A DNA stretch of 64,000 nucleotides from Candidatus Jettenia sp. (GTDB lineage Bacteria > Planctomycetota > Brocadiia > Brocadiales > Brocadiaceae). How positions within the stretch are numbered: the stretch's first letter is position 1; every line of letters starts with the position of its first letter. The notes beneath the pieces are model-generated. The model did not search any database. It had not been told where the DNA came from and saw only the letters and a list, made by a program, of their open reading frames with translations. The DNA lies in NCBI GenBank assembly GCA_021650895.1, contig CP091278.1:1021659-1085658 (forward strand). The letters are read 5' to 3'. This document shows positions 1 to 64,000 of this stretch, one piece after another. Position numbers and translations under genes: made by a program.

Positions 1-720
1 TGCGCCATTCAACTCATCAACAATATTCTTGATCCAAGCCCCACATACACCAACACACCTGCACCAACACTCTCCACATTTGGATCACGCAAAAGATCCA
101 CCAGCGATTTCGGTCCTGTGTAGGCTCTGGCTGCGAGGAGATTTCAATCTGGGTTGTACCTTCCTGCAATTCGCAGGTGCTTCCAGCTCAAAAAGCCTGC
201 GAACAAAATCAGGATGTGCTCTTCGAGAAGCAATATCTCTGCCCGTGCTCCTACTTTCTTGACATCGAGAACGATTGCTCTTGAGTCCGTTCACCCGTAT
301 ATAATGCTCAGTCAGCAATCTGTTCTGGCTTGTGTAAAATACTTTCTGTATTTGCCAAGATCGCAGCCTTCGTGGAACCTCTCGAAATCTTACACTGTAC
401 CCTAACAATATGGTACTCTTCCGGCTGATGAAGTCCTCGTATATGCACATCCCGTTCAGCTTCTCGTATTTTTTGGATGATGACTTGTTTAGCAGTTTGT
501 GCTGCAACCCTGCCTATACTCGGAAGGGTCGATTTTGTGATCGCCCTCATCACTGTAATCTCCCCAGTGTCTCTTTCTCAATTTTGGATGGAAATGGTAA
601 CATTGTGAGATTTGAAGTGTTTTCACGCAGCAGTGGTCGAAGCGGCTTCTATTACCCTGGAAAACAACATCCTTGGCAATTTCTTCTATCCTTGTGTAAA
701 CTTTCTTACTTAAACGTAGT
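1..720 (-). pseudogene. nusA: Degenerate nusA (transcription termination/antitermination factor) remnant, truncated by the window edge
   Basis: Minus-strand translation gives NusA segments scattered over different frames. In order (high to low coordinates) these are an N-terminal stretch resembling IEKDVVF...IEAA...TAA-stop-KHF; GEITV; GRVAAQTAKQVIIQKIREAE (about 440-515); a piece like ILHKPEQI; SRAHPDFVRRLFELEAP (about 165-240); HRTEIA; and DPNVESVGA followed, one frame over, by CVGVCGAWIKNIVDELNG at the edge. Real NusA has these blocks in this order (N-terminal domain, S1, KH1). Here they are separated by at least four frameshifts and an in-frame stop, so no full-length product can be made. 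The rest of the KH region would lie beyond position 1. A functional nusA is presumably elsewhere. The upstream limit near 720 is approximate. Confidence 0.82.
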
Positions 721-1210
721 GGACTTTCCTTGCTCCATGAATGCCTTTATACAATCTAGACAATGATACTGCAAGGTAAACGGCTTCTTCCACTTAGACT
801 GGAAGGAAACGACTAACATCAGAGTGTAGTATTAGGAACAGCTCATTGCAATCTCGCTATCCAGCATGCGGCAAAGAACCTCAAATATGCCTAAAGTACT
901 CCAAACATTAAAACAAAAAAGTGGGTTACGCCCACTTCTTTCGTAGTAGTCTGAAATCTTATTTGGTTAGCAACTTCTTAGAAACCCTTTAAAGATAATG
1001 CATCTATTTTTCCCTAAATGGAATAGTCAATGAATCTTCAAAGGACAATTTTAACAAAAAAACAATATTATCGAGTTATTTTAGGTATCTGGATCTAGCC
1101 ATGAATGGGTGTTACAACCTGTCATTATTTGTTTATTCATGAAAAAATATCTTTGATATTCATAACTTATTTTGTTAATATCAAAACGCTAAGGAAAGAA
1201 GAAATATACT
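721..1210. other. Intergenic region between the nusA remnant and trpG
   Basis: About 490 bases without a convincing gene. I looked for a rimP remnant, since rimP usually precedes nusA, but no frame gives recognisable RimP sequence. The only clear structure is the hairpin at 911-940. The part from about 1000 to 1200 is AT-rich and must contain the promoter of trpG; AAGGAAAG about 12 bases before the ATG at 1211 can serve as its ribosome binding site. Confidence 0.5.
911..940 (-). terminator. Hairpin plus T-run reading toward the nusA remnant
   Basis: On the minus strand AAGTGGG, a 5-base loop CGTAA and CCCACTT form a perfect 7-bp stem, followed by a run of T with one G (TTTTTTGTTTT). This is a typical intrinsic terminator or attenuator shape. 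Short GTGGG/CCCAC hairpins with T-runs are known in leaders of rimP-nusA operons in other bacteria, so it may be a relic of the original operon leader. That link is inference. Confidence 0.6.
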
Positions 1211-1774
1211 ATGGTAATCATTATCGATAATTACGACTCCTTCACGTATAATCTTGTGCAACAAATAGGTGCATTTGGTGCAAGAATGGAAGTCTTTAGA
1301 AATGATAAGGTCGACCTTAAAAAAATTGAAGAAAAAATGCCTAACCATATCATTATATCACCAGGACCTTGCACACCTAAGGAAGCAGGCATCTCCAATG
1401 ATATTATAAAGCACTTTTCCGGTAAAATACCTATCCTCGGAGTCTGTCTCGGTCACCAGTGTATTGCTTATACCTATGGTGCAGATGTGATCCGTGCACG
1501 CAGGCTTATGCATGGCAAGACATCCATGATCACTCATGATGGCAAAACTATTTATAAAGGACTTTCCAATCCCTTTGTAGCAACACGTTATCATTCTCTT
1601 ACTGTCAAAAGAGATTCATTACCTGATTGTCTTGAGATCACTGCCAGGGCAGATGATGATGAAATTATGGGTATACGCCATAAGGAATATCCGTTGGAGG
1701 GTGTCCAGTTTCATCCGGAATCTTTTTTAACTGAAGAAGGTCCAAAACTTCTTAAAAATTTTTTAGCGCTTTAA
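1211..1774 (+). CDS. trpG: Anthranilate/aminodeoxychorismate synthase glutamine amidotransferase subunit (TrpG/PabA)
   Basis: A 187-residue class I glutamine amidotransferase, the usual length for a stand-alone subunit. It hydrolyses glutamine and passes ammonia to a chorismate-using partner (TrpE or PabB) for tryptophan or folate synthesis. The start IIDNYDSFTYNL is typical of TrpG/PabA. The oxyanion strand ISPGPC is at 49-54, the nucleophile Cys79 lies in GVCLGHQ, and the His168/Glu170 pair lies in FHPES. No synthase large subunit lies nearby, so the sequence cannot say which pathway it serves; in many bacteria one protein serves both. pyrF follows after 42 bases on the same strand and is probably co-transcribed. 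Confidence 0.9.
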   Translation: MVIIIDNYDSFTYNLVQQIGAFGARMEVFRNDKVDLKKIEEKMPNHIIISPGPCTPKEAGISNDIIKHFSGKIPILGVCLGHQCIAYTYGADVIRARRLMHGKTSMITHDGKTIYKGLSNPFVATRYHSLTVKRDSLPDCLEITARADDDEIMGIRHKEYPLEGVQFHPESFLTEEGPKLLKNFLAL

Positions 1775-1816
1775 CTGCTCAAGGCTATTAAAATTTAGTC
1801 CCAGTTTTGTACAACG

Positions 1817-2758
1817 ATGGAAAATTTTGCCGACCGCCTTATCGCTACTATCCGCGCAAAAAACAGCCCCGTGGTAGTAGGTCTAGATCCTTATTTTACC
1901 CTCATTCCTGATTCATGTAAACAAAAGCCCTTAACCCCGAATAAAGACAATCTTGAGTATGCAGCATATGTTATCCTGGAATTTAATAGACAAGTCATTG
2001 ATATTATTGCTCCATTTGTAGGTATCGTAAAACCTCAAATTGCATTTTATGAACTTTATGGTTACTGGGGAATTTGGGCCTATACGGAAACTGTTAAATA
2101 TGCTAAACAAAAGGAATTAATTGTAATCGGTGATATTAAAAGAAGTGACGTTCCCAGCACGGCTGAAGCTTATGCTAATGCCCATATCGGAGAGGTTCAG
2201 ATAGATAACGTCATCGAATCCCCTTTCTCTACAGACGCCATAACTGTTAACCCATTTTTGGGAACCGATAGTCTGCTTCCTTTTATACAAACAGCGAAAA
2301 AAAATCACAAGGGCATATTTATTCTTGTTAAAACATCGAACCCCCTCTCTGGTGAATTTCAGGACCTCTTATGTGGAAAGAGAAAACTCCATGAGATTAT
2401 TGCAGAAAAGATACCTGTATGGGGAAAGGAATTAATCGGTAAACAGGGATACAGCGCTATTGGAGCAGTCGTAGGAGCTACATTTCCACAAGAATTATCA
2501 ATTTTACGAAAAATTATGCCGGCAGCTTACTTTCTCATACCAGGTTATGGCGCTCAGGGTGCAACAGCAAAAGACATGAAATATTGTTTCAACCCTGATG
2601 GTCTCGGAGCGATTATAAATGCTTCCCGTTCTATTCTTTATGCTTATAACCTCTCGCCATGGAAAGAAAAATACGGCGTGAATGCATGGAAAGAAGCTAC
2701 CCGAGAAGCTATTATTAAAATGAATAGAGAACTTGAAGAAATCTCAGGCATGATATAA
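1817..2758 (+). CDS. pyrF: Orotidine 5'-phosphate decarboxylase (long, subfamily 2 type)
   Basis: Converts OMP to UMP in the last step of de novo pyrimidine synthesis. The N-terminal VVVGLDP strand (19-25) and the active-site array GDIKRSDV (Asp106, Lys108, Asp111) match the catalytic D-x-K-x-x-D of the family, and the phosphate-binding end IPGYGAQG is present near residue 252. At 313 residues it is longer than the E. coli-type enzyme (about 245) and fits the longer mycobacterial/myxococcal type. No strong ribosome binding site precedes the ATG; the 42-base gap after trpG makes translation from a shared mRNA plausible. Confidence 0.93.
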   Translation: MENFADRLIATIRAKNSPVVVGLDPYFTLIPDSCKQKPLTPNKDNLEYAAYVILEFNRQVIDIIAPFVGIVKPQIAFYELYGYWGIWAYTETVKYAKQKELIVIGDIKRSDVPSTAEAYANAHIGEVQIDNVIESPFSTDAITVNPFLGTDSLLPFIQTAKKNHKGIFILVKTSNPLSGEFQDLLCGKRKLHEIIAEKIPVWGKELIGKQGYSAIGAVVGATFPQELSILRKIMPAAYFLIPGYGAQGATAKDMKYCFNPDGLGAIINASRSILYAYNLSPWKEKYGVNAWKEATREAIIKMNRELEEISGMI

Positions 2759-2810
2759 ATAAAATTATTAGATATACTACATTCACATGAACAGATTAAG
2801 GAGTAACGCA

Positions 2811-3605
2811 ATGAAAATTTTTTTGCACATGCTCGTATTCGGAATGATGGTGTTTTCTCATGAGAAATACTTACGGGGTGGCCTTCTTGAAGATGTTATG
2901 GATGGTAAAGCTTTAGTTATTGATTTAACGTATCCTTTGAATGAAAAGAATCCTCACTGGCCAATTGGTAATTACACCCCATTTAAATATGAAATTATTG
3001 CTACAATCAAAAAAGATAGGGTCTTTTCGGGCAAATACAGCACACCAGAACATCTTGGAACACATATAGATGCACCAAACCATTTCGAACAAAATCAACC
3101 TTCCGTAGACCAAATCCCTTTTGAGCAGTTAATTGGATCCGCTGTTGTTATTAATATAACAGAGAAGACAGAGAGAGATGCTGACTATACCCTTTCATTG
3201 TCAGATATTTCATCATGGGAAAAGGAACATGGGATAATACCCAAAGGATCGATTGTATTAGTAAATACAGGATGGAGTAAACGGTGGAATAATTTTGACG
3301 ATTATAAGAACATTGATAAAAACAGCTGTATGCACTTTCCTGGTTATTCAAAAGAAGCGGCTAGTTTCCTGGTAGAAAAGAGACATATCAAAGGTATTGG
3401 CATTGATACCCTTAGCGGGGATTGTGGAAATTGTTCCGATTTTCAGGTACATCATATTATAAACGGTGCAGGAAAATTTATCCTTGAGAACGTAGCAAAT
3501 CTTGATAAGCTGCCTCCGAAAGGAGCCACCCTCATAATAGCTCCGATTAAGATTGAAGGAGGTTCTGGTGGACAGTGCCGTATCTGGGCAATTTTGGCAA
3601 AGTAA
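2811..3605 (+). CDS. Secreted cyclase-family hydrolase (kynurenine formamidase-like)
   Basis: The start is placed at the ATG at 2811 because AAGGAG lies 8 bases upstream; an ATG at 2787 has no such signal. The protein then has 264 residues beginning MKIFLHMLVFGMMVF, a probable signal peptide. The metal-binding signature HLGTHIDAPNHF (81-92) defines the cyclase/kynurenine formamidase family, which are manganese- or zinc-dependent amidohydrolases. GIGIDTLSGD and the C-terminal PIKIEGGSGGQCRIWAI also fit. Kynurenine formamidase is one known activity, but no kynurenine pathway genes are nearby and the enzyme looks exported, so its substrate is open. It follows pyrF by about 50 bases. Confidence 0.8.
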   Translation: MKIFLHMLVFGMMVFSHEKYLRGGLLEDVMDGKALVIDLTYPLNEKNPHWPIGNYTPFKYEIIATIKKDRVFSGKYSTPEHLGTHIDAPNHFEQNQPSVDQIPFEQLIGSAVVINITEKTERDADYTLSLSDISSWEKEHGIIPKGSIVLVNTGWSKRWNNFDDYKNIDKNSCMHFPGYSKEAASFLVEKRHIKGIGIDTLSGDCGNCSDFQVHHIINGAGKFILENVANLDKLPPKGATLIIAPIKIEGGSGGQCRIWAILAK

Positions 3606-3696
3606 ATATCCTAATATTGGAATTTAGCAGTATGTCTTAACACGTCCGAAAAGCGGTCAGTGCAATGCACGGACTTGGGTAAGGTATACTCTTGCC

Positions 3697-3879
3697 CTAT
3701 ACAAGAAACCGTACACGCTTGTTCTTGGCCTTGTACTCTTCAACAAGACCTTTTCTTTTCAATACGCCAAGGTTTCGCATAACACGCTTTTCAAACTCTA
3801 AACGAGGATTGCCCCTCGTCCGCACTCCAAGTTCCTTCAAGACATTGAATACATCAATAATTAAGCCGAAAAAATTCAT
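3697..3879 (-). CDS. Small hypothetical protein, winged-helix-like
   Basis: A 60-residue frame begins 13 bases after the fprA stop on the same strand. It is basic and reads like a recognition helix plus wing (GVLKRKGLVEEYKAKNKRVR near the C-terminus), so a small DNA-binding fold is possible. There is no good ribosome binding site and a TTG three bases upstream is an alternative start. It could be a translated tail of the fprA mRNA, a fragment of a larger regulator or a chance frame. Confidence 0.33.
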   Translation of the reverse strand: MNFFGLIIDVFNVLKELGVRTRGNPRLEFEKRVMRNLGVLKRKGLVEEYKAKNKRVRFLV

Positions 3880-3891
3880 CAAAGGTTACAT

Positions 3892-5097
3892 TTACCCTTG
3901 AGACCTAATAAGGTGGGTTGTTTCCAACAAACCCGATATTTCCCGCTTTAGTTTATCGAAGATTCCCTGTAGTTGCGTTTCATCCGGAATGTACTGGATA
4001 TTTATGGATTCTATCATATCAAAGCCGCATCCCTTTAATACTTCTTCCACATGGCGAACCCCTTGTCCTCCCCATCCATAAGAACCGAAGGCTAACCCAA
4101 TTCTGTTTTTGGGAGACAGCCCTTTCAGATAGGTTAAAAAACCTGCAACAGTAGGAAGCATATTACTATTTAACGTAGGAGAACCAACACAGATAAATTT
4201 CGCTGTTAATATATCGTTCATTATGTCAGAAATATGGTTATACTGAAGATTAAGTATCTTTGCAGGAATCCTATATGACTCAAAGGCTTTTTGAATTGTA
4301 GAAGCAATCTTTTCCGTAGATTTCCACATAGTATCATAAATAATCAGCGCCTTCATTTCTGCCTGATTGGCAGCCCATTTTCCATACTCTTCCAAGATCA
4401 TCTTTACATAAGAACGCCAGATGATCCCGTGGGCAGGAGCAATCATGTCAATAGCAAGCGGGGCTATTAAATCTATTGCCTTTTTCACCATCATGGAGTA
4501 AGGTAAAACAATATTAGCATAATACTTCCTTGCCTCTTCCACAACAATTCCAAAGGGATATTCATCATCGAACCTTTCAGAAGAAGCAATGTGCTGTCCA
4601 AATGCATCATTGGAAAAAAGGACGTTATCTTCTTCCAGATAACTCACCATATTGTCCGGCCAGTGAACCATTGGAGTATGAAAGAACTTTATATTTCTCT
4701 TACCAAGGTTAACAGACTCATCTGATTTAATTACCTTAAAATTCCAGTCATTTCTTTTATAATGAGCAATTAACCCCTTGTGTCCGTTTGGAGAGGTTAT
4801 AATCGTTGCGTTCCTGGCAGTTTCCATAAGGAGTGGCAGACTCCCGGAATGGTCCATTTCTACGTGGCTTGCAATAATATAATGAATTTGTGAAGGGTCT
4901 ATGAGAGAAGATAAGCGACTCATCATTTTCTCGTAGAGATGAGGTCTGACCGTATCAATCAGGGTAATTTTCTCATCAAGTATCAGATAGGCATTATACG
5001 TTGATCCCCGTTGGGTTAAATAGCCGTGAAAATTGCGAAGATCCCAGTCAATTTCTCCAACCCAATAAATTCCTTCTTTTAATTTTACTGGATTCAT
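3892..5097 (-). CDS. fprA: Flavodiiron protein (A-type flavoprotein, FprA)
   Basis: The ATG at 5097 is chosen because GGAG lies 8 bases upstream; a GTG at 5109 overlaps that site. The 401-residue product has an N-terminal metallo-beta-lactamase-like diiron domain (about 1-245) with ligands His78, Glu80, Asp82, His83 (HVEMDHSG), His145, Asp164 and His223. A C-terminal flavodoxin domain starts at about 250 (LIIYDTMWKSTEKIA, FMN phosphate loop). All canonical iron ligands are present. Flavodiiron proteins reduce O2 to water and/or NO to N2O in the cytoplasm, using electrons from rubredoxin or NADH-dependent partners. In an anaerobe that handles NO this would be a protective enzyme. The upstream NuoE/F pair could supply electrons, which is inference. 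Confidence 0.92.
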   Translation of the reverse strand: MNPVKLKEGIYWVGEIDWDLRNFHGYLTQRGSTYNAYLILDEKITLIDTVRPHLYEKMMSRLSSLIDPSQIHYIIASHVEMDHSGSLPLLMETARNATIITSPNGHKGLIAHYKRNDWNFKVIKSDESVNLGKRNIKFFHTPMVHWPDNMVSYLEEDNVLFSNDAFGQHIASSERFDDEYPFGIVVEEARKYYANIVLPYSMMVKKAIDLIAPLAIDMIAPAHGIIWRSYVKMILEEYGKWAANQAEMKALIIYDTMWKSTEKIASTIQKAFESYRIPAKILNLQYNHISDIMNDILTAKFICVGSPTLNSNMLPTVAGFLTYLKGLSPKNRIGLAFGSYGWGGQGVRHVEEVLKGCGFDMIESINIQYIPDETQLQGIFDKLKREISGLLETTHLIRSQG

Positions 5098-5186
5098 TCG
5101 TTTCTCCACAAAAAGTTAAATATCTGAGAAAATTATTCACGAATAGTTAAACTTAAACACTCGATGTTTTTGTTTATGCTTCTTTA

Positions 5187-5828
5187 TTATAGAGATTGGA
5201 TTGGCTGTCCCACTATTTCTTTGATATGATTGAGAAAAACCTCGTTAGGGGTGTAATTTTCCCGAAGTGGACTTATGATAAAAACAGGTACATGACAACC
5301 GATCTGATGCAACCTCTCTTGCGTTTTCATGATATCGTCAGTGGTATCATCTTTATATCTATTAATCACTGCAAGATCAATCTTGGGAATAATCTGTTTT
5401 GTAGAACGTTTTATTTTCGGTTCCCTGGCTGTGGTAACAAGAATACTAAGATTAGCGTTATGGGTATGTAAAAAGCTATTACCTTCTACAAGGACGAAAC
5501 TGCCTTTATCAAAATAGGACAATGCCTCTTCGATGCCTGCTTGAAGATATTCAGAATGGGTTTGAAGCCATACAACCTTTCGGGCGCCAGCGCTTTTGAA
5601 GAGGGCAGTGTCTTTACCCGGTTGATTAATCTGAAGCGGATCAACGGTAATCTTATAAGGATATGCCATAGTCTCACATACATCACAATCGGAGTGTCTG
5701 GTGCAGTTGCCTTCATGTTTTGTAGTAATTTTTAAGGCAGATAAGTCAAAAAAATGCCTGAGTAAAAATTGTGCAATTGTCGTCTTTCCTACACCACTTG
5801 CTGTGCCAGTAATAGATATAATCTTCAT
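5187..5828 (-). CDS. mobB: MobB-like P-loop GTPase (molybdopterin-guanine dinucleotide synthesis)
   Basis: A 213-residue protein opening MKIISITGTASGVGKTT, a Walker A loop at residues 8-16. A Cys/His cluster (CTRHSDCDVC) follows at about 45, and FVLVEGNSFL near 130 resembles the Walker B region. Members of this family bind GTP and assist attachment of GMP to molybdopterin, or act in other metallocentre insertions. TTG at 5837 is an in-frame alternative start, but the ATG fits the family start. Anammox bacteria use molybdoenzymes, but none is encoded here. The degree of match is moderate: the fold is clear, but assignment to MobB rather than another SIMIBI-class GTPase is less so. Confidence 0.68.
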   Translation of the reverse strand: MKIISITGTASGVGKTTIAQFLLRHFFDLSALKITTKHEGNCTRHSDCDVCETMAYPYKITVDPLQINQPGKDTALFKSAGARKVVWLQTHSEYLQAGIEEALSYFDKGSFVLVEGNSFLHTHNANLSILVTTAREPKIKRSTKQIIPKIDLAVINRYKDDTTDDIMKTQERLHQIGCHVPVFIISPLRENYTPNEVFLNHIKEIVGQPIQSL

Positions 5829-5936
5829 ACTATACAAGTATACTATCTTCTGCCGATTCCTACAACTCCTTTTGCCTTTTTCTCCTTATTAATGCTAGAA
5901 ATTCCCGTCCAATTGTATTGTATTGAATCTTTAAAC

Positions 5937-7619
5937 TTACGGTTGTTGGACCGAACTCTGCTGAGGTGAAGTTTGAAAGCTTTTTTTATTAATCAATTCC
6001 TCGTACTCATTGATATAGTAACGAATTGTAGACAGTACAGGATTGGCTGCCGTTTGACCCAGACCACATAACGATGCTGTTTTGGTAACCTCGGCCAATT
6101 CCCTGAGCAAGTCAATATCCTCCTTTTTGCCCTCTCCTTTTGTGATACGGGTAAGAATATCGAGCATCCTTTTGGTTCCAATCCTACAAGGAACACACTT
6201 TCCACAAGACTCATCCTGGCAAAACTCCATAAAATACCGTGCAATTTCAACCATAGAGGCTGAGTCATCCATGACAATAAGGCCACCAGAGCCCATAATA
6301 GCCCCTACCTCTTTGACTGTTTCATAATCAATAGAAAGATCAAGATGCTGAGCGGGCACACACCCACCTGAGGGACCCCCCATTTGAGCTGCTTTGAATT
6401 TTTTCCTTCCGGGAATACCACCACCGATATCAAAAACAATTTCACGCAGTGTCGTTCCCATCGGAACTTCCACAAGCCCTGTATTCTTTACATTACCTGC
6501 AAGAGCAAATATCTTTGTGCCTTTACTCGTTTCTGTACCAATAGCTTTATAGAATTCAGATCCTTTGAGAATAATAACGGGTACGTTTGCAAAGGTTTCC
6601 ACATTATTGATATTCGTAGGTTTTCCCCAAAGACCATTGGTGGCTGGAAATGGAGGACGTGGACGCGGCATACCTCGTTTTCCTTCAATAGAGGCAATGA
6701 GGGCTGTCTCTTCACCACATACAAATGCACCAGCGCCCATTTTGATTTCTAAATCGAAACTAAACTGAAACCCAAGGATATTTTCTCCTAAAAGTCCAAG
6801 GGTCTTTGCTTGTTCTATGGCAATCTTTAAATGCTCCACTGCAATGGGGTACTCTGCACGCACATAGATAATTCCTTTTCTTGCCCCAATTGCATAAGCG
6901 CCAATAAGCATCCCCTCAATCACCGTGTGGGGGTCACCTTCAAGAACTGCCCGGTCCATGAAAGCACCTGGATCGCCTTCGTCTCCATTACAAATAATGT
7001 ATTTTATGTCTCCTGCTGCCTTTTTAACAAATTCCCATTTATTGCCTGTAGGAAACCCGGCACCGCCTCTGCCGCGGAGGCCTGAGTTTTTCATTTCAAG
7101 AATTACATCATCCGGTGTCATATCCGAAAGTACCTTTGAAAGGGCTGCATATCCGTCTCTTACGATATATTCATGAATATTTTTTGGATCGATCTCACCA
7201 CAATTTCTTAATACAATCTTTTCTTGTTTGCTATAAAATGGAATATCACGAACATAGGGAATACGTTTGCCAGCATCTGTATAACAGAGCCGCTCAATAA
7301 CTTCGCCTTTCAAGATAGTTCGTGAAACAATTTCTGTAACGTCCGCCTCTGTCACTCTGCCATAAAAAATACCCATGGGTTCAATGGTTAAGACAGGCGC
7401 CCGGGCACATAAACCCTGACAACCGGTATCAACAATTTCTACTTTATCTTCTAAAGATAGCTTTTTAATCTCAGCCTTAAAGGCCTTAAAAACTTCTTCT
7501 GCGCCAAGCGCCCTGCAACCTGTCGTACAGATCAATACTCGTATCTTATCAGAGCGATATTTCGATTCGAGGGATTTCCTGAACTTTACCAGTTCATCAG
7601 GACTTTCTAATTTTTTCAA
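5937..7619 (-). CDS. nuoF: NuoF/HndC-type NADH-binding flavoprotein subunit with N-terminal [2Fe-2S] domain
   Basis: 560 residues. An N-terminal thioredoxin-like ferredoxin domain carries four cysteines (Cys31, Cys35, Cys67, Cys71). It is followed by the NuoF core with the FMN/NADH loop GRGGAGFPTG (183-192), an SLBB region and the C-terminal [4Fe-4S] ligands Cys472, Cys475, Cys478 and Cys518 (SCGKCVPCR...SLCGLG). The extra N-terminal domain is typical of diaphorase subunits of NAD(P)-dependent or bifurcating hydrogenases and formate dehydrogenases rather than respiratory NuoF. The start is TTG, supported by AGGAGAG just upstream. nuoE lies 15 bases upstream. No NuoG, hydrogenase or dehydrogenase catalytic subunit is adjacent, so the physiological partner is unknown. 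Confidence 0.9.
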   Translation of the reverse strand: MKKLESPDELVKFRKSLESKYRSDKIRVLICTTGCRALGAEEVFKAFKAEIKKLSLEDKVEIVDTGCQGLCARAPVLTIEPMGIFYGRVTEADVTEIVSRTILKGEVIERLCYTDAGKRIPYVRDIPFYSKQEKIVLRNCGEIDPKNIHEYIVRDGYAALSKVLSDMTPDDVILEMKNSGLRGRGGAGFPTGNKWEFVKKAAGDIKYIICNGDEGDPGAFMDRAVLEGDPHTVIEGMLIGAYAIGARKGIIYVRAEYPIAVEHLKIAIEQAKTLGLLGENILGFQFSFDLEIKMGAGAFVCGEETALIASIEGKRGMPRPRPPFPATNGLWGKPTNINNVETFANVPVIILKGSEFYKAIGTETSKGTKIFALAGNVKNTGLVEVPMGTTLREIVFDIGGGIPGRKKFKAAQMGGPSGGCVPAQHLDLSIDYETVKEVGAIMGSGGLIVMDDSASMVEIARYFMEFCQDESCGKCVPCRIGTKRMLDILTRITKGEGKKEDIDLLRELAEVTKTASLCGLGQTAANPVLSTIRYYINEYEELINKKSFQTSPQQSSVQQP

Positions 7620-7634
7620 TTTGTCTCTCCTTTT

Positions 7635-8129
7635 TTAATAACCCTTGAGAATAGCCTCTGTTTTTTCTACGGTTAATTTCCCATAATATCTACCATCAAT
7701 CATCATAACTGGCGCCAGAAAACATGTACCTAGACATGCTACAGGTGTATAGGTAAATTTATAATCTGGAGTTGTCTCGCCTTCTTGTATCTGGAGAACA
7801 TCTGAAATCTTTTTCTTTATCTCAGGTGCACCCTTGATGTGACATGCCGTACCTGTGCAGACCTTGATGGTATATTTACCACGTGGTTCCAAATAGAATT
7901 GTGAGTAAAAGGTAACAACTCCATAAATTTTACTTAAAGGAATACGTGTTTTGGCAGATATTTCTATCAGGACATCCTGAGGCAAATACCCATAAGCATC
8001 TTGTATAAGCTGTAAGATAGGAATAAGATCCGCATGAGTTACCGAACTATAGTTTGAGAGTATAGACCTGCACTGGGCCAAATCAACCGAAGGGCTACTT
8101 TCTTTGTTTAGAGTAACGTTTTTCTGCAT
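7635..8129 (-). CDS. nuoE: NuoE-type [2Fe-2S] subunit (24 kDa family)
   Basis: 164 residues with a helical N-terminal domain (LIPILQLIQDAYGYLP) and a thioredoxin-like [2Fe-2S] domain whose ligands are Cys91, Cys96 (CTGTAC), Cys132 and Cys136 (ACLGTC). It forms the NADH-oxidising diaphorase with the NuoF-type protein encoded 15 bases downstream. The length and the ligand spacing are normal. With purQ 151 bases upstream on the same strand, the pair could belong to a long purine/redox transcript or start its own. Confidence 0.92.
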   Translation of the reverse strand: MQKNVTLNKESSPSVDLAQCRSILSNYSSVTHADLIPILQLIQDAYGYLPQDVLIEISAKTRIPLSKIYGVVTFYSQFYLEPRGKYTIKVCTGTACHIKGAPEIKKKISDVLQIQEGETTPDYKFTYTPVACLGTCFLAPVMMIDGRYYGKLTVEKTEAILKGY

Positions 8130-8280
8130 AATATCTTGTCTCCAAATCGCTTATTTAATAAATCAAAATTAGAGAGTTCAATTCAACGCAAATGCACAGA
8201 AAGCTTGGGGTCTTGTGTCTCTTGTTAAGACTCTAAACACGAGACAGTAAGGTCCTGCCTTGCGCCTTTGCGGTAAACTA

Positions 8281-9093
8281 TTAAAAATTAGTTTTAACAT
8301 AACGAACTGCATTTTTAAAAATGAAAAAACCGTCTCCTTGCTCTTTGAGTCCGTTACGTGTCCAATGTGGGTGCTGTGTCGGCTCTACATACCTTTCGGG
8401 ATGCGGCATCATACCGAGAATTTGACCTGTCGAATCACAAATTCCCGCGATATTTTGAATGGAACCGTTGGGATTCCATGGATAACCAGCTTCTTCTCCG
8501 CGTTCGTTTACATATTTAAAGATAATCTGATGATTCGCTGTGATCTTATTTAAAACGTTCTCATCCCGTACAATAAATTTCCCTTCTCCATGCGCTACTG
8601 GCAGATATATTGTCGGGATGTACTCATCATGGATAAAGATAGATTTGTGAGAGCAGGTTTTTAAATAAACCCAACGATCCTCGAATTTGTTCGAGTCATT
8701 AAAGGCCAATGTAGCCTCTTGCTGATGTTCACCCTGTGTACTATTGTTACGGGACAGGTCAAAAGCTGGCAGTAAATTCGCCTTTGTTAATACTTGAAAT
8801 CCATTACATATCCCAAGGATTAATTTTTTCTCATGAATAAAGGTTGTAATCTCCTCTCCCAGATTATATTTGATTTGATTTGCTAATATTTTACCAGCAG
8901 AAACATCATCTCCGTAAGTAAATCCACCAGGAAGAGCTAATATCTGATAATTCTTCAGTAGTTTCCGGTTTGTCAGGAGTATATTGATATGAATTACATC
9001 CACCTTTGCCCCTGCTTTTTCAAAGGCATAGTGGGTTTCATAATCACAATTTGTTCCGGCTGTTCTGAGAATTAATACCTTTGGTATTGTCAT
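8281..9093 (-). CDS. purQ: Phosphoribosylformylglycinamidine synthase, glutaminase subunit
   Basis: A 270-residue class I glutamine amidotransferase. The nucleophile Cys96 lies in GICNGFQ, and His231/Glu233 lie in MPHPERY; N-terminal LRTAGTNCD and PGGFTYGDD are PurQ hallmarks. It supplies ammonia for conversion of FGAR to FGAM, the fourth step of purine synthesis, in complex with PurL, whose gene is 150 bases upstream on the same strand. It is a little longer than B. subtilis PurQ (227 residues), as in many PurQ proteins of planctomycetes and archaeal type. Confidence 0.93.
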   Translation of the reverse strand: MTIPKVLILRTAGTNCDYETHYAFEKAGAKVDVIHINILLTNRKLLKNYQILALPGGFTYGDDVSAGKILANQIKYNLGEEITTFIHEKKLILGICNGFQVLTKANLLPAFDLSRNNSTQGEHQQEATLAFNDSNKFEDRWVYLKTCSHKSIFIHDEYIPTIYLPVAHGEGKFIVRDENVLNKITANHQIIFKYVNERGEEAGYPWNPNGSIQNIAGICDSTGQILGMMPHPERYVEPTQHPHWTRNGLKEQGDGFFIFKNAVRYVKTNF

Positions 9094-9243
9094 AGTATCT
9101 ATAGTAACCGATTATATACTTAATTTAAATCTCAAAGTCAGAAAGGACACAAAGAAATATAGCTATAATTCTTCACATACTTTTCCTCCAAATCATCGTA
9201 CCTTCTGTGCCTTCATAACCCTTCATTATTAAAATAGAGCGCT

Positions 9244-12120
9244 CTACCATCTCAATGGCGATTGCCATGCTTCTTTTAAATCGTAAATATTTTCATGAAC
9301 AATTAGCCTGTTGTTGAGTCCGTTAATTTTGAGCAACGGCTCTCCGATAACTTTTCCTATCATTCCGTAAGGAATATCTTTTATAAGGGCTTCGAATTGC
9401 TTGTGATGTTCAGGCCGTACCTCAACAACAAAACGGGTATTTGACTCAGAAAAAAGAAGAGTATCGTTTCTGTGGATTTGACCTTCTGTCGCTATGGCAG
9501 AGAGATTAAGCAACATACCATATCCCCCTGCAAATGCCATCTCTGCCGCGGTAACGGCAAGGCCTCCCTCAGAGCAATCATGACAAGATTTGATAATTCT
9601 CTGATTCGTTGCCTCGGATAGAGCATTCATGATTCTCGTGCCCAGGATTACGTCCACCTTTGGGACATTATTTCCCGTATATCCGTGGATATGGTAATAA
9701 TGCGAGCCGCCTAATTCGGCACGAGTAAGCCCAATAAGATAGATCAGATTACCAGGCTCTTTGATATCCATTGACACAGCATTCCGCACATCTTCCATTA
9801 CTGAAATAGCAGAAATAAGGAGCGTTGGAGGAATTACAATCGTCTCTTTATCAGTAACAAATTCGTTATTCAGGCTATCTTTTCCAGAAATAAAGGGAGT
9901 CCCATATGCAAGAGCAATATCATAGCAAGCCTGCGCAGCCATTACGAGACTGCCAAGACGGTCCGGCTTATTGGTATTACCCCAGCAGAAGTTATCTAAG
10001 AGTGCAACCTGTTTTAAACTTCCGCCAACGGCTATTATCTGCCGTAGCGCCTCATCAATTGCCGAGGCAGCCATGTGATACGGATCTATATCACCATATC
10101 GCGGGTTCATTCCATTCGATACAATAATACCTTTCCTGCTCCCCAGCACAGGGATAATAATACATGCATCGCCCGGCCCATCATTCTGGATACCCTGAAG
10201 AGGCTTTAATACACTTCCTCCCTGCACTTCATGATCATATTGGCGTATAATCCATTCTTTACTGCAAACATTCCAGGCAGAGAGTATCTTCTTTACATCA
10301 AATCCGTAATCTTCCTTTTCGGACAAAACAGGCTCTTCAAAGACACGTCTATGCCATACAGCTTTGCGCTCTAATCTCGGTATACCTTTGTGGAGGAAAT
10401 TCATCTCTATTTCTCCAACTCCCTGAGAATTGTACATCAGGCGCAATATCCTATCACGGGTAAATCTTCCGATAACCGTTGCTTCTACATTTTCTGTCTT
10501 AAATAAGTGAAGAATCTCAGACTCTTTTTCTGGCGGAACAGCAAGCACCATCCGCTCTTGTGACTCAGAGATCCAGATCTCTGAGTAAGAGAGGCCCTCA
10601 TATTTAAGAGGCACCTTTTCCAGATAAACAATTGCTCCTAAATTTTCACCCATTTCACCGATAGCAGAGGATAAACCTCCGGCTCCGCAATCGGTAATGC
10701 AGGTGTACAACCCCTTATCACGCGCCTGTAAGAGGGCATCCAATAACGCCTTTTCTGTTATTGCATTTCCAATTTGTACAGCACCTCCGGAGATCTGTTC
10801 TGACCGATCATGTAATTCTACGGAGGAAAATGTTGCGCCATGGATTCCATCACGGCCGGTTCTCCCCCCTACAACAACAATGAGATCATCCGGGTGAGCC
10901 TCTTTTTGACATTTATTCTTTGGTATAATACCTACAGTTCCACAAAAGACGAGCGGGTTGCCAATATATCGTTCATCAAAAAAGACAGCGCCATTTGAGG
11001 TAGGAATACCCATACGATTACCATAATCCCTCACACCAGCAACAACGCCTTTCATGATCCTTTTTGGATGCAAAACACCCTTCGGAATTTTATCCAGGGG
11101 GGTATCGGGCAGACCAAAACAGAATATATCAGTATTAAGAATCGGCTTGCCTCCTAATCCTGTACCCATAATATCCCTGATTACACCCCCGACACCCGTA
11201 TTAGCTCCTCCGTATGGTTCAATTGCGGAGGGATGGTTGTGGGTCTCTACCTTAAAACAAATATTATAGCAATCATCAAATTGTATAATACCGGCATTAT
11301 CTTTAAATACAGAAACACACCATGGTTTATTAAGCTCTTCCGTAACTCTCATAATCGTGTTGCGTAACAGGTTATCAATGCGGTTCCCGTTGAAATCAAT
11401 AATGCCTTTTAAGGTCTTATGGATACAATGCTCAGACCATGTCTGTGCAATTGTTTCAAGTTCAACATCTGTAGGTTCTCGTTTCAGTGACCGGTAATAC
11501 TCCTGAATCGCTTGCATTTCCTGAAGATTGAGAGAGAGCTGACCAAGCCTGCTTATCTCTTCCAGCCGGGCATTACCAGCGTCTAGCAAGGGTACAAAAT
11601 TCTTCTTAAAGGTATAATGGATATTGCTGTGGTTGTAATCTGGCATCTCCGGATAAACAAAAACATCTTCTATCTTGGTATTTGCAAGAACCCGGGTCGC
11701 AATAGTATGAACGGTCTCCCGTGATAGGTTTCCGTTTATGATATATTTTTGTGCTGTTTTAATACCGTCTACATGTATTCCTATATCACGGAGTGCTTTC
11801 AAAATCGATAGTTCTGCAGGGTCCATAACACCTGGTTTACGGCTAATTTCAATAATGTGGAAAGGCGAACGATCACTCACCCCTCTATGAGTTCCTGTAT
11901 CCCCGTTATATTGATAATGCTGAGTAACCGTATCCGCGAGAAGCTTCTTGGCAATCGTACCCAAATCATGTTTGCTTACGTTTCCAAAAATGATATAAAC
12001 CTGGTGAACCCTTACGCTTGCCACGCCGGGAAAGCCAAACGTTTCAATTTCTGATCGTATGGTATTTCCTAAAGGATCAGGAAATTCGCTCTTAAAAAAT
12101 ACCTCTATTCTTGAGTACAT
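9244..12120 (-). CDS. purL: Phosphoribosylformylglycinamidine synthase, PurL with two N-terminal PurS-like modules
   Basis: 958 residues. Residues 1-75 and 86-160 each read as a PurS-type ferredoxin-like module (for example KSEFPDPLGNTI...GVASVRV, then RKPGVMDPAELSI...). PurL proper begins at about 175, with the characteristic TWSEHC at 227-232, FKVETHNHPSAIEPYGGA, the glycine-rich GGVIRDIMG and the C-terminal DCSEGGLAVTAAEMA. It catalyses the ATP-dependent FGAR to FGAM step using ammonia from PurQ. Small PurL enzymes normally need a separate PurS to dock PurQ; here PurS-like domains appear built in, doubled. tyrA ends 12 bases upstream, indicating co-transcription. Confidence 0.93.
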   Translation of the reverse strand: MYSRIEVFFKSEFPDPLGNTIRSEIETFGFPGVASVRVHQVYIIFGNVSKHDLGTIAKKLLADTVTQHYQYNGDTGTHRGVSDRSPFHIIEISRKPGVMDPAELSILKALRDIGIHVDGIKTAQKYIINGNLSRETVHTIATRVLANTKIEDVFVYPEMPDYNHSNIHYTFKKNFVPLLDAGNARLEEISRLGQLSLNLQEMQAIQEYYRSLKREPTDVELETIAQTWSEHCIHKTLKGIIDFNGNRIDNLLRNTIMRVTEELNKPWCVSVFKDNAGIIQFDDCYNICFKVETHNHPSAIEPYGGANTGVGGVIRDIMGTGLGGKPILNTDIFCFGLPDTPLDKIPKGVLHPKRIMKGVVAGVRDYGNRMGIPTSNGAVFFDERYIGNPLVFCGTVGIIPKNKCQKEAHPDDLIVVVGGRTGRDGIHGATFSSVELHDRSEQISGGAVQIGNAITEKALLDALLQARDKGLYTCITDCGAGGLSSAIGEMGENLGAIVYLEKVPLKYEGLSYSEIWISESQERMVLAVPPEKESEILHLFKTENVEATVIGRFTRDRILRLMYNSQGVGEIEMNFLHKGIPRLERKAVWHRRVFEEPVLSEKEDYGFDVKKILSAWNVCSKEWIIRQYDHEVQGGSVLKPLQGIQNDGPGDACIIIPVLGSRKGIIVSNGMNPRYGDIDPYHMAASAIDEALRQIIAVGGSLKQVALLDNFCWGNTNKPDRLGSLVMAAQACYDIALAYGTPFISGKDSLNNEFVTDKETIVIPPTLLISAISVMEDVRNAVSMDIKEPGNLIYLIGLTRAELGGSHYYHIHGYTGNNVPKVDVILGTRIMNALSEATNQRIIKSCHDCSEGGLAVTAAEMAFAGGYGMLLNLSAIATEGQIHRNDTLLFSESNTRFVVEVRPEHHKQFEALIKDIPYGMIGKVIGEPLLKINGLNNRLIVHENIYDLKEAWQSPLRW

Positions 12121-12132
12121 ACCTTAATAAGC

Positions 12133-13011
12133 CTATTCTTTAATTTCGTTTTTTTGGTTTATCGAATTATTATGAAATACACTATCACGTGATACCTTTG
12201 CCATTCTTAGTCTGTTCAGTAACGTAGTATTGTCTTTATGTAAAAGATCATTTTTAAATCCGATAAGTTCAACTATAAGCTGATCGATTGATTGTATGAT
12301 ATTCTCGCGATTTTGATCAAAAATATCTACCCACAACTCCGGATCACCAGATGCGACTCTTGTAGTATCCCTTAATCCGCTGGCACCATAACCAAGATAT
12401 TCCTTTTTGATTGCATTTATAAGGCATGACGCAACCAGATGAGGGAGGTGACTTACATCCGCCAATATTTTATCGTGTTGTTCCGGGGTTAAATATATTA
12501 CTTTAGCACCTAAGAGTTTCCATAAACAGGAGATTGTGTCTAATGCGCTTGTATGGTTGAGTTGCGATGGTGTTACAACGCATGTACAACCTTCAAAAAG
12601 ATCAGGTGAGGCAAACTCAACACCCTTTTTCTCTGACCCGGCAATAGGATGCGCACCGATAAAGGCAACATCGCTTCTCATGTTTTGAGTTATTTGTTCA
12701 ACGATGCAATTCTTTGTACTGCCTACATCAGTGAGAATAGCATTACTCTTCATTAATTGTATAACTTCTTTTGCAGTTTTAATAATTTGATTTACTGATG
12801 TAGCTAGTATTACAATATCAGCATCTTTCACAGCCTTATCAATACATGAAACTCCAATATCAATAGCATTCATTTTAAGGGCTTTTTCTAAAGAAGAAGC
12901 CCTCTGGCTTACCCCAATAATGGTTCTTGCCAAATTTCTTTTTTTTAACGCTAAACCAATGGAACCACCAATAAGCCCTGGGCCGATTATACAGATGGTC
13001 TCGAAGTACAT
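12133..13011 (-). CDS. tyrA: Prephenate (or arogenate) dehydrogenase
   Basis: 292 residues, the usual length of a monofunctional TyrA. The NAD(P)-binding loop GPGLIGGS is at residues 9-16, DVGSTK at about 115, and the catalytic histidine block GAHPIAGSEKKGVEFA near 140-155 is intact. It oxidatively decarboxylates prephenate to 4-hydroxyphenylpyruvate, or arogenate to tyrosine; the sequence alone does not settle the substrate. There is no ACT or chorismate mutase domain. It heads the leftward tyrA-purL-purQ cluster; the promoter should lie between 13012 and 13227, shared divergently with accA. Confidence 0.9.
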   Translation of the reverse strand: MYFETICIIGPGLIGGSIGLALKKRNLARTIIGVSQRASSLEKALKMNAIDIGVSCIDKAVKDADIVILATSVNQIIKTAKEVIQLMKSNAILTDVGSTKNCIVEQITQNMRSDVAFIGAHPIAGSEKKGVEFASPDLFEGCTCVVTPSQLNHTSALDTISCLWKLLGAKVIYLTPEQHDKILADVSHLPHLVASCLINAIKKEYLGYGASGLRDTTRVASGDPELWVDIFDQNRENIIQSIDQLIVELIGFKNDLLHKDNTTLLNRLRMAKVSRDSVFHNNSINQKNEIKE

Positions 13012-13305
13012 AGATTATTTCTGAATTATGTTTACCCTACATTATAGAATATAAAATTTCATGTATAAAGAAACCAAATGTTACATTTCAGGCTTCTTTT
13101 TGTCAATGTTTTTAAGTCATTTGAATTAACAATTTTTAGAGAATAAACCCTTCACAATTATACGTCTTAATTTCCTTGCAATAAGACAAAAATTAATTAA
13201 AATAAATCCGCTATATTAAGTTCCATAATGAATACTAATCACTATATTATAAGATATTCTCTTAATATTAAGAAGCAATATAACAATATAAAGAGAGGAG
13301 ATATT

Positions 13306-14268
13306 TTGTCTGAAAAATCTGTAACAGAATTAGAGAATTTGATACTGGAGATTGAGCATCGTATAGAAGGTTTAGAAACCGCTTCCTCACAAGATAACGT
13401 TAGTAGGATAACAGAGATAGAATATTTGAAGGAGAGAAAAGAGAGGCTTCAAATAAAGCTATATTCCCAATTAACTCCATACGATGTAGTCAAGATAGCG
13501 AGGCATCCCCTGCGTCCGCTTTCAGCGGATTACATAAATCTTATCGCTGAGGACTTTGTTGAACTTCATGGAGACAGGTGTTTCGGAGATGATAAAGCAA
13601 TTATTTGTGGTTTAGGAAAAATCGGACAGGAGAAACTTTTAATAATCGGACAGCAAAAGGGAAAGAGCACAAAGGAACGCATCGCTTGTAATTTCGGTAT
13701 GCCAAACCCCGAAGGATACAGAAAGGCACTGCAAAAAATGATGCTTGCAGAAAAGTTCCATTTACCCATTGTTACACTCATCGATACACCAGGCGCCAAT
13801 CCAGACATCGGGGCGGAAGAACGAGGCCAGGCACACGCCATTGCAGAAAACATCTATGAGATGAGCAGACTGAAGACTCCAATTATCAATATCGTCATAG
13901 GAGAGGGTGGAAGCGGTGGTGCCTTAGGTATTGGCATCGGTGACAAATTTTCCATCCTTGAATACGCCTATTATTCTGTAATTTCGCCTGAGGGTTGTGC
14001 TGCAATATTGTGGAAAAATAGCGAAAATGCATCCGAAGCAGCAAAATCTTTACAGCTTACAGCAAAAGATTTATTAAAATTAGGTATTGTGGATGAAATT
14101 ATTCCGGAACCCCTTGGAGCAGCACATAAGGACCCTAAAACAATGGCACATATACTAAAATCACATATAATTAAATATTTAGAAGAGTTAAAGGGTATTC
14201 CAATTATCAAACTTGTAGAAAACCGATACAATCGGTACAGAATGATAGGTAAATATTTGGAAGGCTAA
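13306..14268 (+). CDS. accA: Acetyl-CoA carboxylase carboxyltransferase subunit alpha
   Basis: The frame is open from 13228, but GAGGAG at 13295-13300 places the start at TTG 13306, giving 320 residues, the length of E. coli AccA. It contains the coiled-coil N-terminus, PLRPLSADYI, ELHGDRCFGDD, the CoA/biotin loop ERIACNFGMPNPEGYRKAL, DTPGANPDIGAEERGQ and GEGGSGGALGIG. It transfers the carboxyl group from biotin to acetyl-CoA with AccD to form malonyl-CoA, the first step of fatty acid (including ladderane) synthesis. accD, accB and accC are not in the window. It is divergent from tyrA and convergent with korB. Confidence 0.95.
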   Translation: MSEKSVTELENLILEIEHRIEGLETASSQDNVSRITEIEYLKERKERLQIKLYSQLTPYDVVKIARHPLRPLSADYINLIAEDFVELHGDRCFGDDKAIICGLGKIGQEKLLIIGQQKGKSTKERIACNFGMPNPEGYRKALQKMMLAEKFHLPIVTLIDTPGANPDIGAEERGQAHAIAENIYEMSRLKTPIINIVIGEGGSGGALGIGIGDKFSILEYAYYSVISPEGCAAILWKNSENASEAAKSLQLTAKDLLKLGIVDEIIPEPLGAAHKDPKTMAHILKSHIIKYLEELKGIPIIKLVENRYNRYRMIGKYLEG

Positions 14269-14315
14269 ACTTATTAGCCTTTACCGGAATCATAATCTCT
14301 CAGGTGAACTCAATA

Positions 14316-15062
14316 TCAAGAATTGCTTTTTATAATTCCGATCTCATCCTGAGCTAGTTCTTCTGTGTAGTCATTGATTTTATAAAGTTCCTTGTAATGC
14401 ATAAGCATTTCGTTGGAATTCTTATAACCCAGACGACGACCGTAATTAACAATGCACATAGTCCTTACTTCCACAAAGGAAAAGCCATTAAATTTTAACG
14501 CCTCTATAATGCATTTTTTCATATGATTTAGATGGTACGCTGAAGTCCGGGCAAAGTAGCAGTTATGATGTTTAAATAAAAACTGCACATCGGTTGGATA
14601 GTCTGGATTACCATTAGGCGTGGTCAGGGTCTTCGTATTGTGAGGTGTGATAGGAGAAGCCTGGCCACCTGTCATAGCATAAATTTCATTGGCATAACAT
14701 ACCACAGTAATATTTGTTTTTCTCCGTATTGCATGGAGTAAATGATTAGCTCCAATACCAAGCAAATCACCATCTCCACTCACCACAACAACATGAAGGG
14801 CATCATTTGCATATTTGATACCTTCAGCTACCGGTATCGCTCTGCCATGAGCTGTATGGACTGAATCAAGATTAAAGAAACCAGCACTTCTGCCTGCACA
14901 TCCAATTCCGGAAATAACTACCGTGCCATCCTTCGGCAGGTCAAGTTCATCAAAAGCCTGACATATCGTTTTCAGGACAATGCCATTCCCGCATCCTGGA
15001 CACCAAGGTGTGGGTAACAAGTCGAGTTTCAAATAACGTTTAAAACCATTCTCTTTATCCAT
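14316..15062 (-). CDS. korB: 2-oxoacid:ferredoxin oxidoreductase subunit beta (probably 2-oxoglutarate)
   Basis: A 248-residue thiamine-diphosphate subunit with the iron-sulfur ligand motif WCPGCGNG (Cys21, Cys24), SGIGCAGR (Cys55) and the TPP/Mg motif GDGDLLGIGANH (97-108). With KorA and KorD it interconverts a 2-oxoacid plus CoA with the acyl-CoA, CO2 and reduced ferredoxin. Position next to succinyl-CoA synthetase argues for 2-oxoglutarate rather than pyruvate. The small, separate beta subunit fits the Kor class. It is the last gene of the leftward carbon operon and converges with accA. Confidence 0.88.
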   Translation of the reverse strand: MDKENGFKRYLKLDLLPTPWCPGCGNGIVLKTICQAFDELDLPKDGTVVISGIGCAGRSAGFFNLDSVHTAHGRAIPVAEGIKYANDALHVVVVSGDGDLLGIGANHLLHAIRRKTNITVVCYANEIYAMTGGQASPITPHNTKTLTTPNGNPDYPTDVQFLFKHHNCYFARTSAYHLNHMKKCIIEALKFNGFSFVEVRTMCIVNYGRRLGYKNSNEMLMHYKELYKINDYTEELAQDEIGIIKSNS

Positions 15063-15128
15063 TCCTCTTTCTCTCTACGGATTTATCTTTTCTTCCGCTT
15101 CTTATGAACAATATACCCTGCTGATTTT

Positions 15129-16163
15129 TTATTTCTCATTTCTCTCTATCGTTTTTTGCCTTATTTTTTGTTTTATTTCATGTAAATCAATACGGCCGCC
15201 CAAAATTGGTATAAATTCTATCTCACGGTGCAATATACATTCAATCTCACGAACATATTGTCCTGTATTCATTTCCATAACAAGGATACGCTTATATCTG
15301 GATGCAATTATTTTGATTTCTTCGACCATAGGGAACATTCGTATCGGTCTATACAGCGCAAAATCATTCTTAAAATAATAAGCTACCCTGGAGAGTGCCC
15401 CGTATGATATGAGGAGTGTATCAGTATCTTTACCGCATTCCAGATACTCGTAGCAATTGTATCGCTGAGCCACCAGTTGCTGCTTTTCATATAAATGAGT
15501 AATAAGCCGCCTGTAGTTATCAACATCGGATGTCCTTGGCACAGACCCTTCGTGGGATAGTCCTGTAAAATGCCGGTTGCCTTTACCTAATGGCGGACGA
15601 CTGCGATTCTTAATCTCAAAATCTCTGTGAGGTATAATAGTCTCATAGAGGTGGCTAATATATCCATCACTGAGGAGGATAACGGGACTCATGGATTCCT
15701 CTGCTGCATTAAAGGCCATGATAGTATATGCATAGAGTTCCGAGACGGAATTGGGATAGAATACGATAGGGAAGTAATCCCCATGACTGCCATGAGCGCA
15801 TTGCATAACGTCTCCTTGTGCGGGCAAAGTAGGCATGCCCGTACTCGGACCTACCCTTTGAACATTTACAATAACAAGTGGTATCTCCATCATATGGGCC
15901 AGCCCTATACTCTCCTGCATAAGAGAAAACCCTGGTCCTGAGGTAGCTGTCATTGCTTTAAGCCCTGCCAAAGACGCACCAATACTGGCATTGACCGAGG
16001 CAATCTCATCCTCCATCTGCAGTACCTTGATGTGTTTCTTATTAACCAACTCATGGATAATTTCAGATGCAGGTGTTATAGGGTAGCCTGCATAGAATTT
16101 CAATCCAGCAACTTCAGCCGCCATTACGATGGCTTGATTTCCCTGTACCAACTGTTTTTTCAT
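15129..16163 (-). CDS. korA: 2-oxoacid:ferredoxin oxidoreductase subunit alpha (probably 2-oxoglutarate)
   Basis: 344 residues starting MKKQLVQGNQAIVMAA and then YAGYPITPASEI, the conserved Kor/Por alpha motif. MEDEIASVNASIGASLAG and TATSGPGFSLMQE follow. The ATG is preceded by GAGGAAG. The gene overlaps the end of korD by 50 bases, so the two are translationally coupled. There is no fused gamma domain in this subunit, unlike long KorA proteins, and no separate gamma gene is adjacent; the gamma function may be encoded elsewhere or absent. Confidence 0.88.
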   Translation of the reverse strand: MKKQLVQGNQAIVMAAEVAGLKFYAGYPITPASEIIHELVNKKHIKVLQMEDEIASVNASIGASLAGLKAMTATSGPGFSLMQESIGLAHMMEIPLVIVNVQRVGPSTGMPTLPAQGDVMQCAHGSHGDYFPIVFYPNSVSELYAYTIMAFNAAEESMSPVILLSDGYISHLYETIIPHRDFEIKNRSRPPLGKGNRHFTGLSHEGSVPRTSDVDNYRRLITHLYEKQQLVAQRYNCYEYLECGKDTDTLLISYGALSRVAYYFKNDFALYRPIRMFPMVEEIKIIASRYKRILVMEMNTGQYVREIECILHREIEFIPILGGRIDLHEIKQKIRQKTIERNEK

Positions 16164-16368
16164 CTACTTCCTCAATTTCAATAGCTATGTCCGGACAATA
16201 TCGCTGACACATCTTGCAAGCAATGCACCTATTTAATTCCATAAGCTTTTGTTGCTGAATTTCCAGATTTTTCACAGGACAAAAATTAACACAAATACCG
16301 CAACGTTTACAGTATTCATGATTGATATGGACAATCCCTTTTCGTTTTTGAATTTTCTCCCCAGTCAC
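16114..16368 (-). CDS. korD: Ferredoxin subunit of 2-oxoacid:ferredoxin oxidoreductase
   Basis: 84 residues with two classical [4Fe-4S] motifs: CKRCGICVNFCP and CIACKMCQRYCP. It carries electrons between the TPP/Fe-S core and soluble ferredoxin. The GTG start at 16368 is supported by AGGAAGG immediately upstream. Its 3' end overlaps korA by 50 bases. It is the first gene of the kor set, about 120 bases downstream of sucD, and likely on the same transcript. Confidence 0.88.
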   Translation of the reverse strand: MTGEKIQKRKGIVHINHEYCKRCGICVNFCPVKNLEIQQQKLMELNRCIACKMCQRYCPDIAIEIEEVDEKTVGTGKSSHRNGG

Positions 16369-16491
16369 TTCACCTTCCTACTTTCCCCTTTAATAACTTA
16401 TTCTCAGTTACCACAAAAACATACAAAGCATTGTTCTCTATCATGATATCATATCACAAATCTCATAACTCATAATCTATACCATTCATAA

Positions 16492-17358
16492 TCAGATTAT
16501 CTTCGCCACTGTTTCACCGATGTGCGCAGGACTATCAACAATAGTAACACCAGCATTCCTCAATGCTTCAATTTTTGAAATAGCAGTGCCTTTATTCCCT
16601 GAAATGATAGCTCCGGCATGTCCCATACGCTTACCATGGGGAGCCGTACTTCCTGCAATAAAACTAATAACCGGTTTTGTGATCTCCTGCCTTATAATCT
16701 CGGCAGCCTCCTCCTCTGCGCTTCCTCCGATTTCTCCAATTAATACAATAACTTCTGTTTCTTTATCCTCCTGAAATAACCTGAGTATGTCTACAAAGTC
16801 AGTTCCTACAATCGGATCGCCTCCAATTCCGATACAGGTAGACTGTCCCAGTCCCTGTTGAGTAAGCTGCCAGACAGCCTCATAAGTAAGAGTTCCACTC
16901 CGCGAGACAATTCCTACATGACCAGATTTATGGATATATCCCGGCATAATACCAATCTTGCATGCATCAGGTGTAATAATACCAGGACAGTTTGGACCAA
17001 TCAGACGTGTTTTCCTCTGGAAAAGATATTTTTTTACTTTGATCATATCTAGGGTAGGAATACCTTCTGTAATACAAATAATCAACTCAATCCCTGCCTC
17101 AGAGGCCTCCATAATTGCATCTGCTGCAAAGGGTGCAGGCACATAGATTACAGAAGCATTTGCCCTGAAATCTATTGCAGCTTCACGTACACTATCAAAA
17201 ACAGGAATGCCCAATTGTGTCGTGCCACCCTTACCCGGTGTAACACCTGCAACGAGTTTAGTACCGTATTCCAACATTCGTTCAGCATGAAAACTTCCTG
17301 CATGCCCGGTTATACCCTGACATATTACCCTTGTATTTTTATCTATTAATATACCCAT
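16492..17358 (-). CDS. sucD: Succinyl-CoA synthetase subunit alpha
   Basis: 288 residues, the family length. CoA-binding [14 protein letters not shown] is at the N-terminus, [10 protein letters not shown] at 121-130, and the phosphorylated histidine is His247 in GHAGAIISG. With SucC it interconverts succinyl-CoA, ADP or GDP and phosphate with succinate, ATP or GTP and CoA. It follows sucC by 32 bases. Placement between a citrate-forming enzyme and 2-oxoglutarate:ferredoxin oxidoreductase ties it to the TCA cycle. Confidence 0.95.
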
Positions 17359-17390
17359 TGTCTTTCTCTGTGCGTTCTGTGGCTAAGATT

Positions 17391-18551
17391 CTATCTTGAT
17401 ATCTTCACTACCAAACTTGCAGCTTCTTCCATATCCTTTGCAGAGAGGATAGGTAAACCAGAATCATGAAGTATCTTTTTCGCCCTATCGACGTTCGTTC
17501 CTTCCAACCGCACAACCAGAGGTATATGGATCCCTACTTCTTTAACGGCTTGAATAATGCCGGATGCAATGATATCGCATTTCATAATTCCCCCAAAAAT
17601 ATTGATTAAAATTGCCTTCACTTTGGGGTCTGATAAAATAATTTTGAACGCCTGGGTAACCTGTTCCAGGGAAGCATCACCACCAACATCCAAAAAATTG
17701 GCAGGCTCTCCGCCGTGGAACTTAATAATATCCATCGTAGCCATAGCGAGACCTGCTCCATTTACAAGACATCCAATATTCCCATCAAGACTTATATAAC
17801 TAAGCTTGTATTTCTTAGCCAATGCTTCGGGGGGTGAAAGGTCTTGGTTTTGAATAAACTCTTGAAATTCAGGATGGCGATAAAGAGCATTATCATCAAC
17901 ATCTATCTTTGCATCTAATGCACATAGTTCTTCATCTTCCGTCACAACCAAAGGATTAATTTCTAATAATGAACAATCATTTTTCACAAAGATATGAAAC
18001 AGATTGGTAATAAGATTATTGAATTTTATGGAGAGCGCCCCTGATATATCCAGCCTGGATGCAATACGGCGCAATTGAAATGAAAGTATCCCTAAAAACA
18101 CATCAATAGGTTCTTTCACAATTTTATCAGGTGTCTTTTTGGCAATTTCTTCTATTTCTACCCCTCCTTCAGAACTAACAATCAAGATTGGTGTACGAAG
18201 TGAGCGATCGATAGTTATGGCAAGGTATAATTCCCTCTGAATTGAAAGTGCTTCTTCAACAAGGAGGTAGTTAACTTTAATACCTGTTTGGCCAGTCTGG
18301 TGTGTTGTAAGATAGGAGCCAAGCATACCTGCTGCACATGCCTGCGCTTCTTCAGGTGTATTAATGAACTGGATGCCCCCGCCCTTCCCCCTGCCGCCAG
18401 CGAGAACTTGCGCCTTTAAGACACAACGGTTACAACCAATTTCCCGGAATACTTTTGATGCATCATTACCGGAAGATATGGCTTTACCACGAGGAACGTA
18501 AATGCCATACATTTTAAGGATATTTTTTGATTGAAACTCATATAGCTTCAA
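17391..18551 (-). CDS. sucC: Succinyl-CoA synthetase subunit beta
   Basis: 386 residues, typical of the beta subunit with an ATP-grasp domain (1-240) and a C-terminal ligase domain. [32 protein letters not shown] and the C-terminal [25 protein letters not shown] segment (about 268-292) are diagnostic. The apparent start is TTG at 18551; no upstream ATG is in frame. It lies 12 bases after the Re-citrate-synthase-like gene, indicating one operon. Confidence 0.94.
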
Positions 18552-18563
18552 AGATGGTTATTT

Positions 18564-19946
18564 TTATACTATATCTGGTTTGATAATGCCCTGGAGATGG
18601 ATGCGCACTTGATCCACCATCTCTCCATCAGAAATGGAAATGATACGTCCTTCAACATATTGCTTATCTACCCATTCTTTTATCTTTGTAATCCCCTCGT
18701 GATTTTTAGGAATTTGCTTATCTCCCTCCAATCCGAAAAAGATATTAATCCATTGAGCAATCCCGGCTGCACCGGATTTATCGGTAACGGAAACACCGAT
18801 AGGTCTGTTTAAAAGCTTTTTTGTATCAAAGATATTGTATATTTCTTCATTTTTCAATAATCCATCCGAATGGATACCTGCACGGGTAATATTAAACTCT
18901 GAACCTACAAAAGGCTGCGTTGGGGGAATTGCATATCCGATCTCATTTCTATAATAATCGGCAATTTCTGTAATTACCGTGGTATCGATGAGTTCATCGT
19001 TACCCCGTAAGGCGAGATATTCAATTACCAGGGCCTCTATAGGTGTGTTTCCGGTACGTTCTCCCAAACCCAATAATGTGCCATTAATTCCGCTGCATCC
19101 GTAAAGCCAGGCAGAAGTTGCATTGCTTACCGCCAGGTAAAAGTCATTATGGCCATGCCATTCCAGATACTCTGAGGGAACACCCGCAAAGTGGTTAAGT
19201 CCATAAATAATACCTGGTACGCTGCGGGGTAATGCAGCCCCGGGATAACTAACGCCCATTCCCATAGTATCACATGCGCGAATTTTTATAGGAATTTTAC
19301 TTTCCTTTGACAATTTCATAAGCTCCTTAGCAAAGGGAACGACAAAACCATAAAAGTCGGATCTGGTAATATCTTCAAAGTGGCAACGAGGGATAATCCC
19401 CTCATCCAGAGCAGCCCGTATAATATCCAGGTACATATCCAGCGCCTGCTTTCTATTTTTATTTAACTTTAAATAGATATGATAATCTGAAGAAGAGCAT
19501 AAAATACCGGTTTCTTTGAGCCCCATTTCCTTAACTAATTTGAAGTCACTCTTTACAGCCCTAATCCATCCCGTAACTTCCGGATATTTATAACCCTTTT
19601 CCAGGCATTTTCTTACCGCTTCCTGATCCTTTGCATTATACAGGAAAAATTCACACTGGCGGATAAGACCACTTTTACCACCCAATTTGTAAATCAAGTC
19701 AAAGAGATCCACAATTTGTTTAACGGTATAGGGTGGCCGGGATTGTTGCCCATCTCTAAAGGTCGTATCCGTAATCCATATCTCATCAGGCATGTTCATC
19801 GGGTTGAGCCGGTAATTAAACGGTATCTTGGGAATTTTATCGTAGGGAAATACATCTCGAAAGAGATTCGGTTCTGTCGAATCTTGCAATTGAAAAATAT
19901 ACTCTTCGGGTTCTAATGTTTTGCGGAATTTATTAAATCGAAGCAT
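18564..19946 (-). CDS. Re-citrate synthase-like enzyme (isopropylmalate/homocitrate synthase superfamily)
   Basis: 460 residues of the DRE-TIM aldolase superfamily. The catalytic/metal signature TTFRDGQQSRPPYT is at 61-74 and the second metal site WHGHND is at 263-268; DTMGMG and GLGERTGNTPIEAL are also present. Family members condense acetyl-CoA with a 2-oxoacid. The length, the GQQSRPPYT extension and the immediate neighbours sucC, sucD and korDAB point to the Re-face citrate synthase first shown in Clostridium kluyveri, rather than LeuA. Published isotope work on Kuenenia also argued for a Re-citrate synthase, as I recall. LeuA, homocitrate synthase or citramalate synthase remain alternatives. 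First gene of the operon; no classical gltA lies nearby. Confidence 0.72.
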   Translation of the reverse strand: MLRFNKFRKTLEPEEYIFQLQDSTEPNLFRDVFPYDKIPKIPFNYRLNPMNMPDEIWITDTTFRDGQQSRPPYTVKQIVDLFDLIYKLGGKSGLIRQCEFFLYNAKDQEAVRKCLEKGYKYPEVTGWIRAVKSDFKLVKEMGLKETGILCSSSDYHIYLKLNKNRKQALDMYLDIIRAALDEGIIPRCHFEDITRSDFYGFVVPFAKELMKLSKESKIPIKIRACDTMGMGVSYPGAALPRSVPGIIYGLNHFAGVPSEYLEWHGHNDFYLAVSNATSAWLYGCSGINGTLLGLGERTGNTPIEALVIEYLALRGNDELIDTTVITEIADYYRNEIGYAIPPTQPFVGSEFNITRAGIHSDGLLKNEEIYNIFDTKKLLNRPIGVSVTDKSGAAGIAQWINIFFGLEGDKQIPKNHEGITKIKEWVDKQYVEGRIISISDGEMVDQVRIHLQGIIKPDIV

Positions 19947-20331
19947 CTACAATTTCCCTTAATAAATATTTTTTAAAATAGAGAAAGACTTCATGGATGG
20001 GCTAAACTCCAAATTTTAAATACAACATTTTTGCAAGTCAAGTGAAATGATAGAAATTCGAGAAATATTCTTTTTAAATTTCCCCAGGAGGTTATGGCAG
20101 ATTGACATTATTGGGAAAAATTGGGATACTATTGCGATTCAAAATGCTTAAGGAACTAAGCAAGTGTCTTTAAGCTTATCTCTCAAATCTCTTCTTTGAA
20201 TAAAATTTTAAATTTATGGAACTAAATAGCTAAATTATTGTTTCCTACTATCTAGGAATTTCAATTCCATCGTGTTATTTTCTTATCGGTGAAATAATTT
20301 ATCCAAGTTTATTGAGTTAAGGGAGGGGTAT
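19947..20331. other. Intergenic region, divergent promoters
   Basis: AT-rich stretch between the leftward carbon operon and the rightward YceI/cytochrome genes. It should contain both promoters. A ribosome-binding-like CCAGGAGG stands before an ATG near 20094, but the frame closes after three codons. I see no repeat or RNA gene in it. Confidence 0.4.
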
Positions 20332-20889
20332 ATGGTTTTACATGCTGGTAGTTATCACTTGACACCAAGTTCAGGAAAATTATGCGTCTATACATTCAAA
20401 GAAGGATTTCTTAGTGCAGTAGCTCACGACTTATTGATTGAGGTAACCGATTTTATTATTAACCTGAATATTCCTGCTGCTGGTTCGGCAAGTGTAGAGG
20501 CAGAAATAAAGGCAAATTCACTGAAAGTAATCTGTGCAATGAAAGACGGACAGCGCCAACCAGACACATTAAAAGAAAAAGACAAAACAGATATTGAAGA
20601 GGCCACTCACAAGGATGTCCTCCACCCCACAAAATATCCTACGATTAACTTCCGTTCTACAAGCATTACTCAAGAAAAAGAAGGTTGTTACCTCGTAAAG
20701 GGAGAATTAACCTTGCATGGAGCTACTCATCCTGTAGAGTTTAAAGCAAACACCACCACAGGGAAAGACTTAAAAGGCAAATTTACTATCTCTCAGAAGG
20801 ATTACGGAATAAAGCCATACAAAGCTTTATTAGGAACGCTGAAGGTTAAAAACGAGATAGATATCGCCTTCGATTTATCTTTAAGCTAA
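20332..20889 (+). CDS. YceI family lipid-binding-like protein
   Basis: 185 residues with the YceI pattern: GSYHLTPSSGKL at the start, AHDLLIEV, and near the end GELTLHGATHPVEF and FTISQKDYGIKPYKA. YceI proteins form a lipocalin-like barrel that binds isoprenoid or polyprenyl molecules. Most are periplasmic, but no signal peptide is visible here, so this one may be cytoplasmic (or reside in the internal compartment). GGGAGGGG precedes the ATG. It lies 118 bases before the Rieske gene on the same strand, so a quinone-related role is conceivable but unproven. Confidence 0.82.
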   Translation: MVLHAGSYHLTPSSGKLCVYTFKEGFLSAVAHDLLIEVTDFIINLNIPAAGSASVEAEIKANSLKVICAMKDGQRQPDTLKEKDKTDIEEATHKDVLHPTKYPTINFRSTSITQEKEGCYLVKGELTLHGATHPVEFKANTTTGKDLKGKFTISQKDYGIKPYKALLGTLKVKNEIDIAFDLSLS

Positions 20890-21006
20890 AAATTGACTTT
20901 ATTTTTCAATAAAAAGCATATAGAATTTGAATTTTAATTACTAAAATATCTGATGAAAGATAGAGGGTTCAGAATTTCTTATTAACAGGAGGAGAAAGGG
21001 ATAACA

Positions 21007-21495
21007 GTGGAAAATAGTAGAAGAAAATTCCTGAAAATTGCATCTCACACCTTAGGGGGTGCTTTAGCTGCAGGTATAGTGGCCCCATTAGTTGGATTGG
21101 CAGTACATCCTTTAATGAAGGAAACGGTATACGGAACTGAGAATTTTATCAATCTTGGCTCCCTGGAAGATTTTCCCGTTGGTGTTCCTAAAAAAATGAC
21201 CATTACATCCTCAAAAATGGATGCATGGAATATTTTTGAAGGGTTAGTTATGGGATCTGTCTGGGTAATCAGACAAGAGGATAATTCATTCAACGTATTT
21301 TCCACAAACTGCCCGCATCTTGGTTGTGGAATAGACTGGGGACAGGAAGAAAATAAGTTTTTATGCCCGTGTCATGGCGGTGTATTTGATGTGGATGGCA
21401 AGACCCTCGCAGGCCCTTCCCCACGCGACCTTTACGCATTTGAGACAAAGGTAGAAAACAATAACGTATTGGTAAATTATAAAAGGGTAATATAA
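21007..21495 (+). CDS. Rieske [2Fe-2S] protein of a cytochrome bc complex
   Basis: 162 residues. An N-terminal RRKFLK followed by a hydrophobic stretch (15-33) is a Tat-type signal anchor. Rieske ligands are Cys102 and His104 (CPHLGC) and Cys120 and His123 (CPCHGG), with Cys107 and Cys122 placed for the usual disulfide. GPSPRDLY follows. GTG start, with a strong AGGAGGAG upstream. It takes one electron from quinol at the Qo site of the cytochrome b encoded 37 bases downstream and passes it to cytochrome c. It is part of the anammox electron transport chain in the anammoxosome membrane, by inference. Confidence 0.95.
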   Translation: MENSRRKFLKIASHTLGGALAAGIVAPLVGLAVHPLMKETVYGTENFINLGSLEDFPVGVPKKMTITSSKMDAWNIFEGLVMGSVWVIRQEDNSFNVFSTNCPHLGCGIDWGQEENKFLCPCHGGVFDVDGKTLAGPSPRDLYAFETKVENNNVLVNYKRVI

Positions 21496-21532
21496 CTATC
21501 AGGATATTTTTTTTTCTAAGGTGATTTAATCA

Positions 21533-23329
21533 ATGGCAAATAAAATACGTGAATGGATAGAAGACAGAACCGGATTAAATAAATTTTTGAAAGTAGCCCT
21601 GGACGAACCTGTGCATGGCGGAGCTAAATGGTCATATGTATTTGGAAGCGCACTGGTATTCCTTTTCGTCCTTCAGGCAGTTACCGGTATAGTAATGGCC
21701 AGTTTTTACTCTCCCTCTTCAACTTCAGCATGGGGAAGTGTCTATTATATTCAGGAAAAAACATCTTTTGGCTGGTTCGTACGTGGCTTACATCATTATG
21801 GCTCAAGCGCTATGATCATCGTGGCTATCGTTCATATGTTCCAGGTTTTTATTTTCGGTGCATATAAAAAACCCCGTGAGCTCAACTGGATATCCGGAGT
21901 AATTCTTCTTCTGTTTTTGATGGGTTTTGGTTTAACAGGCTATCTTTTACCCTGGGATCAAAAAGGATATTGGGCTACTCAGGTGGCTACCAATATCATA
22001 GGAACTATCCCTGTAATTGGTGATTACATCAAAGTGCTCCATCAGGGTGGTTCTGATTACGGAAACTTTACTTTAACCCGTTTCTATGCGCTTCATGTAT
22101 TTTTGTTACCCATCTCCTTACTCTTCTTCCTTGGCATTCATATAGCGCTTTTTCGTAAACATGGTGTAACTCCTTACTGGAAGATGAAAGAGGATGTATT
22201 AAAAAACCGTGTTGATCCATTCTGGCCAGATCAGGTATTTAAAGACATCGTATTTGCCATGGGAATATATGCTGTTCTCGCGGGATGGGTCTTTTGGAGC
22301 GGAGGCGCAGAACTTCATGCGCCAGCTGACCCGGCATCTAATTTTCTTGCCAGGCCAGAGTGGTATTTCCTGTTCTTATTCCAACTGTTAAAATATTGCC
22401 AGGGTAACCTCTTAATCGTAGGCACTGTTATTATACCAACACTGGCTATCATATTCTTGTTTGTGCTGCCATTTATCGACAGGAACACCTCAAGGTATCC
22501 ATCGAAGAGAATACCATTTTTCAGCGCTGTGTTCTCCGGATTAGCAGGAATCGTTGTTTTAACGGTTATTTCGATAGTCCACGACAACCATGATATACAT
22601 ATACTCCATCAAAAAGAGGATTCAGAACATCAATCGGCAAGGGCTATGAAACTTGCAGCCAAAGGTGTTCCGCCCGGAGGCGGTAATTTGATCTTCCTGA
22701 ATGATCCAATATATCTTGGGGAAAAGATTTTCAAGGAAAGTTGTATAGGCTGTCATATGGTGAAAGGACAGGGAGGAGATACTGCCCCCGATTTTACTGA
22801 TTTTGGATCAAGAGAATGGGTAGTGGGACTGTTAAAAGATCCCAAGGGTGCAAAATATTTTAAAGAATCAGGAACTATGCCTCCCGTTAAACTCCCTGAT
22901 GAATCAATTTTTGATATGACAGAGTTCTTATTAAGCCAGTCAGGGGAACTTCTCAATAAAAATATTGATAGTATTGAAAGAGGAAAGGGTCTTGTTTTAA
23001 AAGGGAATTGTGCTATTTGTCATCCTATAGGCGATAAAGATGCAAAGAGAATTGCACCAAACCTGACCGACTATTTATCAGAAACCTGGTTAAAGGAATT
23101 TATTAAAAATCCATCCGATCCTAAATTCTATGGCACAAAGAACAAGATGCCTGGTTTTGATAGGCTTACCGATAAGGAAATGGAGGCGCTGATACAATAT
23201 CTGTTTACGTTGTCAAAAGACCGAACACTAATTTCCCGGAATGAAACAAGCTCACAACCAAAGAAACGAACCTATATATTTGGCCTGTCATTTCCGAGAA
23301 CAATGATAGACTTTAAACATAACAGTTAG
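21533..23329 (+). CDS. Cytochrome b fused to a C-terminal dihaem cytochrome c
   Basis: 598 residues. Residues 1-350 are a cytochrome b with b6-like and subunit IV-like parts in one chain: haem histidines at His87/88 with His101, and His188 with His203, and the Qo motif PEWY at 275-278. From about 385 two c-type domains carry CIGCH (404-408) and CAICH (493-497), with likely Met ligands in GTMPP and KMPGF. The protein would therefore hold two b haems and two c haems. Together with the Rieske protein it is a compact two-gene bc complex of the kind described in Kuenenia (the smallest of its three Rieske/cytochrome b sets, from memory). It oxidises quinol and reduces periplasmic-side cytochromes. 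Confidence 0.95.
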   Translation: MANKIREWIEDRTGLNKFLKVALDEPVHGGAKWSYVFGSALVFLFVLQAVTGIVMASFYSPSSTSAWGSVYYIQEKTSFGWFVRGLHHYGSSAMIIVAIVHMFQVFIFGAYKKPRELNWISGVILLLFLMGFGLTGYLLPWDQKGYWATQVATNIIGTIPVIGDYIKVLHQGGSDYGNFTLTRFYALHVFLLPISLLFFLGIHIALFRKHGVTPYWKMKEDVLKNRVDPFWPDQVFKDIVFAMGIYAVLAGWVFWSGGAELHAPADPASNFLARPEWYFLFLFQLLKYCQGNLLIVGTVIIPTLAIIFLFVLPFIDRNTSRYPSKRIPFFSAVFSGLAGIVVLTVISIVHDNHDIHILHQKEDSEHQSARAMKLAAKGVPPGGGNLIFLNDPIYLGEKIFKESCIGCHMVKGQGGDTAPDFTDFGSREWVVGLLKDPKGAKYFKESGTMPPVKLPDESIFDMTEFLLSQSGELLNKNIDSIERGKGLVLKGNCAICHPIGDKDAKRIAPNLTDYLSETWLKEFIKNPSDPKFYGTKNKMPGFDRLTDKEMEALIQYLFTLSKDRTLISRNETSSQPKKRTYIFGLSFPRTMIDFKHNS

Positions 23330-23699
23330 TTTACAGAATCAGATATTGAATAGTTTTCCGCCACAAAGCTACCGAGATACACAGAGAATGATTTAGTGTT
23401 TTGGTGGCTTTGTGTTATTTCGATACTCCTCTTCGCTGGTACAGTCGCCTTGAATTGAAGCAAGACATTTGAAATATTTCTATACATCTCAAGTATACGA
23501 GGCTTGCCTCCCTCCTTCTTCACGCGGTGTCATTTTCTTACAGAAGGAAGAATGCATTAAGCTTATTATCAAATGAAGACCAACATCTCAAATCCTCATA
23601 GAGAACTAAAACCCAGAATGCTTGTTGATACGGATATTATAATCCCTGATACTATAAGGATTCAGAAAGACTATCGCTTAAATATCAGAAAGGAAAAAA
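23330..23699. other. Intergenic region with degenerate repeat
   Basis: Holds GCCACAAAGCTACCGAGATA and, after about 40 bases, GTGGCTTTGTGTTATTTCG, an imperfect inverted pair (about 23360-23425) of the 'CCACAAAG...ACACAGAG' type. Looser relatives occur near 8170-8280, 9130-9220 and 30840-30880. No RNA gene is recognised. AAAGGA just before 23700 is the ribosome binding site of the next gene. Confidence 0.4.
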
Positions 23700-23921
23700 A
23701 TGAGTTGGATTTGTCCGCATCAGATAAACGATGAATGTACCCGGTTAAGAAAAAAATGCCAACCTTCACAAAAAGGTTGTGTATTGGAAGGCGGGGTTAA
23801 ATTTATCGATTATCAGAGAAATAGCAAAAATACAAAGAATTTAAGAGAGGAAAAGAGACAAGATAATAAGGCAGGTTCCCATTTCAGAATTCAGAGAAGA
23901 CAACGAAAAAACAAGAAATAG
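23700..23921 (+). CDS. Small cysteine-rich hypothetical protein
   Basis: 73 residues, ATG with AAAGGA 7 bases upstream. The N-terminal half has four spaced cysteines (Cys5, Cys13, Cys20, Cys27: ICP...DEC...KKC...KGC) that could bind one metal ion or a cluster. The C-terminal half is highly basic. Short proteins with a similar CP-C-C-C pattern occur in anaerobes, but I cannot name the family. It lies 27 bases before the ClC gene and may be co-transcribed. Confidence 0.55.
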   Translation: MSWICPHQINDECTRLRKKCQPSQKGCVLEGGVKFIDYQRNSKNTKNLREEKRQDNKAGSHFRIQRRQRKNKK

Positions 23922-23948
23922 ATTACTGAAACAAATAAAGAGCAAAGT

Positions 23949-25841
23949 ATGCTAGCATATATCCGGACACAATTAAGCACATCATTAAAGCGATTTTCAC
24001 CTGATAAGATTATACGCTGGCTCATGAACCGGCAAATATCTGAATCGGCTATTCTCGCCGGAATAGCCATCTTTGTAGGTCTCACTAGTGGAGCGGGTGT
24101 ATGGCTCTTCAAGCAAATGTTTAGTTTGATATACCGGACCGTATTCGATGGGCTAGGTTTGCCTTTAGGTCTTCTGGCGCACAGGAGGATTATCCTTCAA
24201 CAGCTCTATAATAGTGCACAGTGGCTTGAGTTTGATAGGATAGGCATCATCTTAGGTCACCTGGGTAATTGGATGATTATTCTTGTCCCAACTATGGGTG
24301 GTCTTGCTGTTGGGCTAATCGCCCATTTTCTCATCGGCAAAGAGCGCTACCCGGGAATAGCAGGTATCATGGAGGCCGCAGCATTAGCAGGTGGTCGACT
24401 GCATTATAAAATCATGCCAGCAAAAACAGCTGCTGCCGCACTATCTATCGGTTCCGGTGCATCGGTAGGTCCGGCAGACCCATCATCGCAAATTGGCGCT
24501 AACCTGGGATCAATGTTTGGACAATTACTGCATCTTTCCGATGAGCGTGTACGTTCACTTGTAGCAGCGGGTGCGGCGGGGGGAATTGCTGCGGGTTTTA
24601 ATGCACCAATTACCGGAATATTTTTTGCGTTAGAAATTATTGTTGGAGAACTAGGTGTTAGTGCATTCGGTGTTGTTACATTAGCTTCGGTAGTTTCATC
24701 GGTGTTCACACAGAGTGTATCGGGACCACAACCTGCATTCCATATACCTGAATATGCATTTAATTCAGCATGGGAATTACCCTTCTATTTGGGGCTTGGT
24801 ATACTGGCCGGGTCTAGTGCAGCATTCTATATCTATTTACATCATTTCACACGAAATATCTTTGAAAAATGGCAAATCCCACGATGGCTAAAGCCTGCAA
24901 TAGCTGGTCTCTGTGTAGGACTTATAGGAGTTTATCTCCCACAAGTACTCGGAACGGGCTATGATACCATCGAGGCTATTTTAAATGGTAAATCGTTTGA
25001 TCTCTCTCTCTTGGTTTCCCTAACCTTTGCAAAACTGATATTAACGCCAATTTGCATCAGCAGTGGCTTTTACGGAGGCGTATTTGCCCCTGCCCTTTTT
25101 TCTGGCGCTACCCTTGGTGGCGCTTATGGACTTATTATCGGGGAGCTTTTCCCCTCTCTCAACATTTCCCCACCTGCCTTTGCTATGGTCGGAATGGCTG
25201 CTGTTCTTGCAGGAACAATTCATGCGCCAATCACCTCATTCATTTTGCTTTTTGAAATGACTCATGACTATCGAATCATTCTACCACTGATGGGCGCAGT
25301 AAATGTTAGTTTATTTCTCTCATGGCATCTACAGCACGACTCCGTATATACCTTAGGATTGAGGCTTAAGGGTATCCGTCTTAAGCGCGGTCGTGACGTT
25401 GACGTATTGGAGACAATTACCGTTGGTGAGGTCATGGTAACGAATGTCGTTACATTACAGGCATCTGATTCATTAACAGTGGCAACCGAGCTGCTCATGC
25501 AAACACGCCATCATGGCTTGCCCGTGCTGAACGATACCGGAGAGTTAATAGGCATTATTACCATACAAGATATTGACCGTACTCAGAATGACGACAGCGG
25601 TGTAATGCATTCTGTAGGAAAAGTGTGTACACGAGAATTACTCTTTGCGTATCCAAATGAGACAATAGGCAAAGCATTATATCGTATTGGAGTACGTAAT
25701 ATAAGTCAGTTGCCGGTTGTAGCCCATGATAATCCACGCCACTTACTGGGCTTGCTATGCAGCGTTGATATTGCACGCGCTTATGAATTAGCCTTAACCC
25801 GCCGTACAGCTATTCGACATCAACACACAAGCGTACCCTGA
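23949..25841 (+). CDS. ClC-type anion transporter with two C-terminal CBS domains, gating glutamate replaced
   Basis: 630 residues: a ClC membrane core (about 35-460) and a CBS pair (about 485-610). ClC motifs are GSGASVGPADPSSQIG (168-183), GIFFALEI and GGVFAPALFSG. In most bacterial ClC proteins of this type the segment reads GREGP or GPEDP, and the glutamate gates the pore and carries protons. Here residue 176 is alanine (codon GCA at 24474-24476). In E. coli ClC-ec1 the E148A change uncouples Cl-/H+ exchange, so this protein is likely a passive chloride channel or has a displaced gate. The CBS pair suggests nucleotide control. No clear ribosome binding site. Convergent with the PAS gene. 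Confidence 0.88.
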   Translation: MLAYIRTQLSTSLKRFSPDKIIRWLMNRQISESAILAGIAIFVGLTSGAGVWLFKQMFSLIYRTVFDGLGLPLGLLAHRRIILQQLYNSAQWLEFDRIGIILGHLGNWMIILVPTMGGLAVGLIAHFLIGKERYPGIAGIMEAAALAGGRLHYKIMPAKTAAAALSIGSGASVGPADPSSQIGANLGSMFGQLLHLSDERVRSLVAAGAAGGIAAGFNAPITGIFFALEIIVGELGVSAFGVVTLASVVSSVFTQSVSGPQPAFHIPEYAFNSAWELPFYLGLGILAGSSAAFYIYLHHFTRNIFEKWQIPRWLKPAIAGLCVGLIGVYLPQVLGTGYDTIEAILNGKSFDLSLLVSLTFAKLILTPICISSGFYGGVFAPALFSGATLGGAYGLIIGELFPSLNISPPAFAMVGMAAVLAGTIHAPITSFILLFEMTHDYRIILPLMGAVNVSLFLSWHLQHDSVYTLGLRLKGIRLKRGRDVDVLETITVGEVMVTNVVTLQASDSLTVATELLMQTRHHGLPVLNDTGELIGIITIQDIDRTQNDDSGVMHSVGKVCTRELLFAYPNETIGKALYRIGVRNISQLPVVAHDNPRHLLGLLCSVDIARAYELALTRRTAIRHQHTSVP

Positions 25842-25863
25842 TAAAACACAACCATTTCTTAAA

Positions 25864-26352
25864 TCATCGAAAAGCAATACTGGCATTTCTAAACAACAAC
25901 TTATGATAAACCGATGCAGGATCTCTTAACGTTTCATCGGACTGGTTTTGTGATGTGATATCCTGAATCGTACCGTAGATACGAATAACCCGGCCCTGTT
26001 CCTTTTCCCATATAGGCTGAGCGAAATCACGCAACCATCGGCTTTCACCATTTTTAGCAATGATACGAAACTCACTTACATGGGACTGGCCTGAGAACAG
26101 ATTATCAAGATGCTTCATAAAGATATGAATGTCATCTGGATGAATAAGGCTAAGCCAACCTCCACGGATGTTTACCTCTTTCAGAGTATATCCGGTAATA
26201 TGGGTAAAAGATTCAGTTACACATTCATATACCAGGGTATTATCAGATTCTACCCGGCAGTCGTATGCATACCTGGAGATATGTTCGTAACGTTTATAGA
26301 AGGAACGATGATCTTCTTCAAAATAATTCATTGAAGGTAGGTAAAATACCAC
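25864..26352 (-). CDS. Orphan PAS/PAC domain protein, possibly a truncated sensor
   Basis: About 162 residues (155 if ATG 26331 is used; the 26352 start is GTG). A single PAS fold of the PAS_3 type with WLSLIHPDDI and a PAC end RVIRIYGTIQDIT. About 20 residues follow with no output domain. Bacterial PAS domains normally sit in kinases, GGDEF or chemotaxis proteins, so this may be what is left of a larger sensor or a stand-alone partner. The PAS family resembles those in the two large REC-PAS proteins of this window. It is divergent from the XRE regulator. Confidence 0.65.
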   Translation of the reverse strand: MVFYLPSMNYFEEDHRSFYKRYEHISRYAYDCRVESDNTLVYECVTESFTHITGYTLKEVNIRGGWLSLIHPDDIHIFMKHLDNLFSGQSHVSEFRIIAKNGESRWLRDFAQPIWEKEQGRVIRIYGTIQDITSQNQSDETLRDPASVYHKLLFRNASIAFR

Positions 26353-26511
26353 ATAATGTTTTCAAAAAGAATTAGTATCAACAAATAACATACTGAACCC
26401 TCGTGATTACATTCTCCTTTGAAGTATTATAGCATGTTGTAATATTATTTAAAGAAAAATATTTCTTTGTGAAATTGTTTTGTATAACAAACTGCTATAC
26501 CATATGCTTCT

Positions 26512-26904
26512 ATGGAAAAAAGGAATATCGTAGGAAGCAATATAAGGAGATTTAGATTAGATGCTGGAATTACCCAGGAAGAACTTGCCCTGATAAGCGG
26601 TCTATCTCAGGGTTATATAAACCAATTAGAAAATGGCAGGAGAAATTATACGCAAAAATCGCTCGAACTCATCGCACATGCCATGTCAATACCATTGATA
26701 GAGTTCTTTAAAGAAAAAGAAGAAGAGAGCAAACAGGTTTCTTTTGTTGCAGAAAAAGACGATAATTACCAAAAGAAAAGCCCTAATAAGAGAGAATTTT
26801 TCCAACTTTTAAGTGATTTACCGGAACACATTATTGATCACTACTTCACTCTTCTAAAATTAGAACGTGAATTAGTAATCAAGAATAAAAAAAATGCATT
26901 GTAG
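26512..26904 (+). CDS. XRE-family helix-turn-helix transcriptional regulator
   Basis: 130 residues. The N-terminal HTH_3 domain (about 8-65) reads IRRFRLDAGITQEELALISG followed by LSQGYINQLENGRR, a textbook cI/Cro-type fold, then a basic, glutamate-rich C-terminal half with no recognised effector domain. No ribosome binding site is visible before the ATG, so it may be leaderless. It is divergent from the orphan PAS gene across a 160-base AT-rich gap, and could control itself and that gene; this is inference. Confidence 0.85.
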   Translation: MEKRNIVGSNIRRFRLDAGITQEELALISGLSQGYINQLENGRRNYTQKSLELIAHAMSIPLIEFFKEKEEESKQVSFVAEKDDNYQKKSPNKREFFQLLSDLPEHIIDHYFTLLKLERELVIKNKKNAL

Positions 26905-27024
26905 TAAAAGTATTATTCTTCTCATATTTAATATCCATAAAACAAATCTTTTCGTATTATCCTATAAGTGCTATTCCCCCTTTAGTAAATAAAATACAAA
27001 GGATTCGTGCACAATCGCTTTTTA

Positions 27025-30000
27025 CTATTCACCTTTGTACTTTTTTAACAACAGTTTTCCCATATCAACAGCAGACAGAGGATGACTGTAAATGTATCCT
27101 TGTATTTCGTTACAACAGATCTGGTGCAAAAAAGCTAATTGCTCTTTGTTTTCAACGCCCTCAGCAATCACCTTTAATTTAAGACTTTCTGCTATAGCAA
27201 TAATAGCGGTAACAATTGCTGCATCATCCTGGTTCGTAGTAATATCCCGCACAAATGATTGATCAATCTTAATCGTATCTATGGAAAATCGTCTTAAGTA
27301 ACTGAGAGAGGAATACCCAATGCCAAAGTCATCAATGGAAAGTCGTATTCCAAGTTCCTTTAGTTCACAGAGCACTTTGAGGCTTGATTCTATATTGTGC
27401 ATGACAATACCCTCGGTAATCTCCAGCTCTAAATATTTTGGATCAAGACCAGTTTCTTTTAGCACGCCTGCAACCATGCCTACAAGATTTTGTTGCTTTA
27501 TTTGACGTGCCGAGAGGTTTACCGAGACACGGAGTGTAGGAAAACCTGCATCATGCCACGCTTTGGCTTGAATACAAGCTGTAGTCAGAACCCATTCACC
27601 AATAGGTATAATAAAACCTGTCTCTTCTGCAATGGGAATAAACTTAGATGGATAGATCATACCAAGGTCAGGATGCTTCCAACGTACAAGGGCCTCTACA
27701 CCAATAATTTGCTCTGTATCCATATCTACCTGCGGCTGGTAATATATCGAGAGTTCTCCCCTTTCCAGCGCTTTTCGTAAGGAGTTTTCCAGCATCATTC
27801 TCTCAAAGTTATTACTATTCATGCTTTCCATGTAGAACTCGAAGGTGTTTCTGCCCTGCTCTTTCGCATGATACATCGCAGTATCGGCCTTTTTGATCAG
27901 CATACTAACATCATCGGCATCAACAGGATAGATACTTACTCCTATGCTCGTAGTGGTGTGAATCTCGTAGCCTTCAATCTGGAAAGGTTGGTATAATACA
28001 TCAAGGATCTTCTGCGCAACAATAGCAGCATTCTTTGCGTGAGCAAGATCAGGAACGACAACAATAAATTCATCACCACCCATACGGACAATGGTATTGC
28101 TCTCACGCATACATCGTGTCAGGCGCTCCGCAACAGCCTTCAACAGTAAATCGCCCATGTGATGTCCCAGAGTATCATTGATGGTTTTAAAGCGATCCAG
28201 ATCAAGAAGCATAACGGCAACCATATGCTCATTCCGTTTTGCCTGCATAATAGCTACTTCCAGACGGTCTTGTAGCAAAATGCGGTTAGGCAAATTGGTA
28301 AGGGCATCATGGTAGGCCATATGATTAATAAGAGATTCCGATTGCCTTCGCGCAATTGCGTTCCCTATAATCTCCGCCGTAATACGAAGCAAGGCTAAAT
28401 CTTCCTCATACCGCGAACCAGTAGTCAGGGCATTATCGAAACCTATAAATCCAACTAATCTCTTTTCAGCATATACCGGTAGCGCCAACAACGATTTGAT
28501 AGCATGTTTCTCTAATACCTCCTTTTCAGCAACAGCCTCTGGAGACATTTTGGAAACATCAGGGATATGAATTACATCGCCAGTATGTAACTTTTCCATT
28601 AACCAGGGAAATTTTGAAGTAGGAAGATTCTGAAGATTTTGTATTTTGGAGGTAATCTCCTTAGCACACCACTCATGGGTATTGTCCATAATACCACCAT
28701 TGTCACGGAACTGAAATAAGTAAACTCTATCCGCTTCACTCAATAGACCTATATCAGCCAACGAAACGGAAATAGCATTATTGAAGTCCGAAAGAGCAAC
28801 AAATCTTGTAGAGATGCTGGCTACCGTTTTTTCAAAATCTATTCTCCGCCTGAGGGCCTCATCTGCCTGTTTCTGCTCAATAAACTTGCCGATCTGCCCA
28901 CCGATAGACATCATCATCGTAAGAAGGTCTTCGTCGGGTTGTTGTACCTCGTGGCTAAAAAACTCAAGAACACCTAATATTTCATTCCTGGTAAAAACAG
29001 GAAAACCAAAAGCCCCATGTAAGTTTTCTTTAGCAGCAAGCGCAGCCCGAAGAAAGCTTGTATCACGGGCAATATCGCTGATCCATATGGGTTTGCTGGA
29101 AGCCCAAATTTTTCCCGGCAATCCAACGCCAAATGAAAAAGCAATCTGCCGGCTAAATGCCTTAAACCCTGGTACCTCCACGAAAGGTCTATGCCAGATT
29201 TCAATACAACGTAACACGTTAGTTTTCTGATCTATAGTCCAGAAAATACCTAAATCCCATCCCAAACTTTCACACACAGCCTGAATGATTTTGGGAATAA
29301 CTTCATCAATAGTGATTGACTCTACCAATACACGAGTTGTAGCGTATTGTAAGCACAAATGTCGTTCAACTTTTTTACGATCAGTAATATCTTCCTTAAT
29401 CGCAATGAAGTTTGTAATAACACCGTCAGAATTTTTTACCGGAGAAATAGATGCCAGTTCCCAATAGAGTTCACCATTTTTCTTCTTATTAATAAATTCT
29501 CCCTGCCATTTGTTACCAGAAGTGATTGTATTCCATAATTGTTCATAGTTTTCATATGGAGTTTTACCGGATTTCAAAACGCTGGGGGTTTTTCCCATGA
29601 TTTCTTCATTCGTGTACCCTGTCAATTTCATGAAATTGGCATTGACATATTCGATTTTTCCCTCAGTATCAGTAACAATAATCGAATTTGAAATTTGTTC
29701 AATAGCGTTTGATAACTTGCAAAGCTCCTCCATATGCTTACGTTCGGTAACATCCTGGACTATTCCATTCATCTGGACCACCGTGCCCGTATCATCAAGG
29801 ATAACTTCTGCCTGGCCATAGACAATGCGTACAAAACCTCCTGGAAGAACAATGCGATGCTCAATACGGTAAGGCTTTCCCCTGGATAATGCCTCATCGA
29901 GAGATTGTTTTACCAATACTCTGTCATCAGGATGAACAGAATTGAGATACGCCTCACAGATCCCGTCAATTGTCTGTGGAGCAAAACCAAAGATGCGATA

Positions 30001-30513
30001 CATCTCGTCTGACCAATACGTTTTATTCTCCCTAATATCCCATTGCCAATTCCCCAGATGGGCGATTCGTTGTGCATTGGCAAGACTGGCCTCGCTTTTC
30101 CGAAGTGCCTCTTCTGCCTCTTTACGCTTTCTTCGTTCCCCTGCTTCTTTCAGTTCCCGTTCAATAGCAGGAACAAGCCTCGCCAGGTTATCCTTCATGA
30201 GGTAATCATGAGCCCCTGCTCTCATGGCTGCTACTGCTATCTCCTCTCCAATAGTACCCGATACAATGATAAATGGCAGATCAAGCCCACTGAGCTGTAA
30301 CTGCGTGAGCGCACCAATCCCGCTAAAGAGCGGCATGGAGTGATCAGAAAGGACAACATCCCATTCCTGTTGTTCAAGCAGTATCTTCATGCCTGAGGCC
30401 GTCTCGACCCGCTCGTAAACCGGATCATAGCCACCACATCTCAATTCACGGAGAAGGAGTTCTGTATCATCCAGTGAGTCTTCGATGATCAATACACGGA
30501 GTAGTTTCCTCAT
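27025..30513 (-). CDS. REC-PAS-PAS-GAF-GAF-GGDEF-EAL signalling protein (cyclic di-GMP turnover)
   Basis: 1162 residues, soluble. Receiver domain 1-125 (phospho-acceptor Asp57 in VLSDHSMP), PAS about 145-258 and 270-380, GAF about 390-550 and 560-725, GGDEF domain 735-895 with an intact GGDEF at 812-816, and EAL domain 905-1160 with EAL at 940-942, NLSARQ and DDFGIGYSS. Both catalytic signatures are present, so it could make and break cyclic di-GMP. The product-inhibition site upstream of GGDEF reads RESN instead of RxxD, so feedback may be weak. The 479 bases from the start codon are nearly identical to the start of the hybrid kinase gene at 45890-47851. The kinase that phosphorylates it is not adjacent. 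Confidence 0.93.
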   Translation of the reverse strand: MRKLLRVLIIEDSLDDTELLLRELRCGGYDPVYERVETASGMKILLEQQEWDVVLSDHSMPLFSGIGALTQLQLSGLDLPFIIVSGTIGEEIAVAAMRAGAHDYLMKDNLARLVPAIERELKEAGERRKRKEAEEALRKSEASLANAQRIAHLGNWQWDIRENKTYWSDEMYRIFGFAPQTIDGICEAYLNSVHPDDRVLVKQSLDEALSRGKPYRIEHRIVLPGGFVRIVYGQAEVILDDTGTVVQMNGIVQDVTERKHMEELCKLSNAIEQISNSIIVTDTEGKIEYVNANFMKLTGYTNEEIMGKTPSVLKSGKTPYENYEQLWNTITSGNKWQGEFINKKKNGELYWELASISPVKNSDGVITNFIAIKEDITDRKKVERHLCLQYATTRVLVESITIDEVIPKIIQAVCESLGWDLGIFWTIDQKTNVLRCIEIWHRPFVEVPGFKAFSRQIAFSFGVGLPGKIWASSKPIWISDIARDTSFLRAALAAKENLHGAFGFPVFTRNEILGVLEFFSHEVQQPDEDLLTMMMSIGGQIGKFIEQKQADEALRRRIDFEKTVASISTRFVALSDFNNAISVSLADIGLLSEADRVYLFQFRDNGGIMDNTHEWCAKEITSKIQNLQNLPTSKFPWLMEKLHTGDVIHIPDVSKMSPEAVAEKEVLEKHAIKSLLALPVYAEKRLVGFIGFDNALTTGSRYEEDLALLRITAEIIGNAIARRQSESLINHMAYHDALTNLPNRILLQDRLEVAIMQAKRNEHMVAVMLLDLDRFKTINDTLGHHMGDLLLKAVAERLTRCMRESNTIVRMGGDEFIVVVPDLAHAKNAAIVAQKILDVLYQPFQIEGYEIHTTTSIGVSIYPVDADDVSMLIKKADTAMYHAKEQGRNTFEFYMESMNSNNFERMMLENSLRKALERGELSIYYQPQVDMDTEQIIGVEALVRWKHPDLGMIYPSKFIPIAEETGFIIPIGEWVLTTACIQAKAWHDAGFPTLRVSVNLSARQIKQQNLVGMVAGVLKETGLDPKYLELEITEGIVMHNIESSLKVLCELKELGIRLSIDDFGIGYSSLSYLRRFSIDTIKIDQSFVRDITTNQDDAAIVTAIIAIAESLKLKVIAEGVENKEQLAFLHQICCNEIQGYIYSHPLSAVDMGKLLLKKYKGE
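30035..30513 (-). repeat. Duplicated 479-bp segment, copy 1
   Basis: Matches 47373-47851 base for base without gaps (offset 17338). I see only a handful of differences, clustered near the start codon end. It covers the whole receiver domain, the linker and the first residues of the PAS domain, then identity stops abruptly. Confidence 0.92.
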
Positions 30514-30719
30514 TTTTATGTTCTCTCTTAATTGCTTGTCAATCGCTGGTTAGAGTCTCCATTTTTTCAAACGTAAACATACATTTTTGAAAACAAAAAT
30601 CAAGAAGATTTTATCTACTCCGATTCTGACATTCTTTTGCCTAACTTAAAAAACTTCTTGCCTTACCTTTTTTCTGATGGTATCATAAAACACTTACTTA
30701 ATTATAAAAATAAAATACA

Positions 30720-30792
30720 GGCGGCATCGCCAAGTGGACTAAGGCCACGGTTTGCAAAACCGTTATCCTGGGTTCGAATCCCAGTGCCGCCT
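30720..30792 (+). tRNA. tRNA-Cys (anticodon GCA)
   Basis: Full cloverleaf: acceptor GGCGGCA/TGCCGCC, anticodon stem CGGTT/AACCG with loop TTGCAAA (GCA at 30754-30756), T-arm CTGGG-TTCGAAT-CCCAG, and discriminator U at 30792, as expected for tRNA-Cys. The 3' CCA is not encoded. It lies alone 206 bases upstream of the divergent GGDEF-EAL gene. Confidence 0.95.
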
Positions 30793-30978
30793 TTTAATTA
30801 ATACCTGCTAACGGTACCAATGAGTACGCCATAAAAATTAGCCACGAATGAATACAAATCTACACAAATACGAAATGGAAGAAAAATTACGATACCTTTA
30901 AGAGACCTTGTTTATCCTTTTTTGTTTGTGCCTACTTGTATAAATTTATGGTTAGATTATTGCGAAATGAATACCATC

Positions 30979-31063
30979 GGGCGAGTGGTGGAATGGCAGA
31001 CACGAAGGACTTAAAATCCTTTGACCGTAAAAGGTCATGTGGGTTCGACTCCCACCTCGCCCA
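30979..31063 (+). tRNA. tRNA-Leu (anticodon UAA)
   Basis: 85 nt class II tRNA. Acceptor GGGCGAG/CTCGCCC, anticodon stem AAGGA/TCCTT with loop CTTAAAA (TAA at 31012-31014), long variable arm GACCGTAAAAGGTC, T-arm GTGGG-TTCGACT-CCCAC, discriminator A. CCA is not encoded. About 190 bases after tRNA-Cys; possibly one transcript. Confidence 0.95.
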
Positions 31064-31198
31064 TGTATTAGGAATATTTAGTGTTATATTTATCTTAGAA
31101 AAAAATCCCTATTCTTGTCTTTATTCCCGTTATGAATGAGGCAATCGGTAGCTTCTCCGTAAAAATATCAAAATTAGGGAACTTATTTAATAGGTGAT

Positions 31199-31450
31199 TT
31201 GTTAAGTATCATAAATTTTATGGACATTAAACTTTTAAAATATTTTATGCTTAAACCAAAAACAGCGATAGAGATAGATCCGGAAATATTCGAGGCTTTA
31301 AAGCAGATTACGGCAAAGAATCCCCGTCTTTCAGTTAATCTCCTCATCGATGTTGGATTAGATTATATTTCAAACCTAAAAGAAGAAGACCTCCTGAAGC
31401 TTATCACAGAATATTATGGAAGAAAACATACCCCTCGCACATCCATCTAG
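31199..31450 (+). CDS. Small hypothetical protein, possible ribbon-helix-helix
   Basis: 83 residues from TTG 31199; ATGs at 31220 and 31247 are alternative starts and none has a convincing ribosome binding site. The central part (KTAIEIDPEIFEALKQIT, then PRLSVNLLIDVGLDYI) has the strand-helix-helix rhythm of ribbon-helix-helix DNA-binding or antitoxin proteins, but no toxin gene is adjacent. It sits between tRNA-Leu and the PpiC gene, 51 bases before the latter. Confidence 0.5.
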   Translation: MLSIINFMDIKLLKYFMLKPKTAIEIDPEIFEALKQITAKNPRLSVNLLIDVGLDYISNLKEEDLLKLITEYYGRKHTPRTSI

Positions 31451-31501
31451 ACTAAATTTTTGTTAGTTCACAATTAAAATTATCTTTACTAAGGAGTATT
31501 T

Positions 31502-32602
31502 ATGTTTAAAAGAGTTACTATTTTTATGATTTTCTTAAGTGTATTTGCTTTATCCTTTTATGGTTGTGGAAAAAGCGAATTCAATAATCCACAATTAAGT
31601 GGTGAAACAACTGAACAAGATTTCGCGAAAATACACAAAAATGTCGACTTTGATAAAAAAGATAAAGAAAAAATGCATGATGCAGGGATGTCTATGGAGG
31701 GCGGTGGACATGGTATGAGCGCTCATGGCAAAAAGGAAAAGGTTGATCCTAATAAGGTAATCGCCACGGTTAACAATGAAAAAATTCTCCGCAAGGAGTT
31801 GGATACAATCCTGAACCGCTTCAGAAACCATGTAAATCCCATTGCATTAGCTTCTATGGAGCAACAAATCACAGAACAACTTGTTACACAAAATTTGTTA
31901 CGGCAATTTGTTACAGAAAATAAGCTAACTGTTAAGGAAGAGATTGTAGATAAAGAAATTAACAAAATGCGGGATAATATCAAAAATAATCCGTCTACAA
32001 AAGATAAGACATTAGAACAGTTTTTGGAATTCCAAGGCAGTAATATAGATGAATTAAAAACTGCGATTCGTATGTCAGCCGCTATTGAAAGCTATGTATC
32101 CAAAAATATCAATGACAAAAAGATGGAAGACTATTTCATGAAAAATCTTAGCAATTTTAATGGTGAATCCGTTACGGCCAGCCATATACTAGTTGATACA
32201 AAAGAGATGAAGACTCAAGAGGAATTGGATAAGGCAAGGGCAAAAATTGACTCCATTAAAAAAGAGCTCGATGAAGGGGCTGATTTTGCCGAATTGGCTA
32301 AAAAATATTCTGATTGTCCAACCGGAAAAACTGGTGGCGGATTAGGTTCCTTCCCCAAACAAGGCGCTATGGTTGAATCCTTTGCTAATGCGGCTTTTGC
32401 TACAGAAGTAGGTAAAATCAGCGATCCGGTAAAGACAGAATTTGGATATCACCTGATCAAAGTTACAGCTCACACCTCTCCAAAAGACATAAGTTTTAGC
32501 GAGGTAAAAGATAAAGTACGAGAAGAAGTAACTGCTGTTGAAATGAATGCTCTTGTTAAGGATTTGCGGGAAAAGGCAAAGATCGAAATTACTTTACCAT
32601 AA
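31502..32602 (+). CDS. SurA/PpiC-type peptidyl-prolyl isomerase lipoprotein with a Met/His-rich segment
   Basis: 366 residues; AAGGAG 7 bases before the ATG. The signal peptide ends in a lipobox (SFYGC, Cys22), so it is a lipoprotein. Residues about 58-80 (MHDAGMSMEGGGHGMSAHG) are rich in Met and His and could bind copper or another metal. A SurA_N-like helical domain follows (about 85-200), then a parvulin domain (about 220-325: ASHILV, ADFAELAKKYSDCPTG, GGGLGSF, FGYHLIKV). It should assist folding of exported proteins. ccsA starts 15 bases after its stop, suggesting a role linked to cytochrome c maturation. Confidence 0.88.
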   Translation: MFKRVTIFMIFLSVFALSFYGCGKSEFNNPQLSGETTEQDFAKIHKNVDFDKKDKEKMHDAGMSMEGGGHGMSAHGKKEKVDPNKVIATVNNEKILRKELDTILNRFRNHVNPIALASMEQQITEQLVTQNLLRQFVTENKLTVKEEIVDKEINKMRDNIKNNPSTKDKTLEQFLEFQGSNIDELKTAIRMSAAIESYVSKNINDKKMEDYFMKNLSNFNGESVTASHILVDTKEMKTQEELDKARAKIDSIKKELDEGADFAELAKKYSDCPTGKTGGGLGSFPKQGAMVESFANAAFATEVGKISDPVKTEFGYHLIKVTAHTSPKDISFSEVKDKVREEVTAVEMNALVKDLREKAKIEITLP

Positions 32603-32617
32603 ACGGAAACAGCTAAA

Positions 32618-33385
32618 ATGGAAATAGCCCATTCTCTTAACCAGGTCTCCATACTTATCTATTGGATTTGCTTCGGCGCCTACTCAATTTATTGGGTTTT
32701 TGGATTCACACGATGGAAATTACGATTCTTTATTCTATTAGGAATTGTTATTCTCCATATCGTAACCATCATACTTCGTGGTATATCGATAGAATATTTC
32801 CCTTTAACCAATAAGTTTGAATCCTTTAATGCCTTTGCCGCTGCTGCATTTATTGTTCTGCTCATCTATGCAAAAGCAGAAAGCCCTATCTATCGTATGT
32901 CATTGTTTGGAGTTGGATATGGCTTTTATGTGGCAGCCATGCTCTTCCCAAAAGGGCTGAGTTACGCTCCCCCTCTGATGCTTACTATCTGGTATATATT
33001 ACACGTTCCCTTATCCTTTTTCTGTTATGCCTTATGGGTCAGCGCTATGGCTGCAGCCGTTGCGCGGTATTTCGTGTCAGGCGAAAAAAAACTGTACGAT
33101 CAAATCATCGACTCGGGTTTTCAATATGGTCTTATTACCTTTTCAATCTCTATGATATTTGGGGGATTATGGGGATATGTCGCATGGGGATCGTATTTCC
33201 TTTGGGATGCTAAGGTCGTCTGGTCTGTAATAATCTGGTTTTTTTATGCTACCTGTCTTCATCTTGATTACTGGCCAGAGGCAAAATGGCTTAAGCCGCC
33301 TATGGCCATTGCGGGATTTATCATACTCTTAATGACCTATGTAGGTACAAGCTTTCTCATTGGCAGTTCTCATAGTTTTCAATAA
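32618..33385 (+). CDS. ccsA: Cytochrome c maturation protein CcsA (ResC, haem-handling)
   Basis: 255 residues with about eight membrane helices. The tryptophan-rich haem-binding signature WGYVAWGSYFLWDAKVVWS lies near 183-205, with flanking histidines (ILHVPLSF, CLHLDYWP) positioned as haem ligands. With ResB it forms the system II haem lyase that attaches haem to CxxCH motifs outside the cytoplasm; anammox cells need this heavily. It forms an operon with the upstream PpiC lipoprotein (15 bases) and the downstream resB (13 bases). Confidence 0.88.
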   Translation: MEIAHSLNQVSILIYWICFGAYSIYWVFGFTRWKLRFFILLGIVILHIVTIILRGISIEYFPLTNKFESFNAFAAAAFIVLLIYAKAESPIYRMSLFGVGYGFYVAAMLFPKGLSYAPPLMLTIWYILHVPLSFFCYALWVSAMAAAVARYFVSGEKKLYDQIIDSGFQYGLITFSISMIFGGLWGYVAWGSYFLWDAKVVWSVIIWFFYATCLHLDYWPEAKWLKPPMAIAGFIILLMTYVGTSFLIGSSHSFQ

Positions 33386-33398
33386 AGTAAAATCTTAC

Positions 33399-34367
33399 AT
33401 GAAAAAGATATACGCTATATTCAAATCACAAAAACTGGGTATCATTATAGGCTTCACCGTTACCGGCTTGCTTATCATTGGAAGCCTTATTATGAACTAT
33501 CAGCCACGTCAATATGCAGGGCTTTCCGGAGAAGATATCTCCTTCTTTTTTACCAATAAGAAACCCCTCCATCTGTGGTTTTATATCCTGTTTCTTGCTT
33601 GCATCCTCTACGGCATCAATACCTTCTTATGTACTCTCGATTCGATTATTAAGAAAACAAAACGGGGTATAAAGAAGATACCTCTCTACGGGGCATCTAT
33701 TGTGCATATTGGATTTGTAATCACTTTGGTTGCTCACCTCATAGGAGGACTCTATTCAACAACAGAACCTCCTGTGTCTGTAGCAGATGAGTGGACGGAT
33801 ATCGGCGGTGTTGAAATGAAAGTTACCGATCTTAAGACAAGCTCTTATCCAAATGGTATGCCCAGGAAGATAAAAGCCTTTGTCTCGGTCAGGAAGGATG
33901 GAATTGAATACTCGGATACCCTTGGTTACAATAATCCCGTTCTTTTGGAGCACGGAATATCCGAAGTCCTCATGCGAGATTACGGCTGGATTGCATCCAG
34001 CGTGATTCTTAAAGTAGATGATCGTGTTTGTAATCTCAAGATTGACGAGGTATGCAACGTTAACAACGGTAAGATCCGTGTCGATGATCTCTACATGCCA
34101 CCACAATATCGTTATCCGGTAGTAAAATTAATTTCTACTGCAGAAAATCAAGAAACACAGCAAACCTTTTTACCTATTGGAGAAACGAACGGGAAAAAAA
34201 TTCACGGGGCACAAATTGTCTTTGCAGATATCAACAGTGTGCCTGGCGTTCTTGTCAGTGTTAAAAATAACCCCAGTATTCCACTAACCTTTGTAACAGT
34301 ATTCTTTTTTTCTATCGGTATGATCCTTGTAATTATGAGGGTTATTGGAAGGATGGTTAATAATTAA
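33399..34367 (+). CDS. resB: Cytochrome c maturation protein ResB (CcsB)
   Basis: 322 residues from ATG 33399; a TTG at 33360 would overlap ccsA by 26 bases and is less likely. Three N-terminal membrane helices (about 10-35, 60-85, 95-120), a large extracytoplasmic region (about 125-290) and a last helix near the C-terminus follow the ResB plan. VHIGFVITLVAHLIGG holds a conserved-type histidine. It partners CcsA in system II. It is short compared with many ResB proteins (400-550), as in other minimal versions. It is followed by mobile-element debris. Confidence 0.82.
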   Translation: MKKIYAIFKSQKLGIIIGFTVTGLLIIGSLIMNYQPRQYAGLSGEDISFFFTNKKPLHLWFYILFLACILYGINTFLCTLDSIIKKTKRGIKKIPLYGASIVHIGFVITLVAHLIGGLYSTTEPPVSVADEWTDIGGVEMKVTDLKTSSYPNGMPRKIKAFVSVRKDGIEYSDTLGYNNPVLLEHGISEVLMRDYGWIASSVILKVDDRVCNLKIDEVCNVNNGKIRVDDLYMPPQYRYPVVKLISTAENQETQQTFLPIGETNGKKIHGAQIVFADINSVPGVLVSVKNNPSIPLTFVTVFFFSIGMILVIMRVIGRMVNN

Positions 34368-34843
34368 TATTCAACAAGGTAGGGGTAAATCTTATATTCG
34401 CCCACTTTTTGAGTAAGTTCCAAGCTTATGCGTTTTTCCACAATTAGGGCGGACATAAAATTCGCCTCTACAAGTACCACGATAAGGGTAATAATGTAGA
34501 GTAAAACACTGGCGTAGTGGCTCAGGCTGAGGTTTGTCTTTCCCGTTTCTCCCCGTTTCCTCTGAGAGTGTCACACCATCTCAACCATACCCTATTTCCA
34601 GCATCTCTTCATCAAACCGTACGTGAGGTTTTCCCTCATACGGCTTTCCTGTGCTCTTCGCAACAAGGCATATACATCTATCGGCTTGGATTTGCTCTCG
34701 GGTGAACATATCGAATTTTGAAGCGAAACTAAAGGATTGTGATATCCCCATCAAGTTTGTTGTCGTTTTTAGTAAGTGAAATAAGGATGATGGTAACTCG
34801 TATCCTCATTACCAAATTACCAACCCCAACCAACTCTATGCCT
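34368..34843. other. Gene-poor region holding a group II intron 3' end
   Basis: Non-coding apart from the domain V at 34614-34647. The short frame at 34392-34574 (-) lies just downstream of that domain and looks like run-through of intron/exon debris rather than a gene. No reverse transcriptase is recognisable on the other side. Confidence 0.45.
34614..34647 (-). mobile_element. Group II intron domain V (remnant)
   Basis: The minus strand reads AAAGCCGTATGAGGGAAAA then CCTCACGTACGGTTT. This matches the highly conserved domain V: AGC triad, lower stem AGCCGTA/TACGGTT, two-base bulge, upper stem TGAGG/CCTCA and a GAAA-type tetraloop. Bacterial group II introns carry this 34-nt element close to their 3' end. 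No intron-encoded protein is found next to it, so this is a fragment. Confidence 0.68.
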
Positions 34844-35284
34844 CTACTCATTCTGTGTTTGAGACGACTCCATATCCGTTACGACTCCCTCTCTGTCGAA
34901 GACGATGAAAATATTGTATGTCGCGACTTGAGCGCTGCCGTAAGCAGCACCGAACGTTGAGACCTTCCCCATCATTGTCCAGATCCAGATCTCAGCTCCT
35001 TTGCCGCACTTATCCTTAAAGTCAAAATCGTGACTTGGACATCGCGCCATCCCGTGTGGTTTACCTAAGATTTGAGGCACACCACTCTTCTTTGAAGCTC
35101 CCCGTTGGACTTGTTTGAGTTGCTCAGTGTTTGTCATGGTCTTGTCTTCGTCAAAACTACTGATGTAGTGATACGAATTGAGCAGGCCATCGCGAAACTC
35201 CAAGTCAAGAAGCCGTGAGCGCGCATACCCCATATCCGCATACATGTAGAGATAGCAAACTATACACAACGAAAATAGAAACAT
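34844..35284 (-). CDS. BamE/SmpA-like small envelope protein
   Basis: 146 residues from ATG 35284, chosen because GAAGGA lies 9 bases upstream; longer frames run into transposase debris. The N-terminus MFLFSLCIVCYLYMYA is hydrophobic, a possible signal or lipoprotein signal. The core (TEQLKQVQRGASKKSGVPQI, GKPHGMA, then GAEIWIWT) follows the BamE/SmpA pattern of 'Q..I..GMT..EV...LG.P'. The C-terminus NIFIVFDREGVVTDMESSQT is the typical final strand pair. Such proteins are small outer-membrane lipoproteins. It is intact although flanked by broken mobile elements. Confidence 0.55.
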   Translation of the reverse strand: MFLFSLCIVCYLYMYADMGYARSRLLDLEFRDGLLNSYHYISSFDEDKTMTNTEQLKQVQRGASKKSGVPQILGKPHGMARCPSHDFDFKDKCGKGAEIWIWTMMGKVSTFGAAYGSAQVATYNIFIVFDREGVVTDMESSQTQNE

Positions 35285-35341
35285 GATATATTGTCCTTCA
35301 ATTATTTCAATTTGTCTTGTATATATTGGAGGACACAAAAC

Positions 35342-35690
35342 ATGGAAAGGCTTGGCGTAGAAGATAAGGAAATCATGCAAATAGCAATTCAACAAGAAAT
35401 TGTGCGTTCTCGATAATGCAAAATATCATCATGCTCATATAATTTATCAATTTCTTGAAATCCATTGCGATAACCTGTGGCTTGAGTTCTTGCCACCTTA
35501 TAGCCCTAAACTTAATCCTATTGAACGTGTTTGGAAACTTACACTTACCAGAAGGCTTTGTATGCAGACCAATATTTCCCTTCTCTGGAGGACGTGGTTA
35601 AATCGGTTACCAAACAAATACCCTTTGGAACAAACCAAATGTTATCTTGTCTAAATTATGCTGCATTATTTAAGACGCTATGTATAATAA
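35342..35690 (+). mobile_element. IS630-family transposase remnant with internal deletion and frameshift
   Basis: GGAGG precedes ATG 35342, which opens MERLGVEDKEIMQIAIQQEI, an IS630-type N-terminus that stops after 23 codons. From about 35400 another frame reads VLDNAKYHHAH and FLPPYSPKLNPIERVWK, the C-terminal DDE region, and after about 35530 the match continues one frame over (YQKALYADQYFPSLEDVVKS, CLNYAALFKTL). Thus the middle of the gene is deleted and the remainder is frameshifted. It is non-functional. Confidence 0.8.
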
Positions 35691-35774
35691 GGCGAAGACA
35701 TCCCGGCGGTATGTTTTTAAAAAGACTTTTTCCAGTTTTCGAAAAAACGTCTTGCCTATGCCTCCGACTTGTAA

Positions 35775-36185
35775 CTCCATAGCTGCCCAAAAGACTCTCT
35801 AACTTCAACTCTTTTGCTACATCCTGTATCGCCATCGGCCGACATTTCCTCCCTACAAAAAAGGCAAACCTCTTTGTGTAAAAAGGATTTCTCGAAAGCC
35901 ACTCTAACTCTTCACGTTTCACCTTCCCCCATCTCCGACACTGGACACGCCGAATCTCCACCTCCAGGTAAATACGCATCTCTCCGCTAGATAAGTTTCG
36001 TACCCGCTGCATCTTCTTGCCGTAATAGCTCCGGTGTGATGCACCACAACAACCGCACACCGTTTTTTGAGTCCGAACAAGCGGATAATACGCGCCTTTG
36101 CATCTCCAAATATCCCCTTTATCTCGGCCTTGGGACGGAACCCGGGGAAACGATATTCGTCCAGGAGCCGCTTCTTTTTTCCCAT
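35775..36185 (-). mobile_element. ISL3-family transposase N-terminal remnant
   Basis: From ATG 36185 one frame reads MGKKKRLLDEYRFPGFRPKA and then IFGDAKARIIRL. Near 36065 the match moves to another frame reading CGCCGASHRSYYGK, YLEVEIRRVQCRRWGKVKRE, NPFYTKRFAFFVGRKCR and AIQDVAKELKL, the zinc-finger and helix-turn-helix start of ISL3 transposases. One zinc cysteine is replaced (CRRW for CRRC). Similarity ends near 35775; the catalytic C-terminus is missing. Confidence 0.78.
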
Positions 36186-36404
36186 CGTCGCATCATGCCA
36201 TCTTTTTTCATCCCCTTCAACTCGTTTTTCCCTTTATTTTATGCCGCATCACAAATATTTCCCCTAAGAATTTTACCCACCCATTTCCATGATGATCCTT
36301 TATTTTAATTGACAAATACACCACTTTTAGCTAAAAACCCCGATAAGATTAAGGAAACCGTTTAGCGATAATTGGAAACAACATAGGCTATAAGGGGTGC
36401 CTTA

Positions 36405-37535
36405 TTATCTGAACAAATCAAGATATTCATACAGGGCAAACATGCGATTGCGTGAATAACCGGTAATTTCTTTTAAAATATTTAACTTTTGAAAATCTTC
36501 AATCATCCTGTTAACCCGTGGGAAAGTCATATTCAATTCTTGTGCGGCATGTTTAACGGTAATAATTGGATCAGAAAATAAGACCAGCAACAGCTTCTGG
36601 CCTTGGTTGGTACGGCTACCTAATGATACAATCCTTTGTTCATACTGTTGTCTCAGCTTTATTATCGCCTCAAATGTTTCTTTTCCGCTTTTAGCCGTGG
36701 TAATAACACCCATAAGAAAAAATCTAATCCATTGCTCCAGATCATTTGAAGCCCGCACCATAGTAAGAGAGTCATAATAGGACCCTTTGTTACGTTCAAA
36801 AAAATCTGACAAATATAAGGTAGGTTTTTTTAATATTCCCAGGGCGACAAGTTGTAAAGTAATTAATAATCGCCCGGTCCTTCCATTACCATCCAAAAAT
36901 GGATGAATTGTCTCAAACTGATAATGGGCTATAGCGATTTTGATAAGATGTGGAATATCAAGTTCCTTGTTATGTAAAAACTTCTCAAAATCAGTTAACA
37001 GCGCAGGTAACTCATCCGGATGCGGCGGTATAAAAAAGGCATCTTGCAAGCTTGAACCCCCAATCCAGTTCTGGCTTCTTCTTATTTCCCCAGGAGATTT
37101 TGATTCACCTCTTACCCCGGATAATAAAACACCATGTGTCTCTTTTATCAGACGCATCGAAATGGGAAGTTTTTCAAGTTCACCTATTGCAAAATTCATA
37201 GCACGGATATAATTTTGTACCTCAATCCAATCGTCTCTTTTTTCAGGATTAATTTCCTCTTCCGGTAAAATAGCTTCGTCTATTTTCGTGCGTGTTCCTT
37301 CGATACGACTGGATGTAGTAGCTTCTTTTGCCACATGCATTTTGATAAAAAAATCAACATCTGGCACTAGCATCGAGTATGCGTTCAATTCTCCTACATA
37401 CCGCATCGCTTCTTCCAAAAGTAAGTTTATTTTTCTATCGCACCATTCAAAAGGCTTATTGATCAAAGAGGGACTAAAACTTTTGTATTGATATTGTTGC
37501 TTATAAATCCCTGATATATATACTTCTTTTTCCAT
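36405..37535 (-). CDS. Fic-domain AMP transferase with N-terminal inhibitory motif
   Basis: 376 residues from ATG 37535 (the frame stays open to 37607 without a better start). An N-terminal Fic_N region comes first, then the inhibitory (S/T)xxxE(G/N) motif SSRIEG at 75-80, the Fic core with catalytic [12 protein letters not shown] at 211-222, and a C-terminal winged helix ([19 protein letters not shown]). Fic enzymes transfer AMP or related groups onto target proteins; the inhibitory glutamate (Glu79) keeps them off until relieved. The type is common and often mobile. It stands alone, next to IS debris, with an AT-rich upstream region. Confidence 0.9.
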
Positions 37536-37740
37536 AAAATTAAAAATAAGGGTTTCTATATTTACATTAATAATTAATATTGTTAATAAAATATATCTTA
37601 TTAACATTTTATAGTTATATTGTTAATATAATAAACTCTTATTAACATTTCCAGCATTTTCCTCAAAGTAAAATTCTAAAACAGAAAATAATCTTTCGAT
37701 TGCTTACCTTATCATAATAAATATGACAAAACATCCTTCT

Positions 37741-38604
37741 CTAAAATAATGTGATAACAACTACCCCAATAACCATAATAGTACTGCCGATTAATCGCTC
37801 CCTTATATTCGTTTCTTTAAACCAAAAAGCGCCGTACAGTATACCAAAAAGGAGACTTGTACGTTTTACTGAAATGGCATAAGGAACTTCTACGATGTTT
37901 ACAGCTAAAAAATGGGTAACGGTAGCAAGAGCCATAGATAGACCAATCAGGATGAACAGGGTAATGTGAGGAACCGCTTGTTTAACCTTACCACGTCTCT
38001 TCCATAATAAAATAGGAAGGACAATCAGAGTAAGAATCGGAAGATACGTTGAAGCAAAGAATAATGAACTCGAATGTAATACAGCCATTTTCCCCAGGTT
38101 GGATGTGATACTATAGATGAAGGCAACGATAATCATGTATACCGACCCGCGTTCCCGCCGTATGGCCTTAAAGGGTTCTAATATGCCTTTCCTCGTAGTC
38201 TTTACATGAAGTAAATAGGCCCCAATAGTAGTAAGAGATATCCCTATGATTCCATAGCTATCTAACTTTTCCCCAAGGATAAGATTTGAGGTAAAGATCA
38301 TAAAGACAGGACTTAACGCCAGAAACGGCAAAGTTAAGGATAAAGGAGAGGCTTTAATAGCCTTCATGTAGAGTATAAGCGCCGTAATTTCTAAGGGAAG
38401 TAAAATGAGGATTGCAAGGAAAAAATACCTGTCTAGCGCTGGTATTTCTATAAAGGGTAAAATTAAGAGCACAAAAGGTGCAGCAAACGCAACACGCACC
38501 CATGCAACGAGGTATTCGCTGCTCTCGGTGAGAGATTTTTTACAAAATGCATCGGTCGTTGCAGCAAAAAAGGCACAAGAGAGAGACAGAAAAAGCCAAT
38601 TCAA
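37741..38604 (-). CDS. EamA/DMT-family membrane transporter
   Basis: 287 residues with ten predicted membrane helices in two EamA repeats (about 1-135 and 150-287); the end of each repeat shows the family pattern (LGEKLDSYGIIGISLTTIGAYLL; then WFKETNIRERLIGSTIMVIG). Members export or import metabolites such as amino acids or nucleotide sugars; the substrate cannot be inferred. It is 33 bases downstream of the inactive M16 peptidase gene on the same strand and may be co-transcribed. Confidence 0.85.
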   Translation of the reverse strand: MNWLFLSLSCAFFAATTDAFCKKSLTESSEYLVAWVRVAFAAPFVLLILPFIEIPALDRYFFLAILILLPLEITALILYMKAIKASPLSLTLPFLALSPVFMIFTSNLILGEKLDSYGIIGISLTTIGAYLLHVKTTRKGILEPFKAIRRERGSVYMIIVAFIYSITSNLGKMAVLHSSSLFFASTYLPILTLIVLPILLWKRRGKVKQAVPHITLFILIGLSMALATVTHFLAVNIVEVPYAISVKRTSLLFGILYGAFWFKETNIRERLIGSTIMVIGVVVITLF

Positions 38605-38637
38605 GGTTAACCATCAAAAAAATAGTAATTGCATTAT

Positions 38638-40140
38638 TTATTTTAATTCAATAAGATTCACCTTCCCAAAATTATTCAGTGGTTTATCAAATCTTTCCTT
38701 ATCACCAACGACAAGAATCTTGATTTCATCCGGGTGCAGGTACTTTTTTGCAACTCGCTGAATATCGTCCCGGGTAATAGCTTTCACGTTGTCCAGATAG
38801 GTCTCGAGATAATTCAAGGGCAATCCTTCATATTCGATTTCTACCTTCTGTCCCACAATATTTGCACTGGTAACAAATCTAAAGATAAATTGATTCATAA
38901 AGGTCTCTTTTGCCTGCGCTAGTTCTTCGTCACCGACCGGTGTATTACGCATCTTATCAAGCTCTTCCAGGGCAATTGAGATAGCGCGATTAGTAGATTC
39001 CAATTTCGTTTGACATGATACAAAAAACATCCCAAGGTCTTGTGAGGTTTGAAAAGCGCTGAAAGCTGAATAGGCAAGCCCTTCATCGGAACGGATTCTG
39101 CTGAGAATACGTGCATTAAAACTTCCTCCGCCTAAAATAAAATTCATGATCGTAACAGGAAAATAATCAGGACTTCTCCGGTGAATTCCCAGGTGCCCCA
39201 TCATTACATTTGCCTGATTAATATCCTTGTAAATATTATACACAGACCTTTCGAACTGCCTTTCAACTTTAGGAACCTCCGGAAATTGGATATTCTCTTT
39301 CTTCCAGCCTGCAAATACTTCATTGAGCTTTTTGATAATCTCCTCTTTATTGAAATCTCCGGAGATACCAAGAATAATATTATTGGGATGGAAGTACTTT
39401 TTATGGAAGGCAATCATATCTTCCCTGGTAATCTTTTCAATAGACTCCAGGGTCCCTTCAACCCTTCTGCTATATGGATGTTTGCTATCATAAATAATTT
39501 TACGGAATTCCCTGTTCGCAATTTGCGATGGATTATCATTTTCACGCCGGATAATCTCAACAACTTCATCCTTTCTCATCTGAATCTTATCTTCCGGAAA
39601 GGCAGGATGCATCAGCACATCAGCAAAGATTTTCAGTCCTTTGTCAATATCTTTTTTGAGTACAGATAAGGTTGCGTTACCTGACTCACGATCAATGGAT
39701 GTTTCCACTGAGGCTGCCATAAATTCGAGTTCTTCATTCATCTTGTCTGCCTGCATAGACGGTGTACCACCGCTTCTCATTACATATCCTGTGAGATTGG
39801 CCAATCCTGCCTTTTCTGGCGGCTCATAGATTGCGCCTGTTCTAATACGTGCAACCATATTAAATATAGGCAGATTGTGATCCTCCAGGAGATACAATAT
39901 CATACCATTTTCCATAACAATCCTATCGACCTTTGGAGGGGCAAAATTAAGGGGTTTAAATTTAAACTGAGAAACCTTCTTGCCTCCCTCCGATTCCGGT
40001 GATGTAACTGGTGGAACAGCAGGTCGCTCATGCCCAAGCTCATGACTCTGGGCTTGTGCAAAGAGATTTGCAGGATGAACGATTGAGAATGCATACACTA
40101 TAACTACAAGAGAAAATACAAAATATTTATTTATAATCAC
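38638..40140 (-). CDS. M16-family peptidase-like protein, catalytically inactive subunit
   Basis: About 500 residues. GTG 40140 is favoured because GGAG lies 8 bases upstream and gives a clean signal peptide (IINKYFVFSLVVIVYAFSIV); ATG 40179 is the longer choice. Two M16 domains. At the zinc site position (GLANLTGYVMRSGG) the HxxEH motif is absent, so it should not cleave peptides, but GGGSFNARILSRIRSDEGLAYSAF, the substrate-binding glycine-rich and R/Y region, is kept. It pairs with the active M16 protein encoded 59 bases upstream, as in bacterial alpha/beta-type M16 heterodimers. Periplasmic-side location. Confidence 0.87.
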   Translation of the reverse strand: MIINKYFVFSLVVIVYAFSIVHPANLFAQAQSHELGHERPAVPPVTSPESEGGKKVSQFKFKPLNFAPPKVDRIVMENGMILYLLEDHNLPIFNMVARIRTGAIYEPPEKAGLANLTGYVMRSGGTPSMQADKMNEELEFMAASVETSIDRESGNATLSVLKKDIDKGLKIFADVLMHPAFPEDKIQMRKDEVVEIIRRENDNPSQIANREFRKIIYDSKHPYSRRVEGTLESIEKITREDMIAFHKKYFHPNNIILGISGDFNKEEIIKKLNEVFAGWKKENIQFPEVPKVERQFERSVYNIYKDINQANVMMGHLGIHRRSPDYFPVTIMNFILGGGSFNARILSRIRSDEGLAYSAFSAFQTSQDLGMFFVSCQTKLESTNRAISIALEELDKMRNTPVGDEELAQAKETFMNQFIFRFVTSANIVGQKVEIEYEGLPLNYLETYLDNVKAITRDDIQRVAKKYLHPDEIKILVVGDKERFDKPLNNFGKVNLIELK

Positions 40141-40199
40141 GTTAAAATCTCCAAATTTTCCAACCTTCAACTTATACATAAGAGTGCCAAGAAAAGGAT

Positions 40200-41750
40200 T
40201 TAATCAATAGTCATTGGTAATCCTGCTTTATGGGTTTCCTTTGTTTCTTCTGCCTTACCATTACCATGTTCTTTTTTTATAAGGGTAGCCACGGTACGGT
40301 TTCTCTTTACCAGATATTTTTTTGCAACCCGCATCACATCTTCAGCAGTTACTTGTGATAGTTTATCCATAAAGGTATTGATGTAACGCCAATCAGCAAG
40401 AACCTCAAATTCTCCTATCTCGTTTGCAAGACCTGAGGCAGAATTAAGGCCCCGAATAAATTCCGCTTCCAGCTGATTCTTGATCTTTTGCAGTTCCCAA
40501 TCAGAGGGCGGGGCATTTTTTAGTTTTTCAATTTCTTCATACAGAGCAGACTCTACCTCTTCCACCGTATGTGGCGCCCTTGGCGCGGCAAGGAGAACGA
40601 ACGAATCCGGATATTTACTAATTTGATTAAAGGCATGGGCCATAACGGCAATACGCTTATTTTCAACCAGAGATCTATACAATCTTGAAGTCCTGCCATC
40701 TGAAAGAAGCGAGGCTAACACATCCAGCGCATATAAGTCGGGGTGCCCAATCTGTGGAATATGATATGAAATAGCGATATAAGGATTTGATTCAAACTCT
40801 ACCTCAGTTCTCCGTTCTCCTTTCTGTTCAGGCTCAATAGTCTTAACCCTGGGAGGAGTAGGCTGGCTCGGAATATTGCTAAAGTATTGTTCTACTAATT
40901 TTATTGCAGTATCAGGATTAAAATCCCCAACCATAACGATCACCGCATTATTCGGGGCATAATATTTCTTAAAATATTCTGCAGTTTCTGCCTTAGTAAT
41001 ATTTTGTACATCTGATCGCCATCCAATCGTAGGCCAACGGTAGGGATGAGCAATGAAAGATACAGCGTTTAATTGTTCCATTAACAAACCGAAGGGGCTA
41101 TTCTCTGTCCTGAGCCGCCTCTCCTCCATGACGACATCCCGCTCAGAATAGAATTCCCGGAGTACGAGATTTTTCATTCTATCCGATTCTATAAATGCCC
41201 ACAACTCCAGTTTGTTTGCCGGGAGATTACAGAAATAGTAAGTGCCGTCACTACTGGTTGCAGCATTAAGGCCTGCAGCTCCATGCCGAAAATAGAGAGC
41301 AAAGACCTCGTCTTTCACCACCAAATCCCTGAGTTTTTTTCTGACTTCTTCCAGTTCCTTTTCAAAGGATGCAATCTTTTTCGTATCTGGGATATCTTTA
41401 TTCCTTTCTGCAGAGATTCTTATAACTAAATCATCCTCTTTATCAAGTAAAGGTTTTTCTGCAGCGAAATCCTTAGTTCCGAATATTTTTGTTCCCTTAA
41501 ACATCATATGCTCGAAAAGGTGTGAAACTCCGGTAATTCCAGGCCGCTCATCTGCTGAACCAACTTTATAATTAATACGGACACAGACAATAGGCACATC
41601 GTGTTTTTCAAACATAAGTAATTTTAAACCATTCTTAAATACATGCTCCTTTACATCAAGCTTAAGAGATTCTGCATATATTCCCCTTGTTGTAAAAAGC
41701 ATAACAAGCATTATGGCAGAAAAAATTGATGCAAGCGCTTTTTTTCTCAT
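40200..41750 (-). CDS. M16-family zinc peptidase, active subunit
   Basis: 516 residues from ATG 41750 with signal peptide (RKKALASIFSAIMLVMLFT); an ATG at 41768 or the frame start 41840 are less likely. The inverted zinc motif HLFEH is at 77-81 and the distal glutamate lies in ERRLRTENSPFG. Between them is a charged stretch of about 50 residues (coiled-coil-like, FEKELEEVRKKLRDL), longer than in classic M16 enzymes. It degrades peptides or processes precursors outside the cytoplasm together with the inactive partner downstream. Confidence 0.9.
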   Translation of the reverse strand: MRKKALASIFSAIMLVMLFTTRGIYAESLKLDVKEHVFKNGLKLLMFEKHDVPIVCVRINYKVGSADERPGITGVSHLFEHMMFKGTKIFGTKDFAAEKPLLDKEDDLVIRISAERNKDIPDTKKIASFEKELEEVRKKLRDLVVKDEVFALYFRHGAAGLNAATSSDGTYYFCNLPANKLELWAFIESDRMKNLVLREFYSERDVVMEERRLRTENSPFGLLMEQLNAVSFIAHPYRWPTIGWRSDVQNITKAETAEYFKKYYAPNNAVIVMVGDFNPDTAIKLVEQYFSNIPSQPTPPRVKTIEPEQKGERRTEVEFESNPYIAISYHIPQIGHPDLYALDVLASLLSDGRTSRLYRSLVENKRIAVMAHAFNQISKYPDSFVLLAAPRAPHTVEEVESALYEEIEKLKNAPPSDWELQKIKNQLEAEFIRGLNSASGLANEIGEFEVLADWRYINTFMDKLSQVTAEDVMRVAKKYLVKRNRTVATLIKKEHGNGKAEETKETHKAGLPMTID

Positions 41751-42156
41751 TTTCTGTACACTCCACATTTTGTTATTACTGAATGAATATTCTATAAAGA
41801 AGTAAAGATTTTCAAAACAACCCTGCGTTATATATTTCATGAAAGATAGTATAAATAAACCCTTATCAGCCTTAATTAGTTCCCGAATTTCTATCTGCTC
41901 TTCTTTAACCGCACTTTAGTCATAAGAGGTACACAGCATACTACTATACTATAAGCAAGGGCTATTTTCTTTTCCTTGAAAACATCTTAACCGCTCCGAT
42001 ACATTAGGTCAATAAAAAGTTTATTATTCATAAACAAGGTTATGAGAAATGACCCTTGAATATAAGATATAATCATGTTAATATAAAAATTTATGTAAGT
42101 TAAGTCATATTTTCGTTAGGAAAAGGGGATTTTCTGTAATATTACGAGGAGTTATT
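41751..42156. other. Divergent intergenic region
   Basis: AT-rich spacer between the leftward M16 genes and the rightward thioredoxin gene. It should carry both promoters. ACGAGGAG 7 bases before 42157 is the ribosome binding site of the thioredoxin gene. No repeat or RNA is recognised. Confidence 0.4.
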
Positions 42157-43095
42157 ATGAGAAAAATGGGCTTTTTAATTTTAACGGCAATCACTTCTAT
42201 TTTCTTTGTATGGACGGGGTGTGTAGTTACTGCTGGCGAGCTAAGAAATGATGCGACTGCAGCAAAACAGTTAGAGTTTATCCGAAGGAATTTAAGCAAC
42301 CTTACCGAAATGAAGGTTGCAGATGCAAAGAAATATTATGAAGAATCATTAAAATCCCTGAATACCTTGATTGAAAAATATGCCGGAACAGAACAGGAAT
42401 TAGAAGCAAAATTTTATATTGGCGCTATTTACAATGAGATGCATACCTACGATGAAGCAATTAAATACTTTGATATTGTATTAAGTCATGAAGGAATTGA
42501 TTCAAATTTTAAGGCACGCTCACTGTACTTTAAGATAAAAGCCCTTTTGGGAAAGGGTGACATTGTAAAAGCAAAAGAAACAATTGCAGAATTAAAGCTC
42601 ATAGAGCCTGCGGCAGCCGATAGTTTCGGTAGTGAATTAAGTGGTTTGGTACGCGTCGGCGCCGAAGCTCCAACGTTTAATGCCATGGATTTTAAGGGAA
42701 ATCAAATTGACTTATCGAAATACAGGGGAAATATAGTTATTCTTGATTTTTGGGCAACATGGTGCGATCCATGTTTGGAAGCATTCCCAAAAGTTAAAAA
42801 TATGTATAATAAATTCAAGGATAAAGGTGTTCAGTTTATTGGGGTAAGCCTTGATGATGATATTGAAAATGTACGGGGTTTTGTAAAACAGGAAAAGGTA
42901 GAATGGCCTCAGTTATTTGACGGAAAACGATGGAAAGGTGTACTTCCCGGTCTGTACCGTGTAAATATTATCCCTACCATGTTTGTTATCGACAGGGAAA
43001 GTAAGATCCGTTATATGGGAAGTAATCTAGAGAGCGCCACTCAAGTGGTTATGACACTTCTCTCAGAATCAAAAGATGTACCCTTGTTTCGATAA
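42157..43095 (+). CDS. TlpA-like thioredoxin lipoprotein with N-terminal TPR-like region
   Basis: 312 residues. Signal peptide with possible lipobox (VWTGC, Cys22). Residues 35-160 are helical repeats of TPR type (EAKFYIGAIYNEMHTYDEAIKYF). The C-terminal TlpA/ResA domain (about 168-305) has the active-site WCDPC (Cys203, Cys206) in FWATWCDPCLEAFPKV and the cis-proline region IIPTMFVID. It reduces disulfides outside the cytoplasm; apocytochrome c cysteines are the classic targets and would fit an organism rich in cytochrome c, but it is not beside the ccs genes. Single-gene unit closed by a hairpin. Confidence 0.9.
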   Translation: MRKMGFLILTAITSIFFVWTGCVVTAGELRNDATAAKQLEFIRRNLSNLTEMKVADAKKYYEESLKSLNTLIEKYAGTEQELEAKFYIGAIYNEMHTYDEAIKYFDIVLSHEGIDSNFKARSLYFKIKALLGKGDIVKAKETIAELKLIEPAAADSFGSELSGLVRVGAEAPTFNAMDFKGNQIDLSKYRGNIVILDFWATWCDPCLEAFPKVKNMYNKFKDKGVQFIGVSLDDDIENVRGFVKQEKVEWPQLFDGKRWKGVLPGLYRVNIIPTMFVIDRESKIRYMGSNLESATQVVMTLLSESKDVPLFR

Positions 43096-43107
43096 TGATT
43101 TTTCGCT

Positions 43108-43148
43108 ATATGGAGGAGATGCCCCTGGTGGGCGCGTCTCCTCCATAT
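43108..43148 (+). terminator. Strong hairpin after the TlpA-like gene
   Basis: ATATGGAGGAGA (43108-43119) pairs perfectly with TCTCCTCCATAT (43137-43148), with an inner GCCC/GGGC stem. It begins 13 bases after the stop codon. There is no T-run, so it may be an mRNA-stabilising or rho-assisted end. Its right arm overlaps the CCATATGCATCAAGCTAA repeat end at 43143-43160. Confidence 0.6.
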
Positions 43149-43289
43149 GCATCAAGCTAAGAGCCAATAGGCCTCCCCTTTAGAAAGCTCATCGTTTTAC
43201 TCACATCCCTTTGCTCCCATAGGAAACACACGATACTCAGCAGAAAATTCATTGCCTATTTTAATGTATGGGAATTTCAAAGCAATTCT

Positions 43290-43446
43290 GTAGTGGCAAG
43301 GCGTGCCTTGCCACTACTGTTATAAAAGTTGCTGAAGGCCCAATTTAGCGTTAAGGAATTTCAATAATTCTGTAGGGCAACCCTTTAGGGTTGCTATCCT
43401 CGCGCAGGTATTCAGGCGGAGAGGCAAGGCTAAAGCCTCGCCCTAC
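43290..43446 (+). repeat. Composite palindromic repeat, copy 1 (A then B)
   Basis: Part A (43290-43317) is GTAGTGGCAAGGC, two bases, GCCTTGCCACTAC, a perfect palindrome. Part B (43372-43446) starts GTAGGGCAACCCTTTAGG and ends CTAAAGCCTCGCCCTAC, a long stem with an internal GGGTTGC/CAAGGC asymmetry. Copies occur at 51033-51151 (opposite orientation) and 54930-55062; this and the last copy also share AGGAATTTCAAAGCAA-type flanks before A. Confidence 0.88.
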
Positions 43447-43448
43447 AT

Positions 43449-43783
43449 CTTGCATAAAAGATAAAAGTAGTCAAAGGCCTAATTTATAGGCAACAAAAAT
43501 AGAAAGTCACTTAGTAACTGGCATCCGAATTACTCAAAATAAGGTGCAAACCTGACTCGGAAGTTGTCCAAAAAGGTTATCTTTCCACAGTTATTGCGGG
43601 CAAGCCAAAGTGCAGAGCAAAGCAAAGAAGAAGTAATCCTTCTTGATCCCCCTTTAAAAAGGGGGAAATCCCTCTCCCCCTTCTAACTCATCCTTACCTA
43701 CATCTTTAGAATACCATGAAAAGATGTCTCGACGGGGGCGGGGCGTCTCTCGAGAAATTTCTATGCCCTGTAAGCCTATTCCT
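43449..43783. other. Repeat-rich intergenic DNA
   Basis: No gene. Contains a poly-C/poly-G tract (about 43648-43682, CCCCCTTTAAAAAGGGGGAAA) of the same kind as the tracts at 58553-58960. Frames in this area are products of the palindromes and are not credible genes. Confidence 0.5.
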
Positions 43784-43908
43784 GGGTGGCACTGACAAAC
43801 TCTGTTTGTCAGTGTGGTATATTCCCTATCCACGGGTGTATTCGAACAACACGGACAAGCCATATCCCCGTTCAAGACGTACGGGGATATGGTTTGTCCG
43901 TGCCACCC
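43784..43908 (+). repeat. Double-hairpin palindromic element
   Basis: Outer inverted repeat GGGTGGCAC (43784-43792) / GTGCCACCC (43900-43908). Inside are an 11-bp hairpin CACTGACAAAC/GTTTGTCAGTG (43790-43814) and a 21-bp hairpin of 43851-43871 with 43881-43901 (one G-T mismatch, 9-base loop). No coding content. It looks like a non-autonomous repeat; I see no second copy in the window. Confidence 0.8.
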
Positions 43909-44002
43909 TGTTTCGTCTTATCACAATACTCAAATTTACCTCTCTGACTCGTGGGTAAAGATAAACTTTTTAAAGGGGGTTAGGGGTAGGTTCCTTCCCC
44001 TG

Positions 44003-44028
44003 GAGAAACGCAACATCTTGCGTCTCTA
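44003..44028 (+). repeat. Short GAGACGCAA-type hairpin repeat
   Basis: GAGAAACGCAA / TTGCGTCTCT form an imperfect hairpin with a CATC loop. The same layout is found at 53689-53720. Repeats reading AGAGACGCAA...TTGCGTCTCT are widespread in cyanobacterial and other genomes, from general knowledge. Confidence 0.6.
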
Positions 44029-44183
44029 CCATTGTGTACATGGTAAAGACTGATCAAGATATCGGAAAATCTGTGATTTACAAACAATCCCCGGATAACC
44101 TGTTACCTACAAGTCCGAAAAGTCCATTCCATTATATTTACTCTGAATAAACACAAGATATTATTACACCTATCTTTAAGCAT

Positions 44184-45293
44184 TTACTCAAATCTTCCAT
44201 ATGCCTCGTATATTTCGGCAAATTGTCTGTGAAAGTCCGTAAATACCTCGAGCGCTGTAGGGTCAAAATGTGCGGGCATGGTTCTCCCATCACCCTCACT
44301 GATTATCTTCACTGTCTTCTCATGATCAAAGGCAGGTTTATAGTTCCTCCTGCTGCGAAGCGCATCGTATTGATCTGCTATATTCATTATCCTTCCTTCC
44401 CTCGGAATTTCTTCTCCCTTAAGGCTGTTTGGATAACCACTCCCATCCCATCGCTCATGGTGGGATAGCGCGATTCTTTCTGCCATTTTAATGATATGTG
44501 ATGTAGAGCCCTGAAGAATCTTGCTGCCTATTGTTGTATGAGTTTTCATCAAAGCAAACTCTTCCGGGTTAAGACTTGAAGGTTTCAGGAGAATTTCTGC
44601 CGGAATGCCAACCTTACCTATATCATGCATGGGGCTTGCGTAAAAGATCGTTTCAATATCCTCCCGGGAACCACCGAGTCCCTTCTCCAGAGTTGCGCAA
44701 TAATGACATACCCTCTTTATATGGGAAGCGGTGCTTTCATCCTTATATTCGGCGATGATCGTTAGCCGATGGATTGTTTCGATGTATCCTTCTTTTATCT
44801 TCTTCTCAGATTCTTCTAATTGTCTATTGGTAAGTATGAGTGGTGATGTCCTTTTATTGACCTCTTCTTCAAAAAATTCATTATGCCATCTAAGAAAATC
44901 TTCAAGCTCTTTTATTCTCAGAAGATTTTTTACCCTTACCATAAGTTCCATACGATCAATAGGTTTTGTGATAACATCGTTTGCGCCGCACTCAAGGGCT
45001 TTACTCGTGGAATGTTTATCACCAAGAGAGGTTACCATAATAACAGGAATGTGTTTTGTTGATGGATCTTCTTTTAGTCTTTTACATGTCTCATAACCAT
45101 CCATCCTGGGCAATATACTATCGAGGGAAATCAGGTCTGGAGAAATAGTTTTTACTTTTTCTAGTACTTCAAATCCATTTCTGGCTATATAAAAGGTGTA
45201 GATATTCTGGGTAAGTATGTAACTCATAAACCGTAATGTTATTTCTGCATCACCGGCTATAAGAATTTTTAGCTTCTTTGTTTGCTCAATCAT
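44184..45293 (-). CDS. Response regulator with HD-GYP phosphodiesterase domain
   Basis: 369 residues. Receiver domain 1-125 with phospho-acceptor Asp58 ([12 protein letters not shown]) and Lys110. HD-GYP domain about 165-369 with His223-Asp224 (HDIGKVG), [11 protein letters not shown] and GYP at 286-288. HD-GYP proteins degrade cyclic di-GMP to GMP (RpfG type). The last residues after [14 protein letters not shown] are normal for the family. No cognate kinase is fused or adjacent; the hybrid kinase lies 600 bases upstream on the same strand. It may counteract the GGDEF-EAL protein. Confidence 0.9.
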
Positions 45294-45889
45294 TTTACCC
45301 TTCTGAGAATTTCTTTGAAAATAAAAATCTCATGGAGAGATTTGTGAGAAATATCTTCGATAGCGGATCTCAATATTAACGGAAACAGTCACTAATCAGA
45401 AGTAATAGCGCAATATGCTTGCCAAAGGGTACGTGAGAAGTTTATAGAGAATGGAGTAAGTTGCTTATAGAAGTATTTATAGTATTTCAATGATGAAACC
45501 GAACATATCCTCAACAGAGGAAAGACAACCCCACCAGTCATTGCGAGGGTCTTGTCCGAAGCAATCCTTTACAAGTTTCAGAAGAGATTGCTTCGGAAAA
45601 AACCCTCGCAATGACATGTTGAGAGATTCCGTAACGTCCCTATACCAGCATACAACCAAAGACTCATGCACCACATTTTGTTCGGTTTCATCTCTTGGAT
45701 GCTATAACAATGCACCATGCAAAGAGTCAGGTATTGATATTCAAGGGCTTATGACAAGAGAATTTGCTAAAAGACCTAACACGGGGTTACGATAACGGGC
45801 ATACCTCCAGGCAGAAGATGTGACGTGACACAGATGCGTGACGCCACAGGAGTGTGACAAGCACAGAACAATGAAATAAAATTGATAGT
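45294..45889. other. Intergenic region with nested inverted repeats
   Basis: About 600 bases between the hybrid kinase stop and the HD-GYP gene start. Apart from the nested inverted repeat at 45492-45692 nothing is recognised. The part near 45300-45420 should hold the promoter of the HD-GYP gene. Confidence 0.45.
45492..45692 (+). repeat. Nested inverted-repeat element
   Basis: Outer arms GATGAAACCGAACA (45492-45505) and TGTTCGGTTTCATC (45679-45692) are perfect complements. Inner arms GTCATTGCGAGGGT (45537-45550) and ACCCTCGCAATGAC (45602-45615) are also perfect, with CCGAAGCAATC/GATTGCTTCGG extending the stem. The inner part is of the GTCATTGCGAGG...GAAGCAATC type common in many genomes. 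No gene inside. Confidence 0.85.
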
Positions 45890-47851
45890 CTAAGTATCCA
45901 ATACTTCTCTCACCTTTTTCAAAAGTCCGGTTGGTGAAACAGGTTTTGAAATAAACGGTAAGCTTTCTTCCAGGATTATTTTATTACTCGCTCCATCTTT
46001 TGGATAACCGCTCATAAAAAGAACCTTTATTCCAGGCATTATTTTCTTTATTTCATCATATGCCTCTTTTCCATTTTTTTTTGGCATCATAACATCAAAG
46101 ACAAGAAGCCGGATATTGTCTTTATTTTTTATAAACTTATCTACTGCTTCTTCTCCGTTCACGGCGTCGATAACTTTATAACCTGACCCTCTAAATACCA
46201 TTTTAATGATTTTTCTGATTTCTATGTTATCTTCTGCGAGCAGTATCGTTTCAACACCTTTTACAGGGGTTGGCAAATCCTGAGGTATTATTTCCTCAAC
46301 ATCAGATTCAATTATGGGTAAATAAATCTTGAATGTTGTGCCTTTTCCTCGTGCACTATCAACCTGTATGTAACCCTGGTGTTGTGTAACGATTCCATAT
46401 ACGATTGCAAGCCCAAGACCTGTGCCTTTTCCGTGCTTTTTCGTTGTAAAAAACGGCTCAAAAATCATTTTTTGAGTCTCTGCATCCATACCCATGCCTG
46501 TATCTGAAATAGATACAAGGACGTATTTCCCAATCTCGCCGTAGCCATAATTTTGTATAAAAGCATTGTCTAATGTTACAATTTCAGTACGTATCGTTAA
46601 AATCCCTCCGTCCGGCATGGCATCCCGTGCGTTTGTTGCAAGGTTCATTAAGATTTGTTCTATCTGACCGCTATCTGCCATGATGGTATAATTTTTATCG
46701 ATAAGCACGATATTGAGCTTAATATTTTCACAAATGAGATTTGAAAGAAGGCTCTCAGCTCGTTTTATAATGGTATTTAAATGTACCGGTTTAGGATTAT
46801 TTATCTCTTTTCTACTGAAGGTAAGAAGATTTTGGGTTAAATGAATGGCCTTTTCTGCTATGACAAGGATTCTTTCAATATAATTCTTTGATGAGTCATC
46901 CTCTGATGAATCATATTTTTTCATCTTATTCTGTAGTAATTCTACATAGCCGATTATTGCAGAGAGAATATTGTTAAAATCATGGGCAATACATCCTACA
47001 AGTTTGCCAACAGATTCCAGCTTCTGGGCATGGTAGAGCTGCTCTCTCAATTTTGCCTTCTCTTCCTCTGCTTGTTTATATTCTGTGATATCCTGATTTG
47101 TTCCATTCATTTGAATTGCTTTACCAGCGCTGTCAAAAATAACTTCAGCCTCGGTATGTATAATACGAACCGAACCGTCTGATAAAAGAATACGAAAGTT
47201 AATACAATAAGATTTTTTCTCATCTAGTGCTTCTCGAACAGATTTCTTAACAAATACTCTATCGTCCGGATGAATAAAATTGAGAAGCGTTTCATATGTT
47301 CCATTGAATGTTTGTCGGGTTTTACCAAAAATGCGATAGAATTCATCAGATCCGACTACTTTGTTTTTTAGTATATCCCATTGCCAATTCCCCAGATGGG
47401 CGATTCGTTGTGCATTGGCAAGACTGGCCTCGCTTTTCCGAAGTGCCTCTTCTGCCTCTTTACGCTTTCTTCGTTCCCCTGCTTCTTTCAGTTCCCGTTC
47501 AATAGCAGGAACAAGCCTCGCCAGGTTATCCTTCATGAGGTAATCATGAGCCCCTGCTCTCATGGCTGCTACTGCTATCTCCTCTCCAATAGTACCCGAT
47601 ACAATGATAAATGGCAGATCAAGCCCACTGAGCTGTAACTGCGTGAGCGCACCAATCCCGCTAAAGAGCGGCATGGAGTGATCAGAAAGGACAACATCCC
47701 ATTCCTGTTGTTCAAGCAGTATCTTCATGCCTGAGGCTGTCTCGACCCGCTCGTAAACCGGATCATAGCCACCGCATCTCAATTCACGGAGGAGGAGTTC
47801 TGTATCATCCAGTGAGTCTTCGATAATTAATACGCGGAGAGGTTTCCCCAT
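45890..47851 (-). CDS. Hybrid histidine kinase, REC-PAS-HisKA-HATPase-REC
   Basis: 653 residues, soluble. Receiver 1-125 (Asp57), PAS about 145-260, HisKA with His290 in CIAHDFNNILSAIIGY, an NtrB/PleC-like phosphotransfer helix, HATPase about 385-515 (NLATNARDAM, SDTGMGM, GKGTGLGLAI), and a C-terminal receiver about 535-653 with Asp586. It would autophosphorylate and relay phosphate to its own receiver and then to other regulators. Its first 479 bases duplicate the start of the GGDEF-EAL gene at 27025-30513, so both may answer to the same upstream kinase. It lies 15 bases after the Rcp1-like receiver gene. Confidence 0.93.
   Translation of the reverse strand: MGKPLRVLIIEDSLDDTELLLRELRCGGYDPVYERVETASGMKILLEQQEWDVVLSDHSMPLFSGIGALTQLQLSGLDLPFIIVSGTIGEEIAVAAMRAGAHDYLMKDNLARLVPAIERELKEAGERRKRKEAEEALRKSEASLANAQRIAHLGNWQWDILKNKVVGSDEFYRIFGKTRQTFNGTYETLLNFIHPDDRVFVKKSVREALDEKKSYCINFRILLSDGSVRIIHTEAEVIFDSAGKAIQMNGTNQDITEYKQAEEEKAKLREQLYHAQKLESVGKLVGCIAHDFNNILSAIIGYVELLQNKMKKYDSSEDDSSKNYIERILVIAEKAIHLTQNLLTFSRKEINNPKPVHLNTIIKRAESLLSNLICENIKLNIVLIDKNYTIMADSGQIEQILMNLATNARDAMPDGGILTIRTEIVTLDNAFIQNYGYGEIGKYVLVSISDTGMGMDAETQKMIFEPFFTTKKHGKGTGLGLAIVYGIVTQHQGYIQVDSARGKGTTFKIYLPIIESDVEEIIPQDLPTPVKGVETILLAEDNIEIRKIIKMVFRGSGYKVIDAVNGEEAVDKFIKNKDNIRLLVFDVMMPKKNGKEAYDEIKKIMPGIKVLFMSGYPKDGASNKIILEESLPFISKPVSPTGLLKKVREVLDT
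47373..47851 (-). repeat. Duplicated 479-bp segment, copy 2
   Basis: Gap-free match to 30035-30513, including the start codon; see that entry. Few differences (for example GCTGTCTC for GCCGTCTC, and several within 45 bases of the start codon). Confidence 0.92.
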
Positions 47852-47865
47852 TTTTGTGCTTTCTT

Positions 47866-48303
47866 TTATCGGTTTGGAGATTTATTCAACAGGAGCCAGT
47901 AAACTCCCAATTGCCGTACTGCTTCGGAGAATTGATTAAAATCAACCGGTTTTTGAATATAACTGTTAGCGCCTAATCTATAGCTCTCAATAAGATCCCT
48001 TTCCTCACTTGAAGAAGTAAGGATGATTACTGGAAGTAATTTTGTCTGTTCATGAGCGCGGAGACGCCGCAATACTTCCAGGCCATCTATTTTTGGTAAT
48101 TTTAAATCAAGCAGTATGACCTCTGGCAGACCGCTTGAGGTATGATCAACATATTTACCATTACGAAAGAGGTAATCCAGCGCTTCAGCTCCGTCATTTA
48201 CAACCATTACTTTATTCATAATATTGTGCTTTTTCAGTGCACGGAGCGTAAGTTCCACATCATCCGGATTATCTTCTACCAGCAAGATAATTTTATTGTT
48301 CAC
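47866..48303 (-). CDS. Rcp1-like single-domain response regulator
   Basis: 145 residues: one receiver domain with the acidic pair Glu10/Asp11 in LLVEDNPDDVELT, phospho-acceptor Asp66 (LLDLKLPKIDG), Thr in ILTSS and Lys117-type QKPVDF. The extended loop ALDYLFRNGKYVD is typical of Rcp1-type regulators paired with phytochrome-like kinases. It lies between the MEDS-PAS kinase (95 bases upstream) and the hybrid kinase (15 bases downstream). It probably shuttles phosphate between them. Confidence 0.93.
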   Translation of the reverse strand: MNNKIILLVEDNPDDVELTLRALKKHNIMNKVMVVNDGAEALDYLFRNGKYVDHTSSGLPEVILLDLKLPKIDGLEVLRRLRAHEQTKLLPVIILTSSSEERDLIESYRLGANSYIQKPVDFNQFSEAVRQLGVYWLLLNKSPNR

Positions 48304-48398
48304 AGATTTGTCCTCATAAAAGTATCTAGAATACTAAATAGTGGGCAGCGAGCAGAAAGGAGCATCACCATTTGCTGCTTGCTACCTTTTCCCTTCTG

Positions 48399-50789
48399 TT
48401 ACGGCAAGGTAAAATAAAATGTTGCTCCTTTATTCACTTCGCCTTCTGCCCAGATTTGACCACCATGGCGATGAATAATACGTTGAACGGTAGCTAATCC
48501 AATACCTGTACCCTCAAACTCACTTGAGGAGTGCAGGCGCTGGAACGCAGCAAACAGCTTATCGATGTATGCCATATCAAAACCGGCGCCGTTATCTCGG
48601 ATAAAATACACGAGATTGCCATTACGCCGGGTAAAGCCGAATTCTATTTTTGCATGCATACATGTTTTGGTAAATTTCCATGCATTATTTAAGAGGTTTT
48701 CCATCGCTATCCTGAGTAACTGCGGATCACCGTTAGCGATAAGTTCATCAGCAACAATAAATTCAATGCGGCGCTCTGGCTGCTTTTCCCGAAGTTCCAA
48801 AGCAAGCGTTTTTACCATAGCGCTTAGATCAACCTCTTTTCGGCGCATTTCACTCCGTGTTATACGAGACAGATTCAACAGATCGTTGATAAGCTGTCCC
48901 ATACGTTGGCTGGCTACCCTTATCCGATGAAGATAGTTTTTCCCCTGTTCGTCCAGTGTATCGGTATAGTCTTCTATTAATGCTTTACTAAATCCATCTA
49001 TGCCTCTTAGCGGTGCACGAAGATCATGCGATACCGAATAGCAGAATGCTTCCAGTTCCTTATTAGCAGCAGTAAGTTGGGTAGTAAGATATTCAAGTTG
49101 ATCACGTTGCTTCCGCAGTTCATTTTCAAATTGCTTCTGTTCAGTAATATCTTCTTTAATTGCAACGAAATGGGCAATGGTTCCATCAGCTTTTTTTATT
49201 GGGGAAATAGATACTGATTCCCAGTAGAGTTCGCCATTTTTTTTCTTATTAACAAATTCTCCATGCCATATATTACCGGAAGTAATCACAGCCCATAATT
49301 GTTCATATGCTTCAATAGGTGTTTTGCCAGATTTTAAAATGTGGGGATTCTTCCCGACTACTTCATCAAAGGTATAACCTGTTAATTGGACAAATTTTGA
49401 ATTGACATACTCTATTTCGCCTCTGGTGTTTGTAATTATGATTGAGCATGGATTTTGTTCAACTGCATTAGACAGCTTACGGAGACCCTCTTCCATCTGT
49501 TTACGTTCGGTAATGTCTACTCCATACAAGTTAACATAAGAAGTATCCTTCACTGGCACAATGGTAAAAGAGAATATTCTATCTCCATGATTCATTTCGA
49601 TCCCTTTTTTTATTGCTTTGGTATGGAAAGCATGGGTAATAAATTGGTACAAGAAATCTGGTATGCATTGGCCAACCTCACAGTTCCATTCATGCAGGAA
49701 AAATTTACCAGATGGATTAGCATAAAGAATGGTACCATCTTGAGCGATGCGCAACACAGGATATGGATTCTCGGAGGGAAATTTTGCTGTATTTTTTATT
49801 TCCTCCTCTGCCTGCCTGGACTTCGTAATGTCCCTGACTATACCCCATGTTCCTTTCGGTTTGCCATTTTCATCTCTGATTACCCAGACCCGAATGGATA
49901 TTGGAAACACCGTTCCATTCTTCCTTATATATTCCTTTTCGTATTCATCAGTATAGTTCCTTTCAACGATTAGTTCTTTTACTTTCTCAGCTTCCATCTG
50001 ATGCCATTTTTCCGGTGTAAGTTGCTGATAGGTTAATTTTTTTATTTCTTCTTTAGAGTAACCAAGCATACCTGCATACGCCTCATTGCATTCAAGTATG
50101 TGACCATCCATATCTGTAGCTACAATTCCGTCCTTAATAGTCTCATATAAAGTACGATACTTCTCTTCAGACTTTTGGAGCGCCTCTCTTATCCGTTTTT
50201 TCTCAATGTTCTGAATAAGCTCTAACTTACCTTCACGTTTAATGAGGGCAAATTGATGGTTGCGGACTACATCTATTATTTCATATGCCCGGCACTTATC
50301 AAGAGAATAACTACAAATGGCCATCATCGGATAGTAGCTAAGGACATTATCTATCGCTTCCTCATAATCTGCGAAACTTTTCCAATCCTTTTTTTCAAGC
50401 CAGGCAGTATTGCCGGTTATCCTCATACCATCATAACCTTTAGTCACGGCCTGATTGAGTTTATCAACCCAGCCGTTGAGAACTTCCTGCAAGTTGAAAA
50501 TACCATCTTTAAGATACCATTCGGTATACGGGATGATTTCTATCTGTTTTTTTACTATATAGTGTTCAAAATCAGGTAGTATTTTTTTCATTGCAGACTT
50601 AGCCTCTTCTACGGTAAGAGGTTCTGATGTAATCCACATACAAAATTCATTATTTTCCAGACCAGCCTTAAAATAGGGTACTAAGATATCAATTAAATCT
50701 TCCCTGGTTTGATAAAATTGAGAAAGGTGGGTGCCCCATGGGGTATCACCAATAATATCTATTCCTGTTTTTCTCATAATTTTTGCCAT
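48399..50789 (-). CDS. MEDS-PAS-PAS-PAS histidine kinase
   Basis: 796 residues, no membrane helices. An N-terminal MEDS (DcmR-type sensory) domain about 15-190 begins GTHLSQFYQTREDLIDILVP; such domains are linked to sensing of one-carbon or other small compounds. Three PAS domains follow (about 205-325, 335-428, 435-552). HisKA has His588 in CYSVSHDLRAPLRGIDGF, and HATPase spans about 685-796 (NLLNNAWKFT, DNGAGFDMAY, GTGIGLATV). The kinase part is of the bacteriophytochrome type and closely resembles that of the next kinase (51223-53517), pointing to gene duplication. It is probably co-transcribed with the Rcp1-like receiver. Confidence 0.92.
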   Translation of the reverse strand: MAKIMRKTGIDIIGDTPWGTHLSQFYQTREDLIDILVPYFKAGLENNEFCMWITSEPLTVEEAKSAMKKILPDFEHYIVKKQIEIIPYTEWYLKDGIFNLQEVLNGWVDKLNQAVTKGYDGMRITGNTAWLEKKDWKSFADYEEAIDNVLSYYPMMAICSYSLDKCRAYEIIDVVRNHQFALIKREGKLELIQNIEKKRIREALQKSEEKYRTLYETIKDGIVATDMDGHILECNEAYAGMLGYSKEEIKKLTYQQLTPEKWHQMEAEKVKELIVERNYTDEYEKEYIRKNGTVFPISIRVWVIRDENGKPKGTWGIVRDITKSRQAEEEIKNTAKFPSENPYPVLRIAQDGTILYANPSGKFFLHEWNCEVGQCIPDFLYQFITHAFHTKAIKKGIEMNHGDRIFSFTIVPVKDTSYVNLYGVDITERKQMEEGLRKLSNAVEQNPCSIIITNTRGEIEYVNSKFVQLTGYTFDEVVGKNPHILKSGKTPIEAYEQLWAVITSGNIWHGEFVNKKKNGELYWESVSISPIKKADGTIAHFVAIKEDITEQKQFENELRKQRDQLEYLTTQLTAANKELEAFCYSVSHDLRAPLRGIDGFSKALIEDYTDTLDEQGKNYLHRIRVASQRMGQLINDLLNLSRITRSEMRRKEVDLSAMVKTLALELREKQPERRIEFIVADELIANGDPQLLRIAMENLLNNAWKFTKTCMHAKIEFGFTRRNGNLVYFIRDNGAGFDMAYIDKLFAAFQRLHSSSEFEGTGIGLATVQRIIHRHGGQIWAEGEVNKGATFYFTLP

Positions 50790-51222
50790 GTTAATTACCT
50801 AGCATACTACATTTGTTCTTTCATGAGATACGATACGGAGGATTGAATTAAATCGAATTTTTTAATTGTCCTTAAATCAGCCGATTTGTGCAATCTAAAA
50901 TTTACCTTTTTCAATATTTTGCTGAAATTTTACTATAATTCAATGGATAAACCCGAAGAGAATGCCTATGCTTCATTTTATAAACCCATTCATTTAATTA
51001 GACCTTCGGCAACTTTTGTTTTTTATCAAACCGTAGGGCAAGGCTTTAGCCTTGCTTCCCCGCATGAACGTGCATGCGGGAGAGAGCAACCCTAAAGGGT
51101 TGCCCTACGTAACTTTTATAGCAGTAGTGGCAAGGTGCGCCTTACCACTACGTAGTTTGTTTAAATTTCCTAAACATAATATAGCGGCAATGAAGTATCA
51201 ACTTGCCGCCTTTTCCCTTCTG
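50790..51222. other. Intergenic region between two paralogous kinases
   Basis: Contains the inverted copy of the composite repeat at 51033-51151. The stretch from 50790 to about 50950 is AT-rich and should contain the promoter of the MEDS-PAS kinase operon. No gene recognised. Confidence 0.45.
51033..51151 (-). repeat. Composite palindromic repeat, copy 2 (inverted)
   Basis: Here part B (51033-51108, GTAGGGCAAGGCTTTAGC ... AAAGGGTTGCCCTAC) comes first and part A (51124-51151, GTAGTGGCAAGGTGCG ... CCACTAC) second, the reverse of copies 1 and 3. B has a central GCATGAACGTGCATGC palindromic tip. The A palindrome has one or two mismatches. Confidence 0.88.
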
Positions 51223-53517
51223 CTATGGCAAGGTAAAATAAAATGTTGCTCCTTTATTCACTTCGCTTTCTGCCCAGATTTGACCGCCGTGACGATGAAT
51301 GACTCGCTGTACGGTAGCCAGTCCAATACCAGTTCCTTCAAACTCGATTGCTGAGTGCAAACGCTGAAATGCTCCAAAGAGCTTGTTGGTGTAAGCCATA
51401 TCAAAGCCGGCGCCGTTGTCTCGTATGAAATACGTTTGTTTACCATTCTGTTGTGTACTACCGAATTCTATTCTTGCATAGATGTTCTTCCTGGTAAATT
51501 TCCATGCATTGTTCAAGAGGTTTTCGAGCGCTATCCGTAGCAATTGTGAATCACCGTGAGAACAAAGCCCTTTGGTAATACTACATTCAATCTGGCGTTC
51601 CGGCTGTTTCTCTCTCAATTCCATCAAAATATTTTCCACAAGTATGCTCAGGTTAACTCTCTTTTGTTGTATTTCACTCCGTGTTATACGGGATAAGTTT
51701 AATAAGTCATCGATAAGTTGCCCCATACGCTGGCTGGCTGCGCTTACCCGTTGGAGGTAATTTTTTCCTTGTTCGTCTAACGTATCAGAATGATCTTCCA
51801 TCATTGCCTTGCAAAAGCCATTAATACTTCTTAGCGGTGCCCGCAGATCGTGTGATACGGAATAGCAGAATGCCTCTAATTCTTTGTTAGAGGCAGCAAG
51901 CTGGTTTGTAAGGCTCTCCAAATTATCACGCTGCTTTCTCAATTCATCTTCAGCCCTCTTGCGCTCGGTAATATCCTCTTTAACTGCGAGGAAATAAGCA
52001 ATAACCCCTTCAGAATTTCTTATGGGAGAAATAGATGCATACTCCCAATAAAGCTCGCCATTCTTTCTCTTGTTATGAAATTCACCCCTCCATTCTTCGC
52101 CGGAAATAATTGTATCCCATAAATGTTTATATTCTTCAGGAGGTTTATCGCCGGATTTTAAAATACGCGGATTCTGTCCGATTGTTTCTTTCGGGGTATA
52201 ACCAGTTGTCTTATAGAATTTTGGGTTTGCGTATTCAATACTACCTTTTGTATCAGTGATTACAATCGTACACGGGCTTTGTTCCACAGCATTGTATAAC
52301 TTTCGAAGTTCATTTTCGATTCGTTTTCGTTCTGTAATTTCTTCTATTAATTCTCTTTCTATTTGCGTATGTTCGGCAATTTTTCTTGCAAGTTCTTCAG
52401 CCATCGTATTAAAACTTATGGCCAGATTCCCTATTTCGTCCTTATGAGATATTTTTACCCGGTAATCTAATTCCCCATCCGTAAACCTTTCTGTTGCATT
52501 CATTAAATCTTGAATGGGCTTTGAGGTCGAAACAGCAAAGATAATTCCTATACTCGTAACTGCGACTATACCAGTTACTCCAAAAATCAACGCAATGATA
52601 CCTAACATCTTTAAGGGTGCAAAAACCTCTGCTTTATCTATCTCTGCCAAAAGTATCCAGTCATATTTGGGTATATACAGAGAGGCACCAACAACCGGAA
52701 CACCCCTATAATCTTTATAAATACCAACGGTTTCTTTCTTGCCTTTCATGATCTTATGAACTGGCTCTGTATTTATTACCTGCCTGAGAGGAGCATTTTT
52801 TATAAACCTTGATTCCGTCAGCAGTGTCTTATCTTTATTAATTAAATACACTTCCCCAGTCTCTTCCATTTCAACACGATTCGTTGTGATCTCAAATAGA
52901 GATGCAAGATCGTAGGCATTAATAAGCATACCGATAGGCTTGCCTTGCCTCGAGAAAATTGGCGCAGAGATAAATATACAACTTGAATTGAGATAAGAAG
53001 AGTAGTGTGGTTGACCAATCGTGGTGTCACCATAGCTTTTCCTTACTCCTTGTTTAAATATATCCATATCGGACATATTCATACCAATTATGTTCTCATG
53101 GGTGGATGAAACAATCTTACCATATTGGTCAATCAGGATTATTGCTACAAGATGATGGTAGAGTGGTTTCTTATTTTTCGATAGGTACTTATTTAAATGA
53201 GTTACCGCATATTGTTGAGAGGTTCTTCCATTGACAATTATTTCAAACTTACTTCTTATGTACCCATCGGAACTGAAATTTTTAGTCCGAGTATCATTTC
53301 CTTCCATAAAAGACAAAATATGCTGCTTTTTTGATTCTGCGAGGGCTCTTAACTGCCTAAATATTTGCTCCTTTATCGTATTTCTAGCGCTGAGGTAATA
53401 TACTGTTGTAATGGTAAGAATTGGTATGAGGGAAATAGAAAATGCAAAGACAAGTAATCTACCTTTAATTGATAAAAGTGGATTTATCTTATGAAATCTT
53501 ATTTTGCTTCTATCCAT
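51223..53517 (-). CDS. Membrane sensor histidine kinase, dCache-HAMP-PAS-HisKA-HATPase
   Basis: 764 residues. TM1 about 20-43, extracytoplasmic dCache-like sensor about 45-300 (HHLVAIILIDQYGKIVSSTH; ISAPIFSRQGKPIGMLINAY), TM2 about 303-330, HAMP about 328-382, PAS about 405-520, HisKA with His556 in CYSVSHDLRAPLRSINGF, and HATPase to the end. dCache domains bind small ligands such as amino acids or carboxylates. The kinase module is a near-copy of that in the MEDS-PAS kinase. No receiver gene is adjacent, so it may feed the Rcp1-like receiver downstream. Composite repeat copy 2 lies just after its stop. Confidence 0.92.
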   Translation of the reverse strand: MDRSKIRFHKINPLLSIKGRLLVFAFSISLIPILTITTVYYLSARNTIKEQIFRQLRALAESKKQHILSFMEGNDTRTKNFSSDGYIRSKFEIIVNGRTSQQYAVTHLNKYLSKNKKPLYHHLVAIILIDQYGKIVSSTHENIIGMNMSDMDIFKQGVRKSYGDTTIGQPHYSSYLNSSCIFISAPIFSRQGKPIGMLINAYDLASLFEITTNRVEMEETGEVYLINKDKTLLTESRFIKNAPLRQVINTEPVHKIMKGKKETVGIYKDYRGVPVVGASLYIPKYDWILLAEIDKAEVFAPLKMLGIIALIFGVTGIVAVTSIGIIFAVSTSKPIQDLMNATERFTDGELDYRVKISHKDEIGNLAISFNTMAEELARKIAEHTQIERELIEEITERKRIENELRKLYNAVEQSPCTIVITDTKGSIEYANPKFYKTTGYTPKETIGQNPRILKSGDKPPEEYKHLWDTIISGEEWRGEFHNKRKNGELYWEYASISPIRNSEGVIAYFLAVKEDITERKRAEDELRKQRDNLESLTNQLAASNKELEAFCYSVSHDLRAPLRSINGFCKAMMEDHSDTLDEQGKNYLQRVSAASQRMGQLIDDLLNLSRITRSEIQQKRVNLSILVENILMELREKQPERQIECSITKGLCSHGDSQLLRIALENLLNNAWKFTRKNIYARIEFGSTQQNGKQTYFIRDNGAGFDMAYTNKLFGAFQRLHSAIEFEGTGIGLATVQRVIHRHGGQIWAESEVNKGATFYFTLP

Positions 53518-53839
53518 AACTTAATTTATTATTTGGAATACTATTAAGAATTTTAGGTTTCTGCCTAAGTTTCTATCCTATCGTGTTACCGTTAATAAAG
53601 AACATAAGCTATAATTGTACAGAAATTTTTACCCGAATTGAAGTAGTTTTGTTTAAGATTAAAGAAAATTAGATAGGAAGAATTATGTGAGGAGAGATGC
53701 AAAATCTTGCATCTCTCCTCTCCCTTAAGAGACTCATACTTGAATAAGCGAGGTTTTGTGCTATAGTACATCGGTGCAGTTTTATAAGGTTAAAGCAAAC
53801 ACCATAATTTTTAATACATTTTGTATAGGAGAGAGAGTT
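53518..53839. other. Intergenic region upstream of the MDR gene
   Basis: Divergent spacer. The frame of the next gene is open back to 53756, but AGGAGAG before ATG 53840 decides its start. Contains the hairpin at 53689-53720. Otherwise AT-rich with nothing recognised. Confidence 0.45.
53689..53720 (+). repeat. Perfect 14-bp hairpin repeat
   Basis: GAGGAGAGATGCAA (53689-53702) and TTGCATCTCTCCTC (53707-53720) with loop AATC. No T-run on either side, so it is not a standard terminator. Related in layout to 44003-44028. Confidence 0.75.
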
Positions 53840-54868
53840 ATGAAGGCTGTCGTCTTTTACGAACATGGTGGAGTAGATAAATTAACCTATACCGATAGGG
53901 AGGAACCAAAGATTTCTCCCTATGAAGTATTGGTAAAGGTAAAGGCGTGCGCACTGAATCACTTGGATATCTGGGTGAGGCAAGGTTTGCCCGGGGCAGA
54001 GATCCCTATGCCACATATCCCGGGTAGTGATATTGTCGGCGAAGTTGCTGAGGTAGGAATGGAGGTCAAGAAATTCAGACTAGGCGATAAGGTACTTATT
54101 GCCCCTGGTGTCCGTTGCAGAAAGTGTGTATATTGTATTACGAATAATGACAGCATGTGTAGTAGTTTTAAGATAATGGGATTTCAAGTACAGGGAGGTT
54201 ATGCGGAATTTGCCAAGGCACATGTGGATAATATCATCCCTGTTTCCGATAAACATTCCTTTGAGGAATGGGCAGCCATTCCTTTAGTGTTTTTAACAGC
54301 CTGGCATATGCTTATTACACGGGGACAACTGAAACCGGGAGAGAATGTATTGATCCATGCTGCCGGCAGTGGCATTGGCAGCGCTGCTATTCAGATAGCC
54401 CGTGTAGCTGGCGCCCGGATAATTGCCACAGCCCGCGGGAAGGAAAAATTGGAAAAAGCAAAACAGATAGGCGCTGACGAGGTTATAGACTATTCGAAAG
54501 ACGATTATGGAGAAAGAGTAAGGTCAGTAACTAATAACAAGGGGGTAGATCTTATTTTCGAGCATATTGGTCCCGATACCTGGGAAAAGAATTTGCAGTG
54601 CCTTACCAAGGGAGGGCGAATGGTGGTGTGCGGGGCAACAAGCGGCCCTACCACAACGATAGATATCCGGTTTTTATATATGAAACAGCATACTGTTCTT
54701 GGCTGCTATATGGGTAGTAAAAAGGAGCTTTTTGATGTATTGAATCTTGTAGAACTTGGGAAGTTAAGACCTGTTATCGATACCGTATTTCCGCTCAAAG
54801 ATGCCGCTGCAGCACAGCAAAGAATGCTGAACAGGGAAAATTTCGGAAAGATTGTATTAAAAGTTTAA
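53840..54868 (+). CDS. Zinc-containing quinone oxidoreductase-like MDR protein
   Basis: 342 residues from ATG 53840 (AGGAGAG upstream). Medium-chain dehydrogenase/reductase fold: MKAVVFYEHGG start; structural zinc cysteines Cys93, Cys96, Cys99, Cys107 (CRKCVYCITNNDSMC); nucleotide-binding HAAGSGIGSAAIQIARVAGA. The usual catalytic-zinc 'GHE' is replaced by PGSD, so the catalytic zinc is probably absent, as in NADPH:quinone/enone reductases. It would reduce quinones or enoyl compounds with NADPH. Monocistronic, with a composite repeat downstream. Confidence 0.88.
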   Translation: MKAVVFYEHGGVDKLTYTDREEPKISPYEVLVKVKACALNHLDIWVRQGLPGAEIPMPHIPGSDIVGEVAEVGMEVKKFRLGDKVLIAPGVRCRKCVYCITNNDSMCSSFKIMGFQVQGGYAEFAKAHVDNIIPVSDKHSFEEWAAIPLVFLTAWHMLITRGQLKPGENVLIHAAGSGIGSAAIQIARVAGARIIATARGKEKLEKAKQIGADEVIDYSKDDYGERVRSVTNNKGVDLIFEHIGPDTWEKNLQCLTKGGRMVVCGATSGPTTTIDIRFLYMKQHTVLGCYMGSKKELFDVLNLVELGKLRPVIDTVFPLKDAAAAQQRMLNRENFGKIVLKV

Positions 54869-54929
54869 TGTATAAGAATTTCAAAGTTTACAATCTAATT
54901 TCAATGTATAGGAATTTCAAAGCAACTCT

Positions 54930-55062
54930 GTAGTGGCAAGGCACGCCTTGCCACTACACATCGCTAAAATCGTCGAATGCCTGTCTCTGCAGGGCAACCC
55001 TTTAGGATTGCTCTTACCCTGGTACATTCCAGCGGGGAAGCAAGGCTAAAGCCTTGCCCTAC
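54930..55062 (+). repeat. Composite palindromic repeat, copy 3 (A then B)
   Basis: A (54930-54957) is a perfect palindrome GTAGTGGCAAGGC...GCCTTGCCACTAC. B (54989-55062) starts GCAGGGCAACCC and ends GCCTTGCCCTAC. The preceding AATGTATAGGAATTTCAAAG matches the flank of copy 1 (AATGTATGGGAATTTCAAAG), so the repeat unit is larger than the palindromes. Confidence 0.88.
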
Positions 55063-55161
55063 ATGTTAAGCATGCCTCTTAAAAACCCTTGCATATTGTA
55101 TCCTGATTGATATAATTAAACCTTTATTTATGACTTTCTATAAATCAATAGGATTGGTGCA

Positions 55162-56472
55162 ATGGATCTAAAGACGGAGAAGAAAACGGATTACATCTTT
55201 AAAGCTCCCCGGGGTACAGAAGATATACTACCAGAAAAATGGACTTTATGGAAAAAACTTGAAAATATCGGACGACAGGAGTTCGAACTCTGCGGATATT
55301 ACGAGATCCGCACTCCCATTTTCGAAGATACTCGCCTATTTATCAGGAGCCTTGGAGATGCAACCGATATTGTCGAGAAGGAGATGTATACCTTTGCCGA
55401 TAGTGAAGATTCGAGCATAACCTTACGTCCGGAAAGTACAGCCCCTGTTATGCGCGCATATCTAGAGTGTGAATTACACAAAACAAAAAAATTTCAAAAA
55501 TTCTACTATATCGGCCCCCAATTCAGAAAGGAACGTCCTCAGGCCGGGAGACTCCGTCAATTTCATCAGATGGGCATAGAAGCAGTAGGCGCAACAGATC
55601 CTTTGCTCGATGTGGAAACTATCAGCGTGGCTACCCGGATATTCGACCGACTTGGTCTGAAGGGATACAAGGTCAAGATTAACTCCATTGGCTGTGAGAA
55701 ATGCAGACCCGTCTTTAGAAATATCCTGAAAGAGAAGCTATCCGGACATGAGAAGGAACTGTGTGAACTCTGTCAGTCACGTCTCAACCGGAATGTATTT
55801 CGCATCCTTGACTGTAAAAACGAAAAATGCAAGGCAATCAGTTATCACATGCCCTCTATTAATGATTATTTGTGCGTGGAATGTCAGATTCATGCAAAGG
55901 CAGTACGAGAAGCCCTTTTGGAGATTGGCATTCCTTATATTGTTGATGCCCACTTAGTACGAGGGTTGGATTACTATACAAAAACTGTCTATGAAATCAC
56001 ACACTCTTCATTAGGCGCCCGTGATGCAATCTGTGCGGGAGGGAGATATGATAATTTGATCTCTGATCTCGGAGGCCCTTCAATCGGCTCAGTTGGATTT
56101 GCTATCGGTATGGAGGCAACGATTCTGGCCCTTGAAAATATTGCAGCAAAAAATAAATCTATATATCAGGAAGTTTCTGGTCCATCTCCCTCTGTCTATA
56201 TCGTTTCCATTGGTGAAACCAAAAAACAATGCTTTTCTTTACTGAACTTCTTAAGGAAAGGCAATATTTCTGCTGATTTTGATTATGAAGGGAGAAGCCC
56301 CAAGGCGCAGATGCGAATGGCAAATAAAATGGGTATAAAATATGTAATTATGCTGGGCCCTGATGAATCGGCACGTGGCGATGTTAAGGTTAAAGCTATG
56401 GAAACGGGCGAAGAAGTTACTCTCAAACAAAACGAAGTCCTCCAGTGGTTACTGGACAAACAATCACATTAA
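55162..56472 (+). CDS. hisS: Histidyl-tRNA synthetase
   Basis: 436 residues, class II synthetase. Motif 1 region is around 40-60, motif 2 is FRKERPQAGRLRQFHQMG (121-138), the histidine-A motif LVRGLDYYT near 270 and GGRYDNL (motif 3 side) follow, then a C-terminal anticodon-binding domain (about 340-430). An insertion with paired cysteines (CEKC, CELC, CKNEKC, CVEC at about 178-245) is the usual bacterial zinc-like insert. It charges tRNA-His. The ribosome binding site is weak. aspS follows after 137 bases on the same strand, a common hisS-aspS arrangement. Confidence 0.96.
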   Translation: MDLKTEKKTDYIFKAPRGTEDILPEKWTLWKKLENIGRQEFELCGYYEIRTPIFEDTRLFIRSLGDATDIVEKEMYTFADSEDSSITLRPESTAPVMRAYLECELHKTKKFQKFYYIGPQFRKERPQAGRLRQFHQMGIEAVGATDPLLDVETISVATRIFDRLGLKGYKVKINSIGCEKCRPVFRNILKEKLSGHEKELCELCQSRLNRNVFRILDCKNEKCKAISYHMPSINDYLCVECQIHAKAVREALLEIGIPYIVDAHLVRGLDYYTKTVYEITHSSLGARDAICAGGRYDNLISDLGGPSIGSVGFAIGMEATILALENIAAKNKSIYQEVSGPSPSVYIVSIGETKKQCFSLLNFLRKGNISADFDYEGRSPKAQMRMANKMGIKYVIMLGPDESARGDVKVKAMETGEEVTLKQNEVLQWLLDKQSH

Positions 56473-56609
56473 CTTGAAGGATTCTTTATTTATTATCCAC
56501 GATAGTCTCAAATATTTTTCAATCGCCATCTCATGCCTTTGCATTTTAGTGGCAAATAATCCAGGATAAAAGCTGGCACATTATTGCATTTCAAGGAGAT
56601 AATCCATAC

Positions 56610-58382
56610 ATGTCAATACTCAAGCGAACACATACCTGTGGTCAATTACGCATAGGAGATGTAAAATCGGTCGTAATTCTGGTTGGATGGGTAAGCAGCG
56701 TCCGGGATCACGGGGGATTAATCTTTGTTGATTTGCGGGATCGCTATGGCATTACCCAAGTAGTTTTTAATCCAGACACAGGAAGCGAATTTTACGACAT
56801 TGCCCGTCAGTTAAGACAAGAATATGTTATTGCTATAAAGGGAAGCGTTTCTGCCCGACCAACTGGCACTGTAAATCCCAACCTGGATACCGGAGAAATA
56901 GAGGTCCATGCCGATACCCTTGAGGTTTTAAATAAATCCGAGACTCCTCCCTTTGAGATTGCTGATGAGAGTAATGTATCTTTAGAATTAAGATTAAAGT
57001 ACCGCTATCTGGATTTACGGCGCTCTATCATGCAAAAGCGATTGATCTTCCGGCATAAGATATGCCAGACGATACGTGAATATCTCGACCGTCTAAATTT
57101 TGTTGATATCGAGACACCCGTACTAACAAAGAGCACTCCGGAAGGAGCAAGGGATTATCTGGTACCCAGCAGGGTTAATCTGGGAAAGTTTTATGCGCTG
57201 CCCCAATCTCCTCAACTCTTCAAACAAATTCTTATGGTAGCAGGTTATGACCGGTACTTCCAGATTGTACGATGCTTTCGGGATGAAGACCTCCGTGCCC
57301 AGCGGCAGCCTGAATTTACCCAAATGGATATGGAGATGTCTTTTATTGACGAAAATGATATTATCCGGATCATCGAAGGACTTGTTGCGACCGTTTTTGA
57401 TAAGGTTATCGGTAAAAAGGTTCTGACCCCTTTTCCCAGGCTTTCTTATAAAGAGGCCATGACCTCTTACGGGTGCGATGCTCCTGATCTGCGCTTTGAT
57501 ATGAAGATAAAGGATATATCTGATATTGCTCAGACTTCAAATTTTAAGGTATTTCTCGATACAATCAAATCAGGCGGGCAAGTTCGGGGTATTAATGCTA
57601 CTGGCTGTGGAAATTATTCAAGGAAGGATATTGATGATTTAACTACCTTTGTTGGTCAATTTGGAGCTAAGGGTCTCGCATGGTTCAAGGTGGAAGAGAA
57701 CGGTTTGGCTTCATCGATAGCAAAATTCTTTCCCCTGGAAAATCAGGAAAACATACAACGCCGGATGGATGCAAAGAAAGGGGATTTGCTTCTTTTTGTT
57801 GCCGATAAGCCTAAGGTAGTTTCCCAATCACTTGCACAACTCAGGTTACATCTCGGCCATAAAAATAAACTCATTAATACGAGTGCATTTAATTTTTCAT
57901 GGGTTGTAGACTTTCCATTGTTCGACTATAATGAGGATTTACAGCGGTATGAGGTGCTTCACCATCCGTTTACCTCGCCTTATCCTGACGATCTCCCCAT
58001 ATTGGAAGAAAAACCTCTGGAAGTTAAGGCCCGCGCTTACGATTTAGTGCTCAATGGTGTAGAACTCGGAGGGGGCAGTATCCGTATTCATACCCCTGAA
58101 GTGCAAAAAAGGGTTTTCCGCTTACTTGGTATAGATGATACTAATGCTGCTGCAAAATTTGGATTCTTACTTGATGCGCTCAAATACGGTGCTCCACCTC
58201 ATGGTGGAATTGCTTTAGGTGTAGATCGCATGGTTACGTTACTATTACAGCTCGATGATATTCGGGAGGTTATTGCATTTCCTAAGACACAGAAGGCTAC
58301 CTGCCTTATGACAAATGCGCCATCGGAGGTCGATACACAACAACTTTGTGATTTAGGGATACGGCTAACAGAACATACATGA
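56610..58382 (+). CDS. aspS: Aspartyl-tRNA synthetase (bacterial type)
   Basis: 590 residues with AAGGAG 12 bases before ATG. An N-terminal OB-fold anticodon-binding domain (1-105, with GWVSSVRDHGGLIFVDLRDR), the class II core with motif 2 FRDEDLRAQRQPEFTQMDME, the bacterial GAD insertion (about 290-400) and motif 3 GGIALGVDR near 535 are complete. It charges tRNA-Asp; a non-discriminating (Asp/Asn) role cannot be judged without gatCAB or asnS information. Confidence 0.96.
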   Translation: MSILKRTHTCGQLRIGDVKSVVILVGWVSSVRDHGGLIFVDLRDRYGITQVVFNPDTGSEFYDIARQLRQEYVIAIKGSVSARPTGTVNPNLDTGEIEVHADTLEVLNKSETPPFEIADESNVSLELRLKYRYLDLRRSIMQKRLIFRHKICQTIREYLDRLNFVDIETPVLTKSTPEGARDYLVPSRVNLGKFYALPQSPQLFKQILMVAGYDRYFQIVRCFRDEDLRAQRQPEFTQMDMEMSFIDENDIIRIIEGLVATVFDKVIGKKVLTPFPRLSYKEAMTSYGCDAPDLRFDMKIKDISDIAQTSNFKVFLDTIKSGGQVRGINATGCGNYSRKDIDDLTTFVGQFGAKGLAWFKVEENGLASSIAKFFPLENQENIQRRMDAKKGDLLLFVADKPKVVSQSLAQLRLHLGHKNKLINTSAFNFSWVVDFPLFDYNEDLQRYEVLHHPFTSPYPDDLPILEEKPLEVKARAYDLVLNGVELGGGSIRIHTPEVQKRVFRLLGIDDTNAAAKFGFLLDALKYGAPPHGGIALGVDRMVTLLLQLDDIREVIAFPKTQKATCLMTNAPSEVDTQQLCDLGIRLTEHT

Positions 58383-58474
58383 TCTATATTATGGTAGAGA
58401 CAAACCTTATGCTCGTCCGTAATCATACAAAGCTGTGTTGAATAGATCGAATTGGAGAAATCTGGAACATTACC

Positions 58475-58994
58475 CCATATGCATCAAGCTAAGAATCGTG
58501 TTCCATGAAAAAGGAGGTATCCACTTGGAGAAAGAGAAATGTATGTCCATGCTCCCCTCTAATCCCCCCTAACCCCCCTTTAAAAAAGGGGGGAAAGTAA
58601 AGATAAGTCTAGAAAGGGGGAAAAGAAGGATAAGTTTAAAAAAGGAGGAAAGAAAGATAAATTTAGAAAAGGGAGAACGAGGGATTTCCTCCTTTTCTAA
58701 AGGGGGATCAAGGGGGATTATAGGTGGCTTGTTACTCTTCACCATTTACCTATTTTAACTTGATACATATGCCCCTAACCTCCCTTTAGAAAAGGGAGGA
58801 AAGATTCCCTCTTGAGAAAGGTTTGCCTGATCGAACATATCAAACTTTTTCCCCTTTCTAAAGAGAGACTAAGGGAGATTATGCATTTCCCCTTTTTCTA
58901 AAGGGGGACGAAGGGGGACTATGCATCTCCTCCTTTTCTAAAGGGGGATTATGTTATTCTTCACCGTTTACCTATTTTAGCTTGATGCATATGG
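58475..58994. mobile_element. 520-bp non-coding element with perfect 18-bp terminal inverted repeats
   Basis: Left end CCATATGCATCAAGCTAA (58475-58492) and right end TTAGCTTGATGCATATGG (58977-58994) are exact complements. The interior has no gene but a series of homopolymer-rich arms (CTTTCTAAAGGGGGAT, AAGGGGGATT, CCCCCCTTTAAAAAAGGGGG) in both orientations, and an internal near-copy of the right end at about 58749-58771 with the same lead-in TTCACC-TTTACCTATTTTA. A solitary left end, 18 of 18 bases, lies at 43143-43160. This looks like a MITE-like or retron-free repeat; nothing encodes a transposase for it here. Confidence 0.75.
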
Positions 58995-59074
58995 AATATT
59001 ACCCACCCCTATTCCCTTCCAGGATGAGAATAAAAATGATAACAAATTTTATATAAAGTTAGGAGTATTTTTAC

Positions 59075-59473
59075 GTGAAACGACAGATGCTTATATTGCT
59101 TATCGGGGCTGCCCTTGTAATTCTTATGATTTCATTTGGGTTTCTTATATACCTGAAACGTTTACACAATTCCATGTCCTATTTTGAAACAGTTGGACAC
59201 TATGTACAGCAAGGCAAGCTCGATGATGCTATTGCCCTTTTGAAAGATGGCTTACAAAAAAACCCACACTTTGCGGAGGCTCACGCTGCTCTGGGAATGA
59301 TCTATAACAAAAAGGATTTATATGACGAGGCACTTTCAGAGTTACAAACGGCATTAACTATCAATCCTGATCTTATCGATGTCTATCAGGAAATGTATCT
59401 GATTTATAGAAAGAAGGGTATGGAAGATGAGGCTAAAAAGGCATTAGATTCTTATGAAAAGCTGAAAAAGTAA
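59075..59473 (+). CDS. Membrane-anchored TPR protein
   Basis: 132 residues; GTG start with AGGAG 9 bases upstream. One N-terminal membrane helix (about 5-28) and then two to three tetratricopeptide repeats (YVQQGKLDDAIALLKDGLQK; HFAEAHAALGMIYNKKDLYDEALSEL; LIDVYQEMYLIYRKKG). TPRs mediate protein-protein contacts, here probably on the extracytoplasmic side. It is followed after 45 bases by a second TPR protein with the same repeat type, so they probably form an operon and perhaps a complex. Confidence 0.8.
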   Translation: MKRQMLILLIGAALVILMISFGFLIYLKRLHNSMSYFETVGHYVQQGKLDDAIALLKDGLQKNPHFAEAHAALGMIYNKKDLYDEALSELQTALTINPDLIDVYQEMYLIYRKKGMEDEAKKALDSYEKLKK

Positions 59474-59518
59474 GAGAATTTTTTTGAATACACAGTAAGA
59501 ACGTGTTAAAATTTTTGT

Positions 59519-60556
59519 ATGAGAAAATATTTATCATTATTTTTATCTATCTTTATCCTTATAGGCATGCTTCACGCACAGGCTATATTTGCTGCTCCAG
59601 AGGATGAGGCCAATAAGTATTACCTGGATGCGTACAATATGTATAAACTGGGCAAAATGGATGAATCCATGGAAATGCTAAAGAAAGTCGTTACGCTTAA
59701 TCCAAACCATGCTGAAGCACATTTTGGTATGGGAAGTATCTATTTCCGGCAAAATATGTTCGATAACGCTATTAAGGAATTTACCAAAGTTACCCGCATT
59801 AAGCCAGAATATGTCGAAGCTTATCAGAGACTTTGGCTGGCATATAAAAAACTGGGTATGAATGACAAGGCGGAGCAGGAACTTCTCAAATACAAAAAAT
59901 TGATTGAGGAGCGTATGCAGGCTATGGGAGGCGGCGCATCACCTCAGGTTGCAAAACCGGTTACTCCACCGCCTAGAAGAGAAGAACCTGAGGATGAGGA
60001 TGAGGAAGAAGAAAGACCCAGTCCGGAATATAAACCTTCGGAAACAAGACCTCCTGAAACAACTACCCCACCAAGAACAAGCGTTGCAGAATCAAGGCCA
60101 CCAGAGCCAGAAGCCAAAGAAGAAAGGTCTGTAGTGGTAAAGCCTGTGGCTCCCGCACCACAAACACCGCAGGAATCGAGACCTCATTCCGTTGTTGAAT
60201 CAAGACCCCCAATAATACCGCAAACAAGCCCAATACAGATAAGGCCAGCGGTAGAGCCGCCCAGGCTACCTTCAGAAACGAGACCTGCAACGGAAGTTGA
60301 TACCCATACCGATCATACATCTCCCTATATAAAGGTTAAAAAGCATACATTTTCCTTTAAAAGTCTTCTGAATCCATTTAAAAAGATGAGCTCAACCTTA
60401 TTTAAAAGTCCTTTTAAAAAGAGTACTGAGAAAGTGGAAAAACCGTATGTTGGCAAGCTTGTAAAAGGGTTTGTTTATTACATTGTGGGTGTACAGATCT
60501 GGCTCTGCGTCATTGCGACTTTGTGCATATACTTCCGTAAAGCTAAAAAAGGATAA
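59519..60556 (+). CDS. TPR protein with proline/glutamate-rich linker and C-terminal membrane helix
   Basis: 345 residues: signal peptide (about 1-25, ending AQAIFA), TPR units about 28-125, then a low-complexity region about 135-270 rich in Pro, Glu and Arg with repeated units (ESRPPEP, SETRPPE, ESRPPII, SETRPAT), a basic stretch KSLLNPFKKMSSTLFKSPFK, and a membrane helix about 315-338. The linker resembles cell-wall or periplasm-spanning spacers (TonB-like). Function unknown; the layout suggests a tether holding the TPR domain at a distance from the membrane. Confidence 0.8.
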   Translation: MRKYLSLFLSIFILIGMLHAQAIFAAPEDEANKYYLDAYNMYKLGKMDESMEMLKKVVTLNPNHAEAHFGMGSIYFRQNMFDNAIKEFTKVTRIKPEYVEAYQRLWLAYKKLGMNDKAEQELLKYKKLIEERMQAMGGGASPQVAKPVTPPPRREEPEDEDEEEERPSPEYKPSETRPPETTTPPRTSVAESRPPEPEAKEERSVVVKPVAPAPQTPQESRPHSVVESRPPIIPQTSPIQIRPAVEPPRLPSETRPATEVDTHTDHTSPYIKVKKHTFSFKSLLNPFKKMSSTLFKSPFKKSTEKVEKPYVGKLVKGFVYYIVGVQIWLCVIATLCIYFRKAKKG

Positions 60557-60839
60557 ATAGTCCAAGAAAGATTCCCCTAAGAAGTCAATCTGACATTCAA
60601 GAGGTTTTCTCACGAGTATCGAGAGATATTTGGTTGATTTTTAAGTCTGCAAAGTCATATCCATGCCTGGAATTTATCCCTTTGGTGGATTCGTTCCGTT
60701 TAATCCACCATTGCATCGTAATGACATTGGGTGGCTCAGAAATTATTCCGCCTTTGGCGTTGCAACCTATCAACCGTTAAAAAATAGTTCTTCTGCTCAG
60801 CTTAAAAGAAAATCTCTCGAAGGTATTGTAACTTCTTCT

Positions 60840-61367
60840 TTACTTAGCTAAACTGTCATGGCCTCTTTTCAGCCACATTTCGCAGAGAGGAATAAAGATA
60901 TAGGCTCCAAAGCTTAGCGTAAGGAGAATATTGGAAATGATAAAGGTAATCACAAAGTGATGGCATACATACCTGATAAGCCATGGGGCTGCCAGATTTA
61001 ACAGAATGCCGAGAAAGGAAACACTATATATGGTAGTCTTTAACCCTTCACGGGTATGCGTCATTGCCATGATACGGGAAAGAATAAATACTACGATAGG
61101 TATTGAAAAGATATGGGTATGAGTTACTTCTAAAAGTTCCCGATAGGATTTTGCAAAGAATAAACCTTCCTCCATCTTAGTCTGGTTTTCCTCCATAGAT
61201 GCAGGATCAAACTCTTCCTCTTCATCACCACAATAATAGCGTATTGTCTTCTCCGGGGAAAAACCCGTTCTCTCATAATAATTCAAGAAGCCAATTCCAA
61301 CGGCTATAGCAATAATAAACAGGAAAAACGTGAAAAAGACCTTATTACTGACCGGAAGCGACCACAT
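60840..61367 (-). CDS. Four-helix membrane protein with histidine motif, partner of the ApbE fusion
   Basis: About 175 residues (ATG 61367; ATG 61379 is 4 residues longer). Membrane helices about 8-28, 85-105, 115-135 and 145-168. A short outside loop is acidic (CGDEEEEFDP), and the second helix begins ELLEVTHTHIFSIPIVVFIL; further histidines lie in YVCHHFVIT. Paired membrane histidines could bind a b-type haem. I recall similar small proteins next to ApbE or FMN-binding genes in deltaproteobacteria but cannot name the family. It overlaps the 3' end of the ApbE fusion gene by 23 bases, so the two are translationally coupled. Confidence 0.68.
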   Translation of the reverse strand: MWSLPVSNKVFFTFFLFIIAIAVGIGFLNYYERTGFSPEKTIRYYCGDEEEEFDPASMEENQTKMEEGLFFAKSYRELLEVTHTHIFSIPIVVFILSRIMAMTHTREGLKTTIYSVSFLGILLNLAAPWLIRYVCHHFVITFIISNILLTLSFGAYIFIPLCEMWLKRGHDSLAK

Positions 61368-63165
61368 GCCACCTAACATTCCCTTCTCCTTCGCTCTTAA
61401 TTTTCCTGAATTTCTCTTTAAAACCCATCGTCATATCTACCATAATTTTCCCATCCTTCCCCTCATACATAATTAAGGCACCGGCGCCGGGAATTTTACT
61501 AATCAATTTTAAACCTTTTTCAGGCCCTAAAACAAATACACTGGTGGATAACGCATCAACCTCTGTGCCCTTAGGAGCAACAATTGTCGTTGCCAGCACA
61601 CCGCTTACCGGTTTTCCCGTCCTCGGATCTATGATATGTGAATATCGTTTTCCCTGTATCTCAAAGAACCGTTCATAATCTCCGGATGTTGCAGTGGCCT
61701 CATTTTTGAGTTCCAGATAGCCGAGAATTTCATTACTATCCCGTGGATGCTGCACACCGACCTTCCATACATTTTTACCGGGCGGGGCACCAAGTACAGA
61801 AATATTTCCGCCAAGATTAACACAGGCATTATCAATATCAAATTTTTTCATAATTTCCATTGCCTTGTCTACAGCATATCCCTTCCCGATACCGCCCAGA
61901 TCAATTTGAGTCTGATCATTTTTATAGGATATGGTGCATAGATCTTGTGATCCCGCCCTTTTATCATCTATTACAATATTCTTATAAGATACGGCAGGTA
62001 AAATATCTTCTATCTCTTTATCCGATGGGATGTGCCCCTTTTCATCAAAAAATCCCCAAAGAGCAACAATCGGAGAAACAGTAATGTCAAAAGCACCTTC
62101 ACTCAGTTCACTATAGTATTGCGATATCTTAATCACATCGAGAAGTTCTTTATCGCAGGGTACAGATGATTTTGCTGCCTTTTTATTGAGCAGGGAAAGC
62201 TCACTATCATCTTTGTAATTGCTCATAATGCGATCCATACGTTCCATCTCATCTAGAGCAGCATCAATTGCCTTGCCGGCAATTTTTTCATCGTTGGAAT
62301 AAACAGATATCTCTGCAAAAGTACCCATAATCATACGGGTCTGTTTCAGGAGTTTCCTCTCGGAAGATACATCTTTTCCATCATCATGAGCTAGTGTACT
62401 TTTTTCAAGACCTTGTCTCTTCTTCTCATTGGCATTTCTTTTCTTCTTTGCATGTTGTGATCTGCTTGATTCTTCAGAGGATCTCTCTTTTTCTGATGTT
62501 ACCACACCAATATTTTTAGGCCTTATATGACTCACATCTCTTTTACCATTGAGATAATATTCATGAATGACAACGAGTACCTTTCTTACACCTGCACACA
62601 TACACTGCACAGACATGGTAGCGCCAGTAATATTGATGATATCCTTATTTAACCGGATCGGATTCTTGATTGATTTTCCAATAAATTGATAAAGGAACCG
62701 TTTTCTGGCAACATCTCCACCACGGCTCTCACGGTAAACAAGAACGGCTACATTATTAATCTTCCCATTTGGTTTTACACCGACAATAAAGGTAAAAGGA
62801 TGAAATTTCCCAACCTCTTCGGTAATAATTGCATATCCCTGGATAACACCTTTACTCTTACCAATATAAACTTTAAATCCACCTTCATAAAGCCTTCTTG
62901 CAAGTTGTTTTTCAAGACCGCGTTTTTCTTCAGGTGTCATGATAAATTCATCAGTTACAATCTCATCACACTCAGAAAAAACAAGGGCAAGCGCCTGTTC
63001 TTCTGTAAGATACGTCTGAAGTTGAAAACTCTCTTCAGACTCTGTGCTTGCATGTACTTTCTGAACATCAAAAAACAGAGAGACGATTGGTAATAATAAC
63101 AATAGAAATATAAAAACAGAAGGTTTTATTCTCTTATCTATGAGTTTCATTGATTGATCTAACAT
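61345..63165 (-). CDS. apbE: FMN_bind domain fused to ApbE (FAD:protein FMN transferase)
   Basis: 606 residues. N-terminal membrane segment/signal (about 15-38). An FMN_bind domain about 90-205 carries the flavinylation motif TGATMS (180-185), where Thr183 would receive FMN by phosphoester link, as in NqrC/RnfG. A charged linker (about 212-270) follows, then a full ApbE domain about 275-600 with MGTFAEIS, DLGGIGKGYAVDKA (422-435), VNLGGNI, SHIIDPRTGKPVSG and the metal-binding DALSTSVF. ApbE normally modifies a separate protein; here enzyme and acceptor are in one chain. It should act outside the cytoplasm in electron transfer with the coupled membrane protein downstream. Confidence 0.93.
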   Translation of the reverse strand: MLDQSMKLIDKRIKPSVFIFLLLLLPIVSLFFDVQKVHASTESEESFQLQTYLTEEQALALVFSECDEIVTDEFIMTPEEKRGLEKQLARRLYEGGFKVYIGKSKGVIQGYAIITEEVGKFHPFTFIVGVKPNGKINNVAVLVYRESRGGDVARKRFLYQFIGKSIKNPIRLNKDIINITGATMSVQCMCAGVRKVLVVIHEYYLNGKRDVSHIRPKNIGVVTSEKERSSEESSRSQHAKKKRNANEKKRQGLEKSTLAHDDGKDVSSERKLLKQTRMIMGTFAEISVYSNDEKIAGKAIDAALDEMERMDRIMSNYKDDSELSLLNKKAAKSSVPCDKELLDVIKISQYYSELSEGAFDITVSPIVALWGFFDEKGHIPSDKEIEDILPAVSYKNIVIDDKRAGSQDLCTISYKNDQTQIDLGGIGKGYAVDKAMEIMKKFDIDNACVNLGGNISVLGAPPGKNVWKVGVQHPRDSNEILGYLELKNEATATSGDYERFFEIQGKRYSHIIDPRTGKPVSGVLATTIVAPKGTEVDALSTSVFVLGPEKGLKLISKIPGAGALIMYEGKDGKIMVDMTMGFKEKFRKIKSEGEGNVRWHVVASGQ

Positions 63166-63320
63166 TTTTCTTTATACAAAAAATTCCATTGTATATAACT
63201 TTTGTAAGCCCGAAGTTTTCCCGGAAAAAATCACTTTTTTCATGAATTTCTTTATCCTCTTATCTGAAGGAAAGCACAATAATGAAAGGTATTGACTTGC
63301 TGAATGAAACGGTGTAGTGC

Positions 63321-63806
63321 TTACTGGTTAGCAAGAATATTTTCCAGTTTCTTCAAGAATTCTTGTTCAATGACACCATCAGATGGAATGCGGCTCCATC
63401 GATATGCACCACTGCCACCCGGTGGTTTCTCTTCAATCTGAGTATTTACGGAAACATATGTCTTATTTTGTTCGCCACTTACTTTTATAGTCAGGCGATA
63501 GCGTTCTTGCCATTGTCCTTCCAGGAGTACCCCGGTAGTTCTTCTTCTTGACCATCCCTTCACCCATTGAGTTTTTATAATACCCTTTTCTTTGTCTACG
63601 GTTTTAACACGAATACCCTCAATCACCTGCATTGCCGCATCCCATACGGTATTTACATCCTTATCAAAATAGTGTGAGATTGCGGACATACTTCTCAACC
63701 CACCCCTCGAAGCACACCCTGTAGGAACAGTAGTCCAGAGAATCATACATAGCAATACGAAAACAAGAGATGTAGCAGATGACAATCTTTTTCGGTTTGT
63801 ATTCAT
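63321..63806 (-). CDS. Hypothetical lipoprotein, BamC-like fold possible
   Basis: 161 residues. Signal peptide ending in a lipobox (VPTGC, Cys31). The mature part (about 35-158) has an alternating helix-strand pattern (ISHYFDKDVNTVWDAAMQVI; DKEKGIIKTQW; YRLTIKVSGEQNKTYVSVN) that resembles BamC/NlpB-type or similar helix-grip lipoproteins. It is exported and lipid-anchored. It lies 155 bases upstream of the ApbE fusion gene on the same strand; whether the genes are linked functionally is not evident. Confidence 0.72.
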   Translation of the reverse strand: MNTNRKRLSSATSLVFVLLCMILWTTVPTGCASRGGLRSMSAISHYFDKDVNTVWDAAMQVIEGIRVKTVDKEKGIIKTQWVKGWSRRRTTGVLLEGQWQERYRLTIKVSGEQNKTYVSVNTQIEEKPPGGSGAYRWSRIPSDGVIEQEFLKKLENILANQ

Positions 63807-64000
63807 AATGGTAAGAATAGTAACAGAAATAAATTCCTTTTACAAATAATTTGTTCAATCTGTTTTAATAAACTGAGACTCAAATTCAATTAATATAAAA
63901 AAACTGGAAAAATGTCAACATAAAATTAAAAAATCACCATAATCAGGATATAATTCTCTAAATCTTACTATCTCCACGGATTGATTGAACGATCCTTCTT

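Follow-up and report, generated by a model that had tools for sequence, protein, structure and literature searches.

Two overlapping genes on the reverse strand of the Candidatus Jettenia sp. stretch analysed here (64,000 nucleotides, the window) encode an FMN_bind domain fused to an ApbE flavin transferase and, directly downstream, a small histidine-containing membrane protein, which we call TM4. Does this pair form a membrane electron conduit to covalently bound FMN, and is it a self-contained, previously undescribed redox module of anammox bacteria, as a sequence-only reading of the window had proposed? Flavinylation systems described so far are classified according to the membrane protein that partners them, and to some apbE clusters no partner has yet been assigned. 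Five partner classes, NapH, MsrQ, PepSY, DsbD and NQR/RNF-like proteins, were described by Meheust et al. (2021; PMC8238504), to which Huang et al. (2024; PMC10979944) added DUF4405 and FezC.

Both open reading frames were found where the sequence-only reading had placed them. The fusion gene (positions 61345–63165, reverse strand, as are all features below) encodes a predicted exported protein of 606 residues, with homologous fusions in Brocadiales and other Planctomycetota. Read by eye, its N-terminus (residues 1–39; 63049–63165) resembles a signal peptide, with a hydrophobic core and the ending KVHAS. The co-occurrence of both domains in one polypeptide was borne out by Pfam, with PF04205 (FMN_bind) at residues 123–197 (62575–62799; 30.8 bits at a cut-off of 22) and PF02424 (ApbE) at residues 280–563 (61477–62328; 302 bits), both scores being far above chance. 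A charged linker (residues 215–267; 62365–62523) was modelled as disordered (pLDDT < 50). The ApbE domain is also supported by solved ApbE structures and retains the conserved motifs HIIDPRTG, DALST and GGIGKGYAVD, and a profile of the FMN_bind half matched the RnfG structures 7zc6 and 9eri. The flavinylation motif TGATMS was confirmed at residues 180–185 (62611–62628); its first four residues, TGAT (180–183), conform to the [S/T]GA[S/T] consensus. Alignments of 17 fusions and 33 FMN_bind halves showed T183, the predicted FMN attachment site, and S185 to be unchanged throughout. The ApbE domain would flavinylate the FMN_bind domain of the same polypeptide at T183. Upstream of the fusion lies a lipoprotein gene (63321–63806) with a weak NlpB-like match, a homologue of which precedes the fusion (or ApbE) in four families of the order Brocadiales (f1, f2, f4 and f5).

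TM4 (60840–61379) is a four-helix membrane protein of 179 residues, supported by a structural model (pLDDT 91), by family alignments and by a ribosome-binding site. The closest named relative, with 95% identity in TM4, is Candidatus Jettenia ecosi. An AAGGAG site (61386–61391), six nucleotides before the ATG, and an MxxGMW start common to Brocadia place the start codon at 61379. Consequently, the two genes overlap by 35 bases; the 23 bases originally given fit the second methionine alone. The model contains four long helices (residues 10–38, 79–105, 111–137 and 142–170) with an acidic loop of 40 residues after helix 1. The loop charges suggest that this loop is extracytosolic and that both termini are inside, which would therefore place H87 and H89 in the outer half of helix 2. 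Of the membrane histidines originally singled out, the HTH (residues 87–89; 61113–61121) held up, since H87 and H89 are invariant, as HxH, in 52/52 short-form TM4 sequences. The HH (140–141), part of a CHH (139–141; 60957–60965), is not conserved in the TM4 alignment and was discarded as a ligand. Position 102 (61074–61076) is arginine in the Jettenia protein and in 16/16 Brocadiales sequences, and histidine in 33/36 sequences from other Planctomycetota. The conserved histidines of TM4 are thus H87 and H89, joined by H102 outside Brocadiales, and all of them are on helix 2. No single-chain arrangement of four central histidines was present in TM4, unlike in DUF4405-like cytochromes.

TM4 had no Pfam or NCBIfam match over cut-off. 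Among 44 TM4 members, none matched the Pfam families of NapH, MsrQ, PepSY, DsbD, NQR/RNF-like proteins or DUF4405 at an E-value of 0.1, and weak matches to cytochrome b561 occurred in three (best E-value 0.005). A profile search of the PDB revealed no relative, and the TM4 model gave no Foldseek hit in the PDB at E < 1. The best VIA-align/Foldseek fold comparison (Z 8.7) was with a generic helix bundle, an outcome that does not count against a shared fold.

A TM4 profile was run on 392 sampled Planctomycetota genomes and matched 103 of them, in short and long forms. Outside Brocadiales, all 40 genomes with a short TM4 also encode the same FMN_bind subfamily, five have the FMN_bind protein alone and 311 have neither, a count that spans 17 families and applies an FMN_bind cut-off of E < ~1e-28. 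At a cut-off of 1e-15, more genomes appeared, mainly from f37 and f61, with related, often unfused FMN_bind proteins and no short TM4. Fisher's test of the co-occurrence gave P = 8e-48, which ignores shared ancestry, so that the family count of 17 is the safer figure. FMN_bind/ApbE genes accompany the short TM4 in 33 of 36 loci fetched from outside Brocadiales (in 27 of them within one frame), and the three unlinked cases are short or contig-edge stretches. In two genomes (G118 and G078), FMN_bind adjoins TM4 at a locus that lacks ApbE. The long TM4 form, which carries a CxxCH insert, was linked to FMN_bind/ApbE in 0/4 loci. Longer forms recur in Planctomycetota; a paralogue of about 245 residues that retains the HxH and has its CxxCH insert between the first two helices was seen in three loci (L055, 7929–8660; L056, 9471–10205; L060, 9537–10268).

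We conclude that the fusion and TM4 form a real functional unit, which recurs across the phylum. Widespread occurrence of TM4 without these neighbours had been named beforehand as evidence against such a unit; the pairing holds outside Brocadiales, but TM4 and the fusion are not linked in f4, a Scalindua-like family. An anammox-specific module was rejected on the 40 non-Brocadiales genomes that have both short TM4 and FMN_bind, and the proposed anammox redox module is likewise not supported, the pair being distributed across Planctomycetota and, in several lineages, accompanied by iron-uptake genes.

Within Brocadiales, hydrazine synthase alpha was found in f1, f2, f4 and f5, and we therefore regard these genomes as anammox; it had no match in the sole f3 genome, which is 77% complete. 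The fusion and TM4 genes are adjacent in nearly all f1 genomes and also in f2 and f3. The f4 genomes retain the lipoprotein–fusion pair, with TM4 located elsewhere, next to murJ or next to FeoB, a VIT1-like gene and Fe_dep_repr_C+FeoA regulators. In three f4 loci (L051, L054 and L059), TM4 lies in an iron cluster, by FeoA-domain DtxR-type regulators and a VIT1-like protein; FeoB is also encoded in L051 and L054. In some anammox assemblies, the fusion frame or the TM4 frame is split or interrupted by a stop (L044, 4213–6035; the TM4 loci of G020, G031 and G046), reflecting either assembly error or real decay. A second, divergent FMN_bind–ApbE fusion lineage was also observed (L082 of Brocadia pituitae, 5070–14434; L083, 893–8871; L059, 585–6904). 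It neighbours genes for a ResA-like thioredoxin, for a family 1 encapsulin carrying two CxxCH motifs, for a multicopper/multihaem protein and for a P1B-type ATPase. In L059 this lineage has an apparently degenerate ApbE domain; in a relative of Jettenia (G002, L083), the gene is broken into two frames.

A search of the Jettenia genome itself (3.82 Mb, one contig) revealed a single ApbE, the domain of the fusion, and three FMN_bind proteins, the other two being RnfG and NqrC-type subunits in Rnf and Nqr clusters that carry flavinylation-type motifs. No Rnf or Nqr subunits are encoded at the fusion–TM4 locus; these genes lie elsewhere in the genome. In the Nqr-type cluster (L047, 7147–13205), the NqrD-like and NqrE-like subunits form one frame of 479 residues. 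Rnf and Nqr both need ApbE. Since the fusion contains the only one in the genome, it presumably modifies Rnf and Nqr in trans as well, and the description of the module as self-contained is not supported. G012, a complete anammox genome of the same family, encodes a stand-alone ApbE that is 67% identical to the ApbE domain of the fusion, together with one FMN_bind protein (Rnf-like); the FMN_bind half and TM4 are missing. Loss of the FMN_bind half in G012 was accompanied by loss of TM4, with the transferase activity retained, a single event that separates the two roles. Both the sole ApbE of Jettenia, with its Rnf and Nqr clusters, and the retention of ApbE in G012 would also fit a fusion whose main task is housekeeping, the flavinylation of Rnf and Nqr. 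In that case, FMN_bind would be a leftover or a test substrate within the same molecule, and TM4 would do no more than anchor the enzyme or position it at the membrane. We consider this unlikely: the FMN_bind motif is invariant throughout the phylum, TM4 tracks FMN_bind and not ApbE (G118 and G078, and the joint loss in G012), and a mere anchor would have no need of an invariant HxH.

A role of TM4 in electron transfer is suggested by a protein that takes its place elsewhere. Plasmids of Bradyrhizobium and Methylocystis (L139 and L141) carry the gene order hypothetical/FMN_bind/ApbE/four-helix protein. They resemble the planctomycete loci in gene order and in the FMN_bind subfamily, which is that of the FMN_bind half of the fusion. 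They differ in that FMN_bind and ApbE are unfused and in that the membrane protein, with the invariant residues H51, H69, H116 and H130 in a two-haem-like pattern, is unrelated in sequence to TM4. Homology between the two was unsupported (hhalign 1.2%), and tblastn of two TM4 proteins against plasmids gave no match. The four-His protein also stands by FMN_bind or the fusion in the planctomycetes G373, G244 and G389; beside the fusions of G121 and G186, neither this protein nor TM4 was present. Because two unrelated four-helix proteins fill the same slot, the position of TM4 argues for the same job, membrane electron transfer. On the Methylocystis plasmid (L141, 3111–8386), the FMN_bind/ApbE/four-helix genes are followed by a multicopper oxidase gene and a ferritin-like gene.

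The acceptor of these electrons may be indicated by the neighbouring genes. FeoB was encoded in 12 of the 36 short-TM4 loci, Fur or DtxR in five and any of these in 14. The tested FeoB proteins were confirmed by Pfam. VIT1 genes also recur near TM4, as do porin-like or other predicted outer-membrane proteins (weak matches). The 12 FeoB-linked loci come from four families outside Brocadiales, nine of them from one family, and f4 is an additional case inside the order. A FeoB protein query, used since a FeoB_Cyto probe missed divergent FeoB, showed about one FeoB per genome. Chance linkage in 4 of 17 families is therefore improbable (a rough estimate of ~6e-7, taking 0.4% for each family). No iron gene was detected at the Jettenia locus. 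TM4 could also be a metal-binding or iron-transport accessory, not a redox protein, with its HxH binding iron together with FeoB and the flavin being fed by another carrier. This would suit the Scalindua-like genomes, in which TM4 occurs with FeoB, VIT1 and DtxR but away from the fusion, and the restriction of the conserved histidines to one helix. However, FMN_bind is the most constant neighbour of TM4, FeoB is found in a minority of loci, and the slot is filled elsewhere by the protein with the two-haem-like histidine pattern. Thus, a purely accessory function seems improbable.

With a little better than even confidence, we propose that the fusion and TM4 constitute a flavin-based extracytosolic electron-transfer module, in which TM4 passes quinol electrons to FMN, most likely for the reduction of ferric iron. 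The membrane conduit to FMN advanced in the sequence-only reading is upheld as the best reading and strengthened, though not as an anammox module. We infer the covalent FMN, the haem, the dimer, the direction of flow, the acceptor and, for Jettenia, the role in iron metabolism as follows. The ApbE domain would flavinylate T183. TM4 would act as the membrane partner, probably as a dimer, with a redox cofactor at the HxH of helix 2, most likely haem b (or another metal), and would reduce the FMN on T183 with electrons drawn from the quinone pool. Outside the cytosol, the FMN may then donate electrons to ferric iron (or to a different acceptor), and FeoB could take up the ferrous iron so formed. 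Without H102, the Brocadiales proteins would keep the outer site only, which, speculatively, fits quinol better than a cytosolic donor. Against the transfer of electrons through TM4 stands the location of HxH on a single helix, so that a bis-histidine haem would require dimerisation or a further ligand; moreover, the third histidine is absent from the Brocadiales proteins. Other points against the proposal are that TM4 has no PDB relative, no clear fold match and no detectable kinship with the four-His protein, that it is separate from the fusion in f4, that the Jettenia locus has no adjoining iron gene and that one family supplies nine of the 12 FeoB-linked loci. Reverse flow, in which an extracytosolic donor would reduce the FMN and TM4 would pass the electrons back to the quinone pool, is quite unlikely: the sequence gives no direction and reversal is possible in principle (Meheust et al., PMC8238504), but the recurring iron-uptake neighbours suit outward flow better.

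The module comes closest to the flavinylation-based extracytosolic electron-transfer systems (PMC8238504), with which it shares an FMN_bind protein with [S/T]GA[S/T] (here predicted to be exported), a nearby ApbE, an adjoining membrane protein and a repeated link to iron genes. It differs in that TM4 fits none of the five classes and in that FMN_bind and ApbE are usually one polypeptide. DUF4405 and FezC (PMC10979944) are likewise small membrane proteins with conserved histidines; DUF4405 is encoded beside apbE, and FezC, for which haem sites in a homodimer were proposed, is tied to iron. TM4, in contrast, has no DUF4405 match, four helices and conserved histidines on helix 2 only. The FMN_bind half is a distant relative of RnfG, but, unlike RnfG and NqrC, it is fused to ApbE and has no adjacent Rnf or Nqr subunits. 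A gene combining ApbE with DUF2271 was noted by Meheust et al. (PMC8238504), and in kinetoplastid fumarate reductase ApbE is fused to its target (reviewed in PMC12052999). The latter case is similar in uniting transferase and target in one polypeptide, the target there being fumarate reductase and here an FMN_bind domain with a membrane partner. A literature search limited to the main texts of freely accessible papers returned no paper describing TM4, and prior notice is possible. We propose that TM4 represents a new class of membrane partner among the flavinylation systems already known. A bolder version is conceivable but doubtful: TM4 would be an unrecognised class of dimeric four-helix cytochromes that, with self-flavinylating fusions, acts across the planctomycete phylum as a ferric reductase supplying FeoB; in anammox bacteria, TM4 would have lost its second haem site (H102 to R), and the module would share its transferase with Rnf and Nqr.

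As a partner class, TM4 would supply the membrane component of flavinylation systems for a large part of the Planctomycetota and link it to iron uptake, and the protein is small enough for expression tests. The ApbE domain of the fusion is probably the single flavin transferase for Rnf and Nqr in anammox bacteria. Anammox metabolism is heavy in haem and iron, and the TM4 module offers a testable route of iron reduction.
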